Origin: Albibacterium bauzanense
GTDB lineage: Bacteria; Bacteroidota; Bacteroidia; Sphingobacteriales; Sphingobacteriaceae
Length of the DNA stretch: 64,000 nucleotides
Assembly (NCBI RefSeq): GCF_004339765.1
Contig: NZ_SMGO01000002.1
Span: 434,001-498,000 of the forward strand
Reading direction: 5' to 3'
The notes under the pieces are model-generated. The model saw nothing but the letters and a program-made list of their open reading frames with translations. It was not told where the DNA came from and made no database searches. The first letter of the stretch is position 1, and each line of letters starts with the position of its first letter. Made by a program: the position numbers and the translations under genes. This document shows, one piece after another, positions 1 to 64,000 of this stretch.

Positions 1-404
1 CGCTGAATCAGAGCGCAGCTAATGAACTTTCTATCCGTAAGAACATCATTATCTTATGCGGTCATTATAAGGGGATAGATCAGCGGATCCGGGATATTTA
101 TGTAACAAGGGAAATATCCATTGGTGACTATGTTTTATCCGGAGGAGAGCTTCCTGCTGCTATTCTGGTAGATGCTGTTGTTAGATTGATCCCTGGCGTA
201 TTATCAGATGAAACATCTGCTCTGTCTGATTCCTTTCAGGGAGATCTTTTAGATGCGCCGATTTATACTCGTCCGGCAAATTGGAATGGCCACATGGTTC
301 CTGAAGTTCTATTGAGTGGGAATCAATCGGTCATTGAAAATTGGCGCTATGAGGAGGCTTTACAGAGAACGAGAGACAGGCGTCCTGATTTACTGGACAA
401 TTAA
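1..404 (+). CDS. trmD: tRNA (guanine-N1-)-methyltransferase TrmD, C-terminal part
   Basis: The reading frame is open from the window edge (frame from base 3), so only the last ~133 residues are present; the family is usually 225-250 residues. TrmD methylates N1 of G37 in tRNAs next to the anticodon, using AdoMet, and prevents +1 frameshifting. The SPOUT-knot signatures are visible: [12 protein letters not shown] and then [14 protein letters not shown], which form the AdoMet-binding trefoil loops. The C-terminal helical part ([11 protein letters not shown]) binds tRNA. rplS follows, as in the widespread rpsP-rimM-trmD-rplS order, but 121 bp away rather than directly coupled. Confidence 0.95.
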
Positions 405-483
405 TTTTGTGAAAGATGAGATTGTTAAATATATTTTAAAATAAGCATTTAAAATCTCGAAAAAAATAACTAATATTGCAATC

Positions 484-506
484 CGATTTTTACGGGTTAA
501 AAATCG
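484..506 (+). promoter_or_regulatory. Hairpin in the rplS leader
   Basis: A perfect 9-bp stem (CGATTTTTA / TAAAAATCG) with a 5-nt loop CGGGT ends 19 nt before the rplS start. A near-consensus -7 box (TAATATTG, one mismatch to TAnnTTTG) lies at 470-477. A trmD-rplS gap with its own weak promoter and a stable leader stem fits a ribosomal-protein autoregulatory leader. This is inference; covariation was not tested. Confidence 0.35.
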
Positions 507-525
507 TCATTAATTACTTACAATC

Positions 526-873
526 ATGGATTTAGTAAAGTTTGTAGAAGAACAAGCGGTAACAAGAAACGAAGTTCCCGCATTTAGAGCAGGTGATACA
601 ATTAGTGTTCACTATAAAATTCGCGAAGGAAATAAAGAGCGTGTTCAGGTTTATCAAGGTGTAGTAATTCAACGTAATAGCGTTGGAACCAGCGAAACAT
701 TTACAGTTCGTAAAATGTCTAATGGTGTTGGTGTAGAACGTATCTTCCCTATTAATTCTCCAAATATCGAAAAGATAATGGTAAATAACTATGGAAAAGT
801 TCGTCGTTCGAAGATCTATTACCTACGTGCCTTAACTGGTAAAGCTGCTCGTATTAAATCGAGAAGAGTTTAA
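526..873 (+). CDS. rplS: 50S ribosomal protein bL19
   Basis: A 115-residue protein of normal bL19 length. It sits at the 30S/50S interface and helps shape the aminoacyl-tRNA site. The family is clear from the [18 protein letters not shown]-type core (here [17 protein letters not shown]), the [18 protein letters not shown] segment and the basic C-terminus [20 protein letters not shown]. The ATG at 526 starts the conserved N-terminus ([10 protein letters not shown]). It follows trmD, probably with some independent transcription given the 121-bp gap and leader hairpin, and it is closed by a strong terminator. Confidence 0.98.
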
Positions 874-892
874 TAAAAGATATTTAAATGAA

Positions 893-925
893 ACAGCCCC
901 ATGAAAATCATGGGGCTGTTTTTTT
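893..925. terminator. Bidirectional terminator rplS / rlmL-like gene
   Basis: Arms ACAGCCCCATGA (893-904) and TCATGGGGCTGT (908-919) pair perfectly around a 3-nt loop, followed by a T-run on the plus strand. On the minus strand the A-rich left flank gives a weaker U-tract. It lies between convergent genes, with the reverse-strand stop codon only 6 bp away. Confidence 0.9.
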
Positions 926-930
926 GTTTC

Positions 931-2094
931 TTATTCTTCTCGTTTGCTTCCTTCATAAAGCTCGTATTCCATTAGCCGGCAATCAAGTCGGCCATTATAG
1001 AATTCGATTTTTCTAGCTGCACGCAATCCTATTTTCTTTGCCAATTCCGGATTTCCGGTGAATACGTAACCAAGGTACCCTTTGCAAGAGCCTTTAAGAA
1101 AGTCACCGATCTCTTTATAGGTTATTTCTAATTTGCTATGAACCCCTAGCCTTTCACCATATTCTGGGTTGAATACCACAACTCCATTTCCTTCCGGAAT
1201 ATCGGTTTCTTTGAAGTCACAAACAGTAAAATCAATTAATTTATCAACACCAGCTGTTTTTGCATTATTAATTGATATCTCTACTGCTTCTGCAGAAATA
1301 TCAGAGGCTATTATCTTAGCTTGGACGTTTTTATGGATAGCAGCTTTTAATTGTCTGCGTTCTTCAAAAAAGACTTCTTCATCGTAGCCTAGAATATGCA
1401 TAAAGGCATAATTCATTCGAAAAAGACCAGGTTTTCTGTTGCTGGCAATTAAAGCAGCCTCAATCGCTAGTGTTCCTGAACCACACATTGGATTAACAAA
1501 AAGAGATTCCATATCCCATTTTGTTGCGTATACCACGCCTGAAGCTAAAGCTTCTAGCATAGGCGCTTTCCCTGGGTGCTTGCGGTATCCATGTTTAGCT
1601 AAAGTCTCTCCAGAGGAGTCAATATATATTTCGGCTTGATTCTCTTGCCAGTAAAGGTGTATTACTGTTTTGCTTAAATCCGGGCCACTATTTGGTCTTA
1701 GGCCTTTTCTTGCCTTGATACGATCGGCAATAGCATCTTTTACCTTTAGGTTAGCAAAGAGAGGGGTTGTAATGCTTTCGTTGTTAACATTGGAATTGAT
1801 GGAAACATAGCCATTGAAATCAATGAGATCTTCCCATGCTATGGCTGCAACCTCACGGTATAGATCGTCGGCATTTTTAGCCTCAAAAGATTTAATAGAA
1901 TATAATATCTGACTTGCACAGCGCAGGTTTAAGTTTAGCTTTATACATTCGGTAAGACTTGCTTTTAGCTCTACTCCTGTTGAGAAGGAACGACCGATTG
2001 AGAAACCTAAATCTTGAACTTCTTTTTGTAAATAAGACGCTAGCCTGTTATTACAAGTGATAATTACTTTGGATGGATTGTTGAAAACTTGCAT
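931..2094 (-). CDS. THUMP-domain class I RNA methyltransferase (RlmL N-terminal-half/TrmN type)
   Basis: A 387-residue AdoMet-dependent RNA methyltransferase; relatives make m2G in 23S rRNA (G2445, RlmL) or tRNA. A THUMP RNA-binding domain occupies about residues 45-160. The Rossmann methyltransferase domain follows, with NPMCGSGTLAIEAA (201-214) as the AdoMet loop and DISAEAV (~265-271) as the acidic motif. The catalytic NPPY-type motif reads NPEYGERLG (309-317), so the second proline is glutamate. The protein is about half the length of E. coli RlmKL and lacks the RlmK half. The exact target nucleotide cannot be read from sequence. Convergent with rplS. Confidence 0.85.
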   Translation of the reverse strand: MQVFNNPSKVIITCNNRLASYLQKEVQDLGFSIGRSFSTGVELKASLTECIKLNLNLRCASQILYSIKSFEAKNADDLYREVAAIAWEDLIDFNGYVSINSNVNNESITTPLFANLKVKDAIADRIKARKGLRPNSGPDLSKTVIHLYWQENQAEIYIDSSGETLAKHGYRKHPGKAPMLEALASGVVYATKWDMESLFVNPMCGSGTLAIEAALIASNRKPGLFRMNYAFMHILGYDEEVFFEERRQLKAAIHKNVQAKIIASDISAEAVEISINNAKTAGVDKLIDFTVCDFKETDIPEGNGVVVFNPEYGERLGVHSKLEITYKEIGDFLKGSCKGYLGYVFTGNPELAKKIGLRAARKIEFYNGRLDCRLMEYELYEGSKREE

Positions 2095-2168
2095 AGATAA
2101 TATTATGCGAAGGTACTCATAATTGTGACTTAAATTCCTTAATTTTACAGTTTATAACAGTAAATATT

Positions 2169-2540
2169 ATGGAAATTACCGGAAAAGTACATGAAGTTGG
2201 CCAAGTGCAACAAGTTACAGACACTTTTAAAAAACGTGATTTAGTGATTCAATATGCAGAGAATCCACAATTTGTAGAATATATAAAATTTGAAGCAACT
2301 CAGGACCGGGTTAATCTTTTCGATAATTTGAATGCCGGAGATGATGTAGCTGTTTCGTTTAATCTACGAGGACGTCCATGGACAAATAAGGATGGAATAA
2401 CATCTTATTTTAACTCTCTTGTAGCTTGGCGTGTGAATAAGGTTGCTGCTGGACAACCAGCTGCTGCAGCGCCATATAACGCTCCTGCTCCTGCAGATAT
2501 ATCTTCAGAGAATAACGAAGAGGACGATTTGCCATTCTAG
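2169..2540 (+). CDS. DUF3127 protein with SSB-like acidic tail
   Basis: A 123-residue protein. Residues 1-~93 match the Bacteroidota DUF3127 family (MEITGKVHEVG, KRDLVIQY, FNLRGRPWTNKDG). An Ala/Pro-rich linker (~95-110) follows, then an acidic tail ending EEDDLPF. That layout (compact beta-rich domain, flexible linker, acidic -DD[IL]PF tip) is that of bacterial single-stranded DNA-binding proteins, whose tip recruits repair and replication partners. I infer an OB-fold, SSB-like nucleic-acid role; the family has no established function that I know of. Read alone, ahead of a long hairpin. Confidence 0.8.
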   Translation: MEITGKVHEVGQVQQVTDTFKKRDLVIQYAENPQFVEYIKFEATQDRVNLFDNLNAGDDVAVSFNLRGRPWTNKDGITSYFNSLVAWRVNKVAAGQPAAAAPYNAPAPADISSENNEEDDLPF

Positions 2541-2547
2541 AAATAAT

Positions 2548-2610
2548 AATATTGCATGATAAGCAAAGAGCCTCCTAATTTAGGGGGCTCTTTGCTTATC
2601 ATGCAATATT
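2548..2610 (+). terminator. Exceptionally long hairpin, no U-tract
   Basis: Arms 2548-2577 and 2581-2610 are 30 nt each, with one T-G wobble and a 3-nt loop. The inner part (AGCAAAGAGCC...) looks like an ordinary terminator stem, but the pairing runs another 12 bp and is followed by GGTCTG instead of T residues. It separates the DUF3127 gene from the sensor kinase on the same strand. It may terminate, protect the 3' end, or be an inserted inverted repeat. Confidence 0.6.
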
Positions 2611-2685
2611 GGTCTGAAAATACAAAATTCAATAATTCAAGGTGTTAAATAATGTTAAATGACTTTTTTAGCCTCCTAGCTTCCG

Positions 2686-2693
2686 TATTTTTG
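2686..2693 (+). promoter_or_regulatory. -7 box of the sensor-kinase promoter
   Basis: TATTTTTG matches TAnnTTTG and ends 6 nt before the ATG at 2700, so the mRNA leader would be 0-3 nt. No convincing -33 TTTG is seen. Confidence 0.5.
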
Positions 2694-2699
2694 TAATAT

Positions 2700-4511
2700 A
2701 TGAATCGTAAAAGTATCAGTCTTATTATTGGCTTAATGAGTGTAGCATTGCTTGGTGTTATGGCCATGCAATATTACTTTATACGGCAGTCCTATCATTT
2801 AAAGACTCAATTGTTTGATGAGTCTGTGATGGCGGCAATTAATACGGTTGCTCTTAAGGTTGAGAAAGATGAAGCATTACGGTTTTTGAATAACAAGGAA
2901 TCTCGTGAGAATAAAGCCCGTGAGAATCAAGAAAATGAAGCCAGGCGATCATCGCAAGAAGAAGAATCGACGGCCTATGCCAATAGAATGAGGATGAAAC
3001 AAGCTAAGCTTCGATCTGATTTTAAGGCTTTAGAGCAACAGGTAAAAAGACGCTATCCTGGTGCAGTTTTATTGGATAATGATTTTTATGAAACCTATAT
3101 GAAAGACCCTGTATTGAGGTCTCATGTTAAATATGAGGTTACTATACAGCAGGCTTATGATGAAGCAGGAAGGGTTTTTCAACAACAGGAAATGGGAATC
3201 TATGCTGATAGAAAAGCAAGTCAGATAATAAAAGCAAAAGATGATAGCGTACGCTATTTTATTGTTGATCCTATTGTTGGTGAATTCGTTATTTCTTTAC
3301 CCCCTCGTGTTGATGCCAAATTAGAAGGAGAAATTCGACAATTAGAGCAGCAGGCAAAAGTAAGAATGGCGAGCGTTTATATGGACTCGGTTAAAGCCAG
3401 CGGATCCAAAGAAGGGTCTGCATTAGAAAACTTAGCTGATGAGTTCGAGCGATCTAAGAAGTCTGTAATGCAACGGATCGATCCAAAGTTTATGGAAGAG
3501 GAGTTGAGGCAGGAACTTAAAGATAGGGAGATTGCTCTTGCTTTTAATTTTAATATAAGCAATGGCAAAAGAGATTCAATTATGTTTCAATTTGCAAGCA
3601 ACAAAGCTGTTCCTGATGTAAACGAGGCATATACTACGGTTTTGTTTCCAAGCGATTTATCGGGAGAACGAGCCGTATTATCAGTTTTCTTTCCTGATAA
3701 ATCATCGTTGTTGATGGGAAATATGAAGGTTATGTTAATCTCATCTGCAACCTTATTGCTGGTATTGATAGCTTGTTTTACTTTCACAATCCTCTCTATT
3801 ATTAAGCAGAAGAAACTTTCAGCAATGAAAAGTGACTTCATGAATAATATGACGCATGAGTTTAAAACACCCGTAGCTACTATTATGATTGCGAGTGAAT
3901 CTTTAAAGGATTCAGAGATTTCACAAGATCAATCGCGGGTTGCCAGATTAGCTGGAATCATTTATGATGAAAATATTAGACTAGGGAATCATATAGAACG
4001 CGTTTTAAACATTGCGCGAATTGAAAAAGGAGATCTGAAGCTTGAGTCAGAACCAATCGATATAAATGACTTGATAGGAACCGTTGTTGACAGCATGGCT
4101 TTGCAATTGCAAAAAAACAAGGTTGAAATTGAGTTTGATTTAAATACTGAGCCTCTGATTGTTCTGGGAGATGAACTACACTTGTCAAATGTAATCTTTA
4201 ATTTAATTGATAATTCGATTAAGTATACCAACCATGCGCCTCATATTTATATTCAAACCAGATCTCATGGAAATCATGTGAACATCATTTTGAGAGATAA
4301 TGGTATGGGTATGAACAGAGATCAGCTATCTAAGATTTTTGATCAATTTTATCGTATTCCTACAGGAAATATCCATGATGTTAAAGGTTTTGGATTAGGA
4401 TTAAGCTATGTCCAGGATATTATAAAACGCATTGGCGGCACTATTAAGGTAAAAAGTGAAATTAATAAGGGCGCAGAATTTGAAATAACCATACCTTTAT
4501 ATAAACCTTAA
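2700..4511 (+). CDS. Two-component sensor histidine kinase (RprX-like)
   Basis: A 603-residue inner-membrane kinase. TM1 spans residues ~7-27, a periplasmic sensor region ~28-344 (with a charged, coiled-coil-like stretch around 50-110) follows, and TM2 spans ~345-367. The cytoplasmic HisKA domain carries MTHEFKTP with the phosphorylated His at ~385, and the HATPase_c domain has N (IFNLIDNSIKYT), G1 (DNGMGM) and G2 (GFGLGLSYV) boxes. There is no HAMP domain. The cognate response regulator starts 6 bp after the stop, so the two are co-transcribed. The architecture matches the RprX/RprY type of Bacteroidota; the signal is unknown. Confidence 0.92.
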   Translation: MNRKSISLIIGLMSVALLGVMAMQYYFIRQSYHLKTQLFDESVMAAINTVALKVEKDEALRFLNNKESRENKARENQENEARRSSQEEESTAYANRMRMKQAKLRSDFKALEQQVKRRYPGAVLLDNDFYETYMKDPVLRSHVKYEVTIQQAYDEAGRVFQQQEMGIYADRKASQIIKAKDDSVRYFIVDPIVGEFVISLPPRVDAKLEGEIRQLEQQAKVRMASVYMDSVKASGSKEGSALENLADEFERSKKSVMQRIDPKFMEEELRQELKDREIALAFNFNISNGKRDSIMFQFASNKAVPDVNEAYTTVLFPSDLSGERAVLSVFFPDKSSLLMGNMKVMLISSATLLLVLIACFTFTILSIIKQKKLSAMKSDFMNNMTHEFKTPVATIMIASESLKDSEISQDQSRVARLAGIIYDENIRLGNHIERVLNIARIEKGDLKLESEPIDINDLIGTVVDSMALQLQKNKVEIEFDLNTEPLIVLGDELHLSNVIFNLIDNSIKYTNHAPHIYIQTRSHGNHVNIILRDNGMGMNRDQLSKIFDQFYRIPTGNIHDVKGFGLGLSYVQDIIKRIGGTIKVKSEINKGAEFEITIPLYKP

Positions 4512-4517
4512 TTAAGC

Positions 4518-5213
4518 ATGAGCAAAATCCTATTGGCAGAGGATGATCCCAATTTGGGTGATATTCTAAAAGAATATTTAGAACTTAAGGGAAAGTTTCA
4601 GGTCACACTTTGTACAGATGGTGAAGAAGCTTTGCGTGTATTTAATCGTGAGCAATTTGATCTCTGTATTTTAGATGTAATGATGCCCAAGAAAGATGGA
4701 TTTACACTTGGTAAGGATATCAGAAAAGTTAATGACACAATCCCAATAATATTTGCAACGGCAAAGGGAATGATGGAAGATAAAACCATTGCTTTTGGTT
4801 TGGGAGGTGATGATTATATAACCAAGCCATTTCGTGTTGAAGAATTACTATTAAGGATAAATGCCCTGTTAAAACGTTCGGTAAATAAAGAGCAGCCAGA
4901 GCCTGAAGAAACAGCTACAACTTTTGAGATTGGTGAATATTTTTTTGATTACATGTCACAAGTAATCAAAAGAAAAGGTGAGCAGCAGAAACTTTCTACA
5001 AAAGAGGCAGAATTGTTACGGATGCTTTGTTTAAAGAAAAACGATGTTTTAACCCGGGAAGAGGCTTTGCTTAAGATCTGGCATGACGATAATTATTTTA
5101 ATGGACGGAGCATGGATGTCTTTTTAAGTAAATTGAGAAAGTATTTGAAGGAGGATCCTAATGTTGAGATAGTTAATGTTCATGGAAAAGGATATAAGCT
5201 ACTTATCAGTTAA
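4518..5213 (+). CDS. OmpR/PhoB-family response regulator (RprY-like)
   Basis: A 231-residue DNA-binding regulator. The receiver domain (1-~120) has the acidic pocket (AEDD, residues 7-10), the phospho-acceptor Asp53 in CILDVMMPKKDGF, and the conserved Lys in DDYITKPF. The C-terminal winged-helix domain (~135-231) includes KLSTKEAELLRMLC and the recognition part MDVFLSKLRKYL. It starts 6 bp after the sensor kinase and is surely its partner. The target genes cannot be inferred from the window. Confidence 0.95.
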   Translation: MSKILLAEDDPNLGDILKEYLELKGKFQVTLCTDGEEALRVFNREQFDLCILDVMMPKKDGFTLGKDIRKVNDTIPIIFATAKGMMEDKTIAFGLGGDDYITKPFRVEELLLRINALLKRSVNKEQPEPEETATTFEIGEYFFDYMSQVIKRKGEQQKLSTKEAELLRMLCLKKNDVLTREEALLKIWHDDNYFNGRSMDVFLSKLRKYLKEDPNVEIVNVHGKGYKLLIS

Positions 5214-5228
5214 GAGTGACTGTTGTTA

Positions 5229-5262
5229 TTGTACCGTAATAAACATAATATTTGTACCTTTG
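5229..5262 (+). promoter_or_regulatory. Putative promoter with a ~230-nt leader
   Basis: TTG (5229-5231), a 23-bp spacer and TACCTTTG (5255-5262) form a good Bacteroidota promoter inside the 281-bp gap after the response regulator. The next start codon is at 5495, so a transcript from here would have an unusually long (~230 nt) untranslated leader or begin a small RNA. I see no tRNA, SRP RNA or known riboswitch in the gap. Confidence 0.45.
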
Positions 5263-5494
5263 TCCGCTTGGTATGTCCAATCTCTCCAGTTTAAATTCAG
5301 CAATCAATTTATTCACAATTGTTAAGTTTTAGACATTATGTCATGTTTAATAGGTTGAATTAAAGGTTTTTGAAAAGATGGATCGGGATTTGTTTAAAAA
5401 TAAATTAGGGCATCCATAAATAATAAAGTAATTTGTTATATCGATATTATTATAAATGTTTGTGGAAAACCCGTAGTTCTTAAAATAGCTTATA

Positions 5495-6898
5495 ATGGAA
5501 GATGATTATAATTTCGGCTTTTCCGATGACCCAAAGTTCTCTGTAGAGAGATATGAGGAGATGATCCGTAATAAGGATCAGTATTTTTTTGATTCACAAG
5601 CTTTTGAAGGGATTATTGACTTTTATATAGAAAAGAACGACCCTATAAAAGCATTACAAGTAGTGGATTATGCAGTTAGTCAGCATCCTTTTATTGCTAT
5701 TTTCTTTATAAAGCAAGCTCAGCTGTTTACTTTAATCTCTCAAACTGATAGAGCCTTAAATGCTTTAAATAAAGCACAGGCACTGGAAGCTTCAGAGGTC
5801 GATATCTATTTAATTCGTGCTGGCATTCTCAGCATGCTTGAACGGTACGATGAGGCAATGGATGAACTGAATACAGCATTATCCTTATCTGAAAACGCAG
5901 TTGATGTTCATATGCAAATTGCTATGATGCTTCAGAGTAAAGGAGACTTTGAAGGTGCTATTGAGCATCTAAAGTTTTGTCTTGAAGATAATATGGAAGA
6001 TCAGGATGCTTTGTATGAGCTGGCATTTTGCTACGATGTATTGGACCGCCATGAAGAAAGTATTGAGTTTTACATTCAGTATATTGATAGTGACCCTTAT
6101 TCTTATGCCGCTTGGTATAATCTGGGAAATGCTTATCATAAATTAGAATTGTACGAGAAAGCTATTGATGCTTACGATTATGCAATCCTGATTAAAGAAA
6201 ACTTTGCTTCAGCCTATTTTAATAAAGGAAATGCCTTGGTTAATATTGATAAATACGAAGAGGCAATAAAAATTTATAAAGAAACATTTGAGTTCGAACC
6301 CCCAAGTGCTGATACCTACTGTGCAATTGGTGAATGCTTTGAGAAGTTGGAACAAATGGAAGAAGCGCGTTCTTATTATAAAAAAGCAGTTAAGTTAGAT
6401 CGCAATTTATCTGATGCCTGGTTTGGTATAGGAGTTACATTAGATTTTGAAGAACGTTTCTTTGAGTCCTTGCATTATTATAAAAAGGCATTAGACCTCG
6501 ATGATCAGAATCCTGACTATTGGTTTGCCATTGCCGATGCTCGTTATAAACTTAAACAAATGGAAGAAGCTGAAGATGCATATCAGCAAGTGGTTGATTT
6601 GAACCCGATTGATATTGAAGCCTGGCTTGATTATTCTTCCATAATATATGAGCAGGATAGGCTTTCTGACGCAATTGGAGTAATATCAGAAGCAATAAAG
6701 CATAATCCCGATGCTGCAGAATTATATTACAGAATGGTAGCTTATCTTTTTGCTTCAGGACAGTATAATGAAGCTTTAAACTTTTTAGATATAGCTTTAA
6801 ACATTGATACTGAAAAACGTCATATATTATTTGAATATTTGCCCCAATTACAAGACAACAAACTTATTGTTGATATTATTAAAAAATACACTACGTAG
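5495..6898 (+). CDS. Tetratricopeptide-repeat protein
   Basis: A 467-residue soluble protein with no signal peptide, made almost entirely of TPR-type helix pairs from about residue 30 to the end (for example ALNALNKAQALEAS, SAYFNKGNALVNIDKYEEAIK, AWYNLGNAYHKLELYEKAID, AWFGIGVTLDFEERFFESLHYY). It has roughly twelve 34-residue repeats. It should form a superhelical protein-binding scaffold in the cytoplasm. The family is common in Bacteroidota as an uncharacterised tetratricopeptide protein. Partners are unknown; the neighbours are a two-component system and biosynthetic genes, which do not define a role. Confidence 0.85.
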   Translation: MEDDYNFGFSDDPKFSVERYEEMIRNKDQYFFDSQAFEGIIDFYIEKNDPIKALQVVDYAVSQHPFIAIFFIKQAQLFTLISQTDRALNALNKAQALEASEVDIYLIRAGILSMLERYDEAMDELNTALSLSENAVDVHMQIAMMLQSKGDFEGAIEHLKFCLEDNMEDQDALYELAFCYDVLDRHEESIEFYIQYIDSDPYSYAAWYNLGNAYHKLELYEKAIDAYDYAILIKENFASAYFNKGNALVNIDKYEEAIKIYKETFEFEPPSADTYCAIGECFEKLEQMEEARSYYKKAVKLDRNLSDAWFGIGVTLDFEERFFESLHYYKKALDLDDQNPDYWFAIADARYKLKQMEEAEDAYQQVVDLNPIDIEAWLDYSSIIYEQDRLSDAIGVISEAIKHNPDAAELYYRMVAYLFASGQYNEALNFLDIALNIDTEKRHILFEYLPQLQDNKLIVDIIKKYTT

Positions 6899-6963
6899 AT
6901 TATCTGATTAATTAGTTAGCGGATAATTGCGACTATCCAATTTTTTTTTGAAATTTGCAATCC

Positions 6964-7719
6964 ATGAATTTTCACCTTAATAATATACCTGTCCGTAGTG
7001 TAAAGCCAAGAGAAAAAGGAATCACTATGGTAATGGATAAGGGTTTATCAATTAGACAAGTTGAGGATTTCCTATCTATCAATGAACCTCATACTGATAT
7101 AGTAAAATTGGGTTGGGCAACGTCTTATGTTACACCGAATTTAGAAAGCAAGTTAGATGTTTATCGGCATGCCAATGTGCCTTTTTACTTTGGAGGCACT
7201 CTTTTTGAATCTTTTGTAGTTCGAAATCAGTTTGATGATTATCGTAAGATTCTCGATCATTATAAAATGGAGTATGCCGAAGTATCTGATGGATCTATTG
7301 ATATTCCTCATGATGAAAAATGTGAATACATCCGGAAGTTGAGCGAGCAAGTAACTGTAATTTCAGAAGTAGGATCAAAAGATGATGAGAAAATAATTGC
7401 TCCTTATCGTTGGATCGAGCTGATTGAAGCAGAGATGCAAGCCGGCTCATGGAAAGTAATTGCAGAAGCCAGAGAAAGTGGAAGTGTAGGTATTTACCGT
7501 GAAAGTGGCGAAGTACGTCAAGGATTGATTGATGAAATCCTTACCCGTATTCCCTATGAATCCATCATCTTTGAAGCTCCTTTAAAAGCACAACAAGTAT
7601 GGTTTATTAAACTGTTGGGCGCAAATGTGAATTTAGGGAACATCGCTCCAGCAGAAGTTATCCCTTTAGAAACAATTAGATTAGGCTTACGTGGAGATAC
7701 TTTTAGTCATTTCCTTTAA
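6964..7719 (+). CDS. Phosphosulfolactate synthase (ComA-like)
   Basis: A 251-residue TIM-barrel protein of the ComA family, which in archaea adds sulfite to phosphoenolpyruvate to make (2R)-phospho-3-sulfolactate, the first step to coenzyme M. Recognisable parts are GITMVMDKGLS, DIVKLGWATSYV, VPFYFGGTLFE, YAEVSDGSIDIP and IIFEAPLKAQQVWFI. I use the ATG at 6964; the frame extends to a TTG at 6955 within a -7-like sequence (GAAATTTG), so the upstream codons are unlikely to be used. There is no comB or comC nearby, so coenzyme M synthesis is not implied; sulfonolipid or other sulfonate metabolism is a guess. aroE follows after 15 bp, probably in one transcript. Confidence 0.8.
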   Translation: MNFHLNNIPVRSVKPREKGITMVMDKGLSIRQVEDFLSINEPHTDIVKLGWATSYVTPNLESKLDVYRHANVPFYFGGTLFESFVVRNQFDDYRKILDHYKMEYAEVSDGSIDIPHDEKCEYIRKLSEQVTVISEVGSKDDEKIIAPYRWIELIEAEMQAGSWKVIAEARESGSVGIYRESGEVRQGLIDEILTRIPYESIIFEAPLKAQQVWFIKLLGANVNLGNIAPAEVIPLETIRLGLRGDTFSHFL

Positions 7720-7734
7720 AATATAAATTCGAAA

Positions 7735-8514
7735 ATGAAGAAGTTCGGACTAATAGGATATCCGTTGGTGCACTCTTTCTCTAAGCAGTATTATACTGAG
7801 AAATTTGAAAAACTAGGACTTCCTGATTATAGTTATGAGTTATTCCCCTTACAAACGCTAAGCGAATTTCCACAATTATTAAAAGACGAGCCTAAGCTAT
7901 GTGGTCTAAATGTTACTATTCCACATAAGATAGGTATTTTATATTACCTTGATTGGGTAAGCCCCGAAGCCAAGGTAGTAAATGCAGTAAACTGCATTAA
8001 AATCATTAAAAAAGACCCTCTTGAAGACCTTTTTTCAGGAGAATGCAGCTTAGAGCCCATTCGCCTGCATGGATATAATACAGATGTTTACGGTTTTGAA
8101 GAATCTTTAAAACCTCTATTAAAGAAATCGTACACAAGAGCACTGGTATTAGGAAATGGTGGAGCTGCCAGAGCGGTATTATATGTTTTGAAAAAACTGA
8201 ATATCGAGTATACCGTTGTTTCGCGCAAAGCCAGTCATATTCAATTGCCTTATGAGGAAATCACTAAGGAAATAATTCAAAAACATTCGATTATTATCAA
8301 TACCACACCGGTTGGCACCTATCCGAATGATAAAGAATGTTTAAATATTCCTTATGAGTATATAGGTAAACAACATCTATTATACGATTTGATCTATAAT
8401 CCGGAAGAAACTGAATTCTTGAAAAGGGGCAGATTGAATGGAGCTGTAACAAAGAATGGTAAAGAAATGTTAGTGCTTCAGGCAGAAAAGAATTGGGAGA
8501 TCTGGGAAGGTTAA
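7735..8514 (+). CDS. aroE: Shikimate dehydrogenase
   Basis: A 259-residue enzyme reducing 3-dehydroshikimate to shikimate with NADPH in the aromatic amino-acid pathway. The N-terminal substrate domain has the YPLVHSFSKQYY, LCGLNVTIPHK (catalytic Lys) and NAVNCI motifs and the YNTDVYGFE segment. The C-terminal domain has the nucleotide loop LGNGGAARAVLY and ends with a KNGKEMLVLQAEKNWEIW helix carrying the usual Gln. It starts 15 bp after the ComA-like gene. It is slightly shorter than E. coli AroE (272) but complete. Confidence 0.95.
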   Translation: MKKFGLIGYPLVHSFSKQYYTEKFEKLGLPDYSYELFPLQTLSEFPQLLKDEPKLCGLNVTIPHKIGILYYLDWVSPEAKVVNAVNCIKIIKKDPLEDLFSGECSLEPIRLHGYNTDVYGFEESLKPLLKKSYTRALVLGNGGAARAVLYVLKKLNIEYTVVSRKASHIQLPYEEITKEIIQKHSIIINTTPVGTYPNDKECLNIPYEYIGKQHLLYDLIYNPEETEFLKRGRLNGAVTKNGKEMLVLQAEKNWEIWEG

Positions 8515-8542
8515 GCCTTCTTTCCCAAATAGACTTTACATA

Positions 8543-8572
8543 TTTGCGTTATTATTTATAATCGTATTTTTG
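8543..8572 (+). promoter_or_regulatory. Promoter of the metallo-hydrolase gene
   Basis: TTTG (8543-8546), an 18-bp spacer and TATTTTTG (8565-8572) match both Bacteroidota elements. The box ends 3 nt before the ATG at 8576, so the predicted transcription start falls on or beside the start codon: a leaderless mRNA. Confidence 0.7.
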
Positions 8573-8575
8573 TGA

Positions 8576-9217
8576 ATGATCTATATCAAAACATTTGTAT
8601 GTAATCCTTATCAGGAAAATACTTATATCTTATATGATGATACAGGCTCCTGTGCAATAATTGACCCGGGAATGTATGGTAATAAGGAAGAGAATGAAGT
8701 CGTGGCTTTTATTGAAAGTAATCAACTTCGGCCCGAGATTCTTTTAAATACACATTGCCACATCGATCATGTACTCGGAAATAGATTTATCTACGATACT
8801 TTTGGGTTAATCCCTCAATTTCATGAAGGAGAGCTTCCTGTATTAATAGAAGTTCAAAACTATGCTCCTCAAATGGGCATTCGTTATGAGGTCTCACCCA
8901 TTCCTGAAGTTTTTTTACCATCGGAAGGCGAAGTCCAATTTGGTAATCATTCTTTACAGATCATTTCTGCTCCCGGTCATTCTCCAGCCCATTTATGTTT
9001 TTATAGTCAAGAGGAAGGCTTTCTGATCGGAGGCGATGTCCTTTTTAAAGGTAGCATTGGAAGAACAGATCTGCCGGGAGGGAACCATCAGCAATTATTA
9101 TCCAATATTAAAGAGAAAATCTATACATTACCGGAAGAAACGTTGGTTTATCCAGGACATGGACCGACGACAACTATCGCTATTGAGAAATTAAGCAATC
9201 CCTTTGTAAGAGGATAA
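8576..9217 (+). CDS. Metallo-beta-lactamase-fold hydrolase (glyoxalase II-like)
   Basis: A 213-residue binuclear-metal hydrolase. The signature THCHIDHVLGN (residues ~61-71) gives the HxHxDH metal ligands. Later ligands are the His in SAPGHSPAHL, the Asp in IGGDVLFKG and the His in YPGHGPTT. The length and the GRTDLPGG segment fit the YcbL/GloB-like branch that hydrolyses thioesters such as S-lactoylglutathione, or sulfur-related thioesters. The substrate is unproven, because glutathione is often absent in this phylum. The permease gene follows 7 bp later. Confidence 0.88.
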   Translation: MIYIKTFVCNPYQENTYILYDDTGSCAIIDPGMYGNKEENEVVAFIESNQLRPEILLNTHCHIDHVLGNRFIYDTFGLIPQFHEGELPVLIEVQNYAPQMGIRYEVSPIPEVFLPSEGEVQFGNHSLQIISAPGHSPAHLCFYSQEEGFLIGGDVLFKGSIGRTDLPGGNHQQLLSNIKEKIYTLPEETLVYPGHGPTTTIAIEKLSNPFVRG

Positions 9218-9224
9218 TTAAATT

Positions 9225-10442
9225 ATGAATACGCCCCTATTTATTGCTAAACGTTATTTGTTCTCAAAGAAATCTGTTAATGCAATTAATATTATTTCAG
9301 GTATAAGCACATTAGGTGTATTAGTAGGAAGTGCAGCATTAATTATCATTTTATCTGTATTTAATGGATTCGAGATGCTAATCTTGAACATGTACAGTGC
9401 TTTTACTCCAGAGATGCGCATTGAACCTGCTCAAGGTAAATCATTTGTTCCCGATTCTCTTTTAGATCGCACTTTAAAATCAGATCCTCGCGTATTACAT
9501 TATACTGAAATTCTTCAGGAGAAGGTTCTATTGCGGTATGGTCAAAATCAGTATATCGCTGTTTTAAAAGGTGAAGCCCCTAATTCTATGCAATCAGCGA
9601 TCAGTGATAGTTTGATTAATGAAGGAGAATATAAACTAAAGGATGAAAACACAGATTATGCAGTTGTCGGAGCAGGCGTACAAGCCTATTTAGGTGTTAG
9701 CCTGGAACGGGATGATCTTCTTCTTTCCGTTTATTCACCCAGAAAAAATGCTGTAAATTCAATTAACCCGGCAGAAGAGTTTAATGTGAGAACTATTATG
9801 CCTGTTGGAGTAGTGGTTGCGCAACCCCAGTTTGATAATGTGGTAATTGTTCCAATTTCTTTTGCAAGAGAAGTCCTGGGTGAATATGAAAAGATTTCGG
9901 CCATTGAAATTGACTTAAAACCCGGTGTTGATCAAAGTTCGTTTAAAAAGGAATTGACCAGGTTAGTTGGCAATGATTTTCTGGTAAAAGACAGAGCTCA
10001 GCAGAACCCGACACTCTACAAAGTGCTTAATTCTGAGAAATGGGCAATCTTCTTTATCCTTACGTTTGTATTAATCATTGCCATCTTTAACATTATAGGG
10101 TCCCTAACCATGTTGGTTATCGATAAAAAGAAAGATATAGCAGTGCTTAAAAGTTTAGGTGCCGGCTATTCCTTTATTAAAAATATTTTCTTTGCTGAAG
10201 GAATGTTCATCTCCCTATTTGGATGTATAATTGGGATGAGTTTAGGACTTGCCTTTTGTATTTTACAGAGAAGGTTTGGTCTTATAAAGATGGAAGGTGC
10301 AGAGCTGGTAACCAGCGTTTTCCCTGTTGAAATAAAAGTCCTTGATTTTGCACTTGTGTTCTTAACCGTTACCTTAATATCTTTAATCGCATCTTTTGTA
10401 TCTTCCCGCTTAAGCGTTAAAGGAGAAGAACAATTATCTTAA
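9225..10442 (+). CDS. FtsX-family ABC permease (LolC/LolE-like)
   Basis: A 405-residue inner-membrane protein. The N-terminal TM (~18-48) is followed by a large periplasmic MacB_PCD-type domain (~50-265), then three TMs of the FtsX domain (~270-300, ~320-350, ~375-397), including NIIGSLTMLVIDKKKDIAVLKSLGA. The motif after TM1 (VLVGSAALIIILSVFNGFE) is typical of LolC/E, which extract lipoproteins for the outer membrane. No ATPase (LolD) gene is adjacent. It starts 7 bp after the hydrolase and runs convergently into mqnD with a 3-bp gap. Confidence 0.85.
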   Translation: MNTPLFIAKRYLFSKKSVNAINIISGISTLGVLVGSAALIIILSVFNGFEMLILNMYSAFTPEMRIEPAQGKSFVPDSLLDRTLKSDPRVLHYTEILQEKVLLRYGQNQYIAVLKGEAPNSMQSAISDSLINEGEYKLKDENTDYAVVGAGVQAYLGVSLERDDLLLSVYSPRKNAVNSINPAEEFNVRTIMPVGVVVAQPQFDNVVIVPISFAREVLGEYEKISAIEIDLKPGVDQSSFKKELTRLVGNDFLVKDRAQQNPTLYKVLNSEKWAIFFILTFVLIIAIFNIIGSLTMLVIDKKKDIAVLKSLGAGYSFIKNIFFAEGMFISLFGCIIGMSLGLAFCILQRRFGLIKMEGAELVTSVFPVEIKVLDFALVFLTVTLISLIASFVSSRLSVKGEEQLS

Positions 10443-10445
10443 GCA

Positions 10446-11294
10446 TTATCCTTTTACAAACACAGGGTGGTTTATAGTAGGGATAAGTTCTAATTCTGAG
10501 GCTTTTTTAAATAGTAAATCAACAGCTTCCCTGCCTTTTGCTCCTAAGCTTACGGAGTAGTCGTTTACATATAAATCAATATGCTTATACATCACCTCTT
10601 CATTCATCTCCTGTGCGTGGCTTTTAATAAAATCTAAAGCTGATTTAGGATTCTCAAAAGCAAACTCAATGCTTCTTCGTATTAGTTTGCCTACTGTTGA
10701 TTGTATTTTTGGATCGATACGCCGATTGATAACAATTCCTCCTAATGGAATGGGGAGGCCAGTTTCTTTTTCCCAATAGTCGCCAAGGTCAATAATTTTA
10801 TGTAATCCTTTATCCTGATAGGTAAAGCGGTTCTCATGGATAATAAGCCCCAAATCAATGGAATTATTCAACAGAGCTGATTCTATCTCAGAAAACACCA
10901 ATATCTTTTTATTCTTAAGCACCGGAAAAGCCAGTCCTAAAAGAAAATTGGCTGTTGTAAATTCGCCGGGTATCCCAACTGTTAAGTCCTTATGCTGATT
11001 GATGTATTCTTTATCAGTAAGTTTTTTATCACTCGAGATAAGCAATGGCCCCACCCCATGGCCCAATGCACTTCCGGCATCAAGCAAGGCATAATTCTCT
11101 ACCGCATAAGCAAAAGCATGGAAACTTAGTTTACTGATATCGGGTTCGTTTTTAAAAACCTTTTTATTAAGAGTTTCTACATCATCAAAAAAGACATCAA
11201 AATCAATACCCTCTGTATCGATCTTTTTATGAATCAGGGCGTCAAAAATAAAAGTATCATTCGGACAAGGAGAAAAGCCAAGACTTAGTTTCAT
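10446..11294 (-). CDS. mqnD: 1,4-dihydroxy-6-naphthoate synthase MqnD
   Basis: A 282-residue enzyme of the futalosine route to menaquinone, which releases 1,4-dihydroxy-6-naphthoate from cyclic dehypoxanthine futalosine. The fold is that of a periplasmic-binding protein. The hallmark N-terminus FSPCPNDTFIF and the segments DISKLSFHAFAY, LGHGVGPLL, GEFTTANFLL and DLGLIIHENRFTY are present. mqnB lies 92 bp upstream in the same direction, so they probably share a transcript. Menaquinone is normally the only respiratory quinone in this group. Confidence 0.93.
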   Translation of the reverse strand: MKLSLGFSPCPNDTFIFDALIHKKIDTEGIDFDVFFDDVETLNKKVFKNEPDISKLSFHAFAYAVENYALLDAGSALGHGVGPLLISSDKKLTDKEYINQHKDLTVGIPGEFTTANFLLGLAFPVLKNKKILVFSEIESALLNNSIDLGLIIHENRFTYQDKGLHKIIDLGDYWEKETGLPIPLGGIVINRRIDPKIQSTVGKLIRRSIEFAFENPKSALDFIKSHAQEMNEEVMYKHIDLYVNDYSVSLGAKGREAVDLLFKKASELELIPTINHPVFVKG

Positions 11295-11386
11295 AGAGAA
11301 ATATTTACGAACAAAATTACTAATCTTTCAGTTAAACCCAAGTTCAGGTGCTATGCCAAGAACATATAGATGTAATTTTATTGCTT

Positions 11387-12016
11387 TTAAGAGAAAAGCT
11401 CGTCGCTAAATTTGATAAGCCAATCATTCAGGTTTTTTATAGCTAATTCTATTTGCCAGTTTGATCGGTTTCTTTTTTCAACCCAATTCGAAATGCTTCT
11501 CACCTGCAAACAGCTTATTCCTTCTTGTTGAGCGGCATAAAAGACCGCTGCTCCTTCCATGCTTTCTATTTCAGGTTTTAATCGTTTAGAAACTATATCA
11601 ATGCTATTTAAATTGCCATGAACCGTATTTACGGTTATTCCCTTCACTCCTCTTAATGTCGAAACTGAATTGTATTTTATAAAAGAAGGGGCGTTTTCAT
11701 GGTAAATGCTATTCCCGAAACCCATATCCTCAATCGATAAAAAGTTATTATCATCTTCAGCCCCTAGCTCGCTAAAAACATCACTTTTTACACGCACTAC
11801 AGTGCCTAATTTTAGGTTCGGATCAAAACTGCCTGCAATTCCTACATTCAGCAAAGCATCGTATTTTGTTAATGCAAGCTTCTTCCCTAATTCATAAGAA
11901 ATTGCTATCATACCAACCCCACCAATAAGTACGTCTATAGAGTATGACTTAGATTTAATGGCTTGTAAAAAGGGTTCGATTTCCAACCTGGTTGCAGCAA
12001 CAACAAGTAGCTTCAT
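11387..12016 (-). CDS. mqnB: Futalosine hydrolase MqnB
   Basis: A 209-residue nucleoside-phosphorylase-fold enzyme that cleaves hypoxanthine from futalosine. Visible motifs are LLVVAATRLEIEPF at the N-terminus, GGVGMIAISYEL, NVGIAGSFDPNLKLGTVV, and the ribose-binding ESMEGAAVFYAAQ with the conserved Glu. The tail NWVEKRNRSNWQIELAI is typical of MqnB rather than of MTA/SAH nucleosidase. On the reverse strand TACCTTCG, a variant -7 box, lies ~19 nt upstream of the ATG. Divergent from the QueD homologue, with a 59-bp shared promoter gap. Confidence 0.92.
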   Translation of the reverse strand: MKLLVVAATRLEIEPFLQAIKSKSYSIDVLIGGVGMIAISYELGKKLALTKYDALLNVGIAGSFDPNLKLGTVVRVKSDVFSELGAEDDNNFLSIEDMGFGNSIYHENAPSFIKYNSVSTLRGVKGITVNTVHGNLNSIDIVSKRLKPEIESMEGAAVFYAAQQEGISCLQVRSISNWVEKRNRSNWQIELAIKNLNDWLIKFSDELFS

Positions 12017-12061
12017 CGTTTTAGTATTTTTAACGAAGGTACAATTAATAAGAGAATGTAT

Positions 12062-12069
12062 TATCTTTG
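12062..12069 (+). promoter_or_regulatory. -7 box upstream of the QueD homologue
   Basis: TATCTTTG matches TAnnTTTG and ends 6 nt before the ATG at 12076. It overlaps the alternative TTG start (12067), which therefore cannot be in the mRNA. No clear -33 box. Confidence 0.55.
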
Positions 12070-12075
12070 TGCACT

Positions 12076-12489
12076 ATGATTTATATAACACGAAGAGAGC
12101 GCTTTTCTGCAGCCCATAAATTGGCAAGAAACGATTGGAATGAAGATCAAAACCTGAAGGTCTTTGGGAAATGTTCTAATGCAAACTGGCATGGGCATAA
12201 TTACGAGCTTTTTGTAACCGTTAAAGGAGAAGTTAACTCAGAAACAGGATTCTTAATTGATTTAAGAGTTCTGAAAGAAATAATTCAGGAAGAAGCCATT
12301 GATAAATTAGATCATAAAAACATCAATCTTGATGTAGATTTTATGCAAGGCAAAATGGCTTCTACCGAAATGATTGCTATCGAAATTTTTAAACGCCTGG
12401 CACCAAGGATTGAAAATGAAGGGGCACAGCTTCATTGTATCAAACTTTGTGAAACAGAGAATAACTTCGTTGAGTATTTTGGGAATTAA
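12076..12489 (+). CDS. queD: 6-pyruvoyl/6-carboxy-tetrahydropterin synthase (QueD/PTPS)
   Basis: A 137-residue pterin enzyme that turns dihydroneopterin triphosphate into 6-carboxytetrahydropterin (queuosine/7-deazaguanine pathway) or 6-pyruvoyl-tetrahydropterin. Zinc ligands are His14 (FSAAHKL) and His39/His41 (NWHGHNYEL); Cys33 in FGKCSN is the catalytic cysteine position. DHKNIN and CETENNFVEY complete the family pattern. The N-terminus and the FGKC spacing resemble eukaryotic PTPS as much as E. coli QueD. The start is the ATG at 12076 because the upstream TTG lies inside the promoter. folE, which makes its substrate, follows 26 bp later. Confidence 0.9.
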   Translation: MIYITRRERFSAAHKLARNDWNEDQNLKVFGKCSNANWHGHNYELFVTVKGEVNSETGFLIDLRVLKEIIQEEAIDKLDHKNINLDVDFMQGKMASTEMIAIEIFKRLAPRIENEGAQLHCIKLCETENNFVEYFGN

Positions 12490-12515
12490 TATAACGCTGC
12501 CTCAAAAATAATTAA

Positions 12516-13154
12516 ATGAATAAATCAGATAAGCCACCTTTTGATCCTGAGCTGCTTGATGGTTATGTGAAAATTGACCATTATAATGGAGATGCAGTAA
12601 ACCGCATTGCTGATCATTATGGTGATATTTTGAAAGCTCTTGGAGAAAATCCTGCTCGCGAAGGATTGCTAAAAACACCTGAGCGCGTTGCAAAATCACT
12701 TCAGTATTTAACTCATGGATACGACATAGATCCTGCTGAGATCTTAAGAAGTGCTATGTTTAAAGAAGAATATAGCCAGATGGTGGTGGTTAAAGATATC
12801 GAAGTATATTCTTTATGCGAGCATCATATGTTGCCCTTTTTTGGAAAAGCTCATATCGCTTATATTCCTGACGGGCATATCGTCGGGCTTAGTAAAATAC
12901 CAAGAGTGGTTGATGCCTTTGCTAGAAGATTGCAAGTACAAGAGCGCCTAACCAATGAAATCCGTGACTGCATACACGATACTTTAAAACCGCTGGGAGT
13001 AGCTGTGGTTATTGAATGTAAACACCTTTGTATGTCTATGCGAGGGGTGCAGAAACAGAACTCTGTTACAACAACCTCGGCTTTTACCGGAGAGTTTGCT
13101 AAAGAAAGAACGCGTAATGAGTTCTTGAGGTTAATTACCGCTAGCTTAGATTAA
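12516..13154 (+). CDS. folE: GTP cyclohydrolase I
   Basis: A 212-residue enzyme converting GTP to 7,8-dihydroneopterin triphosphate for folate, queuosine and pterins. Motifs: [18 protein letters not shown], the zinc Cys and catalytic His in [42 protein letters not shown], and the second zinc Cys in [11 protein letters not shown] followed by [12 protein letters not shown]. Full length (E. coli 222). The gene pair with the QueD homologue supplies and consumes dihydroneopterin triphosphate. fabD follows 33 bp later. Confidence 0.97.
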
Positions 13155-13187
13155 TTAATATCCTTCTTTTAAATTAAAATATTCATA

Positions 13188-14072
13188 ATGAAGAATGCAT
13201 ATCTTTTTCCTGGGCAGGGTGCTCAGTTTGTAGGCATGGGTTTAGATGTTTACAACTATAATAACGAAAGCAGAGAGCTGTTTGAAAGAGCGAATGAAAT
13301 CCTTGGGTTTCGTATCACAGACGTTATGTTTAACGGAAGCGAAGAAGACCTTAAGCAAACGAATGTAACTCAACCTGCAATATTTCTGCACTCAGTAATT
13401 TTAGCACATGCATTGGGCAATAGTTTCAACCCACAAATGGTTGCCGGTCATTCTTTAGGAGAGTTTTCGGCATTGGTTGCTGTAGGTGTACTCGATTTTG
13501 AATCTGGGTTAAAGCTAGTTTCAGCGAGAGCCAATGCCATGCAAAAGGCTTGTGAAATACAACCGTCTACGATGGCTGCTGTACTTGGTCTAGACGATTT
13601 TACAGTAGAGGATATTTGCCAGCGCATAAGCGATGTGGTTGTACCGGCAAACTATAACTGTCCGGGTCAATTAGTAATTTCAGGAACCATTGCAGGGATC
13701 GATAAGGCTTGCGAACTATTAACTGAAGCAGGAGCCAAACGTGTTATAAAACTGAACGTAGGAGGAGCATTTCACTCACCATTAATGGAGCTTGCCCGTG
13801 TTGAACTTCAGTCAGCGATTGATTTAACCACGTTTAATGAACCTCTTTGCCCGGTATATCAAAACATTGATGCTAAAGCACATGTGAATCCTGATCAAAT
13901 CAAGATTAATTTAATAGAACAGCTTACAGGATCAGTAAAATGGTCGCAGATAATGCAAGCTATGATTGAAGATGGCGCTACCTCTTTTATAGAAGTAGGA
14001 CCTGGTAATGTACTTCAAGGTTTAGTTAAAAAGGTTGATAGGAAGATGGAAACATCAGCTGCTAAGCTTTAA
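13188..14072 (+). CDS. fabD: Malonyl-CoA:ACP transacylase
   Basis: A 294-residue enzyme that loads malonate onto acyl carrier protein to start fatty-acid elongation. The N-terminus AYLFPGQGAQFVGMG, the nucleophile elbow GHSLGEFSALV (Ser ~88), the catalytic His in GGAFHSPLM and the Gln in LFPGQ are all present. It is apart from the acpP-fabF genes at 51.8-53.3 kb. It ends in a clear intrinsic terminator. Confidence 0.96.
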   Translation: MKNAYLFPGQGAQFVGMGLDVYNYNNESRELFERANEILGFRITDVMFNGSEEDLKQTNVTQPAIFLHSVILAHALGNSFNPQMVAGHSLGEFSALVAVGVLDFESGLKLVSARANAMQKACEIQPSTMAAVLGLDDFTVEDICQRISDVVVPANYNCPGQLVISGTIAGIDKACELLTEAGAKRVIKLNVGGAFHSPLMELARVELQSAIDLTTFNEPLCPVYQNIDAKAHVNPDQIKINLIEQLTGSVKWSQIMQAMIEDGATSFIEVGPGNVLQGLVKKVDRKMETSAAKL

Positions 14073-14092
14073 ATGTTATCATAATATTAGGA

Positions 14093-14126
14093 AACCCCGT
14101 AGATTCTAAATCTATGGGGTTTTTTA
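14093..14126 (+). terminator. Intrinsic terminator after fabD
   Basis: AACCCCGTAGATT (14093-14105) pairs with AATCTATGGGGTT (14109-14121) with one G-T wobble and a short loop, followed by a T-run. Confidence 0.88.
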
Positions 14127-14154
14127 TTACTTTTACGTAAGTTGATTTATAAAT

Positions 14155-17100
14155 TTGAGTAATACATTAAAGATACGTATTCTACTTCTCCTCCTGACTT
14201 TGTGTTTTGCAGGAACAGCTATTACTGTAAAATATACCTACCAGGAAAAAGAAATCCTTTTAATTGATGGCCATAAGGTTGAAAAGAACCTGCATAAGAA
14301 AGAAGCCATTGTCAAGGAATTCTTGAATGATACAACCTTATTTGAGAAAGTTAGAAATATTGATCAGAATCCCGAACTTAAGAAATACATTATTGAGTCA
14401 TTCGGCGAGGAAAAAGATATTTACATTTACGCGTATTCAAACAATGATTTAGTTTTCTGGGGGTCCGAACAGATCGTTCCCCGTTCAGATGCCGGTATTT
14501 CTGAAGGCAGCAGTATTATAACATGGAATAACGGCTGGTATGAATCATACAAAAAAAGCTCAGGTGGTTTTTCTATAGTCTGTCTAATCCCTATTAAAGC
14601 CAATTATCCAATAACAAATCGTTTTTTAAACAATGACTTTTCGAAAGACCTCATCAATGCTCCTAATTTAGAAGTTGCTAATTATGATGATGTTTCAGTT
14701 TATAACCTTCGTAACAGCGATGGAGACTACCTGTTATCTTTAAAGCTTCGAGCCAGTAATTTCAAAACATTTTACTCAACCATTGAGCTCATAATGTGGC
14801 TATTAGCTGGATTAACATTTACAATCTTTATTAATAGCTTATGCCTTTGGATCGCTAAAAAAGGATGGGTAAAGCTTTCCATTTTAGCATTTGCTTTATT
14901 TCTAACGTCCTTCAGATATCTTGGTATCAAAACTCAATGGTTGGCAGACAATTTCTATTCAGGGTTTTTTGATCCCAGAGTATACGCCTCCAGTTTTATA
15001 CTCCCTTCCTTAGGCGCTCTTATATTGCATGTTATTTCGGCAACATGGCTTGTCTGCTATATATACCACTGTCGATCCGAGCTTAAGATAGTCGGAAAAA
15101 CATCCTCTAAACTTGTAAAATTCGCAGTGTATTTACTTTCTGCGGTTCTATTATATTTCTTATGTGATGTAGCGATCGGTATTTTTAAAAGCTTAATAAT
15201 AGATTCCAGTATCAGCTTTGAAGTCAATAACCTATTAAACTTAAATACTTATAGCTGGGTGGGCATCCTGGTATTGTGCATGGTTGTATTTATACTTTAT
15301 CTCATTGTAGAAATACTATTTGTTATTACCAGAGATATGGGTTTACCAAGGAAAACCCGATTAATATGGTTTGCTATTACTGTTCTGATTTGCTTACTAA
15401 CTAAAGCTTTGTTCGGTGGAGTTACAATCTCTTTCTGTCTGTTCATAATTGTTATTTATATAAAAGGATGGTATGCAAGTCCTGATAAAGGGTTTAATTT
15501 AGCAGCGTATGTTGCTCTCCTCTTTCTGTTTGCCGGCATTGCATCTCTTAAACAGAGCATGTTTCAGGAAAAGAAACAACAGAACAGCCAGCTCTTTGCT
15601 TTGCAAAAACTTGAATCATCAGAAGATCCAAATGCAGTTTTGCTTTTCTTAGATGTAGAAGAGCAGATTGTTAATGATGAATCGCTGTTAAATTATTTTA
15701 AATACCCGGGCTCTCAAAACCCTCAACTATTAAACGACGAATTACGGAGAGCTTATTTTAGCGGTTACTTGGCAAAATATGATTTTAATGCCTACATATT
15801 AAACACAGATAGTTCAGAAAACAGCGCTATAGCTCTCGAAAGGCTATCGTACTTTAAAGATAAAGTGATAAGCGGTTCAAGAAAGGTCTCTGCTAACTTC
15901 TATCGCCTGAATAATAATATCGGCTATATTAATTATTTCGCTTTGCTTCCCATAGAGATAAATGATGAGTTAGTTGGCACCTATGTCATTGAACTTAAGA
16001 ACAGATCATTAAGCCGCTATGTTTCTTCACCGGAAATACTTTTTAATGGTACCATAGAAAACACAAGTAATTACGACAATTATTCTTATGTCTATTATCA
16101 GAATGATGTCTTAAAAGGGCAGCACGGTTCTTTCGTTTATCCTGTAGAGCCCGTTTTTCATCCAGCTGAGGTTCGTCAATATATTCGGTATAAAGATAAT
16201 GAAGGGTATAATCATATCGTATATAGGCCTAATCAAACAGATTTACTTATCTTAAGTGCCAAAACTCAAAGCGGCTGGGACCAGTTGGCTTCTTTGTCCT
16301 TCTTGTTTTTGGTATTTCTGTTTTTCTCAATTGCAATTTATTGCATCCGGTGGATCTTTGTTATTTTAAATGACTACGATTTTAATCTTCGTAACCTGCG
16401 ATGGTCCTTAATGATACTACAGAATCGTGTACTTTACAGTACAAGGATACAGGCTTTTGTAGTTTTTGCTGTAGTCGTTACCCTAGTTATTGCCGGTATA
16501 ATTACTTTCTTTAGTTTAAATAATCAGTACAGTATTCAGCAAGAAAAGGCGGCAGCCAAACAAATATCTTTGATTGCCCGCGGATTGGAAATACAGCTAT
16601 CACAAAATTCTGGTGAGATAGAAGGGCTAGAAACCGAACATCAGTTTAATGCCGCATCAGAAATAAACGCATCTGACCTGAATCTATATAATAATCACGG
16701 AGAACTGATTTATAGCACCCAAGGAAAAATATATGACTTAGGGCTGGTCTCCAAATTTATGAATGCAAATGCGTGGCTAAATCTGGATGATTATTCGCGT
16801 GAAGAGTTCTTTCAGCGTGAGAAGATCGGCGCATTGGAGTACCTGGTGGCATACGCACCTCTGAAAAACGACAATAATCAAACCATTGCCTATTTAAGCC
16901 TGCCCTATTTTTCTAATCAAAAGGAGCTAGATCAACAAGTGGGTGTATTATTAAATACCATTATTAATGTATACGCATTGGTGCTGGTTGCTTTGGGACT
17001 GTTTGCTGTATTTATTGCTAATAAAATAACAGCGCCACTTACACTCGTACAAAGAAGCCTGGCCCGAACCTCGATCGGCAAGAAGAATGAACCTATCTTC

Positions 17101-17880
17101 TGGAAGCGTAATGATGAAATAGGGTCGCTTATTAAAGAATATAATAACATGATTGCCGCCCTGGATAATAGTGCCAATAGAATTATGCGATCCGAACGTG
17201 AGTCGGCCTGGCGAGAGATGGCCAAACAGGTTGCCCATGAAATCAAAAATCCGTTGACACCTTTACGATTAGGTGTTCAGCTATTAGAACGGTCCTGGCG
17301 AGAAAAAGACCCTCGCTTTGATGAAAAGTTTGAGCGTTTTAGTAAATCCTTTATTGAGCAAATAGAAAGCCTGGATCACATCGCTTCAGAATTCTCAAAT
17401 TTTGCTAAAATGCCGGATACGAAACTGGACGATGTTGAGATCGTAGATGTAATCGAAAAAGCGATTAGTATTTATAGCAATGATTTACACCTTTCTATTA
17501 AACTAGAGGTATATGTAGATAGAGGTGTAATTGTGCATGGAGATAGAGACCAGCTTTTACGAACTTTTAATAATCTGATCAAAAATGCTATTGAAGCACG
17601 TATTCATCATAAAAAAAGTACTGTACTAATTAGAGTAAAACCACATTCAGTAGGTTATATTCTAATAGCAATACAAGATTACGGTAAAGGTATTGACGAT
17701 ATTGTCAGATCTAAGATATTTCAACCTAACTTCACAACCAAGAGCTCAGGAACTGGCTTAGGATTAGCTTTTGTAAAACAAACAGTAGAAAGTATGAATG
17801 GTACCATTAGCTTTAAAACAGAAAAGGCTAAGGGAACAACCTTCTTTATTTTGCTGCCATTAAAATCAAGAGAGGCTTAA
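14155..17880 (+). CDS. Large NtrY-like sensor histidine kinase
   Basis: A 1241-residue multi-pass membrane kinase. TM1 (~6-25) is followed by an extracytoplasmic domain (~26-205), a block of about seven TMs (~208-450), a second extracytoplasmic part (~455-705), TMs at ~710-740 and ~780-800, a third sensor segment (~805-930), a TM (~935-955), HAMP (~955-1010), HisKA with AKQVAHEIKNPLTPLRLGVQ (His ~1027) and HATPase_c (~1125-1238, GTGLGLAFVKQ). The NPLTPLRL wording is that of the NtrY branch. The only available start for TM1 is the TTG at 14155, which overlaps a TAAATTTG motif. No response regulator is adjacent, so the partner is elsewhere. Confidence 0.88.
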   Translation: MSNTLKIRILLLLLTLCFAGTAITVKYTYQEKEILLIDGHKVEKNLHKKEAIVKEFLNDTTLFEKVRNIDQNPELKKYIIESFGEEKDIYIYAYSNNDLVFWGSEQIVPRSDAGISEGSSIITWNNGWYESYKKSSGGFSIVCLIPIKANYPITNRFLNNDFSKDLINAPNLEVANYDDVSVYNLRNSDGDYLLSLKLRASNFKTFYSTIELIMWLLAGLTFTIFINSLCLWIAKKGWVKLSILAFALFLTSFRYLGIKTQWLADNFYSGFFDPRVYASSFILPSLGALILHVISATWLVCYIYHCRSELKIVGKTSSKLVKFAVYLLSAVLLYFLCDVAIGIFKSLIIDSSISFEVNNLLNLNTYSWVGILVLCMVVFILYLIVEILFVITRDMGLPRKTRLIWFAITVLICLLTKALFGGVTISFCLFIIVIYIKGWYASPDKGFNLAAYVALLFLFAGIASLKQSMFQEKKQQNSQLFALQKLESSEDPNAVLLFLDVEEQIVNDESLLNYFKYPGSQNPQLLNDELRRAYFSGYLAKYDFNAYILNTDSSENSAIALERLSYFKDKVISGSRKVSANFYRLNNNIGYINYFALLPIEINDELVGTYVIELKNRSLSRYVSSPEILFNGTIENTSNYDNYSYVYYQNDVLKGQHGSFVYPVEPVFHPAEVRQYIRYKDNEGYNHIVYRPNQTDLLILSAKTQSGWDQLASLSFLFLVFLFFSIAIYCIRWIFVILNDYDFNLRNLRWSLMILQNRVLYSTRIQAFVVFAVVVTLVIAGIITFFSLNNQYSIQQEKAAAKQISLIARGLEIQLSQNSGEIEGLETEHQFNAASEINASDLNLYNNHGELIYSTQGKIYDLGLVSKFMNANAWLNLDDYSREEFFQREKIGALEYLVAYAPLKNDNNQTIAYLSLPYFSNQKELDQQVGVLLNTIINVYALVLVALGLFAVFIANKITAPLTLVQRSLARTSIGKKNEPIFWKRNDEIGSLIKEYNNMIAALDNSANRIMRSERESAWREMAKQVAHEIKNPLTPLRLGVQLLERSWREKDPRFDEKFERFSKSFIEQIESLDHIASEFSNFAKMPDTKLDDVEIVDVIEKAISIYSNDLHLSIKLEVYVDRGVIVHGDRDQLLRTFNNLIKNAIEARIHHKKSTVLIRVKPHSVGYILIAIQDYGKGIDDIVRSKIFQPNFTTKSSGTGLGLAFVKQTVESMNGTISFKTEKAKGTTFFILLPLKSREA

Positions 17881-17902
17881 GTTAATAAGAGAGGGTTAGT
17901 TA

Positions 17903-18838
17903 TTACTTTAAGCTGATAGTGGATCTCCCCATTGTACTTTCGTTGGTATATAAGATAACCGTATAAGTACCTTTTTTGAATTTGTAATCGCTTGGAGACC
18001 AGTCAATGGTATATTGTTTACCATCATTCTCGAAGTCGATTTCTTTCATATCGGTGTATTGGATTTCCTCATCATTTACTTTAAACACATTACCGTTTGT
18101 AATGAGATTTCCACTAGGCTCCGTAACACGTAAATAAATGTTATGCTTGCCTACTTTTGTTAACGTATTATCCGCAAGCGTAAAGTTTATTTGCAATCTA
18201 TCAACACGCGGGGCTTTGCTTTCTGTATTTATCCGGTCGCCGCTTCTCACCCTAAGAGCATTGATATTCATTTCTGATATCTTTAAATGCGAAGCCATTT
18301 TAATCATTTCCTGCAGCTTTGCCTTATCCTCTTCCAATGAATTCGCACGCTTATTAACAGTATTTACAGACTCTTGAAGTTGGTCTCTTTCATTGCTTAG
18401 CAAGTCATTTTCTTTCCGGAGATTTTCCAGGTCACTGCTATATTTAGCAACCAGGGCTCTTAACTTCTGTATTTCCTGTTGAGCATGCAGTAATTCATCC
18501 TGTTTTATTTCTGTATTACTGTTAATTTTTGATCGTAGATCTTCAATAAGCAGACGAGCAGAATCATGCTCCAATTTAAAATTGGCAGCTAAATCAATGT
18601 TTTCACCCGTTACTCTATTTAATTCCGCTTCTATTCGGTCAACCTCAATTTCAAGTTGATTTTTTTGCGAATTCAATACCTCTACCTGGTTTCCCAGGTT
18701 CTTATACCGAATAGCATAATATACATTGGTAGCCAGTAAGGCTGCTATGGCAATTATAAAAAAATAAATTTTACTAGAAGGCTTCGGCTTTTCGATTTGT
18801 GGTTCCCCAGTCATTAAGCCGCCATTTTCTATATCCAT
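17903..18838 (-). CDS. Coiled-coil membrane-anchored protein, unknown function
   Basis: A 311-residue protein. A single TM lies near residues 26-45 (IYFFIIAIAALLATNVYYAI) after a short cytoplasmic tail. A long coiled coil follows (~50-185, heptad-rich, e.g. LENLRKENDLLSNERDQLQESV), then a beta-rich C-terminal domain (~190-311: KHNIYLRVTEPSGNLITNG, YTVILYTNESTMGRSTISL). It resembles an uncharacterised Bacteroidota family; the SMC-like similarity is only the coiled coil. The ATG at residue 9 is an alternative start. Convergent with the NtrY-like kinase (22-bp gap) and divergent from the GH10-like gene. Confidence 0.7.
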   Translation of the reverse strand: MDIENGGLMTGEPQIEKPKPSSKIYFFIIAIAALLATNVYYAIRYKNLGNQVEVLNSQKNQLEIEVDRIEAELNRVTGENIDLAANFKLEHDSARLLIEDLRSKINSNTEIKQDELLHAQQEIQKLRALVAKYSSDLENLRKENDLLSNERDQLQESVNTVNKRANSLEEDKAKLQEMIKMASHLKISEMNINALRVRSGDRINTESKAPRVDRLQINFTLADNTLTKVGKHNIYLRVTEPSGNLITNGNVFKVNDEEIQYTDMKEIDFENDGKQYTIDWSPSDYKFKKGTYTVILYTNESTMGRSTISLK

Positions 18839-18971
18839 TCGTATGGTTCGTAAACTTGTATGCTCATAAAATTAAAGTATGATCAAGCAATTATTGTTCC
18901 AAACTTAATTTATTTTAATGTTCGTTAAATTATTACGGTTACCTATCTTTATCGCCGGTAGAAATGTGATT

Positions 18972-20504
18972 ATGATTGATAGATATTTTGTACGTTTTAT
19001 TTGTATAGGAGTATTGTTGTTTTGTATGTTGCCCTTTGCAAATGGGCAGAACGAAGCACCAAAAAGAGAGTTTCGTGGCGTGTGGGTTGCAACGGTAGCA
19101 AATATTGATTGGCCTTCAAAGCAGGGTTTAAGTACTGACCAGCAGAAAGCAGAATTGATAGCCATTCTTGATGCTCATCAACGAGCAGGGATCAATGCAA
19201 TTATGTTTCAGATCAGACCTGCAGCAGATGCTCTTTATGCCCAATCTCGTGAACCCTGGAGTCGTTTTCTTTCAGGAATTCAAGGACAGGCTCCTGCTCC
19301 TTTATACGATCCGTTAGAGTTTGCCATAAAAGAGGCACATGATCGGGGTATGGAATTACATGCCTGGTTTAATCCCTATCGCGCTACTTTTGATAATGGA
19401 AATACCGTGGCTCCCAATCATATAACCCGTATCAATCCGGAGTGGTTTTTCACCTATGGAGGCAAAAAGCTATTTAATCCGGGTTTGCCTCAAGTGCGTG
19501 CTTACATTACCTCAATTGTGATGGATGTAGTGAAAAACTATGACATTGATGGCGTTCATTTTGATGATTATTTCTACCCTTATCCCGAAAGCAATCCTAT
19601 TCCCGATGCTGCTACATTCAGGCAATACGGAAGTGGATTTGCATCCATTGATGATTGGAGAAGAAATAATGTGGATATCCTGATAAAGACCATTTCGGAT
19701 AGTATTCATGCTGAAAAACCATATATCAAGTTTGGAGTTAGCCCTTTTGGAATATGGGATAATAAAAGAAATCATCCGGAAGGCTCCGAAACAGCCGGAT
19801 TTAGTGGCTACCGACAGCTTTATGCCGATGCCAGAAAATGGACGCAAGAAGGTTGGGTCGACTATATAAATCCTCAGATATATTTCCCGTTTAACTATCC
19901 GGCCGCTGCATTCGAAGTACTGCTAGACTGGTGGAGCAAAAACAGTTTCGGTAAACATTTATACATCGGACAAGCTGTATACAGGGTATTGGAAAATGGA
20001 CAGGGTTGGCGTGAAAGAGATCAGCTTTCGCGGCAAATACGAGCCTTAAGACAAAATAATAATGTTCAGGGCAGTGTATTCTTCAGCTCCAAGTCCTTGA
20101 CAAATAACTTAGGAGGTTTTAGAGATTCTTTGCAATATAATTTCTACCGTTATAAAACCTTGCCCCCTGCAATGCCCTGGAAAGATAATGTTTCTCCCCT
20201 GCCGCCTCGCGGTTTAACAGTTCGGGTAACAAACGACCGGGCAATAACATTGCATTGGCAAAAGCCTGATGCTGCAAGTGATGGCGATGTGCCTTACGGC
20301 TATGTAATTTATAGGTTTGAAGCAGGCGATAAGATTGACCTGGAAGACGCTCGCAAAATCCTTCAAATAAGTTACAATAATTCTTATACAACCTATACCG
20401 ATGATTCGGTTATTAAGAATCACACTTATACCTATGTAATTACGAGTTTAGATCGCTTAAAAAATGAAAGTGTCGGATCTAATAGAAAGGAGATCGTTTT
20501 TTGA
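18972..20504 (+). CDS. Secreted family-10-like glycosyl hydrolase (DUF187/GHL10) with Fn3 domain
   Basis: About 510 residues from the ATG at 18972, chosen because it puts a normal signal peptide at the N-terminus (MIDRYFVRFICIGVLLF... cleaved near ANGQ); the open frame reaches 18918. The GHL10 TIM-barrel domain spans ~30-390 (EFRGVWVATVANIDWPS, GINAIMFQIRPAADALY, ELHAWFNPYRA, DGVHFDDYFYPYP, VDYINPQIYFPF). A fibronectin-III-like C-terminus follows (PPRGLTVRVTND... YGYVIYRFE). Relatives (YngK/DUF187) act on peptidoglycan or other polysaccharides; the substrate here is unknown. Exported, probably periplasmic. Confidence 0.85.
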   Translation: MIDRYFVRFICIGVLLFCMLPFANGQNEAPKREFRGVWVATVANIDWPSKQGLSTDQQKAELIAILDAHQRAGINAIMFQIRPAADALYAQSREPWSRFLSGIQGQAPAPLYDPLEFAIKEAHDRGMELHAWFNPYRATFDNGNTVAPNHITRINPEWFFTYGGKKLFNPGLPQVRAYITSIVMDVVKNYDIDGVHFDDYFYPYPESNPIPDAATFRQYGSGFASIDDWRRNNVDILIKTISDSIHAEKPYIKFGVSPFGIWDNKRNHPEGSETAGFSGYRQLYADARKWTQEGWVDYINPQIYFPFNYPAAAFEVLLDWWSKNSFGKHLYIGQAVYRVLENGQGWRERDQLSRQIRALRQNNNVQGSVFFSSKSLTNNLGGFRDSLQYNFYRYKTLPPAMPWKDNVSPLPPRGLTVRVTNDRAITLHWQKPDAASDGDVPYGYVIYRFEAGDKIDLEDARKILQISYNNSYTTYTDDSVIKNHTYTYVITSLDRLKNESVGSNRKEIVF

Positions 20505-20559
20505 CATTAACAATGCAGTCAAATTTCCATTAAGCAAGTGAAACTTAATAAATAAACAT

Positions 20560-20567
20560 TATATTTG
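20560..20567 (+). promoter_or_regulatory. -7 box of pdhB
   Basis: TATATTTG fits TAnnTTTG; transcription would begin near 20572, giving a ~27-nt leader before the ATG at 20599. The -33 region is weak. Confidence 0.5.
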
Positions 20568-20598
20568 CCTTCCATAAATTTCGATTTTTACATCCTTA

Positions 20599-21591
20599 AT
20601 GAATATGAGAGAAATACAATTCAGAGAAGCGCTTCGTGAAGCAATGAACGAAGAAATGCGTAGAGATGATAAGATTTTCTTAATGGGCGAGGAAGTCGCC
20701 GAGTACAATGGTGCTTATAAAGTAAGCCAGGGAATGCTTGAAGAGTTTGGTGAAAAACGTGTCATTGATACGCCAATATCTGAACTTGGATTTACAGGAA
20801 TAGGCATAGGCGCTGCAATGAATGGTTTAAAACCAATCATTGAGTTCATGACCTTTAACTTCTCCTTGGTTGCTATAGACCAGATTATCAATTCGGCTGC
20901 TAAAATGAATTCCATGAGTGGAGGTCAATTTGCTGTTCCAATTGTTTTTAGAGGACCAACCGGGAATGCCGGACAATTAGGAGCTCAGCACTCACAAAAC
21001 TTTGAGAATTGGTATGCTAATACTCCGGGTTTGAAGGTGGTAATTCCATCCAACCCATACGATGCAAAAGGACTTCTTAAACAATCAATACTTGATCCGG
21101 ATCCTGTAATATTTATGGAATCTGAGGTTATGTACGGCGATAAAGGACAGGTTCCTGAAGAAGAATACTACCTTGAGATCGGAAAGGCACATGTTGTTAA
21201 GGAAGGAAAGGATGTTACCATCGTAAGTTTTGGTAAAATGGTTCCACGTGTTGTAATGCCTGCTTTAGAAGAACTTACAAAAGAAGGAATTGATGCTGAA
21301 ATTATAGATCTGCGTACCGTAAGACCTATTGACTATGCAACTATTATTAATTCTGTTAAGAAAACAAATCGCTTAGTTATTGTTGAAGAAGCATGGCCTT
21401 TAGCGTCTATCTCTTCTGAAATAGCCTATAAAATTCAAAGCGAAGCATTTGATTATTTAGATGCACCGGTAACTCGTATTACTTCTGCCGATGTACCTAT
21501 CCCTTATGCTCCAACATTGCTTGAAGCAGCTTTACCATCGGTAAAACGTGTAGTAACAGCAGTAAAAGACGTGCTATACAAAGTAAAATAA
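20599..21591 (+). CDS. pdhB: Pyruvate dehydrogenase E1 beta subunit
   Basis: A 330-residue thiamine-diphosphate-enzyme beta subunit, pairing with an E1 alpha encoded elsewhere to decarboxylate pyruvate into the E2 lipoyl arm. Family marks: [36 protein letters not shown] (the catalytic Glu region), [33 protein letters not shown] and [13 protein letters not shown]. The second ATG at 20605 is also possible. It stands alone with its own promoter and is followed by a long palindromic terminator. A branched-chain 2-oxoacid dehydrogenase E1 beta is the alternative, but the segments favour PDH. Confidence 0.9.
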
Positions 21592-21635
21592 TTCTTTAAA
21601 AGAATAAAGAATGTCTTATGAAAAATGAATAAGGC

Positions 21636-21700
21636 ATCCGATATAAAACAAGGGGGCGAAATGATATCATTTCGCCCCCTTGTTTTATATCGGATTTTTT
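21636..21700. terminator. Perfect 60-bp palindrome acting as bidirectional terminator
   Basis: Bases 21636-21665 and 21666-21695 are exact reverse complements (30-bp arms, no spacer) with a GGGGGCGAA / TTCGCCCCC core, followed by T residues to 21700. It lies between convergent pdhB and the Lrp gene. The arms are about twice the length of normal intrinsic terminators. Confidence 0.85.
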
Positions 21701-21774
21701 GCGCTTGCTTTAAATCTTATACGCTTAGTTTTTCCTGATTACCACGTGGGTTTTAACACTGGTTTATCTTTATT

Positions 21775-22251
21775 TTAATCCAGCAGACTGATTTGTCTTC
21801 TGATGCTCTCTTCTAAGGAAATAATTGTTTCTGTTCTTTGAATTCCCTTTATTCCTTGAATTCCTTCATTAAGCACCTGGCGTAAATGATCCGTGTCTCT
21901 GCAAATAATTTTTGCAAACATACTATAAGAACCCGTGCAATAATGAAGCTCTACAACTTCCTTTACCTTTCTGAGTTCTTCAACAGCATGATTATACTGC
22001 GACCCTTTTTCAAGATAGATCCCTAAAAATGCACAGATATCGAAACCGATTTTTTGAGGGTTAATGGTTAAATTTGCGCTTTTTATGATCCCCAGGTCTT
22101 CCATCTTTTTCATTCGCACATGTATGGTACCTCCAGAAACAACCAGCTTTTTTGCTATTTCTGTATAGGGAACCGAAGCATCATTCATAAGAATTGATAA
22201 AATTTGAATATCAAGGCTATCGAGGTCAATGTTAAGATTTCTCTTTTCCAT
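21775..22251 (-). CDS. Lrp/AsnC-family transcriptional regulator
   Basis: A 158-residue DNA-binding protein. The N-terminal HTH (~8-60) contains LDIQILSILMNDASVPYTEIAKKL and VSGGTIHVRMKKMEDLGII. The C-terminal RAM ligand-binding domain (~70-150) follows, with the GSYSMFAKIICRDTDHLRQVL type core. It should sense an amino acid and bind DNA as an oligomer. Divergent from the rhodanese gene across a 441-bp gap that holds an 11-bp phased repeat; Lrp proteins wrap helically phased DNA, but any link is speculation. Confidence 0.93.
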   Translation of the reverse strand: MEKRNLNIDLDSLDIQILSILMNDASVPYTEIAKKLVVSGGTIHVRMKKMEDLGIIKSANLTINPQKIGFDICAFLGIYLEKGSQYNHAVEELRKVKEVVELHYCTGSYSMFAKIICRDTDHLRQVLNEGIQGIKGIQRTETIISLEESIRRQISLLD

Positions 22252-22435
22252 ATTATTTTATTTGTTATGCAATTTTTTAACAATTATCTACAATTTTTCT
22301 ATTATCCTTTATGTAAACCATTTGTTAATTGCAAAATTAATAATTTAAACGTTGTTTTTTCAAAAATATAAAAAATGTATAGAATTCCTGCGGTAGAATA
22401 ATAGCTGTATTATTTTAAACTATAACCCGGTTTAA

Positions 22436-22502
22436 TCAAACAGTGGTTGAACAGTGGTCAAACAGTGGTTAAACAGTCCTTGAACAGTGGTAAAATGACT
22501 GT
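22436..22502. repeat. 11-bp phased tandem repeat (N-AACAGT units)
   Basis: Successive units TCAAACAGT (partial), GGTTGAACAGT, GGTCAAACAGT, GGTTAAACAGT and CCTTGAACAGT follow with exact 11-bp spacing, then a decayed GGTAAAATGACTGT. The consensus is GGTYRAACAGT. The spacing is close to one helical turn, so the motif recurs on the same DNA face. Related units occur at 60301-60333. Confidence 0.8.
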
Positions 22503-22667
22503 ATAACCTCTGTACATCTTCTGCTTGAATATTGTTTAGGTAATATCAGCTAACAATTTAGATAGTATCAGCTAGCTTGTAAAGTAATTTTAGGAATAGG
22601 AAATGATTTATTAAAAGCAGTTTGTCTTGAAAGAACATTTGTACTTCGATTAATACAGACAAAATAT

Positions 22668-22675
22668 TATCTTTG
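22668..22675 (+). promoter_or_regulatory. -7 box of the rhodanese gene
   Basis: TATCTTTG matches TAnnTTTG 17 nt before the ATG at 22693. A TTTG at 22638-22641 would be the -33 box with a long (26-bp) spacer. Confidence 0.5.
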
Positions 22676-22692
22676 ATTATAAAACCAGTAGC

Positions 22693-23007
22693 ATGAAAGA
22701 AATATCAGTAGAAGAGCTAAAAAGCAAAATTGATAATAATGAAGATTTTCAATTAATAGATGTTAGGGAAACTTTTGAATACGAGGTTTCTAATTTAGAT
22801 GGGGAGAATATCCCGTTAGCATCTGTTCTTTTAGAAAAGGATAAGATTTCTAAAGATAAGCCAGTTGTTGTTCACTGCAGAAGCGGCAAGCGCAGCGCTC
22901 AGGCTATTATGCTTTTGGAAAAGGAAGGTTACGATAATCTTTCTAACCTGGTAGGCGGAATCTTAGCGTGGAAAGAAGATATTGACCCTGATATGGACGT
23001 TTATTAA
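22693..23007 (+). CDS. Rhodanese-like sulfurtransferase domain protein
   Basis: A 104-residue single rhodanese domain. The active-site loop VVHCRSGKRSAQA carries the persulfide-forming Cys (~66) with the typical CRSGKRS shape, and the N-terminal LIDVRETFEYE and C-terminal NLVGGILAWKEDI are diagnostic. There is no signal peptide, so it is cytoplasmic, probably delivering sulfane sulfur. A small membrane-protein gene begins 1 bp after its stop codon. Confidence 0.93.
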   Translation: MKEISVEELKSKIDNNEDFQLIDVRETFEYEVSNLDGENIPLASVLLEKDKISKDKPVVVHCRSGKRSAQAIMLLEKEGYDNLSNLVGGILAWKEDIDPDMDVY

Positions 23008-23008
23008 T

Positions 23009-23194
23009 ATGTTAAAAAGACTATTATTCAGCACCCTTCTTAACCTTGGGATCATTCTTTCACTTTATTTTGCCTTCACTGCCTATAATAAAATGGAATA
23101 TGGAATCCTTGTAGGCACAATCCTGCTTGTTGTTGTATTGATTTATTTAAAGATCAAGATATTGAAACAAGTGAAGGATATGAAGAAACAATAA
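23009..23194 (+). CDS. Small two-TM membrane protein, unknown
   Basis: A 61-residue protein from the ATG at 23009, immediately after the rhodanese stop (23007). Two hydrophobic segments (~5-24 LLFSTLLNLGIILSLYFAFT and ~32-52 ILVGTILLVVVLIYLKI) are linked by a short turn, with a Lys-rich C-terminus (KILKQVKDMKKQ). It resembles short Sphingobacteriaceae membrane proteins (possibly DUF6358), but I cannot confirm the family. Coupled to the rhodanese and meaB genes. Confidence 0.65.
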   Translation: MLKRLLFSTLLNLGIILSLYFAFTAYNKMEYGILVGTILLVVVLIYLKIKILKQVKDMKKQ

Positions 23195-23204
23195 TTATTA
23201 AAAC

Positions 23205-24101
23205 GTGCAGCAAGATGTTTCAACTTTAATAGAACAATTAAAAGCGGGAGACTATAGAGCGCTGGCACGTATTATTAGTTTGGTCGAAAATGAGCACCCT
23301 TCGGCAACTGAGATCCTTTTCTCTCTACAACCTAATCAGAACATTCCTATAATAGGTATTACCGGCCCTCCCGGTGCGGGAAAGAGTACGCTTGTTAATG
23401 CCATAGCGGAAGAGTTTAGCAAGGAAGGTAAAAGAGTGGCTATTTTAGCGATTGATCCGAGTTCTCCTTTTAACAGGGGTTCTTTATTGGGTGATCGGAT
23501 TCGGATGAATGCGCAGTTTAATAATCCTGATATTTACATACGATCGGTGGCAAGCAGGGGCGCTTTGGGGGGCTTATCAGAAAAGACCATTGAGATAACA
23601 GATGTTTTAAGGGCTGCCCCATTTGATATAATACTTGTTGAAACGGTTGGTGTGGGTCAATCGGAGATTGATATTATTGGTTTGGCAGATCAAACTATTG
23701 TGGTATTAGTTCCTGAAAGTGGCGATGAGATTCAACACGTAAAATCTGGATTGATGGAGATTGCCGATATCTATGTGGTTAATAAAGCAGATAGAGAAGG
23801 CGCTGATATCTTTGCATCCAAGCTGGAGCGTATGTTGAAAATGAAGCACCTGGATATTCCAGTATTGAAGATAATTGCAGACAGATCTATAGGTGTACAG
23901 AATTTGCTCCAGTTAATAACATCTCGTTCATCCTCTCCAAATAGGATACTGAATATTAATTTATTAGCAGAAAAAGCTTGGCGCTTGATTCAGCAAAAAC
24001 GTATGAAAGATGTTGATAAAATAGCCTTAAAACAACAGTTATTGGAGCAGCGTAAGGATAGTTTCTTCAATTTATACCGCTTTGTTAATGATAATTATTA
24101 A
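23205..24101 (+). CDS. meaB: Methylmalonyl-CoA mutase-associated GTPase MeaB
   Basis: A 298-residue G3E-family GTPase that protects and reloads the B12-dependent methylmalonyl-CoA mutase. Walker A is GITGPPGAGKSTLVNA (~50-65); the switch segments are AIDPSSPFNRGSLLGDRIRM and VETVGVGQSEIDI, and NKAD gives guanine specificity. The start is GTG at 23205, the only start keeping the N-terminal helix (QQDVSTLIEQLKAGD). The mutase genes are not in the window. It follows the small membrane gene by 10 bp. Confidence 0.93.
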   Translation: MQQDVSTLIEQLKAGDYRALARIISLVENEHPSATEILFSLQPNQNIPIIGITGPPGAGKSTLVNAIAEEFSKEGKRVAILAIDPSSPFNRGSLLGDRIRMNAQFNNPDIYIRSVASRGALGGLSEKTIEITDVLRAAPFDIILVETVGVGQSEIDIIGLADQTIVVLVPESGDEIQHVKSGLMEIADIYVVNKADREGADIFASKLERMLKMKHLDIPVLKIIADRSIGVQNLLQLITSRSSSPNRILNINLLAEKAWRLIQQKRMKDVDKIALKQQLLEQRKDSFFNLYRFVNDNY

Positions 24102-24482
24102 TAGAGTATGGCTCATTTACCAGCGTGATAGGGTATAATTGAGGTTAAAAAGGGACACATTTTGCCTTTTTAGATGTTGTATTGTAAGTTTAACATATTA
24201 TTAACAGGTGTTTTAATGCCTTATTTCGGCATGTGTACTAAAATCTATATATTCGTATTTGCATCAATATTGTGATCTTAACTTATTGATATATAAAGCA
24301 TTATTATTTATTAACTGGTCGTTAATAAATAGTTGAGTATAAGTTTTAAATATTTATAAATGTTTTTTGTGACGGATTGAATATTGGTACGGAATTTGTT
24401 TTAGTTGCGTAAATCAAACTATTAACTATTTTTGTATAAAAATTATACAATTAAAATTTTTAACCTTAAAAAAAAACAGAGT
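24102..24482. other. 381-bp gap between meaB and ompA-family gene
   Basis: AT-rich, without coding potential. A weak AT-only stem (TAAAAAGG 24146-24153 with CCTTTTTA 24165-24172) may end meaB. A small ATGCC/GGCAT hairpin lies near 24218-24234. The promoter of the porin gene is at 24405-24434, leaving a ~40-nt A-rich leader. Confidence 0.6.
24405..24434 (+). promoter_or_regulatory. Promoter of the OmpA-family gene
   Basis: TTG (24405-24407), a 19-bp spacer and TATTTTTG (24427-24434) form a strong Bacteroidota promoter. The start would be near 24439, giving a ~44-nt leader that is extremely A-rich just before the ATG (AAAAAAAAAC), the translation-enhancing context typical of highly expressed genes in this phylum. 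Confidence 0.7.
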
Positions 24483-25772
24483 ATGAATTATTCTACAATC
24501 AAAAAAGCAGCTTTAGCTTTGTCACTGGTAGCCGCAGTTGGTTACGCTGACGTAGCTAACGCACAAGAGCCAGCTAAAGTATTTGGCGGAAGAAGCCAAT
24601 ACAGAACTTGGTCAATCGGAATTAATGCAGGAGCGTTAACTCCAAGTGTAATTCTAGGTGGTTACAACGATCAATCAAAACCTGAGGTTTCTTTAGGTTA
24701 CGGTGCTAATATTCGTAAACAATTTTCTCCACATTTCTCAGTTCAGGCTGATTTCTTAAAAGGTACCATTAAAGGTTCTAATGAGACATCTCCTAATAAC
24801 GATAATGCAAGTTACGGAAATACATTCGAAACTGATTTGAACTGGCAAACAGGTTTGACTGGTAACTACCACTTCGGAGCAATTGATTTCTTACGTCGTG
24901 AAAACGTTGTAGGATTTTATGTATCTGCTGGTTATAACATTGCAAACTATGAAGTTACTTCATCAACTGCACCAGGTAGTGTAGATGGTGAATCAAGAAA
25001 CGAACAAGTTATCCCTGTAGGTGCTGGTGTTAAATTCAAACTAGGCGGTGTTGTTAACTTAGACTTAGGTTACAAAATGAACTTCCTAGATGCTGATAAC
25101 CTAGATAATAACTTCACTACTAATTCACACGCTTTAGATAAATACAGCTACGGATATGCTGGTTTAGAGTTTAACTTAGGAAGCAAATCTAAACCAACTT
25201 TAGAGTGGAACAACCCAGTTGCTAATCTTTATGACGAGTTGAAAGACCCTGCATTGAGAAACGAAGTTGAAGCTTTAAAACAACGTGTGACTACATTAGA
25301 AGGAACAGTTGCTGACTTAGGTAGAGATACTGACGGTGACGGTGTTGCTGACAAATTTGACAAATGCCCTAACACTCCAGCTGGAACAGTTGTTGATGGA
25401 TCAGGTTGTCCAATTAAATTCCCTGAGCCAGTTGTTACTGCAACTCTAGGAGACTACGCTCCAATTCAATTTGAATTTGATAGCTATGTTTTGAAAACTT
25501 CTTCTTACCCAACTTTAGATAAAGTTTCTCAAGACTTACGTAATTCAAACGCTTCAATCAGCTTAGAAGGATATGCTTCTGCTGAAGGTACTGAAGAATA
25601 CAACTTACAGTTATCAAAAGACCGTGCTAACGCAGTAAAAAATTACTTAGTTAACTCTGGTGTTGCTGCTAACAATGTGAATGCAGTAGGTTACGGAGAA
25701 GCTAATCCAGTTGCTTCTAACGCTACTGAAGCAGGACGTATTCAAAACCGTCGTGTTGAATTCAAAAAATAA
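24483..25772 (+). CDS. OmpA-family outer-membrane protein with TSP3 repeat
   Basis: 429 residues from the ATG at 24483, chosen because it begins a clean signal peptide (MNYSTIKKAALALSLVAAVG...NAQE); the frame extends upstream to 24432 through the promoter. An N-terminal eight-stranded barrel (~30-245) is followed by a coiled segment (VEALKQRVTTLEGTV), one thrombospondin-type-3 calcium motif (DTDGDGVADKFDKCPNTPAG, ~285-304) and a C-terminal OmpA peptidoglycan-binding domain (~325-429, with LSKDRANAVKNYL and NRRVEF). Its codon choice is more biased than that of its neighbours, and with the strong promoter and terminator this suggests a major structural porin. Confidence 0.93.
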   Translation: MNYSTIKKAALALSLVAAVGYADVANAQEPAKVFGGRSQYRTWSIGINAGALTPSVILGGYNDQSKPEVSLGYGANIRKQFSPHFSVQADFLKGTIKGSNETSPNNDNASYGNTFETDLNWQTGLTGNYHFGAIDFLRRENVVGFYVSAGYNIANYEVTSSTAPGSVDGESRNEQVIPVGAGVKFKLGGVVNLDLGYKMNFLDADNLDNNFTTNSHALDKYSYGYAGLEFNLGSKSKPTLEWNNPVANLYDELKDPALRNEVEALKQRVTTLEGTVADLGRDTDGDGVADKFDKCPNTPAGTVVDGSGCPIKFPEPVVTATLGDYAPIQFEFDSYVLKTSSYPTLDKVSQDLRNSNASISLEGYASAEGTEEYNLQLSKDRANAVKNYLVNSGVAANNVNAVGYGEANPVASNATEAGRIQNRRVEFKK

Positions 25773-25803
25773 TCTTTGATTAAATTTTAATCAAATTAAA
25801 GAG

Positions 25804-25835
25804 AGTCCGGTGGTTTATTCCACCGGACTTTTTTA
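25804..25835 (+). terminator. Intrinsic terminator after ompA-family gene
   Basis: AGTCCGGTGG (25804-25813) and CCACCGGACT (25820-25829) pair perfectly around TTTATT, followed by a T-run. Confidence 0.92.
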
Positions 25836-25881
25836 TTTGCAGTGAATTGGAATATTAATGAATCAACCGTAACTTCGTTGC

Positions 25882-26019
25882 ATGTATTTCTTTAGAAAAA
25901 AAGACCCTAATCGTCCCCAAAGCTTTAATTTGAAGGTTATGCATACCTTTAATAAGATTGCTATTATTATTTTTGTTCTTGCGATTGTTTATAAGCTCGC
26001 TAAATACTTTATATTTTAA
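25882..26019 (+). CDS. 45-residue membrane micropeptide (DUF6728-like)
   Basis: The ATG at 25882 opens MYFFRKKDPNRPQSFNLKVM, followed by one TM helix (IAIIIFVLAIVYKLAKYF) and a TAA at 26017-26019. The N-terminus is basic and proline-containing. Short Bacteroidota proteins with the same MYFFRKKDPNRP...MHTINK layout are grouped in DUF6728, function unknown. It sits 18 bp upstream of ridA, in the same direction, and is too short for most gene-finder cut-offs. Confidence 0.75.
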   Translation: MYFFRKKDPNRPQSFNLKVMHTFNKIAIIIFVLAIVYKLAKYFIF

Positions 26020-26037
26020 TTTCCCAATTCACAGATA

Positions 26038-26418
26038 ATGAAAGAAATAATCAATACAGATCTTGCACCGGCACCGATCGGTCCATATAACCAAGCAGTA
26101 AAAGCAGGTAATACCATTTATGTTTCCGGACAAATACCATTGGTGGCAGCTACCGGAGAGCTTGTTTCGGGAGATATTGCATTGGAAACTAAAGAAGTGA
26201 TGAAGAATATAGGCTTTATCCTTCAACAGACCGGATGTGATTATAAAGATATTGTGAAAACCAGTATATTCTTATCGGATATGAGCTTGTTCACAGATGT
26301 GAATGCAATATATGGTGAGTATTTTACGGAGAATGCACCTGCACGTGAAACGGTTGCTGTTAAAGAGTTGCCTAAGAAAGTTCGTGTTGAGATTTCAGTG
26401 ATAGCGTATAAATCGTAG
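26038..26418 (+). CDS. ridA: RidA-family enamine/imine deaminase
   Basis: A 126-residue YjgF/YER057c/UK114 protein. It hydrolyses reactive 2-aminoacrylate-type enamines released by PLP enzymes, protecting the cell. The signature GPYNQAVKAGNTIYVSGQIP and the active-site Arg in NAPARETVAVKELPKKVRVEI are intact, as is the Cys in QQTGCDYKDIVKT. It is flanked upstream by the micropeptide and downstream by the permease gene, which begins at the very next base after its stop codon. Confidence 0.96.
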   Translation: MKEIINTDLAPAPIGPYNQAVKAGNTIYVSGQIPLVAATGELVSGDIALETKEVMKNIGFILQQTGCDYKDIVKTSIFLSDMSLFTDVNAIYGEYFTENAPARETVAVKELPKKVRVEISVIAYKS

Positions 26419-27354
26419 ATGAGCGGATCCGCATCTGCAAATAATTCGCGGCTTAATTACTTTATTGCCGGATTATCAGCAAATATCATATGGGGCTTTT
26501 TTGCTATACCTCTTCGTTTAATAGCAGCCTGGCCTGCTGATACAATCTTATATTTTCGGATCTTCTTTTCATTTGTTTTTGTGTGGATGTTCCTTTTCCT
26601 TTTTAGATACTCTGATTGGAAGCGAGATTGGGAAGGCATGAAACAGATGAGCGCAAAGGAAAGGAAACGGATAATCTTTCTTCTCGTCCTGTCTTCTGTA
26701 CTTATTATGGGAAATTGGTTTACGTTTATTTATGCTGTAAATAATGTAAGCATCAAATCGGCTGCTTTTGCCTACTTAATATGTCCCTTAATTACTACAC
26801 TTGCCGGTTGCCTGATCTTGAAAGAGAAGTTATCTAAAATTAAATGGATTAGCTTAAGCATGGCTTTGGTGAGTGTGATTATGCTGGCTCAAACATCTTT
26901 GATTGAGGTTTTCTGGGCTATTTTGATTGCTTCATTCTATGCCTTTTACATGATCATTCAGCGGGTTTTGCGAGATATTGATAAGTTTAACTTTTTGGCT
27001 GTTCAGTTGGTTATTTGTTCGCTTATTGTTTTGCCGATGTCTTTTATGAGCGACACTCCTGTCCCTTCTTCTCTTTTATTTTGGGGCATGATTGCATTGA
27101 TAGCTATTGTATTTACTATTATACCTCTCTTCTTAAGTATGTATGCTTTAAACGGTATTGCATCTGCCACGATGGGGATTTTAATTTATATTAATCCGAT
27201 AATTTCATTTGCAGTTGCTGTTTTCTATTTTAATGAGGTTATTTCTATTGGTCAATTCCTTGCTTACTTATTGCTATTAGCAGCAATCGTACTGTATAAC
27301 TCAGCTTTCATTCGACAAATTTTTAGTAAATTAGCTAAACGTGAACCTATTTAA
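26419..27354 (+). CDS. EamA/DMT-family transporter (RarD-like)
   Basis: A 311-residue inner-membrane protein with ten predicted TM helices in two EamA halves. The RarD-type N-terminus GFFAIPLRLIAAWPADTIL, the inter-half LKEKLSKIKWISLSMAL and the C-terminal YINPIISFAVAVFYFNE are visible. DMT permeases usually export amino acids or metabolites; the substrate is unknown. The ATG directly abuts the ridA stop codon. recG follows 17 bp later, so micropeptide-ridA-permease-recG may be one transcript. Confidence 0.9.
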   Translation: MSGSASANNSRLNYFIAGLSANIIWGFFAIPLRLIAAWPADTILYFRIFFSFVFVWMFLFLFRYSDWKRDWEGMKQMSAKERKRIIFLLVLSSVLIMGNWFTFIYAVNNVSIKSAAFAYLICPLITTLAGCLILKEKLSKIKWISLSMALVSVIMLAQTSLIEVFWAILIASFYAFYMIIQRVLRDIDKFNFLAVQLVICSLIVLPMSFMSDTPVPSSLLFWGMIALIAIVFTIIPLFLSMYALNGIASATMGILIYINPIISFAVAVFYFNEVISIGQFLAYLLLLAAIVLYNSAFIRQIFSKLAKREPI

Positions 27355-27371
27355 ATTTATCGAGATTAATT

Positions 27372-29468
27372 GTGCAGGAATTCAGTTTGAGAACCCCTAT
27401 TGGCTATTTAAAAGGCGTTGGTCCGCAACGTGCTGAGATTTTAAATAAAGAATTAGCGGTATTCACTTTTGAGGACCTATTATATTATTATCCCTTTCGA
27501 TATAATGATAGAAGCGTTTATTCTAAGATCAATCAAATAGATCCTACTAAACCAGGTGTGCAGTTTATTGCCAGGTTATTGAATTTTGAGATTCAGGGTG
27601 ATCGTAGATCGCGACGTTTGGTAGCTCATGTGAAGGATGATACAGGGATTGCACAGCTGGTTTGGTTTCAAAGCATTAAATGGGTTGAGAAGAATTTGAC
27701 CATTGGAAGTGCATATGTTATTTATGGAAGCCCAAGCTTGTTTAATAATCAGATTTCCATTTCTCATCCTGAAATGGAACTGTATGTGGGCAGTAATCAA
27801 GGGCTTAAATTTCAACCTGTCTATGCTTCTACGGAGAAGTTAAAGAAACTATCATTGGATAGTAAGGGGATTCAGCGGTTAGTTTCTTCTTTGTTTAGCG
27901 CCTTAAAGGATAATATTGATGAAACACTTCCTGATGAAATATTAACTAAGTACAAGTTGATAGACTTGCCTTCGGCTTTAAGGGGAATTCATTTTCCGGA
28001 TGATGCTGATTCCATTCAACGATCTCTGTATCGGTTGAAATTCGAAGAGCTTTTCTTCTTGCAATTAAAAATATTAAAGACTAAAGTAGCACATAATCAA
28101 AAGTTTAAGGGGCCTGTTCTTAAGAATGTTGGGGAGCATTTTACAGACTTTTATGAGAAGAAGCTTCCTTTTCAATTAACAAATGCCCAGAAAAGGGTTA
28201 TTAAAGAGATTAGAAAAGATACGTTGTATGGTGCACAGATGAATCGTTTGTTGCAAGGAGATGTAGGTAGCGGGAAAACGATTGTTGCTTTGATGACCAT
28301 GCTGCTGGCAATTGATAATGGATATCAGGCATGTTTGATGGCGCCGACCGAGATTTTGGCTCAGCAGCATTATGCCGGGCTGAAAGAGTTATTAGGCGTT
28401 GAGAGAGTAAGTATTGCCTTATTAACGGGTTCTATAAAACAGAAAGACCGGAAAGTTATTCATGAGGGTTTATTAAATGGAGACCTGGACATTCTGATAG
28501 GCACGCATGCGCTATTGGAAGATAAGGTAAAGTTTAAGAATCTGGGTTTGGCTATTATAGATGAGCAACACCGCTTTGGAGTTGAACAACGGTCAAAGTT
28601 ATGGAAAAAGAATTCTGTGCCGCCACATATGCTTGTAATGACTGCTACGCCTATTCCGCGTACTTTAGCGATGACTTTATATGGCGATCTTGATATTTCA
28701 GTGATTGATGAGTTGCCAGCTGGTCGTAAGCCAATTTCTACCTTGCATTTTCATGAAAGGAGCCGGCTGCGGATGTTTGGTATGCTTCGAGAGGAAATTG
28801 CTAAGGGAAGGCAGGTTTATGTGGTATATCCATTGATTGAGGAGAGTGAGAAATTAGATCTTTTGCACCTTAAAGCTGGAAAGGAGTTCTTAGAGCGCGA
28901 GTTTCCATTGCCCGTCTATAAAGTTGGGATCTTACATGGTAAGATGACTCCAAAAGAGAAGGAGTTTGAGATGAATCGGTTTGTGAAGGGAGAAACGCAG
29001 ATTTTAGTTGCTACTACGGTAATAGAAGTTGGTGTAAACGTTCCAAATGCTTCGGTGATGGTTATTGAAAATGCTGAACGTTTTGGCCTTTCGCAGCTCC
29101 ATCAATTACGCGGACGGGTTGGGCGTGGTCCTGAACAATCATTTTGTATTTTAATGACCAAAGAGAAGCTGAGCAGAGAAAGTAAAATCAGAATGCAGAC
29201 GATGGTCAGGACAACCGATGGGTTTGAGATTGCAGAAACTGATTTGAAATTACGTGGACCGGGAGATTTGTCTGGTACGCAACAAAGTGGAGTGCTGGAG
29301 CTTAAGTTAGCGAATTTAGCTACCGACCAGGCATTGCTGCAATTGGCAAGAAACGAAGTGATTGATATTTTTGAGAAAGACCCGACTTTAGGTTCTGAAA
29401 AGAATAGTTTGCTTAGGAGCTTTTTGTCTAAAAGTTCGTTTGGAATTGGGTGGGAAAAAATTTCCTGA
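27372..29468 (+). CDS. recG: ATP-dependent DNA helicase RecG
   Basis: A 698-residue branch-migration helicase that reverses stalled forks. It begins at a GTG (27372). An N-terminal wedge/OB domain (~1-230) leads into the DEAD-type motor: motif I GDVGSGKTIVAL (~294-305), motif II DEQHRFG, motif III ATPIPRT, then the C-terminal helicase half with TTVIEVGVNVPNA and QLRGRVGRG. The TRG-region ETDLKLRGPGDLSGTQQSG is conserved. Full length versus E. coli (693). Confidence 0.97.
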   Translation: MQEFSLRTPIGYLKGVGPQRAEILNKELAVFTFEDLLYYYPFRYNDRSVYSKINQIDPTKPGVQFIARLLNFEIQGDRRSRRLVAHVKDDTGIAQLVWFQSIKWVEKNLTIGSAYVIYGSPSLFNNQISISHPEMELYVGSNQGLKFQPVYASTEKLKKLSLDSKGIQRLVSSLFSALKDNIDETLPDEILTKYKLIDLPSALRGIHFPDDADSIQRSLYRLKFEELFFLQLKILKTKVAHNQKFKGPVLKNVGEHFTDFYEKKLPFQLTNAQKRVIKEIRKDTLYGAQMNRLLQGDVGSGKTIVALMTMLLAIDNGYQACLMAPTEILAQQHYAGLKELLGVERVSIALLTGSIKQKDRKVIHEGLLNGDLDILIGTHALLEDKVKFKNLGLAIIDEQHRFGVEQRSKLWKKNSVPPHMLVMTATPIPRTLAMTLYGDLDISVIDELPAGRKPISTLHFHERSRLRMFGMLREEIAKGRQVYVVYPLIEESEKLDLLHLKAGKEFLEREFPLPVYKVGILHGKMTPKEKEFEMNRFVKGETQILVATTVIEVGVNVPNASVMVIENAERFGLSQLHQLRGRVGRGPEQSFCILMTKEKLSRESKIRMQTMVRTTDGFEIAETDLKLRGPGDLSGTQQSGVLELKLANLATDQALLQLARNEVIDIFEKDPTLGSEKNSLLRSFLSKSSFGIGWEKIS

Positions 29469-29552
29469 CAAACACCTATCTTTACTTTTTGTTAGCACTC
29501 TATAGGATATTGCATTCCCCGTGAATTTTGGTTTTTTAGGGGATGAATTTTA

Positions 29553-30743
29553 ATGATAAATATGGCGATAAAGAAATTTTTTGATACAGCACTTAAGCCT
29601 GAACGTGCTGTTCTTGTAGGGATTATAACACCCAGTGAGAATGAAGAACAGGAGCGTGAATATTTAGAGGAATTGGCTTTTTTGGTAGATACGGCAGGCG
29701 GAGAAACGGTTCATACTTTTGTTCAAAAGATGCAAAAGCCTGATAGGGCTACTTTTGTTGGAAGTGGAAAATTGGATGAAATTAAAGCTTATGTAGAAGC
29801 TGAGGAGATAGATATTGTTGTTTTTGATGATGAGCTATCACCTACTCAGCTAAGGAATATTGAGCGGGAATTACAGGTTAAAATATTAGATAGGAGTAAT
29901 CTTATTCTGGATATATTTGCTCGTCGTGCACAAAGTGCACAGGCAAAGACGCAAGTGGAATTAGCTCAGCTTCAATACTTATTACCTCGATTGACACGGT
30001 TATGGACTCATTTGGAGCGGCAGCGAGGTGGAATTGGAATGCGTGGCCCGGGAGAGAGTCAGATAGAAACGGATAGGCGATTGATATTAAATAAGGTTTC
30101 TTTATTGAAGGAGAAGCTAAAAAGTATTGATCGGCAAAATGAAACTCAGCGTAAGAATAGAGGTCAATTGGTGCGTGTTGCACTGGTAGGATATACCAAT
30201 GTTGGTAAATCGACCATTATGAACATGCTTTCTAAATCGGATGTTTTTGCGGAGAATAAATTGTTTGCAACCCTGGATACAACCGTTCGAAAGGTTGTAA
30301 TTGATAATCTTCCGTTCTTATTATCAGATACAGTTGGTTTTATCAGGAAATTACCTCACCACTTGGTAGAATGCTTTAAATCAACACTTGATGAGGTAAG
30401 GGAAGCAGATATATTGCTTCATGTGGTTGATATTTCTCATCATAACTTTGAGGATCAGATTGCAGCTGTTAACGAAACATTAAAAGAACTGGGAGTTCTT
30501 GATAAAACGATCATTACTATATTTAATAAAATTGATGCTTATCAGGGAACGAAAGATGATGAAGGCGATCAATCTTTTACGATTGAGGATTTTGAAAATA
30601 GCTGGATGAAGCGGAACCAGAGTCCGGCGATATTTATTTCTGCTACCGAGAAAGAGAATTTAGAGGAACTTAGGAAGTTGATTTATGAGCATGTGTTGGC
30701 TATTCATACCGAGCGTTACCCGTATGATAGTTTGCTGTATTAG
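29553..30743 (+). CDS. hflX: GTPase HflX
   Basis: A 396-residue ribosome-associated GTPase that splits stalled or stressed ribosomes. The N-terminal glycine-rich HflX domain includes VGSGKLDEIK, the linker GGIGMRGPGESQIETDRR, and the G domain has G1 VGYTNVGKSTIMN (~213-225), G3 DTVGFI and G4 NKID. ATG 29553 (or 29562) is the start; MINMAIKK has no functional signal. An 84-bp gap separates it from recG. Confidence 0.96.
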   Translation: MINMAIKKFFDTALKPERAVLVGIITPSENEEQEREYLEELAFLVDTAGGETVHTFVQKMQKPDRATFVGSGKLDEIKAYVEAEEIDIVVFDDELSPTQLRNIERELQVKILDRSNLILDIFARRAQSAQAKTQVELAQLQYLLPRLTRLWTHLERQRGGIGMRGPGESQIETDRRLILNKVSLLKEKLKSIDRQNETQRKNRGQLVRVALVGYTNVGKSTIMNMLSKSDVFAENKLFATLDTTVRKVVIDNLPFLLSDTVGFIRKLPHHLVECFKSTLDEVREADILLHVVDISHHNFEDQIAAVNETLKELGVLDKTIITIFNKIDAYQGTKDDEGDQSFTIEDFENSWMKRNQSPAIFISATEKENLEELRKLIYEHVLAIHTERYPYDSLLY

Positions 30744-30788
30744 ATTGGCTGGAAATATTTCGATATATTAAGATTAATAAAAATTATT

Positions 30789-31163
30789 ATGGGCATAGAA
30801 AGTAAAAGACAGCAACGTTTTGCAGGGATTATTCAACAAGATTTAGCAGAGATCTTCTTACGTGAAGGGAACACCTGGTTGCCGGGAGTAATGATAACCG
30901 TTACCCGGGTTCGTATTACTTCAGATTTGGGTATTGCGAGGGTTTACCTGAGCTTTTTGCCTGTAAAAGATCCACAAGAAGCTCTTGAGAAAATCAGGAA
31001 TCATGGGAATGAGGTTCGTTATAAATTAGGCACGCGTATAAGAAACCAGACAAAGAGTATTCCTGTATTGGAATTTTATGTGGATGACAGCAACGACTAT
31101 ATGGAGCACATGGATAAGCTCTTTGAAGGGATCAATAAAGATAAGCAATCTGAGGATGAATAG
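30789..31163 (+). CDS. rbfA: Ribosome-binding factor A
   Basis: A 124-residue KH-like factor needed for late 30S maturation and cold adaptation. RQQRFAGIIQQDLAEIFLRE at the N-terminus, VTRVRITSDLGIARVYLSFL and GTRIRNQTKSIPVLEFYVDDSNDYMEHMDKL match the family. It follows hflX by 45 bp; both act on ribosomes. Its terminator reaches into the 3' end of def on the other strand. Confidence 0.96.
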   Translation: MGIESKRQQRFAGIIQQDLAEIFLREGNTWLPGVMITVTRVRITSDLGIARVYLSFLPVKDPQEALEKIRNHGNEVRYKLGTRIRNQTKSIPVLEFYVDDSNDYMEHMDKLFEGINKDKQSEDE

Positions 31164-31171
31164 CTTAATGA

Positions 31172-31202
31172 AAGGTTCTGAGTGATCAGAACCTTTTTTT
31201 TC
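31172..31202 (+). terminator. rbfA terminator overlapping the 3' end of def
   Basis: AAGGTTCTGA (31172-31181) and TCAGAACCTT (31186-31195) form a 10-bp stem with loop GTGA and a T-run to 31202. The right arm and T-run are the last coding bases of def on the reverse strand: TCA at 31186 is the def stop, and the T-run encodes its Lys-Lys-Arg-Phe tail. Confidence 0.85.
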
Positions 31203-31761
31203 GCTTTAAATTAGGGAATTTCATTTTATAGTCCACATCTACTTTACCTTTGGTAATTGCATCTAGCTTCCCTTTAATCAGGGCTTTTTTTAGCGGACTT
31301 AGTTTGTCGGTAAATAGTTTACCTTCAATATGGTCGTATTCGTGTTGTATAATTCTTGCCCCTAAACCACTGTAAGTTTCTTCATGTTCTTCCCAGTTTT
31401 CATCCAAATAATTAATGGTGATTGTAGGTTGTCTGGCAATATCTTCACGAATATCGGGGATGCTTAAGCAACCCTCGTTTGAAATCCAGTTTTCACCGGT
31501 TTCTTCAATGATCTCTGCATTGATAAATACTTTCTTAAAGTCTTTTAAGATGGGTTCATCTTCTTCGTAGGGTGAGGCGTCTATTACAAATAAGCGAATA
31601 GGCAATCCTATTTGCGGTGCAGCTAAACCTACTCCCGAAGCAGCATACATGGTTTCAAACATATCCTTAATCAAGGTATCTAAATTGGGATAGTCTGAGT
31701 CTATTTCTTTTGCCTTTTGGCGTAATACCGGATCTCCGTAAGCAATTATGGGTAATTTCAT
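31186..31761 (-). CDS. def: Peptide deformylase
   Basis: A 191-residue metalloenzyme that removes the formyl group from nascent N-termini. The three motifs are present: GVGLAAPQIG, EGCLSIP (Cys metal ligand) and QHEYDHIEG (HExxH). N-terminus MKLPIIAYGDPVLRQKA is typical. The last codons (KRKKRF) are forced by the T-run of the facing rbfA terminator. It follows the M16 peptidase gene by 29 bp and may be co-transcribed with it. Confidence 0.97.
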   Translation of the reverse strand: MKLPIIAYGDPVLRQKAKEIDSDYPNLDTLIKDMFETMYAASGVGLAAPQIGLPIRLFVIDASPYEEDEPILKDFKKVFINAEIIEETGENWISNEGCLSIPDIREDIARQPTITINYLDENWEEHEETYSGLGARIIQHEYDHIEGKLFTDKLSPLKKALIKGKLDAITKGKVDVDYKMKFPNLKRKKRF

Positions 31762-31790
31762 TTATCTCGTATTCCTAAATAATTGCAAAA

Positions 31791-33032
31791 TTACGAAATT
31801 TCATCCAAGTCAGGCTGGAAAACTAATGAGTTTAAATTATTGGGGTCTAAAATCTCATTTGAAATATCCCAGATCTCTTCAGCTGTAACCTTGTTTATTC
31901 GTTCATATATCTTTGGAAGCGTCTCAACATCACCATAATCGATTATGTTTTTTGCCATCGCTATAATTAATGCAATCCGGTTTTCTTCTCCCAGTGCAAT
32001 CTGACCAATGAATTTGTTTTTTGATTGCTTGAGTTGAATTGCGCTTAGTTTTTTATCACGAAGTTTCTTGAATTCTTTTAATACGAGTTTATATGCCCGT
32101 TGCATTTTATCTGTTTCCGTGCCGAAGTACACGCTGAAGATCCCTGTGTCAGAATAGGTTGTGTAATTGGATTCAATAGTATAAGCTATTCCGTGTTTTT
32201 CTCTTATTTCAAGGTTTAACCTGGAGCTCATCCCTATTCCGCCAAGCATATTGTTTAATACCATTAGCCCGGTTTTCTTAGGATCGTGCATGGAATATCC
32301 CGTGCATCCTAACATATAATGGACTTGATTAATGGGCCTGTCAAGAATAAGTTTTTTGGGAGGGCTTACTAAAGGTGAAGTTCTCTTTTGTTTATGAGTA
32401 TGGTTTGGAAGCTCGCCGTAATATTTTTCAACGATCTTTTTTATTTTGTTGAAAGAATAATTACCTGTAATGCCAATGACCATGTTTTCGGGTTGGTAAT
32501 AATCCTTAGCGAAGTTTTCGAAATCTTTTTTGCTTAAGCCAACCAGACTCTTTTCTTCTCCTAATATGTTATGCCCTAATTCGTGATCGGTATAGATAAG
32601 GTCTTCGAAATCGTCTGCAATGGCATCTTCGGGACTGTCTTGATAAGATGCGATCTCATCTAATATAATTCCTTTCTCTTTTTCGATTTCGTTTTCAGGG
32701 AAGGTAGAATGGAAGACAATATCTTCAAACAGATCTAATGTTCTATTTAAATGTTCATTTAAGAAGGATGCATGAATGCAGGTATATTCTTTGGTAGTAT
32801 AGGCGTTAAGATCGGCTCCTACCAGTTCCAGCCTGTTTAATATCTGGTTGGTACTCCTTTTACTGGTTTTCTTGAAAATGAGGTGTTCCGTGAAATGGGC
32901 TATGCCATATTGCTCGGGTGATTCGTCACGCGTTCCTGCATTAATTACAATGCAGGCATGAGCTATAGGTAAGGCTTCGGGTTTGAAAACAACCCGAAGC
33001 CCATTTGTTAAAGTAAAGAGGTGATAATCCAT
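31791..33032 (-). CDS. M16-family zinc peptidase
   Basis: A 413-residue insulinase/pitrilysin-type peptidase. The inverted zinc motif HFTEH (~45-49) and the distal Glu in EKEKGIILDEIASYQDSPEDA give an active N-terminal domain. The C-terminal M16_C domain includes the NNMLGGIGMSSRLNLEIREKHGIAY Arg/Tyr pair (Y~283 region). No signal peptide, so it is probably cytoplasmic or of unconventional location. It lies 26 bp downstream of the outer-membrane barrel gene and 29 bp upstream of def. Confidence 0.92.
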   Translation of the reverse strand: MDYHLFTLTNGLRVVFKPEALPIAHACIVINAGTRDESPEQYGIAHFTEHLIFKKTSKRSTNQILNRLELVGADLNAYTTKEYTCIHASFLNEHLNRTLDLFEDIVFHSTFPENEIEKEKGIILDEIASYQDSPEDAIADDFEDLIYTDHELGHNILGEEKSLVGLSKKDFENFAKDYYQPENMVIGITGNYSFNKIKKIVEKYYGELPNHTHKQKRTSPLVSPPKKLILDRPINQVHYMLGCTGYSMHDPKKTGLMVLNNMLGGIGMSSRLNLEIREKHGIAYTIESNYTTYSDTGIFSVYFGTETDKMQRAYKLVLKEFKKLRDKKLSAIQLKQSKNKFIGQIALGEENRIALIIAMAKNIIDYGDVETLPKIYERINKVTAEEIWDISNEILDPNNLNSLVFQPDLDEIS

Positions 33033-33058
33033 TGCGGATGCAAAGGTAGCAAAAAAGA

Positions 33059-35890
33059 TTAGCCTCCTCCACCTGGGCCACCCATGCCGCCACCTGGTCT
33101 AAAACCGCCAGGACCTGGCCCTTGTGGTCTTCCACCCGGACCTTGTTGATTATTTGGAGGAGTGCTTCCTCCGGCAAAGTTTTGAAATCTATAAGACAGC
33201 GTTAACATAAAGTAACGAGCTAAGCGATTACTACGGCTATCAAGCTGGCTGTTTTCAGTAATACTTCTGGAGATATTTACCTGTTCATTTAAAAGATCAT
33301 ATGCTTGTAAGCGTACAGTAGCCCTGTTGCCCGGTAAAAATTGTTTTTCAACGTATGTATTTATAATTAACGGATTAGCGTCTACATTCTGTGCATAGCC
33401 GGTATTTGACATTTTACTTAAATCTAATCCCCATAATAAAGTAGGAACGAAGTAAACTCTGCTATTTAAATCTATTGACCAGGTGTTGATGTTTGAGTTA
33501 TTCCGATCATTAAGAGAGTTCTGTGTTGTATTGTAGCTGTAGCGAACACCCGGAGTTACGTCTAACCATTCATTCGGATTTATTTTAACATTCAATCCTT
33601 GGCTTAGTACCCAGTTTTTAGCTATATTTTCTTCGTTATTAGCAAAAGAAATGTTGTTGTTGAAATTGGCCGATCCGTTTATTGATACTACATATTTACG
33701 TTTTAAGAAAGGTTTAGAATAGTTATAGAAACCACGAGCGGTATAATAACCATTCGCATTTAAGTAGCTAGTTTCTTGAACTAAACCATTTACCGGATCC
33801 ATACTTTGCATTCTATTAGATACTACTTTGTCATTTGTAAATGTAGCCATGATCATCCCGAAGAAGGAATTTCCAGAAGCAAAGTCAAAGTTATTATAGC
33901 GCAAGTTTAAGTTATGCGAGAATTCTGCAGCTAACTCAGGGTTACCCACTACCGGGAATTGTGGGTTAGAAATATCTCTAACAGGTTGTAGTTGTGAATA
34001 TCCTGGTTCAGTAGGTCGTCCGTTATAAGTAAAACTTAGTCTCTTAGAATTAGAGAACACATATTCGAAACGCGCTATAGGAGCAAAATTGGTGGCTTTT
34101 CTTTGAAAATTAATGGCTGTTCCGTCCACATCTACCGTGTTTCCTTTTAAGGTTGAAGGTTGAGCACTGGCACCAATCGTATAATTGACCTTAGTTGTTC
34201 TATAGCGATAGTTTAGATTAATATTGCTTTTAATGAATGAGTAATCATATATGTTACTTAATGCCGGATTATAGGTAATATTTCCATCAGCATCTACTGA
34301 ATTGGCAATCCGGTTATTATCATAATTAGAGAAGTCATACGTGTATTCAGCTTCTAAATTACTGTTTTTACCCAAGGGCTCAATATAGGAAATGGAAGCA
34401 CCCCCATTTAAACGTTTGTTTGTTAAATCAATTAACTGACGTTGGTATTCATCGCTTTCAGTTTCACCATAAATGTGCGTATCTACAATTTCATCTCTAT
34501 CACTCTCAGAACTTGCAGAATTCAAGGAGAAGTTCACGAAAACATTTCGTCCATTTTCGCTGATTCTATGATTAAATAATCCGCTTACACCAATATTTGG
34601 AGTAGTTGTATTATTGATATTATTTCTAGAAACAGAATTTGTTAATGCATCATTCGTTGCGAATTGTGAATTTTGTGTGGTTGAACCATCAGATCCACCG
34701 TATGAGAATGATGGAGAAAGTTTGAAATAATTAGTAGCACTAGGTTTATATTCAAAATTCCAGTTTAATCGATGATTATTTCTAGTAGTTCCCTGGTTGG
34801 TAATATCTTGATTAAGGATTTCCTGACCTGGGTAAGTATATTTGTTTGAAGAGTTGCTAAAGGTATTATTTTCGTCATGGCTGTAACTGTAGCTACCATA
34901 GGTGGTAAACTTTTCGTCCATGAATGTTTTTCTGTAGTTTAACCCAATTGAACTTGTATTGGTTAATCCGCTTTGATTTCCTCCGAAACCACCACCACCA
35001 CCGAAACCACCACCACCGGTTGGACCTCTACGTGCTCCGCCACCTTGTGTATTGAAATCAAAAAGGGATGCGTTTACGTTATTTAAATTAGCTAATGATG
35101 AGAACTGGCGAGTATCTGCAAAGGAGTTAAACATAGCTGTTGCCTGATAACGATCCTCTGTTCCTCCACCGGCACGAAATTGACCAAAATCTCCTTTGTT
35201 TGCTGAAGGAGCAATTTCGATATTTAATACTCTTTCAGGATCTCCTGTTCTATTCCCCGTTAAGTTGGCTTGATCACCGTAATCGTCTATTATTTGAATT
35301 TTCTCAATAACATCTGCAGGTAAGTTCTTGGTTGCTGTTTGCACATCTCCACCAAAGAAATCCTTCCCATTGATTCGTACACGAGTAATTTGCTGACCTT
35401 GAGCAGTTACATTACCGTCTTTATCGACTTCCACTCCATCCAACTTTTTCAACAAATCTTCAGTTACAGCGCCATCCTTTAACTGATAATTGCTTGCTCT
35501 ATATTCCAGCGTATCTTCTTTAACCACGATTAAGGGGGTTCCGTCAATATTTACTGCTTGTAAAAGCTGAGATGATTCATTGACGATGACTTTTCCTAAG
35601 TTAAGGTTTGTGCTACCTTCACTAAATTGAGAGGGCAATACTTTTGTTTCATAGCCAAGGCTGGTAACTGTGATTGTAAATTTATCTGCTTTTACCTGGC
35701 TGAATTGAAATTCGCCGTTGGCATTGCTTGATGTAGTGAGGTCGTCTGTTGCTGAAGTTAGTTTGACCGAAGCCGCGATTACACTCTGTCCTGTTGAATC
35801 TTGTAGGGTTCCTCTTACCTGCTTTCCGTTTTGTGCGAAAGCTGAGGATCCTAAGATCAGGAGAATTGAAAGGATTAAATAGGAGCGCAT
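33059..35890 (-). CDS. Outer-membrane beta-barrel protein with CarboxypepD_reg domain (TonB-receptor-like)
   Basis: A 943-residue exported protein with signal peptide (MRSYLILSILLILGSSAFAQ). A carboxypeptidase-regulatory beta-sandwich (~20-105) precedes a plug-like region (~120-215: GAVTEDLLKKLDGVEVDKDGNVTAQGQQ) and a large barrel. A Gly-rich loop (~295-325) lies at the start of the barrel. The last strand ends LARYFMLTLSYRFQNF and is followed by a ~38-residue Gly/Pro-rich tail. It belongs to the OMP_b-brl_3/TonB-receptor-like group common in this phylum; the ligand is unknown. The gene downstream of the CBM9-like partner (40-bp gap) is likely co-transcribed. Confidence 0.88.
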   Translation of the reverse strand: MRSYLILSILLILGSSAFAQNGKQVRGTLQDSTGQSVIAASVKLTSATDDLTTSSNANGEFQFSQVKADKFTITVTSLGYETKVLPSQFSEGSTNLNLGKVIVNESSQLLQAVNIDGTPLIVVKEDTLEYRASNYQLKDGAVTEDLLKKLDGVEVDKDGNVTAQGQQITRVRINGKDFFGGDVQTATKNLPADVIEKIQIIDDYGDQANLTGNRTGDPERVLNIEIAPSANKGDFGQFRAGGGTEDRYQATAMFNSFADTRQFSSLANLNNVNASLFDFNTQGGGARRGPTGGGGFGGGGGFGGNQSGLTNTSSIGLNYRKTFMDEKFTTYGSYSYSHDENNTFSNSSNKYTYPGQEILNQDITNQGTTRNNHRLNWNFEYKPSATNYFKLSPSFSYGGSDGSTTQNSQFATNDALTNSVSRNNINNTTTPNIGVSGLFNHRISENGRNVFVNFSLNSASSESDRDEIVDTHIYGETESDEYQRQLIDLTNKRLNGGASISYIEPLGKNSNLEAEYTYDFSNYDNNRIANSVDADGNITYNPALSNIYDYSFIKSNINLNYRYRTTKVNYTIGASAQPSTLKGNTVDVDGTAINFQRKATNFAPIARFEYVFSNSKRLSFTYNGRPTEPGYSQLQPVRDISNPQFPVVGNPELAAEFSHNLNLRYNNFDFASGNSFFGMIMATFTNDKVVSNRMQSMDPVNGLVQETSYLNANGYYTARGFYNYSKPFLKRKYVVSINGSANFNNNISFANNEENIAKNWVLSQGLNVKINPNEWLDVTPGVRYSYNTTQNSLNDRNNSNINTWSIDLNSRVYFVPTLLWGLDLSKMSNTGYAQNVDANPLIINTYVEKQFLPGNRATVRLQAYDLLNEQVNISRSITENSQLDSRSNRLARYFMLTLSYRFQNFAGGSTPPNNQQGPGGRPQGPGPGGFRPGGGMGGPGGGG

Positions 35891-35930
35891 AATTTGTTTA
35901 AGTTGGATGTTTAGTTTATATGATTTTTGT

Positions 35931-36653
35931 TTAGTTTGATTTCGATAATTTGAGAATGTTCCAGACGCCCGGTTCGACTTTAGTTACCACGCCAGAACGT
36001 GCTCCTGTATATTGGCCATATAGATCGGTGCTTCGATTTGTGAATCGGACGCTTGATCTGTCATTAATCCGAAGATTAAGTGCAAATGGTTTATCTTTAT
36101 TAATATTTAATTGTTTTAGGCTGATTGCTGCTTCATAAATTAAAGTATCATCTGTAGAGTCTATTTTAGCAGAAGCTTTTATCCCATAATTGTTTTCTAA
36201 AGAGATCTTTCCATCAACAATTGTTGGGAAACCATGTACAGATATCGCGCGAGTTAAATTTAAGCCTGCTTCCCGATTATTTTCAGGTCTTTCATATTCT
36301 TCTCTTGAGTTCATTGCTCTGAGGGCAGCAACGTCTGGCATTGGAAAGATTACTGTTGGGCCGTCTTTTTCTTTTGCCTCTAAATTGGTAGTAACGCTGA
36401 TACCATTATAGATTGCTTTTAGCTGTTGAGCCTTGTTGAAAACACGAATCGCGATATATAGATAGTCAGCATTATTTGCGATTGCATAGCTGAAGTCTTG
36501 GTCTTTGAACGTATAATAGGTTTGACTGCCCCAATCTGTTAGATCTCCATCTACATGTATAGAATCTGCCCAGACGGTTTTTGGGGCTTCCTGAGCGAAC
36601 GTGTTTAAGGATATGAATCCTAGGAATAAAATGTATATGAATCTGATATTCAT
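35931..36653 (-). CDS. Secreted protein with CBM9/DOMON-like sandwich
   Basis: A 240-residue protein with signal peptide (MNIRFIYILFLGFISLNTFAQ). The mature part begins VDGDLTDWGSQTYYTFKDQDFSYAIANNADYLYIAIRV, the layout of carbohydrate-binding module 9/DOMON domains, and continues through several beta strands (YEAAISLKQLNINKDKPFALNLRINDRS). No catalytic motif. It precedes the outer-membrane barrel gene by 40 bp; as a periplasmic or surface partner it could bind a sugar or haem-type ligand, but this is a guess. Confidence 0.7.
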   Translation of the reverse strand: MNIRFIYILFLGFISLNTFAQEAPKTVWADSIHVDGDLTDWGSQTYYTFKDQDFSYAIANNADYLYIAIRVFNKAQQLKAIYNGISVTTNLEAKEKDGPTVIFPMPDVAALRAMNSREEYERPENNREAGLNLTRAISVHGFPTIVDGKISLENNYGIKASAKIDSTDDTLIYEAAISLKQLNINKDKPFALNLRINDRSSVRFTNRSTDLYGQYTGARSGVVTKVEPGVWNILKLSKSN

Positions 36654-36791
36654 TCGTATTTTTGTATTATGAGTCTTTAGGACGCAGGTAAAGCAAATAA
36701 GTTTAATTGTAAATTAAATATTACATTAATAATTTATGTTTACATTAAACCTTTGTCGCATTTACCTATGATATGTTACAAACTATAAGGT

Positions 36792-37124
36792 ATGTTAACG
36801 AAGGAAACCTTTTATGACCGTGTTTATAAAATAGTGCGTGAAATCCCAGAAGGCAGGGTTACATCTTATGGCGCAATAGCAAAAGCATTAGGAACGGCTG
36901 GCTCTGCTCGAATGGTAGGTTATGCTTTACGCGCTTCACAAGGAGTTTATCCACCTATACCAGCTCATCGTGTTGTAAACCGAGTTGGCATGTTGTCGGG
37001 TAAAGCTGCTTTTGGCTCATTGGATATGATGCAACAATTATTAGAGAATGAATCAATTGTTGTAGAGAATGACAGAGTAGTTGATTTTAAGAATTTATTT
37101 TGGGAACCTAATTATGGAGAATAA
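36792..37124 (+). CDS. Alkyltransferase-like protein (ATL), MGMT homologue without the catalytic cysteine
   Basis: A 110-residue protein of the O6-alkylguanine-DNA alkyltransferase fold. The wHTH core VREIPEGRVTSYGAIAKALG and GYALRAS arginine finger are intact, but the PCHRV active site reads PAHRV (~58-62), so it cannot transfer alkyl groups. Known ATLs (PWHRV or PAHRV) bind O6-alkylguanine and hand it to nucleotide excision repair. tag overlaps its 3' end by 11 bp, so two alkylation-repair genes share a transcript. Confidence 0.9.
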   Translation: MLTKETFYDRVYKIVREIPEGRVTSYGAIAKALGTAGSARMVGYALRASQGVYPPIPAHRVVNRVGMLSGKAAFGSLDMMQQLLENESIVVENDRVVDFKNLFWEPNYGE

Positions 37125-37677
37125 TTTGAATCGTTGTATCTGGTGTGGAAATGACCCTCTTTATATGCAATATCATGATCAGGAATGGGGTAAGATTGTA
37201 GGAGATGATCGTGTTTTATTTGAGTTCCTTGTGTTGGAGTCGGCACAAGCGGGACTGAGTTGGATAACTATTCTTCGAAAAAGAGATGGTTATCGAAAGA
37301 ATTTCGCTGAGTTTGATGCAGAAACAGTAGCAAACTTTACAGAAAAGGATGTTGAAGAAATACTTAAAGACCCGGGCATTATAAGGAATAGAGCGAAGGT
37401 GCAATCTGCCATTAATAATGCGAAGATCTTCTTAAATATTAAGCAGGAGTTTGGCTCATTCTATAAATATTTATATTCTTTTATGCCTGGCGGAGTCTCC
37501 ATTCTGAATAATCCTAAAGGTATGAAGGACATTCCAACTACTTCAAAAGAATCAATCAATATCTCTAAGGATTTAAAGAAACGAGGGATGAAATTCTTTG
37601 GGCCGGTAACGTGTTATGCATTTATGCAAGCAGTAGGCATGGTTAATGACCATGATAGCGCTTGTTCTTTTAAATAA
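37114..37677 (+). CDS. tag: DNA-3-methyladenine glycosylase I
   Basis: 187 residues from the ATG at 37114, inside the last codons of the ATL gene (11-bp overlap; the open frame reaches upstream to 37081 but without the family N-terminus). It excises 3-methyladenine. The zinc Cys and His occur in RCIWCGNDPLYMQYHDQEWG and in NDHDSACSF near the C-terminus, and the helix-hairpin region reads LESAQAGLSWITILRKRD, GYRKNF, PKGMKDIPTTS. Closed by a perfect 21-bp-arm terminator. Confidence 0.95.
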   Translation: MENNLNRCIWCGNDPLYMQYHDQEWGKIVGDDRVLFEFLVLESAQAGLSWITILRKRDGYRKNFAEFDAETVANFTEKDVEEILKDPGIIRNRAKVQSAINNAKIFLNIKQEFGSFYKYLYSFMPGGVSILNNPKGMKDIPTTSKESINISKDLKKRGMKFFGPVTCYAFMQAVGMVNDHDSACSFK

Positions 37678-37733
37678 AAAAGCATTGAATCTTCTTGTCT
37701 ATCTCTATTAGAAAGAAGATTCAATGCTTTTTT
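37676..37733 (+). terminator. Long perfect terminator after tag
   Basis: Arms 37676-37696 and 37713-37733 are exact 21-nt reverse complements, with a 16-nt loop and the last six bases of the right arm being T. Starts at the tag stop codon. Confidence 0.88.
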
Positions 37734-37873
37734 GCAATGCCTTAAATTAAATGTAAAAAAGATTTGGAAAGTTGGATACTTAGTGTTACTTTTACACTAT
37801 CAAAAAGGAGGCATCTTTCGCGATAAAGTTTTTATAGTATTTTTAATAATTTAGGTTTATAATTGGTTAGTTC

Positions 37874-37900
37874 AAGACCCCTGCTCATCACAGGGGTCTT
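37874..37900. terminator. Short hairpin after glutathione peroxidase gene
   Basis: AAGACCCCTG (37874-37883) and CAGGGGTCTT (37891-37900) form a perfect 10-bp stem 5 bp beyond the reverse-strand stop codon. The T-rich flank is on the plus side (GTCTTTT), so termination in the reverse direction would rely on the stem. Confidence 0.65.
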
Positions 37901-37905
37901 GTCTT

Positions 37906-38418
37906 TTATAGGTTTGCGAGAATCGCTGCAGACATCGGTTCTACATCCGATCTGAATCTATGAATTAGCTTGCCGTTTTCATCAATTAAGAACTTTTCAA
38001 AGTTCCATTTGATTTCACCTGTAAAGTCAGGATTTTGCGCGCTGGTCAGATAGTCGAATAATGCATTGATATCATCGCCTTTAACACTTGTTTTTTCTGT
38101 TAGAAGAAACGTTACACCATAGTTTTCTTCACAGAAGGTTTGTATTTCGTCATTAGCACCAGGCTCTTGTCCGCCAAAATTATTGGCAGGAACACCTATT
38201 ACTACCAGATCGTCTTTATACTTCTGCGATAGTTCTTCCAAACCCTTATATTGAGGGGTATACCCGCATTTAGATGCAGTATTTACAACTAGAATTTTTT
38301 TCCCTTTAAATTGAGATAGATCAATTGTTTGCCCGTCTATGCTTTCCATTTTAAATTGGTAAATACTTTCGGGGGGATTTGTAATAAATAAACTGAGAAG
38401 AATCATTAAAGTTTTCAT
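37906..38418 (-). CDS. Exported glutathione-peroxidase-family thiol peroxidase
   Basis: A 170-residue GPX-family protein. The catalytic Cys is in NTASKCGYTPQYKGLEEL, with Gln in PANNFGGQEPG and Trp-Asn in KWNFEKFLID forming the usual tetrad; a resolving Cys is in IQTFCEENYGVTF. The N-terminus MKTLMILLSLFITNPPES looks like a cleavable or anchoring signal, so it may act in the periplasm. Most bacterial members use thioredoxin as reductant despite the name. It follows the kinase-type gene by 12 bp. Confidence 0.9.
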   Translation of the reverse strand: MKTLMILLSLFITNPPESIYQFKMESIDGQTIDLSQFKGKKILVVNTASKCGYTPQYKGLEELSQKYKDDLVVIGVPANNFGGQEPGANDEIQTFCEENYGVTFLLTEKTSVKGDDINALFDYLTSAQNPDFTGEIKWNFEKFLIDENGKLIHRFRSDVEPMSAAILANL

Positions 38419-38430
38419 TTTTATTATTGT

Positions 38431-39300
38431 TTAAATTGTTAAGTTCTGTTCTTGTGCTTCTTTTTCTAAAACATATGCATATAAATCCTGAATAGGCTGG
38501 CGAATAATCTTTCCTACTTTTATGCCATTCATTTCGCATACCGTTCGTAATTGTTTTTTATAAAAATAAGCGATTGCACCTACAAAATGGCAGTTATGAT
38601 TATGGAAGTCGGGATAGCTAAAGATGTTTGTTTTTACAAACTCTTCGAAACCTTGATGCAATAAGCTAGAAATGAAGGGATGCTCTATATGTTTGGCCAT
38701 AAAGGGAGCGAATGAAGCTAAATAGGTATTAGGGCTTGGTTCCTGGTAAACCTTGTTCATTACGATTTCTTTGCTTACTTCATAGTCTGAACCAAAATCG
38801 ATGCTTAATTCTGAAGGTAAAAGATCGTATAAGTAATTTGTAATTAACTTCTTACCAAACCATGCCCCTGATCCTACGTCGCCGAGGATGAAGCCTGTGC
38901 CGTGCTTATTGGGTTGAACAGCTCTTCCATCGAAGAATGTAATATTAGAGCCGGTTCCCATGGTGCTTATAAGGCCGGGAATATTTCCACAGGTGGCATA
39001 TGCAGATCCTATTAGGTCAGTATCTACTGAAACAAATGCATTTTTAAAAACAAATGAAACCGCATTGGAAATTATTTCACGACGGTCTGGAGAAGTGCAC
39101 CCTGAACCGAAGAAATATATCTCTGTAACATCTTCGATATAAGGAGTTATTTCTTTAAAATGCTGTATAATCTTGATAATTTCTTTCTCAGGAGTGAAAA
39201 AAGGATTGATCCCTACTGTTCTATATGTTAAAGGTTCTGAATTTGGAGGGGTAAACATCCAATCAGACTTATAAGAACCGCTATCGACAACTATAATCAT
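38431..39300 (-). CDS. BadF/BadG-type ATPase, N-acetylglucosamine kinase-like
   Basis: A 289-residue ASKHA-fold kinase. Phosphate-binding segments VDSGSYKSDWMF (phosphate 1) and STMGTGSNITFFDGR (phosphate 2) and the GFILGDVGSGAWFGK loop are typical of the eukaryotic-type GlcNAc/glucosamine kinase group, a common amino-sugar salvage enzyme in Bacteroidota. The substrate is inferred only from similarity. GPX follows 12 bp later on the same strand. Confidence 0.82.
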   Translation of the reverse strand: MIIVVDSGSYKSDWMFTPPNSEPLTYRTVGINPFFTPEKEIIKIIQHFKEITPYIEDVTEIYFFGSGCTSPDRREIISNAVSFVFKNAFVSVDTDLIGSAYATCGNIPGLISTMGTGSNITFFDGRAVQPNKHGTGFILGDVGSGAWFGKKLITNYLYDLLPSELSIDFGSDYEVSKEIVMNKVYQEPSPNTYLASFAPFMAKHIEHPFISSLLHQGFEEFVKTNIFSYPDFHNHNCHFVGAIAYFYKKQLRTVCEMNGIKVGKIIRQPIQDLYAYVLEKEAQEQNLTI

Positions 39301-39447
39301 AATAAATGTTTGTAGAGTATCAAATTTACAAATTAATTTAGATTTATTTTCGTCTATTCATTCAGGTTTTAAACGATATAGAGAAGAAAGTACTAAATTT
39401 GAGATTCGAATGATTAGCTAATTGTTTATTCTGTTTTAACAAAGACT

Positions 39448-41241
39448 ATGAAAATCCGTTTTGTTTTTTTACTTCTATCTATGATGACTACTGTATCGCT
39501 AGCGAATGCCCAAAGAAAAATATCTTTTGAAATATCATTTAAAGAACCTCAAGCTCATTATGTTGAAGTTAAGATGGAGCTATCCGGATTTAAAGGGAAA
39601 TTTTTAGATTTAAAGATGCCGGTTTGGGCACCAGGATCCTATTTAATCCGCGAATTTCCTAAAAATGTAGAAAGCTTTTCTGCTGAATCTAATGATAAGA
39701 AGGTGCTTGCCAGTCATAAAATAGATAAGAATACATGGAGGGTTGAGACTGGTAATGAGGGTAAAATAATTGTAAATTATCGGGTTTATGCTTTTGAAGT
39801 ATCTGTACGGACCAGTTTTGTAAATGATAGCCATGCCTTCCTTTCTCCTACTGGAATCTTTATGTATGTAGATGGATTCATTAAACAACCTGTGGAAGTA
39901 AAGGTAAATCCATACAAAAGCTGGACAAAGATCTCTACTGGATTGGATGTTGTAAAAGAAAAACCAAATACTTTTTTCGCACCAGACTTTGATATATTAT
40001 TCGACTCTCCTATAGAGGTGGGTAATCAGGATGTTTTTGAGTTTATGGCAGCTGGAGTAAATCATGAAGTTGCAATGGTAGGTGAGGGTAATTATGATAA
40101 GGAGCGATTAAAGAAGGATATGGCAAAAATCATCGAGTATGAAACGGAGGTTTTTGGAGTTAATCCTAATAAACGATATGTATTTATTGTTCATAATTAT
40201 GCTTCTGGCGGTGGGGGATTAGAACATCTGAATTCAACAGTATTGGGCGCTTCTCGTTTTAATTATCAGAACCAGAACGGTTATTTGGGATTTTTAGGCT
40301 TGGTTGCTCATGAGTATTTTCATGTTTGGAATGTTAAAAGATTGAGGCCCGAAGCTTTAGGTCCTTTTAACTATAATGAGGAAAACTACACTACTAATCT
40401 TTGGGTTTCTGAAGGCTTTACAGCTTATTACGATAATTTAATATTACGTAGAGCAGGGTTCTATGATGAATCTGCTTATTTGAAGATTTTAACAGCAGAT
40501 ATAGAGACTGTTGAAAACAGAGCTGGTAATTTGGTGCAGCCTTTAAGTCTTTCGAGTTTTGATGCCTGGATAAAGCAGTATCGTCCTGATGAGAATTCAA
40601 TAAATACAATGGTGTCTTATTATAATAAAGGAGCATTGATTGGGATGTTAATTGATCTGAAAACATTGCATGCTACTGAGGGAGCTAAAGGGTTGGACGA
40701 TATTATGAAAGCCATGTATGATGAATACTATCAAAGGTTGGGTCGCGGGTTTACTGATCAGGAGTTTAAACAAATGGTCGAAAAGGTTGCAGGAGTTTCT
40801 ATAGATGATATATATGAATATGTTAATGAGGCAAAACCTATTGATTATAATACCTACCTGAATAATGTTGGACTGGAATTAGTTAACCAGTTAGAAGGCC
40901 GTTCCATTCCTGAATTTGGTGTTAGACTTTCAAACCATAAAGTAATGTCGGTTAATAGAGGTAGTGGAGCATGGGATGCTGGCATTAATGTTAATGATGA
41001 GTTGATTGCTGTGAATGGCTATCGCATTGATGATGTAGGAAAAGAGCTTGACCGCATTCTGGCTGGTTCAATGGTAGGTGATAAGCTTCATGTAATAGTT
41101 TCAAGAGATGGAATCATTAAAGAGCTGGATCTTATTCTTTCGGCAAGCGAAAAAGCAGATTACCTTATTCGTCCATTATCAACTGTTACACCAGAGCAAG
41201 CCAAGTTAAGAGAAATCTGGCTTGCGTTAGAGCCTGATTAA
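39448..41241 (+). CDS. M61-family (glycyl) aminopeptidase with PDZ domain
   Basis: A 597-residue exported peptidase with signal peptide (ending SLANAQ). An N-terminal beta domain (~20-190) precedes the gluzincin catalytic domain: HEYFHVWN (HExxH, His ~288) with the third ligand Glu in LWVSEGFTAYYD (~322), and the GGGGLEHLNS loop upstream. A PDZ domain (~475-580) includes GVRLSNHKVMSV and VNDELIAVNGYRIDDV. Acts in the periplasm or at the surface on N-terminal Gly/Ala peptides; specificity not tested. Confidence 0.92.
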   Translation: MKIRFVFLLLSMMTTVSLANAQRKISFEISFKEPQAHYVEVKMELSGFKGKFLDLKMPVWAPGSYLIREFPKNVESFSAESNDKKVLASHKIDKNTWRVETGNEGKIIVNYRVYAFEVSVRTSFVNDSHAFLSPTGIFMYVDGFIKQPVEVKVNPYKSWTKISTGLDVVKEKPNTFFAPDFDILFDSPIEVGNQDVFEFMAAGVNHEVAMVGEGNYDKERLKKDMAKIIEYETEVFGVNPNKRYVFIVHNYASGGGGLEHLNSTVLGASRFNYQNQNGYLGFLGLVAHEYFHVWNVKRLRPEALGPFNYNEENYTTNLWVSEGFTAYYDNLILRRAGFYDESAYLKILTADIETVENRAGNLVQPLSLSSFDAWIKQYRPDENSINTMVSYYNKGALIGMLIDLKTLHATEGAKGLDDIMKAMYDEYYQRLGRGFTDQEFKQMVEKVAGVSIDDIYEYVNEAKPIDYNTYLNNVGLELVNQLEGRSIPEFGVRLSNHKVMSVNRGSGAWDAGINVNDELIAVNGYRIDDVGKELDRILAGSMVGDKLHVIVSRDGIIKELDLILSASEKADYLIRPLSTVTPEQAKLREIWLALEPD

Positions 41242-41267
41242 CGAGCGTATAATTTGCTGCTAATTTT

Positions 41268-41735
41268 TTATTTATCCGGATTGAAAATGAAAAATTGTGC
41301 TTGCGAAGGGTTGATATTGAGTTCCTTCTTATCATTCAGCATAATCAGATGCCCTCCGCTTTGGGCTTTATAATACTCTTGTGGGGCAGTTTTTTGAGAA
41401 TAAGAAACCTGGATTATATTATTTGAAGTGACCACCCATGTGCCAACATCTTTTGCATTCTTGTTCGTGCTTTGAATATATCGCATCGTTTTAACTACTG
41501 AATTATCGTCTTTAAAATCTAAGGATACTTCGATTCCCGGACAATCTTTGCAAGGTATTGCTCCTTTATATTTTCCTTCTGGTGCAATGAAAAATAAAGG
41601 CCCGTGTGGCTTCCATTGAGTTTCTTCAGTATTAATAACTGCAGGATTGTTGCTTTCAGTAAAAGCTTTTTTTGAAGAGCAGCTGCCTAACAATACAACG
41701 TTAATAATTAATATGAAAAGTAGGTATTTCTTCAT
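41268..41735 (-). CDS. NlpE-like lipoprotein
   Basis: A 155-residue protein with a lipoprotein signal (NVVLLGSC, Cys ~19). The mature part contains an NlpE N-terminal domain signature: GKYKGAIPCKDCPGIEVSLDF (CxxC) and VGTWVVTSNNIIQVS. E. coli NlpE is a Cpx-activating, copper-related outer-membrane lipoprotein; here only the N-terminal domain is present, so signalling is not implied. Convergent with the M61 peptidase. Confidence 0.82.
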   Translation of the reverse strand: MKKYLLFILIINVVLLGSCSSKKAFTESNNPAVINTEETQWKPHGPLFFIAPEGKYKGAIPCKDCPGIEVSLDFKDDNSVVKTMRYIQSTNKNAKDVGTWVVTSNNIIQVSYSQKTAPQEYYKAQSGGHLIMLNDKKELNINPSQAQFFIFNPDK

Positions 41736-41921
41736 TCAATCAAGTTTTTTAAATATACCATAGTATTTTATCACGGAAAACAATTATCAAAACGTTTAAG
41801 TTCTATTTTTAGTATTTAGATGATGGATGTATTTGGCTCCGTATAACAAGATTTATAATTTATTTAGTAATTTTTGTTTGCTTGCAATAGAAGATAAGAA
41901 ACTCTTTTGTTAAAAAATGCT

Positions 41922-41929
41922 TAATTTTG
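41922..41929 (+). promoter_or_regulatory. -7 box of the Rrf2 gene
   Basis: TAATTTTG matches TAnnTTTG 27 nt upstream of the ATG at 41957. No clear -33 box at the right distance. Confidence 0.45.
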
Positions 41930-41956
41930 GGAATAACTATAAAATCATAGATAAAA

Positions 41957-42388
41957 ATGTTCTCAAAAACTTGTGAGTATGGTATACGTGCGATGATTTT
42001 TATCTCTCAGAAATCAAGTGAGGGAGTTAAAGTCGGTGTAAAAGAAGTGTCTAAAGGTATTGATTCACCCGAGCACTTTATAGCTAAAATATTGCAAGAT
42101 TTAGGCCGGAAGAATTTAGTCATGTCTTTTAAAGGTCCAAATGGCGGATTCTTTATTGAGAAGGATTCAACGGTTACCTTGGCGGATATAGTTAAAGCTA
42201 TTGATGGAGATAAGCTTTTTAACAATTGTGGCCTGGGGCTTGGTTATTGTTCAGAAGAGCGCCCCTGTCCTATACACCATGATTTTAAAAAGATCCGCAA
42301 CGACATTTCACTTATGTTACATTCTTCTAAGCTTAGCGAGTTTAGTGAGCTTTTAAAAGAGAATTTAACTTATTTGAAGTTATTTTAA
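41957..42388 (+). CDS. Rrf2-family regulator with Fe-S cysteines (IscR/NsrR type)
   Basis: A 143-residue winged-helix regulator. The N-terminal HTH (~1-75) includes YGIRAMIFIS and the wing GPNGGFFI. Cys91, Cys98 and Cys104 (NNCGLGLGYCSEERPCPIH) have the spacing of the [2Fe-2S] or [4Fe-4S] ligands of IscR and NsrR. It should sense NO or Fe-S status. It leads a same-strand group of truncated haemoglobin, Fe-S repair and haemerythrin genes, so I infer an NsrR-like role. The haemoglobin gene begins 12-42 bp downstream, depending on start. Confidence 0.9.
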   Translation: MFSKTCEYGIRAMIFISQKSSEGVKVGVKEVSKGIDSPEHFIAKILQDLGRKNLVMSFKGPNGGFFIEKDSTVTLADIVKAIDGDKLFNNCGLGLGYCSEERPCPIHHDFKKIRNDISLMLHSSKLSEFSELLKENLTYLKLF

Positions 42389-42430
42389 TTCCTGTGAAGA
42401 TTGGATAATAATACAATAAAGAAAGATATT

Positions 42431-42844
42431 ATGGAAGGTGTAAAGGATGCTTCAAATTTAGAAGATATTAAGGATCTGGAAGATATTAAGAGGTTGGTTG
42501 ATATCTTTTATGATAAAGTCCGTGAGGATGCTTTATTAGCCCCTATTTTTAATGGTATTATAAAAGATCGATGGCCAAGCCATATGAACACGATGTATAC
42601 CTTTTGGCAAACAGTTTTATTGGGAGACCATACTTATTTTGGGAGCCCATTTGTTCCTCATGCTAAATTGCCGGTAGACCATATTCATTTTCAAACCTGG
42701 CTGAAGCTGTTTAATGAAACAGTTGATGAGCTTTTTAGTGGTACAATTGCTACCGAAGCTAAATGGCGTGCAGATAAGATGGCGATTATGTTTGAAACGA
42801 AAATAAAACATTATCAAAATACCGAATTCAGGAACTTACTCTAG
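42431..42844 (+). CDS. Group III truncated haemoglobin
   Basis: 137 residues from the ATG at 42431 (a TTG at 42401 adds ten residues; no ribosome-binding evidence decides). The 2-on-2 globin fold is visible: IKRLVDIFYDKVREDALLAPIFN, MYTFWQTVLLG, and the proximal His and distal segment around FVPHAKLPVDHIHFQTWLKLF. Group III globins bind O2 and NO; with the Rrf2 regulator upstream and Fe-S repair genes downstream it fits NO detoxification or sensing. A short internal repeat LEDIKDLEDIK lies near the N-terminus. Confidence 0.88.
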   Translation: MEGVKDASNLEDIKDLEDIKRLVDIFYDKVREDALLAPIFNGIIKDRWPSHMNTMYTFWQTVLLGDHTYFGSPFVPHAKLPVDHIHFQTWLKLFNETVDELFSGTIATEAKWRADKMAIMFETKIKHYQNTEFRNLL

Positions 42845-42849
42845 ATTTT

Positions 42850-42893
42850 AATAAACCCCTTTTCCTGTTTAGGTTTCCTTCTTAGGGTTTATT
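42850..42893 (+). terminator. Weak terminator-like stem after the haemoglobin gene
   Basis: AATAAACCC (42850-42858) pairs with GGGTTTATT (42885-42893) across a 26-nt loop, with no T-run. It could divide the Rrf2-haemoglobin pair from the next transcription unit. Confidence 0.4.
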
Positions 42894-42964
42894 CCTGATT
42901 ATCATTTATCAATAATTTGTAAAAATTGCTTGGGTTTTGATTCTCGCTCTTAATAGAGGATGAA

Positions 42965-42999
42965 TTTGTCTTTTATTATTTAAATAATCTTTAGCTTTG
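42965..42999 (+). promoter_or_regulatory. Promoter of the Fe-S repair/haemerythrin operon
   Basis: TTTG (42965-42968), a 23-bp spacer and TAGCTTTG (42992-42999) precede the fusion gene with a ~38-nt leader. Binding of the upstream Rrf2 protein here is plausible but no operator is evident. Confidence 0.55.
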
Positions 43000-43041
43000 A
43001 GTTGAATTAATAAATTAATGAAAATTTAAATAAAAAACGCC

Positions 43042-43980
43042 ATGATCATAACTGAAACTCTGGATGTTACTCAAATTGAACCTAGATTGAAACATCCAAC
43101 AATTTTTGAACATTTTGATGCACTTAAACCCGGTGAAAGCTTTGTTATTCATAATGACCATGATCCGAAACCTCTTTATTACCAATTATTAGGAGAAAGA
43201 GGAGCAATATTTACCTGGGAGTATTTAGAAGAAGGTCCTCGTACCTGGTTAGTTAAGATTGCTAAGAATAAAATTAATGAAGAAAAGAATGTAGAGACAG
43301 TTGGTTCTATTGCAGCTAAAGATTACCGTAAAGCGGAAGTGTTTAAAAAGCTTGGAATCGACTTTTGCTGTGGTGGAGAAAAATCTTTAAAAGATGCGAG
43401 TAAAGAAGCAGGTATTTCTGAAGAGCAATTAAGGCAGGAATTAGAAGATGCTGATACAGTAACGGTATCTGCTTCTCAAGATTATAACAAGTGGAAATTA
43501 GATTTTCTTGCAGACTTTATTGCTAATACACATCATCAATATATTCGAGATAACGCAACTGTAATATTAGGTTTAGCAGATAAGGTTGCTCAACGTCATG
43601 GCCCTCAACATCCAGAATTAGGATCTTTAGCAGAGCGGGTAAATACATTGATGAATGATTTATTATCACATATCGAGAAAGAAGAGAAAGTGCTTTTTCC
43701 TGCCATTAAATCCTTGGTTTTAAATCAAAATGACAGCTCAGCCAGTCAGGCTTCCATCAAATCAATTATTGATAACATGCATGTTGAGCATGATCATGCA
43801 GGTGATGATTTAAAGTATTTACGTAAGCTAACTAATGGTTATACATTACCAGCAGATGCTTGTAACTCCTATAATTACTTGTTTGAGAAACTAAAGGAAT
43901 TTGAGGATGATCTTTTTAAACACATACATTTAGAGAATAATATTTTATTTCCGAAGGTTGTTGCCTTAGAGACGAAATAG
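43042..43980 (+). CDS. ric: RIC/ScdA di-iron Fe-S repair protein fused to a DUF2249 domain
   Basis: A 312-residue three-part protein. DUF2249 (~1-75: HPTIFEHFDALKPGESFVIHNDHDPKPLYYQLL) is followed by ScdA_N (~85-150: RKAEVFKKLGIDFCCGGEKSL, paired Cys) and a haemerythrin domain (~155-312) with di-iron ligands in HHQYIRDN, HIEKEEKVLFP, HVEHDHAGDDL and HIHLENNILFP. Stand-alone RIC (YtfE/ScdA/DnrN) repairs NO- or peroxide-damaged Fe-S clusters; the DUF2249 domain usually accompanies NO-reductase-type systems. Own promoter at 42965-42999. Confidence 0.9.
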   Translation: MIITETLDVTQIEPRLKHPTIFEHFDALKPGESFVIHNDHDPKPLYYQLLGERGAIFTWEYLEEGPRTWLVKIAKNKINEEKNVETVGSIAAKDYRKAEVFKKLGIDFCCGGEKSLKDASKEAGISEEQLRQELEDADTVTVSASQDYNKWKLDFLADFIANTHHQYIRDNATVILGLADKVAQRHGPQHPELGSLAERVNTLMNDLLSHIEKEEKVLFPAIKSLVLNQNDSSASQASIKSIIDNMHVEHDHAGDDLKYLRKLTNGYTLPADACNSYNYLFEKLKEFEDDLFKHIHLENNILFPKVVALETK

Positions 43981-44014
43981 GAGAATTGTTGGACCGATAA
44001 TTAATATTATTTTT

Positions 44015-44488
44015 ATGGAGAAGCCGATTAAGCGAAGCAAGCACATTGTTCAGTTATCAAAAGAGCATCATTTCAGCCTGTTGTTTTGCTGGAAGATCAG
44101 AAATGGACTCAAAAAGGAAGTGGATATTAGTCGGATTATAAATTATATTAATTATTTCTGGAAAGAACATCTTCTTCCTCATTTTCAAGAAGAGGATGTT
44201 CTTTTTAGTACAGTAAAAGATGCATTCGTTAAAAGAGCTTATGATGAACATCATGAAATTAATGAAACTGTTCGTCTTTTAAACTCTTCTGGCATAGAGA
44301 AGGCTCCTTCTTTGGCTTTAAAAATTGCAAACCTCGTTGATAATCATGTTAGGTTTGAAGAAAGAGAGCTCTTCCCCCATTTAGAAAGAGCAATAGATGA
44401 GCCTAAACTTATTGAAATAGGAAAAGAAATAAAGCAATTGCAACCTGAAATAGCTCAGGATACTTTTGCTGATGAGTTCTGGAAATAA
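44015..44488 (+). CDS. Haemerythrin-domain protein
   Basis: A 157-residue four-helix-bundle protein. Ligands fit HHFSLLF near the N-terminus, HLLPHFQEEDVLF, DEHHEINE, and HVRFEERELFPHLE, the pattern of a di-iron O2/NO-binding haemerythrin. Single-domain member, no signal peptide. It begins 35 bp after the RIC fusion and 10 bp before the membrane-protein gene, so co-transcription is likely. Confidence 0.9.
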   Translation: MEKPIKRSKHIVQLSKEHHFSLLFCWKIRNGLKKEVDISRIINYINYFWKEHLLPHFQEEDVLFSTVKDAFVKRAYDEHHEINETVRLLNSSGIEKAPSLALKIANLVDNHVRFEERELFPHLERAIDEPKLIEIGKEIKQLQPEIAQDTFADEFWK

Positions 44489-44497
44489 TAAATTATT

Positions 44498-45754
44498 ATG
44501 GTAACAATGGGTATCGGTAAGGCTCCAAGAAACTCTGCTGTCCTTCCATTTTATGGAGCGGGCACTATCTTTTTTCTCATCCTAACGATTCTTATGTTTA
44601 TCGCTGCCGATAGCTTCAAAGAACATTTCTTTCATCCGCATACTTTAGCGTTGGTGCATACAGCTGCGCTTGGTTGGGGAACAATGATCATCTTTGGTGC
44701 TGCTTATCAACTTATGCCGGTAATATTTGAAGAAGAGTTATTCAGTTCTAAAATGGCCTTTATTTCATTCTGGTTTTTACTCATAGGCTCAATAATATTG
44801 ATTGCTTCTTTTTGGTTTTTTGAAGTAGGGCTATTTATGATTACGGGCGGATCTGCCATTCTGATTGCTGTAATACTCTATAATTTTAATGTTTTTAAAA
44901 CCGCTGTAAAATCTATTCTTACCATCCAGAAACTTTTCTTAATGGCATCTGCCCTCTGGTTGTTTATTACTGTAACAGTCGGACTTTTATTAGCGATAAA
45001 CCTTTACTATCCTTATATTCCTACCAACCACCTGGAAATCCTTAAGCTACACGCGCATATTGGTTTTGCAGGATGGTTTTTACAATTGATTACAGGGGTG
45101 AGCTCTAAACTCGTCCCCATGTTTTTATTTGGTAAATCGGATAAGATCAGGCTACTTAAGATAGCTTTTGTTTTTCAGAACACGGGCTTAATTGCTTTTC
45201 TCCTTGATGATTTCTTTATTGGAGCTTCTGATCGTGTCTTTATTTATTATGTACTCATTCTAATCGGCATACTTTTTTGGCTGGCATATTTAAAGGATGC
45301 ATATAAGAAACGATTGAAAAAGAAGGTTGATATTCAAATGCGTCACGCTTTAATATCGATGGTTTCTTTAATAATAGCGCTAATATTAATTCCGGTAGTA
45401 TTAATGGTATCTGGCAACCAGTGGAGCGTTTTATACGGTACATTTATATTCTTAGGGTGGATTAGTGCGATCATATTCGGTAAAACATTTAAAACTCTTC
45501 CCTTCATCATCTGGAATATGCATTATAAAGATGTGCATGGTAAGAAGAATATGCCTCTCCCAAGAGATTTATATATCGAGAAGCTTTTATTTTATCAATT
45601 CTGGTGTTTTGTTGCTGCCCTTGGAGTGTTAATTCTAGGCATACTAATAGAAGAGATTATCATTATAAAGATTGGACTTCTAATATGGATAGTGGTTGCC
45701 TTGCTTTATGTATTTAATGTAGCTAAAGTCTTTTTACACAAAAAAATAATATAA
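44498..45754 (+). CDS. 12-TM haem-oxidase-like membrane protein (NnrS/CcoN-type)
   Basis: A 418-residue inner-membrane protein with about twelve TMs. The His-containing helices LVHTAALGWGTMIIFGAAYQLMPV (~48-72) and HAHIGFAGWFLQLITGVSSKLVPM (~188-212) resemble the low-spin-haem helices of the haem-copper oxidase/NO-reductase subunit-I family. The canonical Cu-site His pair is not evident, so catalysis is doubtful; NnrS-like NO-stress proteins are the closest analogy. Its stop codon and the next ATG share one base (TAATG). An ATG at 44507 is an alternative start. Confidence 0.7.
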   Translation: MVTMGIGKAPRNSAVLPFYGAGTIFFLILTILMFIAADSFKEHFFHPHTLALVHTAALGWGTMIIFGAAYQLMPVIFEEELFSSKMAFISFWFLLIGSIILIASFWFFEVGLFMITGGSAILIAVILYNFNVFKTAVKSILTIQKLFLMASALWLFITVTVGLLLAINLYYPYIPTNHLEILKLHAHIGFAGWFLQLITGVSSKLVPMFLFGKSDKIRLLKIAFVFQNTGLIAFLLDDFFIGASDRVFIYYVLILIGILFWLAYLKDAYKKRLKKKVDIQMRHALISMVSLIIALILIPVVLMVSGNQWSVLYGTFIFLGWISAIIFGKTFKTLPFIIWNMHYKDVHGKKNMPLPRDLYIEKLLFYQFWCFVAALGVLILGILIEEIIIIKIGLLIWIVVALLYVFNVAKVFLHKKII

Positions 45755-46080
45755 TGGAACTGCAAATTAATGATCCGTTTTTTCAAGAAAAGAATAAAGC
45801 AATGGATTCCCTGTACAATGTATTAGACCCCGAATTAATGGTTAATATAATGGATCTGGGCCTGGTATACGATGTTGATTTTTCCTTAGAAGGTAAAATA
45901 ATAATAACAATGACTTTAACTACTCCGGGTTGTCCAATGGGCGATGCTATCAGTCTTGGAGTTAGGAATGTCTTAAATGAAGATTTTCCCGATCGGGAGG
46001 TTGACATTAATATTGTTTGGGAACCTCAGTGGACAGTTGAAGAGGTTTCTGCCGCTGGTCGGGAACAATTAGGCTTCTAA
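45754..46080 (+). CDS. MIP18/DUF59 metal-sulfur cluster assembly factor
   Basis: A 108-residue protein of the SufT/PaaD-type MIP18 family. DPELMVNIMDLGLVYDV and TTPGCPMGDAISLGVRNVL (the conserved Cys) are diagnostic, with IVWEPQWTVEEVSAAGREQLGF closing the fold. These factors mature Fe-S enzymes. Translationally coupled to the membrane-protein gene (1-bp overlap), which links the NO island to Fe-S rebuilding. Ends 2 bp before a strong hairpin. Confidence 0.93.
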   Translation: MELQINDPFFQEKNKAMDSLYNVLDPELMVNIMDLGLVYDVDFSLEGKIIITMTLTTPGCPMGDAISLGVRNVLNEDFPDREVDINIVWEPQWTVEEVSAAGREQLGF

Positions 46081-46081
46081 C

Positions 46082-46129
46082 CAAGGAGGGGTTTAAAGAC
46101 GATTCAATATCGCTTTAAACCCCTCCTTG
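46082..46129. terminator. Bidirectional terminator between MIP18 gene and prc
   Basis: CAAGGAGGGGTTTAAAG (46082-46098) pairs with CTTTAAACCCCTCCTTG (46113-46129); CGAT/ATCG extends the stem inward past one bulged A. T-rich on the plus side. It separates convergent genes. Confidence 0.85.
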
Positions 46130-46142
46130 TTCTTCCTTTATG

Positions 46143-48299
46143 TTATTTCTTTATAAGAGAAATCATGTCAGCCATCACATTCAGGCTTTCATCTTGTACA
46201 AAATCAACTTTCAGTTTTTTGTCTGCATCTTTGTCTTCTGCTTCCAAAGGAAGATGCCCAGCTGAAATTGCGATTCTTCTTTGATTATTTCGGGCCGCTG
46301 ATCTAGCTTCTGCTTCGTCTCGTTCTTTTTTAAGCTTAGCTTCTTGGATAGTCACTTCCGTTTCATCTTCCTTTTCATTTAGAAGCTTAATATCTTCCAG
46401 CATATTTTTATATTCAGGAGAAGCCTGCATGCGAGTTTCATGTTTCGATTCCAGCGCGGTTATTAAGTTCGAAAGATTTGCTACCGGTGAGTATTTTGTT
46501 GCATTAATCTGATCCCATGGAAGGGCAGCAGGTTCAGAGCTTTCACCAAATTTATCTGCCGGATAAACCGTCGGGAATTCTATATCAGGTGTTACTCCTT
46601 TATGCTGCGTACTGCTACCATTAATCCGGTAGAATTTAGCCATTGTAATATTGATCTGACCAAATTCAGGAGCGCCCGGTGCAACCTCTTGTCTATCTAT
46701 ATTTTGTGCTTTTAGAAGCAAACGATTAGAAGCGCTGATTACACGCGACATATCAATAGCAGATTGTACGGTTCCTTTTCCATAGCTTTGAGTACCAAGG
46801 ATAATACCCCTACCGTAATCTTGTATTGCAGCTGCAAATATTTCAGAAGCAGAAGCACTAAAACGGTCTATCATGATACCTAAAGGACCATCATAAGAAG
46901 TTCCGGGTTCTTCATCATTATCAACCTCTATGCGATTACGAGTGTCTCTTACCTGAACTACCGGGCCAGAATCTATGAATAGACCGGTAAGTTCAATTGC
47001 TTCAATTAAAGAACCACCTCCGTTACTTCTCAGATCAATAAGTACAGCATCAACCTTTTCCTGTTTAAGCGTATCTAATATCAGCCTTACATCACGTGTC
47101 GTACTCTTATAGTTCGGATCCTTATCATTATAAGCTTTAAAATCAAGATAGAAGCCAGGAATATTAATTACTCCTATTTTGTATTGCTTACCATCATCTC
47201 CGGTAACCATTTTAATCTCTTTCTTAGCAGAAGTTTCTTCCATCACGATTTTATCGCGTGTAAGGGATATAATTTTAGGTTGCGATGTTAATTCCTGGCC
47301 TGCCGGGATGATCTTTAAACGAACAACAGTTCCTTTCGGACCCTTTATCTTGGCTACTGCATTATCTAAACGCCAACCAATAATATCAACAAATTCTTCG
47401 TTTCCTTGAGCTACGCCGATGATACGATCATCAACCTGTAAAGATTTATCTTTAAAAGCAGGACCTCCCGGAAGGATCTCCATTATCTTAACTACCTCAT
47501 TGTCTAATACCAAACGTGCACCAATACCTTCAAAGGTACGGGCCATATCTTCATTAAACGCCTGAGCATAACTAGGGTTAAAGTAATTAGTATGCGGATC
47601 AATTGCTCCTGTAAAAGCATTCATGATAATCTGGAAGGCATCATTATGATTCGTCTTTTCAGCTTGTGAAATAAGATTTTCATAACGCTTTGTTAAGGTC
47701 TCTATATTCTTCTGTTTATTCTCAACTTCTTCACCTGAGCGACTTAGTTTTAAAGTAAGCATGTCGTATTTTACACGTTTTCTCCAAGTTTCATTGGCTT
47801 CTTCTTTCGTTGCAAACCAATCTTCATTCTTTCGGTTGTATGTATAGGTTTCGTCTTTTGTAAAGTCGAAATCATTTTTAACCTGCGACTCTGCAAACTT
47901 TAAACGCTCCAGGTACCTTGTTTGATAAACATTGAAGATATGAAACATAGAACTTAAATCACCTTCCTTTAGATCATCTACAATCACATTTCGGTAATTT
48001 TCAAAATCTTCTATATCGCTTTTCAGGAAGTAGTTTTTTCCTTCATCAAGCGTTTTTATATATTTATCGAATATCTCAGAAGAGAGAGAGTCGTTGAATG
48101 GAACTTTCTTATAATGAATGCTTTCGAACAAACCCACTAAATCCTTTACAATAACACTTTGTGCAGCATCCGGCTTTAGCATACCCGGCCCATCCCCATC
48201 AAGGTTAACTCGGGGACCCGCACTGCATGAAATCGCTGCAGCCACAAATAGGGCTAAAAACACTTTTTTTAACATTTCTTGGAACGATTTATAACTCAT
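46143..48299 (-). CDS. prc: Carboxy-terminal processing protease Prc (S41)
   Basis: A 718-residue lipoprotein peptidase (lipobox-like AISC, Cys ~25). An N-terminal region (~40-240) precedes a PDZ domain (~245-345, EGIGARLVLDNEVVKIMEILPGGPA) and the S41 domain with MIDRFSASASEIF (~476-488; catalytic Ser) and SYGKGTVQ (catalytic Lys ~506). The DUF3340-type C-terminus follows. It degrades periplasmic proteins with non-polar C-termini and trims lipoproteins. Convergent with the NO island. Confidence 0.95.
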   Translation of the reverse strand: MSYKSFQEMLKKVFLALFVAAAISCSAGPRVNLDGDGPGMLKPDAAQSVIVKDLVGLFESIHYKKVPFNDSLSSEIFDKYIKTLDEGKNYFLKSDIEDFENYRNVIVDDLKEGDLSSMFHIFNVYQTRYLERLKFAESQVKNDFDFTKDETYTYNRKNEDWFATKEEANETWRKRVKYDMLTLKLSRSGEEVENKQKNIETLTKRYENLISQAEKTNHNDAFQIIMNAFTGAIDPHTNYFNPSYAQAFNEDMARTFEGIGARLVLDNEVVKIMEILPGGPAFKDKSLQVDDRIIGVAQGNEEFVDIIGWRLDNAVAKIKGPKGTVVRLKIIPAGQELTSQPKIISLTRDKIVMEETSAKKEIKMVTGDDGKQYKIGVINIPGFYLDFKAYNDKDPNYKSTTRDVRLILDTLKQEKVDAVLIDLRSNGGGSLIEAIELTGLFIDSGPVVQVRDTRNRIEVDNDEEPGTSYDGPLGIMIDRFSASASEIFAAAIQDYGRGIILGTQSYGKGTVQSAIDMSRVISASNRLLLKAQNIDRQEVAPGAPEFGQINITMAKFYRINGSSTQHKGVTPDIEFPTVYPADKFGESSEPAALPWDQINATKYSPVANLSNLITALESKHETRMQASPEYKNMLEDIKLLNEKEDETEVTIQEAKLKKERDEAEARSAARNNQRRIAISAGHLPLEAEDKDADKKLKVDFVQDESLNVMADMISLIKK

Positions 48300-48446
48300 C
48301 TTGTTAAATATAACCTCTATTGGGCTCTAATTTTAAATAGACAATTTTGATAATTAAAACCTAATAATTAAAGAAATTAAATGTACTAAAAAAAATGAAT
48401 TACTTCTTTTTAGTACACATCAAATATCCTTTAAGCTATAGTTTTT

Positions 48447-49556
48447 TTACAATAGAATTTGTTTGTTAATAAATTCTGACTTTAAAACATTGTAGGAACT
48501 TAAAGCGAGGGCAGCCTCCGTATAATTGCCAGAATCTAAATATACATCTCCCAAACTATCCTCTATCTCCACAAGTAAAGCATTCATGCTATACTTTATT
48601 GCTAAATCCTTAGCTAATTTATAATCTGGAATTGCCAATATACTATCGCCGATTCGTGTTTTCAATCGGGCAACATTAAATAAACTTTGAGCCAGGCCTT
48701 TTTCATCTTTATAGATCGTTGCTACATCTATGGCTTGTAAGTAAATCCACTTTGCTTCAGTAAACTTTTCTTCTGATTCTTTTATGGTTGCCAATGTATT
48801 TAAAGCATTTACTACATCCGGAAAGTACTTCGCTTTTTGTAGTAAAGGAAAACTCTTTTTAAGAATCAAGTTATGCGCAGCAGAATAATTACCAAGCTTA
48901 GCTTGAAGCAATGCAATGGACAAATTCAGCAATCCCTCTCTTTGTATATTCTTTGTTTTTTTAGCCAAATCCAATAATTCATCATAATATCCTAAAGATG
49001 TTAAAAAATTTCCAGATTGCTCCTCCAGGATAGCCAGATTCTGTAGAACAATCTGTTGATTGCTTATATCATTATGCAATTTGTAAGTGTTTAAACTACC
49101 TATAAACAAATCTCTTGCCTCATCTAAATCTCCATTTAATAACTTGAAAGTGCCGAGATTGTTTTGCCAGGCCAGAACAGAATCATGTTGATTAGCTTGT
49201 TCATAATAACTTATGGCAGATTTAATTTGCGCCTCTCTATCCATATGCGCTGAATCAATTAAACCTATCGGCAAACTTTCGTTATTAATCCTTTTTAATC
49301 TGTCAGACAGCTCTAACTTATCTATTAATTGTATAAGTGTAACCTGTTCTATACGCTTCGTAGAATATTGATCTTGTAGGATCTCTTCCTTTGTTTTCGG
49401 AGGAGGGAGGATATATACCTGTGGCCCTATGCCAGAAAATTCTTTATTATACTTCGATGGATGTTTTACATTGGTTTGAGCCAGCGTGTCATTTGTCCAT
49501 AAAGCAGAAAGTAAAAATAGTAAAGGACAAATCTGAAACACTCTTTTCATACTCAC
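48447..49556 (-). CDS. Secreted TPR protein, unknown function
   Basis: A 369-residue protein with a signal peptide (cleaved near TLAQTN) followed by a proline-rich stretch (GPQVYILPPPKTKEEILQD) and TPR-like helices from ~105 to 365 (SAISYYEQANQHDSVLAWQNNLG, TSLGYYDELLDLAKKTKN, AKWIYLQAIDVATIYKDEKGLAQSLFNVA). Likely a periplasmic protein-binding scaffold. No family I can name. Read alone; the reading strand is opposite to rarA. Confidence 0.75.
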   Translation of the reverse strand: MSMKRVFQICPLLFLLSALWTNDTLAQTNVKHPSKYNKEFSGIGPQVYILPPPKTKEEILQDQYSTKRIEQVTLIQLIDKLELSDRLKRINNESLPIGLIDSAHMDREAQIKSAISYYEQANQHDSVLAWQNNLGTFKLLNGDLDEARDLFIGSLNTYKLHNDISNQQIVLQNLAILEEQSGNFLTSLGYYDELLDLAKKTKNIQREGLLNLSIALLQAKLGNYSAAHNLILKKSFPLLQKAKYFPDVVNALNTLATIKESEEKFTEAKWIYLQAIDVATIYKDEKGLAQSLFNVARLKTRIGDSILAIPDYKLAKDLAIKYSMNALLVEIEDSLGDVYLDSGNYTEAALALSSYNVLKSEFINKQILL

Positions 49557-49689
49557 TTGTTAATCAATCTTTTTATTAAATAATTATACAAATATAATTA
49601 AATCTGTTCAATTCCATTTCTTACTATAAAAAATGGAATTGGGCCATCCAATATAATAAAATCGAAAATCAATTTCACATAAAATTACG

Positions 49690-49697
49690 TATTTTTG
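49690..49697 (+). promoter_or_regulatory. -7 box of rarA
   Basis: TATTTTTG ends 5 nt before the ATG at 49703, implying a leaderless mRNA. No strong -33 box. Confidence 0.5.
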
Positions 49698-49702
49698 TTT
49701 AG

Positions 49703-50983
49703 ATGGCAACACTTCCTCCTTTAGCAGAACGAATGCGCCCGCGCAGTTTAGATAGTTATATCGGGCAAAAGCATTTGGTAGGACCCAATGCTGTACTTCG
49801 GAATGCAATCAGCAATAAGAACATTCCCTCCATGATATTTTGGGGCCCTCCCGGTGTTGGGAAAACCACATTGGCCTTCATTATTTCGAATTCACTGCAT
49901 AGACCATTTTTTAGTTTGAGTGCAATAAATTCGGGAGTAAAAGACATTCGGGATGTAATTGATAAAGCCCAGGCCGTACAAATTTCAGGAGGAGAACAAC
50001 CGATTCTTTTTATTGATGAGATCCATCGTTTTTCTAAATCACAACAAGATTCGCTTTTAGGCGCTGTAGAAAAAGGTTTGGTTACTCTGATTGGTGCTAC
50101 GACAGAAAACCCCTCTTTTGAAGTTATTTCAGCGTTACTTTCACGTTGTCAGGTATATATCTTAAAGCCAATTGAGAAAGAGGATCTCATTCAATTGGTT
50201 GATACAGCAATTCAAGAGGACGAAGTATTAAAAAGTAAGAATATTCAAATAAAGGAATACGAAGCATTGCTTCGTTTGTCGGGAGGAGATGCCCGCAAAC
50301 TTTTAAACCTGTTAGAGTTGGTTTCCAATAGTGAAGAAATTCAATCCAAGGCTGTCGATAATGAATTGGTATTAAAGTTAGTTCAGCAAAATCTGGCATT
50401 ATACGATAAATCCGGAGAGCAGCATTACGATATTATATCGGCTTTTATTAAATCCATCCGGGGCAGCGATCCCAACGCCGGTGTTTATTGGTTGGCAAGA
50501 ATGATAGAAGGAGGAGAAGACCCTAAGTTTATTGCTCGCAGGCTTCTGATCTTAGCTTCTGAAGATATCGGAAATGCGAATCCCAATGCATTACTATTAG
50601 CTAACAATTGTTTTCAAGCAGTATCTGTGATTGGCTGGCCAGAGTCTAGAATTATTTTATCTCAAACGGTAACATATCTCGCTTCATCTGCCAAGAGCAA
50701 TGCAGCCTACGAAGCAGTTAATGATGCACAGGCATTAGTTAGACGAACAGGAGATTTACCTGTTCCCTTGCATTTAAGAAATGCACCAACCAAACTAATG
50801 GAAAATATTGGCTATGGAAAAGATTACAAATACTCCCATTCTTATACCGGAAATTTTATTGAGCAAGAATTTCTGCCAGAGCAAATTAGTGGAACTAAAC
50901 TCTATGATCCTGGAGATAACCAGAGTGAGAATAAGTTAAGAGAGAAATTGCGAGCTAATTGGAAAGGTAAATACAAATATTAA
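49703..50983 (+). CDS. rarA: Replication-associated recombination protein RarA (MgsA)
   Basis: A 426-residue AAA+ clamp-loader-like ATPase acting at stalled forks. N-terminus PLAERMRPRSLDSYIGQKHLVG, Walker A FWGPPGVGKTTLAF (~47-60), Walker B ILFIDEIHRFSKSQQD, and sensor GATTENPSFEV are present; the C-terminal oligomerisation domain includes GGEDPKFIARRLLILASEDIG. The length is normal for RarA. Its stop codon overlaps that of rnc on the other strand. Confidence 0.97.
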   Translation: MATLPPLAERMRPRSLDSYIGQKHLVGPNAVLRNAISNKNIPSMIFWGPPGVGKTTLAFIISNSLHRPFFSLSAINSGVKDIRDVIDKAQAVQISGGEQPILFIDEIHRFSKSQQDSLLGAVEKGLVTLIGATTENPSFEVISALLSRCQVYILKPIEKEDLIQLVDTAIQEDEVLKSKNIQIKEYEALLRLSGGDARKLLNLLELVSNSEEIQSKAVDNELVLKLVQQNLALYDKSGEQHYDIISAFIKSIRGSDPNAGVYWLARMIEGGEDPKFIARRLLILASEDIGNANPNALLLANNCFQAVSVIGWPESRIILSQTVTYLASSAKSNAAYEAVNDAQALVRRTGDLPVPLHLRNAPTKLMENIGYGKDYKYSHSYTGNFIEQEFLPEQISGTKLYDPGDNQSENKLREKLRANWKGKYKY

Positions 50984-51714
50984 AGAACCTTTAATTCTTC
51001 ACATGCCTTTTCGGCAGCAATCTTTTCAGCATTCTTTTTATTATAATCTTGTCCAATGCCCTTTACTTCGCCATCAATTAAAGCTTCTACTGTAAATAAC
51101 CTTGAACCTTCATCCTCCTGATTCTTTACTTTCTGAAATTGGATTTCCTTATTATGATGTTGACACCATTCAATCAGCCTGCTCTTGAAATTAGTTTCTG
51201 TATTCTCAAGCTGGTGAATATCGACCAAAGGATTGATGATCTGGGTTAGTATGTAGCTCTGAGTTTTTGAGTAACCTTTATCTAAGTAAATGGCTCCTAT
51301 TAATGCTTCAAAAGCATCTCCGAGTAAGGAACTCTGTCTATTATAGCCAAACATCTTTGCATCGTATTCGATGAGCTCATTTAAGCCCATCTTCTTAGCC
51401 AGAATATTAAGATTTGCTCTGCTAACAATCTTCGAACGCATTTCTGTTAAAAAACCCTCGCCCTTAAAAGGGTATTTTTTAAAGAGCAAGGTAGCTATTA
51501 CAGAGCCTAAAATAGCATCGCCTAAAAATTCTAAGCGTTCGTTGCTGTTCTTGGCATTACCATTTTCTTTAATGCTTACTGCTACAGATTTGTGGCGAAA
51601 TGCCATCCGATAGAGCCGCACATTTCCAGGAACAAAACCCAATAGATTTCTTAAACTCCGAACGTATTTGCGATCGGGTGAAATATAAAGGTTATAAATT
51701 CTGGAAAAAGGCAT
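50980..51714 (-). CDS. rnc: Ribonuclease III
   Basis: A 244-residue double-strand-specific endonuclease for rRNA and mRNA processing. RNase III signature SNERLEFLGDAILGSVIATLL, second motif GDAFEALIGAIYLDKG with catalytic Glu, and a C-terminal dsRNA-binding domain (GIGQDYNKKNAEKIAAEKACEEL). It lies downstream of acpP-fabF, the usual gene order, and its 3' end overlaps rarA by 4 bp. Confidence 0.97.
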   Translation of the reverse strand: MPFSRIYNLYISPDRKYVRSLRNLLGFVPGNVRLYRMAFRHKSVAVSIKENGNAKNSNERLEFLGDAILGSVIATLLFKKYPFKGEGFLTEMRSKIVSRANLNILAKKMGLNELIEYDAKMFGYNRQSSLLGDAFEALIGAIYLDKGYSKTQSYILTQIINPLVDIHQLENTETNFKSRLIEWCQHHNKEIQFQKVKNQEDEGSRLFTVEALIDGEVKGIGQDYNKKNAEKIAAEKACEELKVL

Positions 51715-51764
51715 TAATCTTTAATAAAATCAACACATTAGAATATTTCCAAAGAAAGGAATCA

Positions 51765-53018
51765 TTATTCTTCGTATTTCTTGAAGATAACAGAAGCATT
51801 ATGACCACCAAATCCAAAGGTATTACTTTGTGCAACTTTAATATCTCTTTTCTGAGCTTTATTAAAGGTAAAGTTTAACCGTGGATCTAAGTTAGGATCA
51901 TCTGTGAAATGATTGATGGTTGGAGGAACCATTCCATGTTTGATTGCCAGAATACACGCCATTGATTCAACTGCACCTGCTGCACCAAGTAAATGGCCGG
52001 TCATAGATTTTGTTGAACTTATGTTTAATTCAAAGGCATGAGGACCAAAAAGATCCATAATTGCTTTTGTTTCGCTAATATCTCCTACAGGAGTAGAAGT
52101 ACCATGTACATTGATATAATCAATATCATCGGTAGAGATATGTGCGTCACGCATAGCATTAGTCATTGCCAGACTGGCGCCTAAGCCTTCCGGATGGGAT
52201 GCAGTGATATGATGTGCATCGGCACTCATTCCTCCTCCAATAAGTTCAGCATAGATTTTGGCACCACGAGCTTTCGCGTGTTCCAGGCTTTCCAGAATAA
52301 TGGTACCTGATCCTTCGCCGGCAACAAAACCATCGCGGTCTTTATCAAAAGGACGAGATGCAGTAGCAGGGTCATCATTTCTGGTTGATAAAGCATGCAT
52401 AGCATTAAATCCACCTATTCCTGCTTCGTTGATAATTGCCTCAGAACCTCCACTTACAATTACATCTGCAAATCCGCAACGGATATAGTTAAGAGAATCA
52501 ATAAGTGCATTGGTTGAAGAAGCACACGCCGAAACAGTTGAGAAATTTGGACCATGCAAACCGTACTTCATAGAAATGTGTCCGGGTGCAATATCCAATA
52601 TCATCTTAGGAATAAAGAAGGGATTAAAGCGAGGTGTTCCATCGCCATTTGCGAAGTTAGTTACCTCATCTAAGAATGTTTTAAGACCTCCAATTCCTGA
52701 TCCCCAAATAACACCAATACGATTGGTATCCAAGTTGTCGAAATCAAGATTGGCATCTTTAACTGCTTCATCAGTTGATGCAAGAGCATAATGTACAAAT
52801 GGGTCAAGTTTACGAGCTTCTTTGCGATCCATGAAATCTTCGGGATCGAAGTTTTTTACTTCGCAGGCAAAACGCGTTTTAAATTTACTTGCATCAAATC
52901 GAGTGATTGGAGCGGCCCCGCTTACCCCTTTGACAAGACTGTCCCAGTATTCTGGAACAGTATTCCCAATTGGGGTAAGCGCGCCGAGCCCAGTTACAAC
53001 TACTCTTTTAAGCTCCAT
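51765..53018 (-). CDS. fabF: 3-oxoacyl-ACP synthase II (KAS II)
   Basis: A 417-residue condensing enzyme extending acyl-ACP. The nucleophile is in FSTVSACASSTNALIDS (Cys ~166), with His in NVHGTSTPVGD and His in MTGHLLGAAGAVE. N-terminus MELKRVVVTGLGALTPIGN. It follows acpP by 24 bp and precedes rnc by 50 bp, in one reverse-strand unit. Confidence 0.97.
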   Translation of the reverse strand: MELKRVVVTGLGALTPIGNTVPEYWDSLVKGVSGAAPITRFDASKFKTRFACEVKNFDPEDFMDRKEARKLDPFVHYALASTDEAVKDANLDFDNLDTNRIGVIWGSGIGGLKTFLDEVTNFANGDGTPRFNPFFIPKMILDIAPGHISMKYGLHGPNFSTVSACASSTNALIDSLNYIRCGFADVIVSGGSEAIINEAGIGGFNAMHALSTRNDDPATASRPFDKDRDGFVAGEGSGTIILESLEHAKARGAKIYAELIGGGMSADAHHITASHPEGLGASLAMTNAMRDAHISTDDIDYINVHGTSTPVGDISETKAIMDLFGPHAFELNISSTKSMTGHLLGAAGAVESMACILAIKHGMVPPTINHFTDDPNLDPRLNFTFNKAQKRDIKVAQSNTFGFGGHNASVIFKKYEE

Positions 53019-53042
53019 GTATCTTTGGCTTAATTAAATTAG

Positions 53043-53279
53043 TTATTTTACATTCTTTTCTAAATAGGTCACCGCTTGACCAACCGTGCTGATAGTTTCA
53101 GCTTGGTCATCAGGGATTGCTACGTTGAACTCTTTTTCAAATTCCATGATTAGTTCTACGGTATCTAATGAATCCGCTCCTAAATCATTAGTGAAGGAAG
53201 CCTCTGGTGTAACCTCGTTTTCGTCAACACCTAATTTTTCAACGATAATTGCTTTTACTCTTGAAGCGATATCAGACAT
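53043..53279 (-). CDS. acpP: Acyl carrier protein
   Basis: A 78-residue four-helix protein carrying 4'-phosphopantetheine on Ser38 of [12 protein letters not shown]. The acidic helix II ([19 protein letters not shown]) that docks fatty-acid enzymes is typical. Leads acpP-fabF-rnc, divergent from the IPExxxVDY gene across ~170 bp. Confidence 0.97.
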
Positions 53280-53447
53280 GATTTTTATGGTTTAATGTTT
53301 AATAAATCAAATGCAAAGAAAAATAAATTAAATCACATATCAAACCTTTTTACGTTTTAACAAAAATAATAGGTCTGAAATATATCTAATTAATCAATTA
53401 ATAATGTATTTTGTTTTACTACCTTCGTAATTAAAATGCAAAGATAG

Positions 53448-53867
53448 TTGAATAAAGTCACTTTAAAATATGAAATCGATCTCAATTTTATACTAATTGC
53501 GATCACCTGTCCCCTAAAAGATTATCGCCTTTGCTATTACATAAACAAGCTAACATCGCTTGATTTACGTAAGACTGAGGATCATGAAACTTGGATAGGG
53601 GATAATACTTCATTATATTTCCCCAAATATAGCTATATAAATACCACAGAAGAAACAGAATTTTATTTAATTGGTAATAAAGGTTGCGATACCGGGTATT
53701 TATTGCCTGAGCTTCGTGGATCGGATTATTTTTTAATTATAAAGGAGTTTATTGATGATATAGATTTAAAAGCTTTTTATAAAGCACTCAATGAAATTCC
53801 ATATATTGTAGTAGCAACAGAAATTGACCCTCAAAAGTTGAAATCCAAAGAAAATCTTGTATTTTAG
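53448..53867 (+). CDS. IPExxxVDY-family protein
   Basis: A 139-residue protein of the uncharacterised Bacteroidota family named after its motif, seen here as LPELRGSDYFL (~87-97) with YLLPE. It starts at TTG 53448; no in-frame ATG upstream exists, and a variant -7 box (TACCTTCG) lies near 53420. It precedes pyk by 100 bp, the position usual for this family, so a role connected with pyruvate kinase or glycolysis is suggested but unproven. Confidence 0.8.
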   Translation: MNKVTLKYEIDLNFILIAITCPLKDYRLCYYINKLTSLDLRKTEDHETWIGDNTSLYFPKYSYINTTEETEFYLIGNKGCDTGYLLPELRGSDYFLIIKEFIDDIDLKAFYKALNEIPYIVVATEIDPQKLKSKENLVF

Positions 53868-53967
53868 CGCACTATTTTCAAGTGTATATAGAACACTATC
53901 AATAAAAAACGACAACAAACTCAATAAAATAATACAATAAACCGCAATAAACGTAGAATTTAAGTAT

Positions 53968-55395
53968 ATGAATAAAGTTCAAAAAAGGACCAAAATAGTT
54001 GCCACATTGGGCCCTGCATCTATTAACAAGATAACGCTTACAAACATGGTGGCTCTTGGCGTAGATGTTTGCAGGCTTAATTTCTCTCATGGTAGCCAGG
54101 AGGATCATTTAATCGCTATTAAGACAATTCGTGAAATTAGCGAGGAAAATCAGGTCCCAATCGGAATTTTAGCCGATTTACAAGGACCTAAAATCCGGAT
54201 AGGGAAAATGAAAGAAGGAGGTGCCCTATTATTAAATGGCAAAAAGGTTACTATTACAACCAAAGAATTAATAGGTGATGAAAACAATATCTACATCACT
54301 TATGAAAACTTTCCGAATGACGTGTCCTCAAATGAAATCATTCTATTAGATGATGGTAAGATCCAATTGAGAGTTCTTTCTTCAAATCGTCTTGATACTG
54401 TAGAATGTGAAGTTGTTCATGGAGGGGTTCTTACTTCAAGAAAAGGAGTGAATCTTCCAAATACTAAGATCTCTATTCCAAGCTTAACAGATGAAGATAT
54501 TGATAACGTAAACTTTGCTCTTTCTTATGATGTAGAGTGGGTTGCAATGTCTTTCGTGCGTACAGCGGCTGATATTATCAGACTTAAAGATCATATTGCT
54601 GGTCAAAATAAAAAAGCTAGAATAATTGCTAAGATTGAAAAACCAGAAGCAATTGCTAACATCGATGAAATTATTGCCGTATCTGACGCCATTATGGTTG
54701 CCAGAGGTGATTTGGGGGTAGAAATGCCAATGGAAGAAGTTCCGGTTTTGCAAAAAATGATTGTTAAGAAATGCCGCGATGCATCTAAACCAGTTATTAT
54801 TGCTACTCAAATGCTTGAAAGCATGATAACCACTCCTCGCCCAACACGTGCTGAAATTAACGACGTAGCTAACTCTGTGCTTGATGGTGCTGATGCGGTA
54901 ATGTTAAGTGGTGAAACATCGGTAGGAGAGTTTCCTGAGATTGTAATAGAAACAATGTCCAAGGTAATTACACACGTAGAGAAAACATCGTATCCTTATT
55001 TCGCAGAAAAGAAAAGCAGCTTTGATTCTGAAACTCTTATTTCTGATCATATCTGTGCCTCTTCTGTATTCTTGACTCAAAAAACAGGTGCAAAAGCAAT
55101 TGCTGCTATGACATCTTCCGGCTATACAGCCTTTGAGATCTCAAGCCACAGACCAAATGCCGATATCTATATCTTTACAAGCAATCCGACCTTATTAAAT
55201 ACACTAAGCGTTGTTTGGGGTGTTAGTGGGTTCTACTACGATAGCTTCGAAAGTACGGATAATAGCATTAAAGATGTGAATACGATCTTAAAAGAGAAAG
55301 GTCTTTTGAAAACAGGAGAGCTGGTTGTTAACACCGCTTCTATTCCAATCGAAAGTAAAGGAAAGACTAACATGATCAAAGTAGCGATCGTTTAA
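53968..55395 (+). CDS. pyk: Pyruvate kinase
   Basis: A 475-residue glycolytic enzyme making pyruvate and ATP from phosphoenolpyruvate and ADP. Signatures: KRTKIVATLGPASINK, VCRLNFSHGSQEDH, IGILADLQGPKIRIGKM, the catalytic-loop IIAKIEKPEAIANIDEI and VARGDLGVEMP, then IATQMLESMITTPRPTRAEINDVANSVLDGADAVMLSGETSVGE. C-terminal regulatory domain complete. Closed by a strong terminator. Confidence 0.97.
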   Translation: MNKVQKRTKIVATLGPASINKITLTNMVALGVDVCRLNFSHGSQEDHLIAIKTIREISEENQVPIGILADLQGPKIRIGKMKEGGALLLNGKKVTITTKELIGDENNIYITYENFPNDVSSNEIILLDDGKIQLRVLSSNRLDTVECEVVHGGVLTSRKGVNLPNTKISIPSLTDEDIDNVNFALSYDVEWVAMSFVRTAADIIRLKDHIAGQNKKARIIAKIEKPEAIANIDEIIAVSDAIMVARGDLGVEMPMEEVPVLQKMIVKKCRDASKPVIIATQMLESMITTPRPTRAEINDVANSVLDGADAVMLSGETSVGEFPEIVIETMSKVITHVEKTSYPYFAEKKSSFDSETLISDHICASSVFLTQKTGAKAIAAMTSSGYTAFEISSHRPNADIYIFTSNPTLLNTLSVVWGVSGFYYDSFESTDNSIKDVNTILKEKGLLKTGELVVNTASIPIESKGKTNMIKVAIV

Positions 55396-55400
55396 TCTTA

Positions 55401-55454
55401 TAAACATAAAAAAGGCCCGGTGAGATTTATTTCACCGGGCTTTTTTTATGTTTA
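55401..55454. terminator. Bidirectional terminator pyk / murF
   Basis: Arms 55401-55424 and 55432-55454 pair over ~23 bp with one mismatch: GGCCCGGTGA against TCACCGGGC, flanked by A-run and T-run that also pair. Convergent genes on both sides. Confidence 0.9.
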
Positions 55455-55461
55455 AATATTT

Positions 55462-56763
55462 CTACTCAATCACTGCCAATATCTTTTCAAAAGTCATACC
55501 TCGCGAAGCTTTCAGCAAAATAAGCCTATTCTTTATAATTTCCTTTTTTAAGGCATCCACCGCCTCATCCGTTGTTTTATAGAACGCTGCTTTCTCATTT
55601 TTTGATTTATAAAAATCTTTCCCTACAAAAATACAGTCGCAGTCTTTTAACAATAAAGCCTTTTCAATTAAAAGACGATGTTCTTTCAATGATTCATCAC
55701 CCAATTCAAACATATCTCCAAGGATAAGTGTTTTTCTCAAAGGTGTTTCCATTAAATCAATGTTCTTTAATGCGGCTTCCATGCTACTAACATTTGCATT
55801 ATAATAATCACAAATAATAGTATTACTCTTAGTCTTTATAATCTGAGATCGATTATTCTCAGGATGGTAATTCGCTATCCCTGTATTGATTTCATTGGCA
55901 TTTAGTCCGAAATAAACCCCGATGGCAATAGCAGCTAATATATTTTCGGCATTATAAGCACCTGTTAACTGACTTTCAACCACAGCTTTTTCCTTATTAA
56001 AGGCCCATTCTAAACTTAAAAATGGATTATCTTCAATCAGCTCACCAGAAATATCGTGTTTAGGATTAAAACCATAGCTGATAGTTTCTTCAAATTCGAA
56101 CTTACTAGCCATTGATACCAATTCAGAATTGTCTTTTTGTAAAAACAAAGTTCCTTTGTGCTCTGATAGCCAGGCATAAAGCTCTGCCTTTGCTTTTTTT
56201 ACACCCTCATAGCTTCCAAAGCCTTCTAAATGAGCCTTGCCAACATTGGTTATCAAGCCATATCCGGGTTTAGCCAGGCTACATAGAAAAGCGATTTCCA
56301 GCTGATGGTTTGCTCCCATTTCTATTACAGCAATTTCCGTTTCTTTGTTGATTGAAAGAAGAGATAGAGGAACACCTATATGATTATTCAAGTTTCCTTT
56401 AGTTGCAAAAACTTTATACTTCTGCTTTAAAACGGCTTGTATTAATTCCTTGCTTGTGGTCTTTCCATTGGTGCCCGTGATACCAATAATAGGAATATTT
56501 AATTGATCCCGATGATGTTTTGCCAGCTCTTGTAATGTTTCAAGAACATCTTCAACTAAAATAAAACGTTCATCTTTTTTATAAGCGGCTTCATCAATAA
56601 TTGCATAAGAAGCACCCAGTTCAAGTGCCTTATCCGCAAATTCATTTCCATTAAAGTTACTCCCTTTTAATGCAAGGAAGATTGAGTTTTTCTCAATCTT
56701 CCTTGTGTCAGTTGATATAATGGGGTATTTTAAATAAACTTTATAAATCTCATTCAAATGCAT
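55462..56763 (-). CDS. murF: UDP-N-acetylmuramoyl-tripeptide--D-alanyl-D-alanine ligase
   Basis: A 433-residue Mur ligase adding D-Ala-D-Ala to the peptidoglycan precursor. P-loop GITGTNGKTTSKELI (~95-109), ISTDTRKIEKNSIFLALKG at the N-terminus, GANHQLEIAFLCSLAKPGYG and the YNAENILAAIAIGVYFG and YYNANVSSMEAAL segments are all family-typical. It stands apart from a dcw cluster. The start ATG at 56763 gives MHLNEIYKVYLKY. Confidence 0.93.
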   Translation of the reverse strand: MHLNEIYKVYLKYPIISTDTRKIEKNSIFLALKGSNFNGNEFADKALELGASYAIIDEAAYKKDERFILVEDVLETLQELAKHHRDQLNIPIIGITGTNGKTTSKELIQAVLKQKYKVFATKGNLNNHIGVPLSLLSINKETEIAVIEMGANHQLEIAFLCSLAKPGYGLITNVGKAHLEGFGSYEGVKKAKAELYAWLSEHKGTLFLQKDNSELVSMASKFEFEETISYGFNPKHDISGELIEDNPFLSLEWAFNKEKAVVESQLTGAYNAENILAAIAIGVYFGLNANEINTGIANYHPENNRSQIIKTKSNTIICDYYNANVSSMEAALKNIDLMETPLRKTLILGDMFELGDESLKEHRLLIEKALLLKDCDCIFVGKDFYKSKNEKAAFYKTTDEAVDALKKEIIKNRLILLKASRGMTFEKILAVIE

Positions 56764-56802
56764 AGCTAGTATAAGGTTACTATTATGCTGGTAAAAGTAA
56801 TC

Positions 56803-58461
56803 CTATTTTTTTAAAGTCGTATCGATTTTAAGGTTTATTGAATCTCTTAGAACTGCAGTAGAATCTACACTGCCCGTACCAATTTGCCTTTGTCTATCTG
56901 GAATATATTCGAGCCCGTTAGCCGTCATAATCCATTCACTTTGATCAGGAGATGGCATATCGTCAAAATCATCATCGAATTTATCAAAAGAAACATTATA
57001 AAGGCGATGCCGCACTTCTCTATCAATAATTAAGCGCGTTCCTACCGGTATATTCAGATCTACTCGTATTTCCTGATCACGGTATAAGTCTTTCGCTCCT
57101 ATTAAAGCATGACTATCAAAGGTTAATTCTCCATTGGTTTGCTTAACATGATAGGTCATGTTTTGAGCACGTTTACTAGCAATGTCAAAAGTTCGTCCTA
57201 CTGCACTGAATTCTTTCGAAATCGTAGCAGTATCTCCATAAACCAGCTTGTTTATATATATTCTTGGACGAACATCCATAAATGAACCTCTTCGCCTCAT
57301 GGTAATACGATTAGAATAGGTTTGTCCGTTTCCATAAACAGAATCGCGCTGTTGAGCTACCGTTCTTACATCATTTATAGAAAGATGATACACGCTATCT
57401 GGCATTAAGGGAGTAGTTTCTACCACCGAGCTGTCAATAGAATGATCCATACCGATAAGCGATCCATAATAAGCTAAGAAACCAACCGACGCGATCCATA
57501 CAATTAATAACGAATAACCGAAGTACTTACTGATCTTCGAACCTGTAATTATCCGTATTGAAAGTATCATTAAGGCAAGTAAAGGGATTGCAATCGCAAA
57601 GAAAGCAAGCCATACAAAAAGCTTATAATAAGCAGGATCTATAAAACGGGTAGGTTGAAGGTTATCCATAAAGAAACCATTACCTGAATTTCCAAGGAAG
57701 CCAAGTAAAGCTATAAGTGCGCAAATCAGTCCAATAACGGAGGCGATGATCACGAAGATTCCGATAATTTTTACGATGATATTTACAATCCCTTCGATGG
57801 CATCACCAGTTCTTCTAGCGGTATTTTTTAGGCCGGGTCTTATTCTTTGACCGGCCTCGGAAAAATTTTTCCGAAGACCCTCCATCTCTTCATCAAAATT
57901 GCGTTTAAAATTATGGAGGTTTGCTTCCTCGCCTCTCATTGACATTTTATCGGCACGTGTGCGCGCTAAAGGTGTCAATATCCATAGAATGATATAGAGC
58001 AAAAAGCCCGATCCTCCCAGTACAAATAAAAGGATAAATGCTACGCGTATCCATTTGGCTTCCACATCAAAATAATGGCCTAATCCAGAACACACACCAC
58101 CAATTACCTTATCGTCGGGGTCACGGAATAAGCCGCGGCTACCGCTATAGGTTTGATAGTTGTATGAAGTATCACCAGTTTCTTCTCCTTCTTCATCAAA
58201 CTCCTCAAAATCGCTGATATTTCCCATTTGTGCAGTTACTTCAGTAACGTCCTGCATCGTAATAACAGCTTTTTGCTGATTAATACGTTCGCTAAACATT
58301 TCTGCGATGCGGTTCTCTATATCACTTACAATTTCATTGCTATCAGGTGAATAGCCAAAATGTCTTTTTACCGCCGTCATGTAGGTTTGCAGTACCTCAT
58401 ATGCATCTTCCTCAATATGAAAGATGATGCCGTTGATGTTAATAATAATTGTCTTATTCAT
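56803..58461 (-). CDS. PspC-domain membrane protein
   Basis: A 552-residue inner-membrane protein. An N-terminal cytosolic part (1-~105) resembles a common Bacteroidota pattern (ININGIIFHIEEDAYEVLQTYM, acidic FEEFDEEGEETGDTS). The PspC domain (~108-168) has the KVIGGVCSGLGHYFDVEAKWIRVAFI start. Four or so further TMs (~230-330) precede a periplasmic beta-rich C-terminus (~345-552). Envelope-stress or membrane-integrity role by analogy. PadR lies 8 bp upstream, so it is probably autogenously regulated. Confidence 0.88.
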   Translation of the reverse strand: MNKTIIININGIIFHIEEDAYEVLQTYMTAVKRHFGYSPDSNEIVSDIENRIAEMFSERINQQKAVITMQDVTEVTAQMGNISDFEEFDEEGEETGDTSYNYQTYSGSRGLFRDPDDKVIGGVCSGLGHYFDVEAKWIRVAFILLFVLGGSGFLLYIILWILTPLARTRADKMSMRGEEANLHNFKRNFDEEMEGLRKNFSEAGQRIRPGLKNTARRTGDAIEGIVNIIVKIIGIFVIIASVIGLICALIALLGFLGNSGNGFFMDNLQPTRFIDPAYYKLFVWLAFFAIAIPLLALMILSIRIITGSKISKYFGYSLLIVWIASVGFLAYYGSLIGMDHSIDSSVVETTPLMPDSVYHLSINDVRTVAQQRDSVYGNGQTYSNRITMRRRGSFMDVRPRIYINKLVYGDTATISKEFSAVGRTFDIASKRAQNMTYHVKQTNGELTFDSHALIGAKDLYRDQEIRVDLNIPVGTRLIIDREVRHRLYNVSFDKFDDDFDDMPSPDQSEWIMTANGLEYIPDRQRQIGTGSVDSTAVLRDSINLKIDTTLKK

Positions 58462-58469
58462 GATTTTAG

Positions 58470-58838
58470 CTATTGTTCTGTTAAAGGATTTTCTGTTGTT
58501 GATTTAGTTCTACGATGCTCCATTGCAGTATCTACTGCAAAAGCCAGTTCGTTCCAGGTTTTATCAAGCCTATCGAGTACGTCCAGGCCGGCTGGTGTAA
58601 TTTCATAGTATTTTCTTGGAGGGCCAGAGGTTGATTCACGCCAGTTATAACTAAGCAAACCATTGTTCTTTAAGCGGGTAAGTAGTGGGTATAGCGTACC
58701 TTCCACTACTAATAAGCGTGCTTTTTTGAGCTCACTCAAGATATCTGAGGCATAAATTTCGCCCTGCGAAATTATTGAAAGAATACAGTAATCGAGTATT
58801 CCTTTCCTCATTTGGGTTTGTGTATTTTCAGCAATCAT
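58470..58838 (-). CDS. PadR-family transcriptional regulator
   Basis: 122 residues from the ATG at 58838, chosen because TATCTTTG sits just before it; the open frame up to 58892 would start inside the promoter. The winged helix includes MRKGILDYCILSIISQGEIYASDILSEL and EGTLYPLLTRLKNNGLLSYNWRESTSGPPRKYYEIT. PadR proteins repress membrane-stress and efflux genes; here the PspC gene is 8 bp downstream. The effector is unknown. Confidence 0.92.
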   Translation of the reverse strand: MIAENTQTQMRKGILDYCILSIISQGEIYASDILSELKKARLLVVEGTLYPLLTRLKNNGLLSYNWRESTSGPPRKYYEITPAGLDVLDRLDKTWNELAFAVDTAMEHRRTKSTTENPLTEQ

Positions 58839-58842
58839 ATAA

Positions 58843-58874
58843 CAAAGATATATGTTTAAGACGGTAGTATGCAA
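58843..58874 (-). promoter_or_regulatory. Promoter of the PadR-PspC unit
   Basis: On the reverse strand TTG (58874-58872), a 21-bp spacer and TATCTTTG (58850-58843). The box ends 4 nt before the ATG at 58838: leaderless or nearly so. Confidence 0.65.
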
Positions 58875-59053
58875 TACATAGTTGTATGTCATGGCGAATT
58901 ATTTTATAATTAATTGATATACAGGTAAATAATTTTCAATTAATTTTAAAATGTTAAATCAACTATTCTATTTTCGCTATCAGGTTCTTTTTTGATAACT
59001 TTAACACGACTAGTCAAATAAACCGATTCAACACTCTATTTAAAACAATTTGA

Positions 59054-60124
59054 ATGAATAACTATACTCTTCCTTCAGAGCAGAACTTTGAGAAATGCTT
59101 TGAAAATTTGAGATCTCATCTTATTATCTTAGAAAATAAGCGAGGGATGGCAGTAGCTTTGAGCGATTTTGGGGCACGGGTAGTTAGTATTTTGGTCCCC
59201 GATAAAGATGGTAAGAAAGTAGACGTAGCTCTGGGCTTTGAAAGCATTGATAAATATGTAAACTCAAATGAACGCTACCACGGTGCTACAATTGGCCGTT
59301 TTGCTAATCGTATAGCAAAGGGTACGTTTATGATTGATGAAAATACCTATCACATTGAGCCAAATAATGGTACCAATGCATTACATGGGGGTAAGATTGG
59401 GTTTCATGAGCGTGTTTGGTCACGCCGTGTAAACAACAGACATCAGGCTGATTTCTATCTGGTTTCTCCCGATGGAGAGGAAGGATTCCCTGGAAACTTA
59501 ACCGTGGTTGTTCAATATTCTTTAACAGATGATAATGAATTGAGAATCCATTATCGTGCTCATACAGATAAAGACACCATTATCAATCTAACCAATCATA
59601 CTTTCTTTAACTTGAATGGTGAGGGAGTTGGATCAATATATAACCATGAAATTTTCATTGATGCCGATAGTTATTTGCCGGTTGATGCTGTTCAGATTCC
59701 AACGGGCGAATTACGACCTTGTAAAGATAGCGCCTTCGATTTCCTATCAACAAAGTCGATCGGAGAACAAATGACCATTCAAGATGAGCAAATAGAGGCA
59801 GCAGATGGATTTGATCATAATTACGTTTTAAACAACACTACCTATCAACTAAAAAAACCTGTGGCGCGCGTATTATCTCCCTTAACCGGTATCCAGATGG
59901 AAGTTTATACCGATCAGCCGGGTATGCAACTTTATACCGGCAATTTCCTTACAGGTAACGATATAGGAAAAAGCGGAAAGCCTTATCTTAAACACGGAGC
60001 AATTTGTTTAGAGACTCAAGCATTTCCAGATGCACCTAATCAGCTAACCTTTCCTAGTTGTTTGCTCAAAGTTGGCGATGTATTTAATTCTGAAACCCGT
60101 TATCGATTTAACGTTGTAAAGTAA
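59054..60124 (+). CDS. galM: Aldose 1-epimerase (galactose mutarotase)
   Basis: A 356-residue beta-sandwich enzyme interconverting alpha and beta anomers of galactose and other aldoses. Catalytic-type motifs: NALHGGKIGFHERVW (His), TNHTFFNLNGEG (His) and CLETQAFPDAPN (Glu). GRFANRIAKGTF and FDHNYVL are also family-typical. Cytoplasmic: no signal peptide. No other gal gene is adjacent. Confidence 0.93.
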   Translation: MNNYTLPSEQNFEKCFENLRSHLIILENKRGMAVALSDFGARVVSILVPDKDGKKVDVALGFESIDKYVNSNERYHGATIGRFANRIAKGTFMIDENTYHIEPNNGTNALHGGKIGFHERVWSRRVNNRHQADFYLVSPDGEEGFPGNLTVVVQYSLTDDNELRIHYRAHTDKDTIINLTNHTFFNLNGEGVGSIYNHEIFIDADSYLPVDAVQIPTGELRPCKDSAFDFLSTKSIGEQMTIQDEQIEAADGFDHNYVLNNTTYQLKKPVARVLSPLTGIQMEVYTDQPGMQLYTGNFLTGNDIGKSGKPYLKHGAICLETQAFPDAPNQLTFPSCLLKVGDVFNSETRYRFNVVK

Positions 60125-60284
60125 TTGAGTTTAATATAAGGCATTAATTACGTATGTCTTTAACATACTTTAACAAGGATGCTAAAATTCCCGTCGTAAT
60201 TTAATTAGTGTATTTATAATTTTATGTTGAAGGCTTATTTCGATATAAGACACATTAAAAATCGTTTTAGTTTTATTTTATTTA

Positions 60285-60382
60285 GACATGATTCTAACAA
60301 GGACCAAACAGGGTTCAAACAGGGACCAGACAGGGGCAATACCCTTGTTTGAACCCTGTTTGAACCTTGTTAGAATCATGTC
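60285..60382. repeat. ~98-nt imperfect palindrome carrying 11-bp phased units
   Basis: The outer 18 bp (60285-60302 against 60365-60382) pair perfectly; the inner arms continue for ~23 bp with two mismatches and one bulge. The left arm holds GGACCAAACAG, GGTTCAAACAG and GGACCAGACAG at 11-bp intervals; the right arm holds TTTGAACCCTG and TTTGAACCTTG, their complements. It lies between convergent galM and comF. No T-run, so termination is uncertain. Confidence 0.75.
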
Positions 60383-60418
60383 TGATTCGAGTACATGATA
60401 ATCAAATCTTAAATGATA

Positions 60419-61114
60419 TTATTTTGTGAATGCCAGGGTGGCAATACTGACTTTTACGCCGGGATTTTTTAAAAGTATGGTTGAGCAGGCTTCAAGAGTT
60501 GCGCCTGTTGTTAATACATCATCCACCAATAAAATATGTTTATCGGTTAAAGATTCCGGATGGTTTAATTGGAAGATGCCTTTCACATTTTCGAAGCGTT
60601 CGGGTCGGCTTCTACTGGTTTGGCTTTCATTATGAGCTACACGAATTAAGTTCTTACAATCGGTTGGAATGTTTAGTGCGTTACTCAGTCCTTTTGCGAA
60701 GTAATCGCTTTGATTATATCCTCTTGATCGCAAGCGTTTTTTATGGAGAGGTACGGGGATAATTAAATCACAAGATTCAAAAGCAGAGGCCTCTTTTAGC
60801 TGCTGGCCATATAACTCTCCTAATAACTCAGCTGTTGCAAAACCATTTTTGTATTTAATCTGATGAATGATTCTTTGAACAATCGAGCCTGAACTGAAAT
60901 GTAGAAAAGCATCAACTTCTTCAATAGCTGCGTGCCCCATCAACTGTCGGGCTGCCAGGTTATCCTTATCCAGATGAAAATGAGTGATCGGTAAATTATA
61001 AATGCAATGCGTACATAAGCGTTTCTCCTGATGTACCAAAGCTTGGTTGCAGCCAGCACATAGCTCGGGGAATAAGAGCGCAAAAGCATCTCTTACAAAC
61101 TGAACGAATTGCAT
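60419..61114 (-). CDS. comF: ComF-family phosphoribosyltransferase-like protein
   Basis: A 231-residue protein. A four-cysteine zinc-finger-like N-terminus (ELCAGCNQALVHQEKRLCTHC) precedes a phosphoribosyltransferase domain with the PRPP loop LVDDVLTTGATLEACS and the KKRLRSRGYNQSDYFAKGLS segment. It is implicated in DNA uptake or recombination-linked ssDNA handling in other bacteria; its reaction is unknown. rlmN follows upstream with an 11-bp gap, same strand. Confidence 0.92.
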   Translation of the reverse strand: MQFVQFVRDAFALLFPELCAGCNQALVHQEKRLCTHCIYNLPITHFHLDKDNLAARQLMGHAAIEEVDAFLHFSSGSIVQRIIHQIKYKNGFATAELLGELYGQQLKEASAFESCDLIIPVPLHKKRLRSRGYNQSDYFAKGLSNALNIPTDCKNLIRVAHNESQTSRSRPERFENVKGIFQLNHPESLTDKHILLVDDVLTTGATLEACSTILLKNPGVKVSIATLAFTK

Positions 61115-61125
61115 AAATTAAATAA

Positions 61126-62178
61126 TTAGGCCTTCTCTTTAACAGCTAATTGTCCGCAGGCAGCGTCAATATCTTTCCCACGACTCTTCCTAACATAGGT
61201 ATTAATACCCTTCTTCCGTAAGAATTCTGCAAATACTTCCACTTTATCTACGTCTGCATTTTTATAATTCGCGAAAGAGATCGGGTTGTATTCAATGATA
61301 TTAACCTTACATGGTACGTGTTTACAGAAGGCTGCAAGTTCAGCAGCATCACTTAGTTCGTCATTAAAGTCATTGAAAACAATGTATTCGTAGGTAACCG
61401 GGTTATTGGTTTTAGCGTAATAGTATTTCAAGGCTTCAGCCAATGCTTCAAGCGTGTTTTGCTCATTGATGGGCATAATTTCATTCCGCTTTTTATCATT
61501 AGCGGCATGTAAAGAAAGAGCCAGGTTGAAGCGGACTTCATCATCACCCAGCTTTTTAATCATTTTAGCGATACCTGCTGTAGAAACAGTGATCCGTCTG
61601 GATGCAATGTTTAATCCATCAGGTGCAGTAATCCGATCAATGGATCGCAACACATTGGAGTAGTTCAATAATGGCTCACCCATACCCATATAAACAATAT
61701 TGGTGAGTGGTTTCTTGTATTTCTCTTCTGCCTGGCGGTTAATTAATACAACCTGGTCATAAATTTCGTCAGCATTCACATTCCTTTTTCTATCCATGTA
61801 TCCTGTTGCACAGAATTTACAAGATAAACTACAACCTACCTGAGAGCTGACACAAGCGGTCATTCTTTCGGTAGTTGGAATTAATACCCCTTCAATAATA
61901 TTAGAATCGTATAATTTGAAGGCGTTTTTAATGGTTCTATCTTCACTTAACTGAGACGTATGAATCTTTACAGAATTTATATTGAAACTCTCTTTCAGCG
62001 TTTCGCGCAGAGATTTACTCAGGTTGCTCATCTCATCAAAGTCGGTACACGACTTCTCCCACAGCCATTCATAGATCTGTTTGGCTCTAAAAGACTTTTC
62101 GCCCAGGCTCTCTAATTGACTCTTTAAATCATTGAGGCTCAGAGAACGAATGTCTATTTTTTTATTAATTTTATCCAC
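61126..62178 (-). CDS. rlmN: Dual-specificity 23S rRNA/tRNA (adenine-C2)-methyltransferase RlmN
   Basis: A 350-residue radical-SAM enzyme methylating A2503 of 23S rRNA and A37 of tRNA. The cluster motif CSLSCKFCATG (CxxxCxxC) binds the 4Fe-4S, with downstream GMGEPLLNYSN and the resolving Cys near the C-terminus (AACGQL). The N-terminal helix domain has SFRAKQIYEWLWEK. Full length. comF follows 11 bp downstream. Confidence 0.96.
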   Translation of the reverse strand: MDKINKKIDIRSLSLNDLKSQLESLGEKSFRAKQIYEWLWEKSCTDFDEMSNLSKSLRETLKESFNINSVKIHTSQLSEDRTIKNAFKLYDSNIIEGVLIPTTERMTACVSSQVGCSLSCKFCATGYMDRKRNVNADEIYDQVVLINRQAEEKYKKPLTNIVYMGMGEPLLNYSNVLRSIDRITAPDGLNIASRRITVSTAGIAKMIKKLGDDEVRFNLALSLHAANDKKRNEIMPINEQNTLEALAEALKYYYAKTNNPVTYEYIVFNDFNDELSDAAELAAFCKHVPCKVNIIEYNPISFANYKNADVDKVEVFAEFLRKKGINTYVRKSRGKDIDAACGQLAVKEKA

Positions 62179-62315
62179 TCCGGCAAAGTTACGGCTTTTC
62201 TATTAACATTATAATAAATAAAGAATGACCTTATTTAGTAAGTACACATTTCATTTAGAAAGTTAAAATTCCTAAAATTGCAATAAATTGAATTATTATT
62301 TAAAAATAGAACTGG

Positions 62316-63491
62316 ATGCTTAAATATTTATCTGCCGATTATCTTTTTCCTGTAAATTCAGCTCCTATTAAGAATGGGATTATCGTTTTAAGTAATAATA
62401 ACGCGATCGTTGATATTCTTTCTGAATGGGACACTGTACCTAAAGGTATCAATATAGAAAGGTATGAAGGTATTATTGTACCAGGCTTTATAAATTGTCA
62501 TTGTCATTTGGAACTATCGCATTTGCGCGGTAAAATTCCTAAAAAGACAGGCTTGATCAATTTTTTAAAAGCAGTTGCAAGAGGTCCGAAATATAGCTCA
62601 GATCTGATTGCTGATGAAATAATAAAAGCAGATCAAGCGATGTATGAAGCCGGTATTGTTGCTGTAGCAGATGTTGCTAATACCATCCATAGCAGAGAGA
62701 GGAAGCTTGAAAGCAAAATATACTATCATACCTTTTCGGAGATCTTTGGCTTTGAGCCTGAGATTGCAAAGGAGGCTTTTATCAGGGGGGTAGAATTGTG
62801 CGAGGCATTTGCTCCTTTATCGAGCTCTGTTACTCCGCATGCTCCTTATTCGGTTTCCAAAGAACTGTTTCGGTTTATAAGAATGCGTGAAGATAAAAGT
62901 AAGCAGTTGATAAGTATTCATAATCAGGAAACTGAGGAAGAAAACAAGTTCTTTCGCTATAAAACGGGTAACTTCTTAGATTTTTATGCTTTTTTGAATA
63001 AGAATATTGATTTTTTCAAAGCACAGGCACGGAATTCTTTACGCTCTGTACTTCCGTTATTACCTCAATTGCAACGGATTTTATTGGTTCATAATACCTA
63101 TACATCTTTTAAAGATATTAATTTTGTAGAGCGTTATAAGAAAGATGTTACCTGGTGTTTATGCCCGAATGCTAATTTGTATATTGAAGATCGGCTACCG
63201 AAGATTGATTTATTTATAAGATCGAGATTGCCGATTGTGCTGGGAACCGATAGTCTTGCATCAAATGATAAGCTTTGCATCTTATCGGAAATCAAGACCC
63301 TTTTAGCACATTTTCCACAGTTATCATTAGAAAAAAGTATTGAATGGGCTACATTAAATGGGGCAAGGTATTTGGGTATTGATGCTACGTATGGCAGTTT
63401 AGAGATTGGCAAGAAGCCCGGCTTAAACTTGCTTACAAAAACAGATGGCTTAAACTTAACGGAGGAATCTACACTCGTTAAACTTAGTTAA
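62316..63491 (+). CDS. Amidohydrolase (candidate aminofutalosine deaminase MqnX)
   Basis: A 391-residue TIM-barrel metalloenzyme. Metal ligands occur in PGFINCHCHLELSHL (HxH), SVTPHAPYSVSKELF, SIHNQETEEENKFF and GTDSLASNDKLCILSE. The HxHLELSHL form and the C-terminal GVRYLGI-type region (GARYLGIDATYGSLEIGKKPG) place it with the aminohydrolases acting on purine/pterin-like amines (SsnA/ATZ-TRZ and aminofutalosine deaminase). mqnB and mqnD elsewhere in the window make MqnX attractive, since MqnB needs futalosine. Assignment is inference. Confidence 0.75.
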   Translation: MLKYLSADYLFPVNSAPIKNGIIVLSNNNAIVDILSEWDTVPKGINIERYEGIIVPGFINCHCHLELSHLRGKIPKKTGLINFLKAVARGPKYSSDLIADEIIKADQAMYEAGIVAVADVANTIHSRERKLESKIYYHTFSEIFGFEPEIAKEAFIRGVELCEAFAPLSSSVTPHAPYSVSKELFRFIRMREDKSKQLISIHNQETEEENKFFRYKTGNFLDFYAFLNKNIDFFKAQARNSLRSVLPLLPQLQRILLVHNTYTSFKDINFVERYKKDVTWCLCPNANLYIEDRLPKIDLFIRSRLPIVLGTDSLASNDKLCILSEIKTLLAHFPQLSLEKSIEWATLNGARYLGIDATYGSLEIGKKPGLNLLTKTDGLNLTEESTLVKLS

Positions 63492-63494
63492 AAC

Positions 63495-63767
63495 ATGAAA
63501 CATTTAGATATTGTGATCTCTGGCAAAGTACAGCGCGTATCATTTCGCGTATCTACAAAAGCTGTGGCTGACCTGCTTGGAATAAAAGGGATTATTAAAA
63601 ACATGCCTGATGGAACTGTATATGCAGAAGCAGAAGGAAGCGCTTATGCTATCGAAAGCTTTTTAGATTGGTGCAAGGAAGGGCCTGAACATGCAGTGGT
63701 TGAAAATGTTATACAAAGTGAATCTGAACTCAAAAACTATCGTAACTTTGAGGTTCTAAAGAAATAG
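63495..63767 (+). CDS. acyP: Acylphosphatase
   Basis: A 90-residue enzyme that hydrolyses acyl phosphates. The Arg is in VQRVSFRVSTKAVADLLG and the Asn in IIKNMPDGTVYAEAEG, both needed for catalysis. The usual GVGFR-type G is Ser (VSFR), a minor variation. Starts 3 bp after the amidohydrolase stop codon, so the pair is co-transcribed. Confidence 0.93.
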   Translation: MKHLDIVISGKVQRVSFRVSTKAVADLLGIKGIIKNMPDGTVYAEAEGSAYAIESFLDWCKEGPEHAVVENVIQSESELKNYRNFEVLKK

Positions 63768-63788
63768 ATAATTCTCAAACCTTAAAGC

Positions 63789-64000
63789 TTGTCTACATTA
63801 AAGAAATTTGCCGGACAAACCCTGATTTATGGACTTAGTACCGTAATTGCCCGATTACTTAACTTTGTTCTAACTCCAATACTTGTTAAGGTTTACCCTA
63901 CTTCTGTTTATGGAATACTAACCAATCTTTATAGTTGGGCCGCCATCTTAAATGCTATTTTGGCTTTTGGAATGGAAACTACCTTTTTCCGTTATCTGCA
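63789..64000 (+). CDS. Oligosaccharide flippase/MATE-type membrane protein, N-terminal part
   Basis: Open to the window edge, ~70 residues from the TTG at 63789 (STLKKFAGQTLIYGLSTVIARLLNFVLTP). The amphipathic N-terminus, TM1 and start of TM2, with ILVKVYPTSVYGILTNLYSW, are typical of Wzx/RfbX-type polysaccharide flippases. Only the first tenth or so is visible. Starts 21 bp after the acylphosphatase stop. Confidence 0.78.
   Translation, partial: MSTLKKFAGQTLIYGLSTVIARLLNFVLTPILVKVYPTSVYGILTNLYSWAAILNAILAFGMETTFFRYL

Follow-up and report, generated by a model that had tools for sequence, protein, structure and literature searches.

BOX elements are modular repeats whose units, of about 45 bp each, stand in a fixed order. 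Arrays for cooperative binding are exemplified by plasmid parC, with its 11-bp repeats, and by the filaments of excisionases. In the accessible parts of the sources, a REP sequence is a single palindrome of 20-40 bp with a terminal GTAG/CGTC tag (PMC3733652), BOX elements are treated in Streptococcus pneumoniae (PMC3049150), and iteron and operator arrays are treated as arrangements for cooperative binding (PMC7145599). The literature covered, with subscription journals mostly outside it and papers available in part, gave no description of arrays such as those reported below and no paper naming DUF6266.

How does the present locus compare with these systems? Its kind is that of the small dispersed intergenic repeats; facing arrays with a conserved period and a tie to a gene family that lacks transposase features do not belong to any form that we recognise. 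The reading that we favour, and whose chances we regard as about even, is that the element in the window (the whole 64-kb stretch of DNA that was analysed) represents a solo copy of a double array whose candidate protein-recognition units are phased to the helix. Such an array would be at home 5' of DUF6266 genes, where its cognate protein would control the promoter, and copies of it would have spread from there.

The element in the window

The sequence-only reading had described a hairpin of about 98 nt, made of 11-bp units, at 60285-60382. The hairpin is real, and its perfect outer stem is 19 bp long (60284-60302 with 60365-60383), not 18 bp as claimed. All unit cores (ACA[AG] and their complements) fall on an 11-bp grid (Table 1), and the predicted RNA fold of -67.8 kcal/mol (z -10.8) was matched by none of 200 shuffles. 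Self-matches at lag 11 that score at least 11 occur at only two places in the window, 22439-22488 (24.0) and 60296-60381 (17.5), and scores at lags 9, 10, 12, and 13 never exceed 9.5 there; the threshold of 11 was chosen after the first scores were seen and was also applied to the other lags and regions. A two-unit pattern with up to two mismatches has ten matches in the window against 0.59 expected, eight of them inside the elements at 60284-60383 and 22.4 kb.

The kinship of the hairpin with the 22.4-kb repeat also stands, both being among the 28 copies of the genome described below. The 22.4-kb repeat had been thought to be without a right arm; a second array is present, degenerate but on the same grid, with CTG(T)-like cores at 22499, 22510, 22521 (CTGC, placed by eye), and 22532 (TTGT).

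The site of the window element is convergent, because the 3' ends of both flanking genes face it; the gene on the right is presumably ComF-like. In another genus (G067, L142:1501-1621), an array was seen by eye directly 3' of a comF-like gene, as in the window, which may be chance or an old shared site. The outer 14 nt of the window copy are unlike those of other copies yet perfectly mirrored. This suggests local template-directed repair, probably of a quasi-palindrome.

Table 1. Coordinates of the two window copies, of their parts and flanking genes, and loci of the gene cassette discussed in the text
Feature	Position or locus	Strand	Detail
Inverted-array element (GGG subfamily), whole palindrome	60284..60383	.	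Covariance-model match G000:C2:494279-494400, 93.8 bits (training copy)
Left array	60297..60333	+	Unit cores ACAA/ACAG at 60297, 60308, 60319, 60330
Stretch between both arrays	60334..60344	.	In the predicted fold, 60325-60342 form the unpaired loop
Right array	60345..60370	-	Inverted unit cores at 60345, 60356, 60367
Outer arm AGACATGATTCTAA	60284..60297	.	Sequence absent from other copies; mirrored perfectly by the right arm
Flanking aldose 1-epimerase gene	59054..60124	+	3' end toward the element
Flanking phosphoribosyltransferase-domain gene	60419..61114	-	Zinc-ribbon match below cut-off; 3' end toward the element
Second window copy (GTGG subfamily)	22436..22535	.	Right array degenerate; covariance-model match G000:C2:456433-456554, 96.9 bits (training copy)
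Strong array of the second copy	22440..22487	+	Five cores 11 bp apart (22440-22484)
Lysis-like cassette loci	L158, L162, L165, L168, L169, L171, L174, L175		Parts variable

Copies in two species of the genus

Are there further copies of the element? The two-unit pattern has 31 matches in the genome of the window (G000), and the reversed pattern has none. With a covariance model, 28 distinct copies were recognised in this genome, the sole congener examined (G001) adding 13, all with E values below 1e-6, and there was one weak match besides. The model was trained on 22 copies, which are among the 41 found; 9 copies in the first genome and 10 in the congener are outside the training set. The model requires both facing arrays. 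A pattern that describes one array, with up to three mismatches, has 93 matches in G000, all within the 28 copies. The congener has 34 such matches, of which 32 fall within its 13 copies.

The sequence-only reading had proposed an intergenic element, dispersed in the genome, whose 11-bp unit is in phase with the helix; this was to be given up if no further copies existed or if their spacing were irregular. The 28 copies lie between genes and are in 11-bp phase, which bears the proposal out. Short unsupported reading frames overlap two of them (L097, L120), and the match edges extend at most 14 bp into a gene end in three others (L112, L117, L123). Close beside one copy (L098, G000:C1:505478-505599) there is, by eye, apparently a tRNA-like gene.

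When the 41 copies are oriented by their centre (ACAGTCNTTTTACCACTG-like), units stand before it and inverted units after it, the latter degenerate in several copies. The suggestion that the unit array is sometimes turned into a palindrome by inversion is thus not supported, since the 41 copies of the two species have a facing second array. Two subfamilies, AAACAGGG and AAACAGTGG, were assigned by eye in G000. Copies differ in length by whole 11-bp units, and their outer flanks are conserved within subfamilies; no target-site duplication, empty site, or parent transposon was noticed around them. Conservation of the bases has one peak in each unit, over the core, while the spacer drifts: a conserved core recurs at each helical turn with a free spacer between. 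In these 41 copies, the variable dinucleotide of the unit often reads CA, TG, or TA, as though it had decayed from an ancestral CpG; in other genera, TTCGA is kept at that position.

Association with DUF6266 genes

A link with DUF6266 (PF19781) genes was not foreseen in the sequence-only reading. The genome of the window has three such genes, two of them with a copy directly 5' (L100, L119); the third (L176) has no upstream array, and 26 of the 28 copies are not beside DUF6266. The copy at L100 is closest to the GGG set, with a mean identity of 0.63 vs 0.48 to the GTGG set (sets drawn by eye), and the copy at L119 is closest to GTGG (0.58, vs 0.49 to GGG, but 0.57 to the copies of the congener). 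Each dispersed subfamily therefore has a DUF6266-linked member. In the congener, L136 is closest to the other copies of its own genome (0.66).

A strict-unit 11-bp pattern, present in 16 of 201 family genomes and mostly with one match each outside the genus, suggested a genus-restricted element; of the three matches inspected, one (L052) proved to be a genuine array on the 5' side of a DUF6266 gene. This restriction was overturned by covariance-model matches in other genera. The model, with a small bias from two DUF6266-linked copies among its 22 training copies, matches 34 of the 201 family genomes at an E value of 0.1 or better and has no match in 167. Among the 73 model loci listed outside the genus, at least 10 have a listed DUF6266 gene no more than 500 bp away, and all 10 stand on the 5' side of that gene, at a distance of 67-106 bp. 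The number expected is 0.14 under uniform placement, or roughly 1, by estimate, if only intergenic DNA is considered.

What is found when loci are collected by protein? Fifty-nine DUF6266 loci were fetched in this way and 50 were counted, nine having been dropped (eight with an unplaced start codon, one duplicate). The 400 bp upstream of the gene contain an array of lag 11 in 21 loci, of lag 10 in 10, and of either lag in 27, so that an upstream array is absent in 23 of the 50. Downstream of the gene, lag 11 was found in none of the 50 and lag 10 in one; inside the gene neither was found (0/50). Upstream of other genes in the same loci, arrays of lag 10 or 11 occur in 2 of 74 cases.

In the family set, 20 of 29 DUF6266 loci have such an array upstream, against 1 of 59 controls (p 6e-12); these 29 loci come from 27 genomes, all chosen for a covariance-model match, and only one of them (L182) is also among the listed model loci. 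In a set drawn evenly from the phylum, the figures are 7 of 21 loci and 1 of 15 controls, which is not significant (p 0.1). Beyond the family, the association thus rests on the period itself and on a few cases. Lags 9 and 12 were not found upstream of DUF6266 in any locus of the family set (29) or the phylum set (21). The units are wholly different between lineages (for example GTTCGGACATT, CTTCGACTGCG, and CTAACTATATG), and the period is constant.

DUF6266 is present in 88 of the 201 family genomes and in 26 of 395 genomes of the phylum. Four TTCG units in a row, in 11-bp phase, occur in 52 of the 201 family genomes with 792 overlapping matches; with the pattern reversed as a control, there are 22 matches, spread over 14 genomes. 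Genomes with TTCG arrays have DUF6266 in 47 of 52 cases, vs 41 of the 149 others (Fisher 7e-16); within genera the odds ratio is 9.9 (p 3e-6), the species of a genus not being independent of one another. Arrays with a 12-bp period, used as a wrong-spacing control, were found in none of 41 genomes, the genome of the window included, and 18 scattered stretches with this period were found in the named genome collection.

The association has exceptions. Five of the 52 array-positive genomes have no DUF6266 at an E value of 1e-5. A counterexample is G083, which has 175 TTCG-array matches, the most of any genome, and a single DUF6266 gene that is without an array. Two of the G083 arrays, L274 and L281, have a common centre (GCAATCCGTTGCGT). 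In G214, which belongs to another genus than the window, the sole DUF6266 gene has such an array, of which a solo copy stands at C6:346438-346608, with 88.6% identity over 246 bp. This solo copy covers the array, short flanks, and the last bases of the HTH gene only, with no DUF6266 gene.

Layout and neighbours of DUF6266 loci

In many DUF6266 loci, the array is seen by eye to stand 5' of a promoter-like TATGTTTG, which we take to be a promoter motif. Between this box and the 11-bp array, where there is one, a further array of 10-bp period was seen by eye in L161, L163, L165, L174, L175, L183, L184, and L245. The palindrome TACCGGTA, or a close variant, recurs between the box and the ATG of many DUF6266 genes in different genera, for example in L162, L168, L169, L177, and L263.

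Recent duplicates of DUF6266 are found in G093, where they match at 93% over 1.65 kb, and in G007, at 98% over 1.6 kb. In both, the duplicated stretch takes in the gene with its array, a hairpin and a small reading frame on the upstream side, and a short part downstream; in the G093 pair, one array is longer than the other by exactly one 11-bp unit. A comparison of duplicates in G185 gave partial boundaries only.

The recurring neighbours of DUF6266 are HTH_17-like proteins, CHAP or DUF5675 proteins, and small membrane proteins or lipoproteins; the neighbouring CHAP protein has matches of the endolysin type. DUF6266 often stands in a lysis-like cassette of an HTH_17-like gene, one or two DUF6266 genes, and genes for a small membrane protein, a CHAP/DUF5675 endolysin-like protein, and a lipoprotein (Table 1). 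An HTH or endolysin-like neighbour is present in 28 of the 50 counted loci, and arrays occur in 7 of 11 loci with both, 5 of 9 with HTH only, 4 of 8 with endolysin only, and 11 of 22 with neither. With array rates similar whether or not such neighbours are present, the upstream HTH gene is not favoured as a constant partner. Nor did a phage or plasmid home for DUF6266 emerge: there was no tblastn match among phage and plasmid records with one query, and no match among PHROGs with two.

What kind of protein is DUF6266? It has no recognisable transposase features. The model of the L100 protein (pLDDT 88.2) has a glycine-rich N-terminal sheet, which is basic by reading of the alignment, followed by two helices and a C-terminal domain that is FnIII-like. 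Modelled by itself, the N-terminal part has low confidence (pLDDT 69). For the FnIII-like C-terminus, the best Z among the fold-search matches listed is 7.3, within the tool's warning range, and the resemblance in the model may simply reflect a common arrangement.

Alternative explanations

Does the element act as a hairpin? It might serve as RNA or single-stranded DNA, as a terminator, a 3'-end stabiliser, or a cruciform signal, with the repeated unit being incidental. This would account for the strong predicted folds and for the perfect 19-bp outer stem of the window copy, and it is consistent with the gene pairs around the copies, 12 of 28 of which are convergent by reading (p 0.046 against an assumed 25%). 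The enrichment at convergent positions that the sequence-only reading had asked for is thus mild, and a further 12 copies lie between codirectional genes and 4 between divergent ones. The structural covariation that it had also asked for was absent from all three subfamilies. At variable positions, the pairing of each copy's own arms is no better than that of swapped arms (0.608 v 0.626 in 12 copies, 0.561 v 0.581 in 16, and 0.559 v 0.577 in 13; p 0.89-0.93), and positions conserved in both arms pair at 0.95-0.98. Over 22 copies of mixed subfamilies, 67.9% of positions are paired vs 65.1% in shuffles, a small excess that may be due to the pooling of subfamilies whose units differ. Given conserved cores and no better pairing of own arms, the hairpin therefore seems a consequence of two facing sets of sites; judged from the sequences, it looks like a by-product of inverted, binding-site-like units and not a maintained RNA structure. 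Of the protein- or RNA-recognition unit proposed earlier, it is the protein role that would best fit the conservation pattern, the RNA side having found no covariation within subfamilies. The search for an Rfam identity gave no match in the window at gathering score, and the position of many arrays 5' of the promoter-like box also speaks against a hairpin role, which we regard as unlikely.

A parasite of the MITE or REP type, moved by a conventional transposase and without host function, fits other features of the element, and its frequency at DUF6266 promoters would then reflect tolerance or an insertion preference. As is typical of MITEs, the copies are non-coding, numerous, and intergenic, with homologous copies in unrelated flanks. 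Similarity between copies within a genome stops after at most about 230 bp, and among the 28 x 13 cross-species pairs, compared over 5-kb flanks, only one is at an orthologous site, beside what we take to be metK; a further pair (L112/L133) lies near the same genes on opposite sides. The solo copy in G214 and the abundant arrays of G083, none of them DUF6266-linked, point the same way. Against this, the Y1 (PF01797) family of RAYT transposases has no match at an E value of 0.001 in three array-bearing genomes (G000, G001, and G083), which argues against RAYT mobilisation in these genomes; elsewhere there is one partial match in G214, and there are 10 and 9 matches in two genomes without TTCG arrays. 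Moreover, arrays lie 5' and hardly ever 3' of DUF6266, and very different units at the same place in many lineages are a poor fit to the insertion preference of one transposon family. We regard such a parasite as rather unlikely. That the element is a chromosome-organising site, similar to parS or an iteron and read by a nucleoid or partition protein, is very improbable. Iterons phased to the helix and copies on all three large contigs would suit such a site, but the copies are no more evenly spaced along the chromosome than at random (CV 0.79 v 0.90, p 0.23), the unit sequence changes completely between genera, and the TTCG form is missing from 149 of 201 family genomes, a model match from 167.

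A phased array that may control DUF6266

How might a phased double array at a promoter work? Under the favoured reading, the region just upstream of DUF6266 genes would be its home. The two sets of units, which point in opposite directions, would each lie on one face of the DNA, so that a cognate protein could load cooperatively, and the nucleoprotein complex formed in this way would control the DUF6266 promoter. This protein may be DUF6266 itself or an HTH protein encoded in the locus. Copies of the array with only short flanks would then have reached many intergenic sites by transposition or recombination.

A broader proposal, possible but doubtful, is that an undescribed genetic system is made up of DUF6266 genes together with the facing arrays, of 11-bp (and 10-bp) period, that go with them. 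Each lineage would have its own unit at the same helical period, the protein would read its cognate array, and solo arrays would be broadcast through the genome as small mobile regulatory elements of a new class, which do without a conventional transposase; in many genomes, the system would be coupled to the lysis-like cassette of HTH, endolysin-like, and small membrane proteins. If this is true, there is a class of dispersed bacterial repeat that is conserved in helical period rather than in sequence, and its members, each paired with a protein, would offer a natural series for following a possible co-evolution of protein and unit sequence.

For DUF6266, a Pfam family of unknown function, the arrays provide a first handle, namely a testable DNA feature that is 5' of 27 of 50 genes and hardly ever 3'. 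They also account for intergenic palindromes that could otherwise be taken for terminators or ignored.

Comparison with known systems

Similar to REP/BIME sequences and their RAYT transposases, the element exists in many intergenic palindromic copies that are related to the flanks of one gene family and have lineage-specific sequences. The present arrays are 100-250 bp long and made of 11-bp units, whereas a REP is one short palindrome, the partner DUF6266 is not a recognisable transposase, and Y1 matches are lacking at an E value of 0.001 in G000, G001, and G083. ERIC/IRU and other MITE-like repeats (PMC10969869, PMC2229807, PMC2759123) are also dispersed, non-coding, intergenic, imperfect palindromes of 100-250 bp; as far as the accessible parts of these papers go, the internal 11-bp periodicity, the change of copy number by whole units, and the tie to DUF6266 promoters set the present element apart. 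BOX elements resemble it as modular dispersed repeats with a variable number of internal units, and differ in that the units here are 11 bp long and arranged in two facing sets. Iteron and operator arrays likewise repeat a unit in direct orientation once per helical turn, often close to the cognate gene's promoter. The element described here differs from these in having two facing arrays, tens of solo copies on the chromosome, and a cognate protein that is a candidate only.
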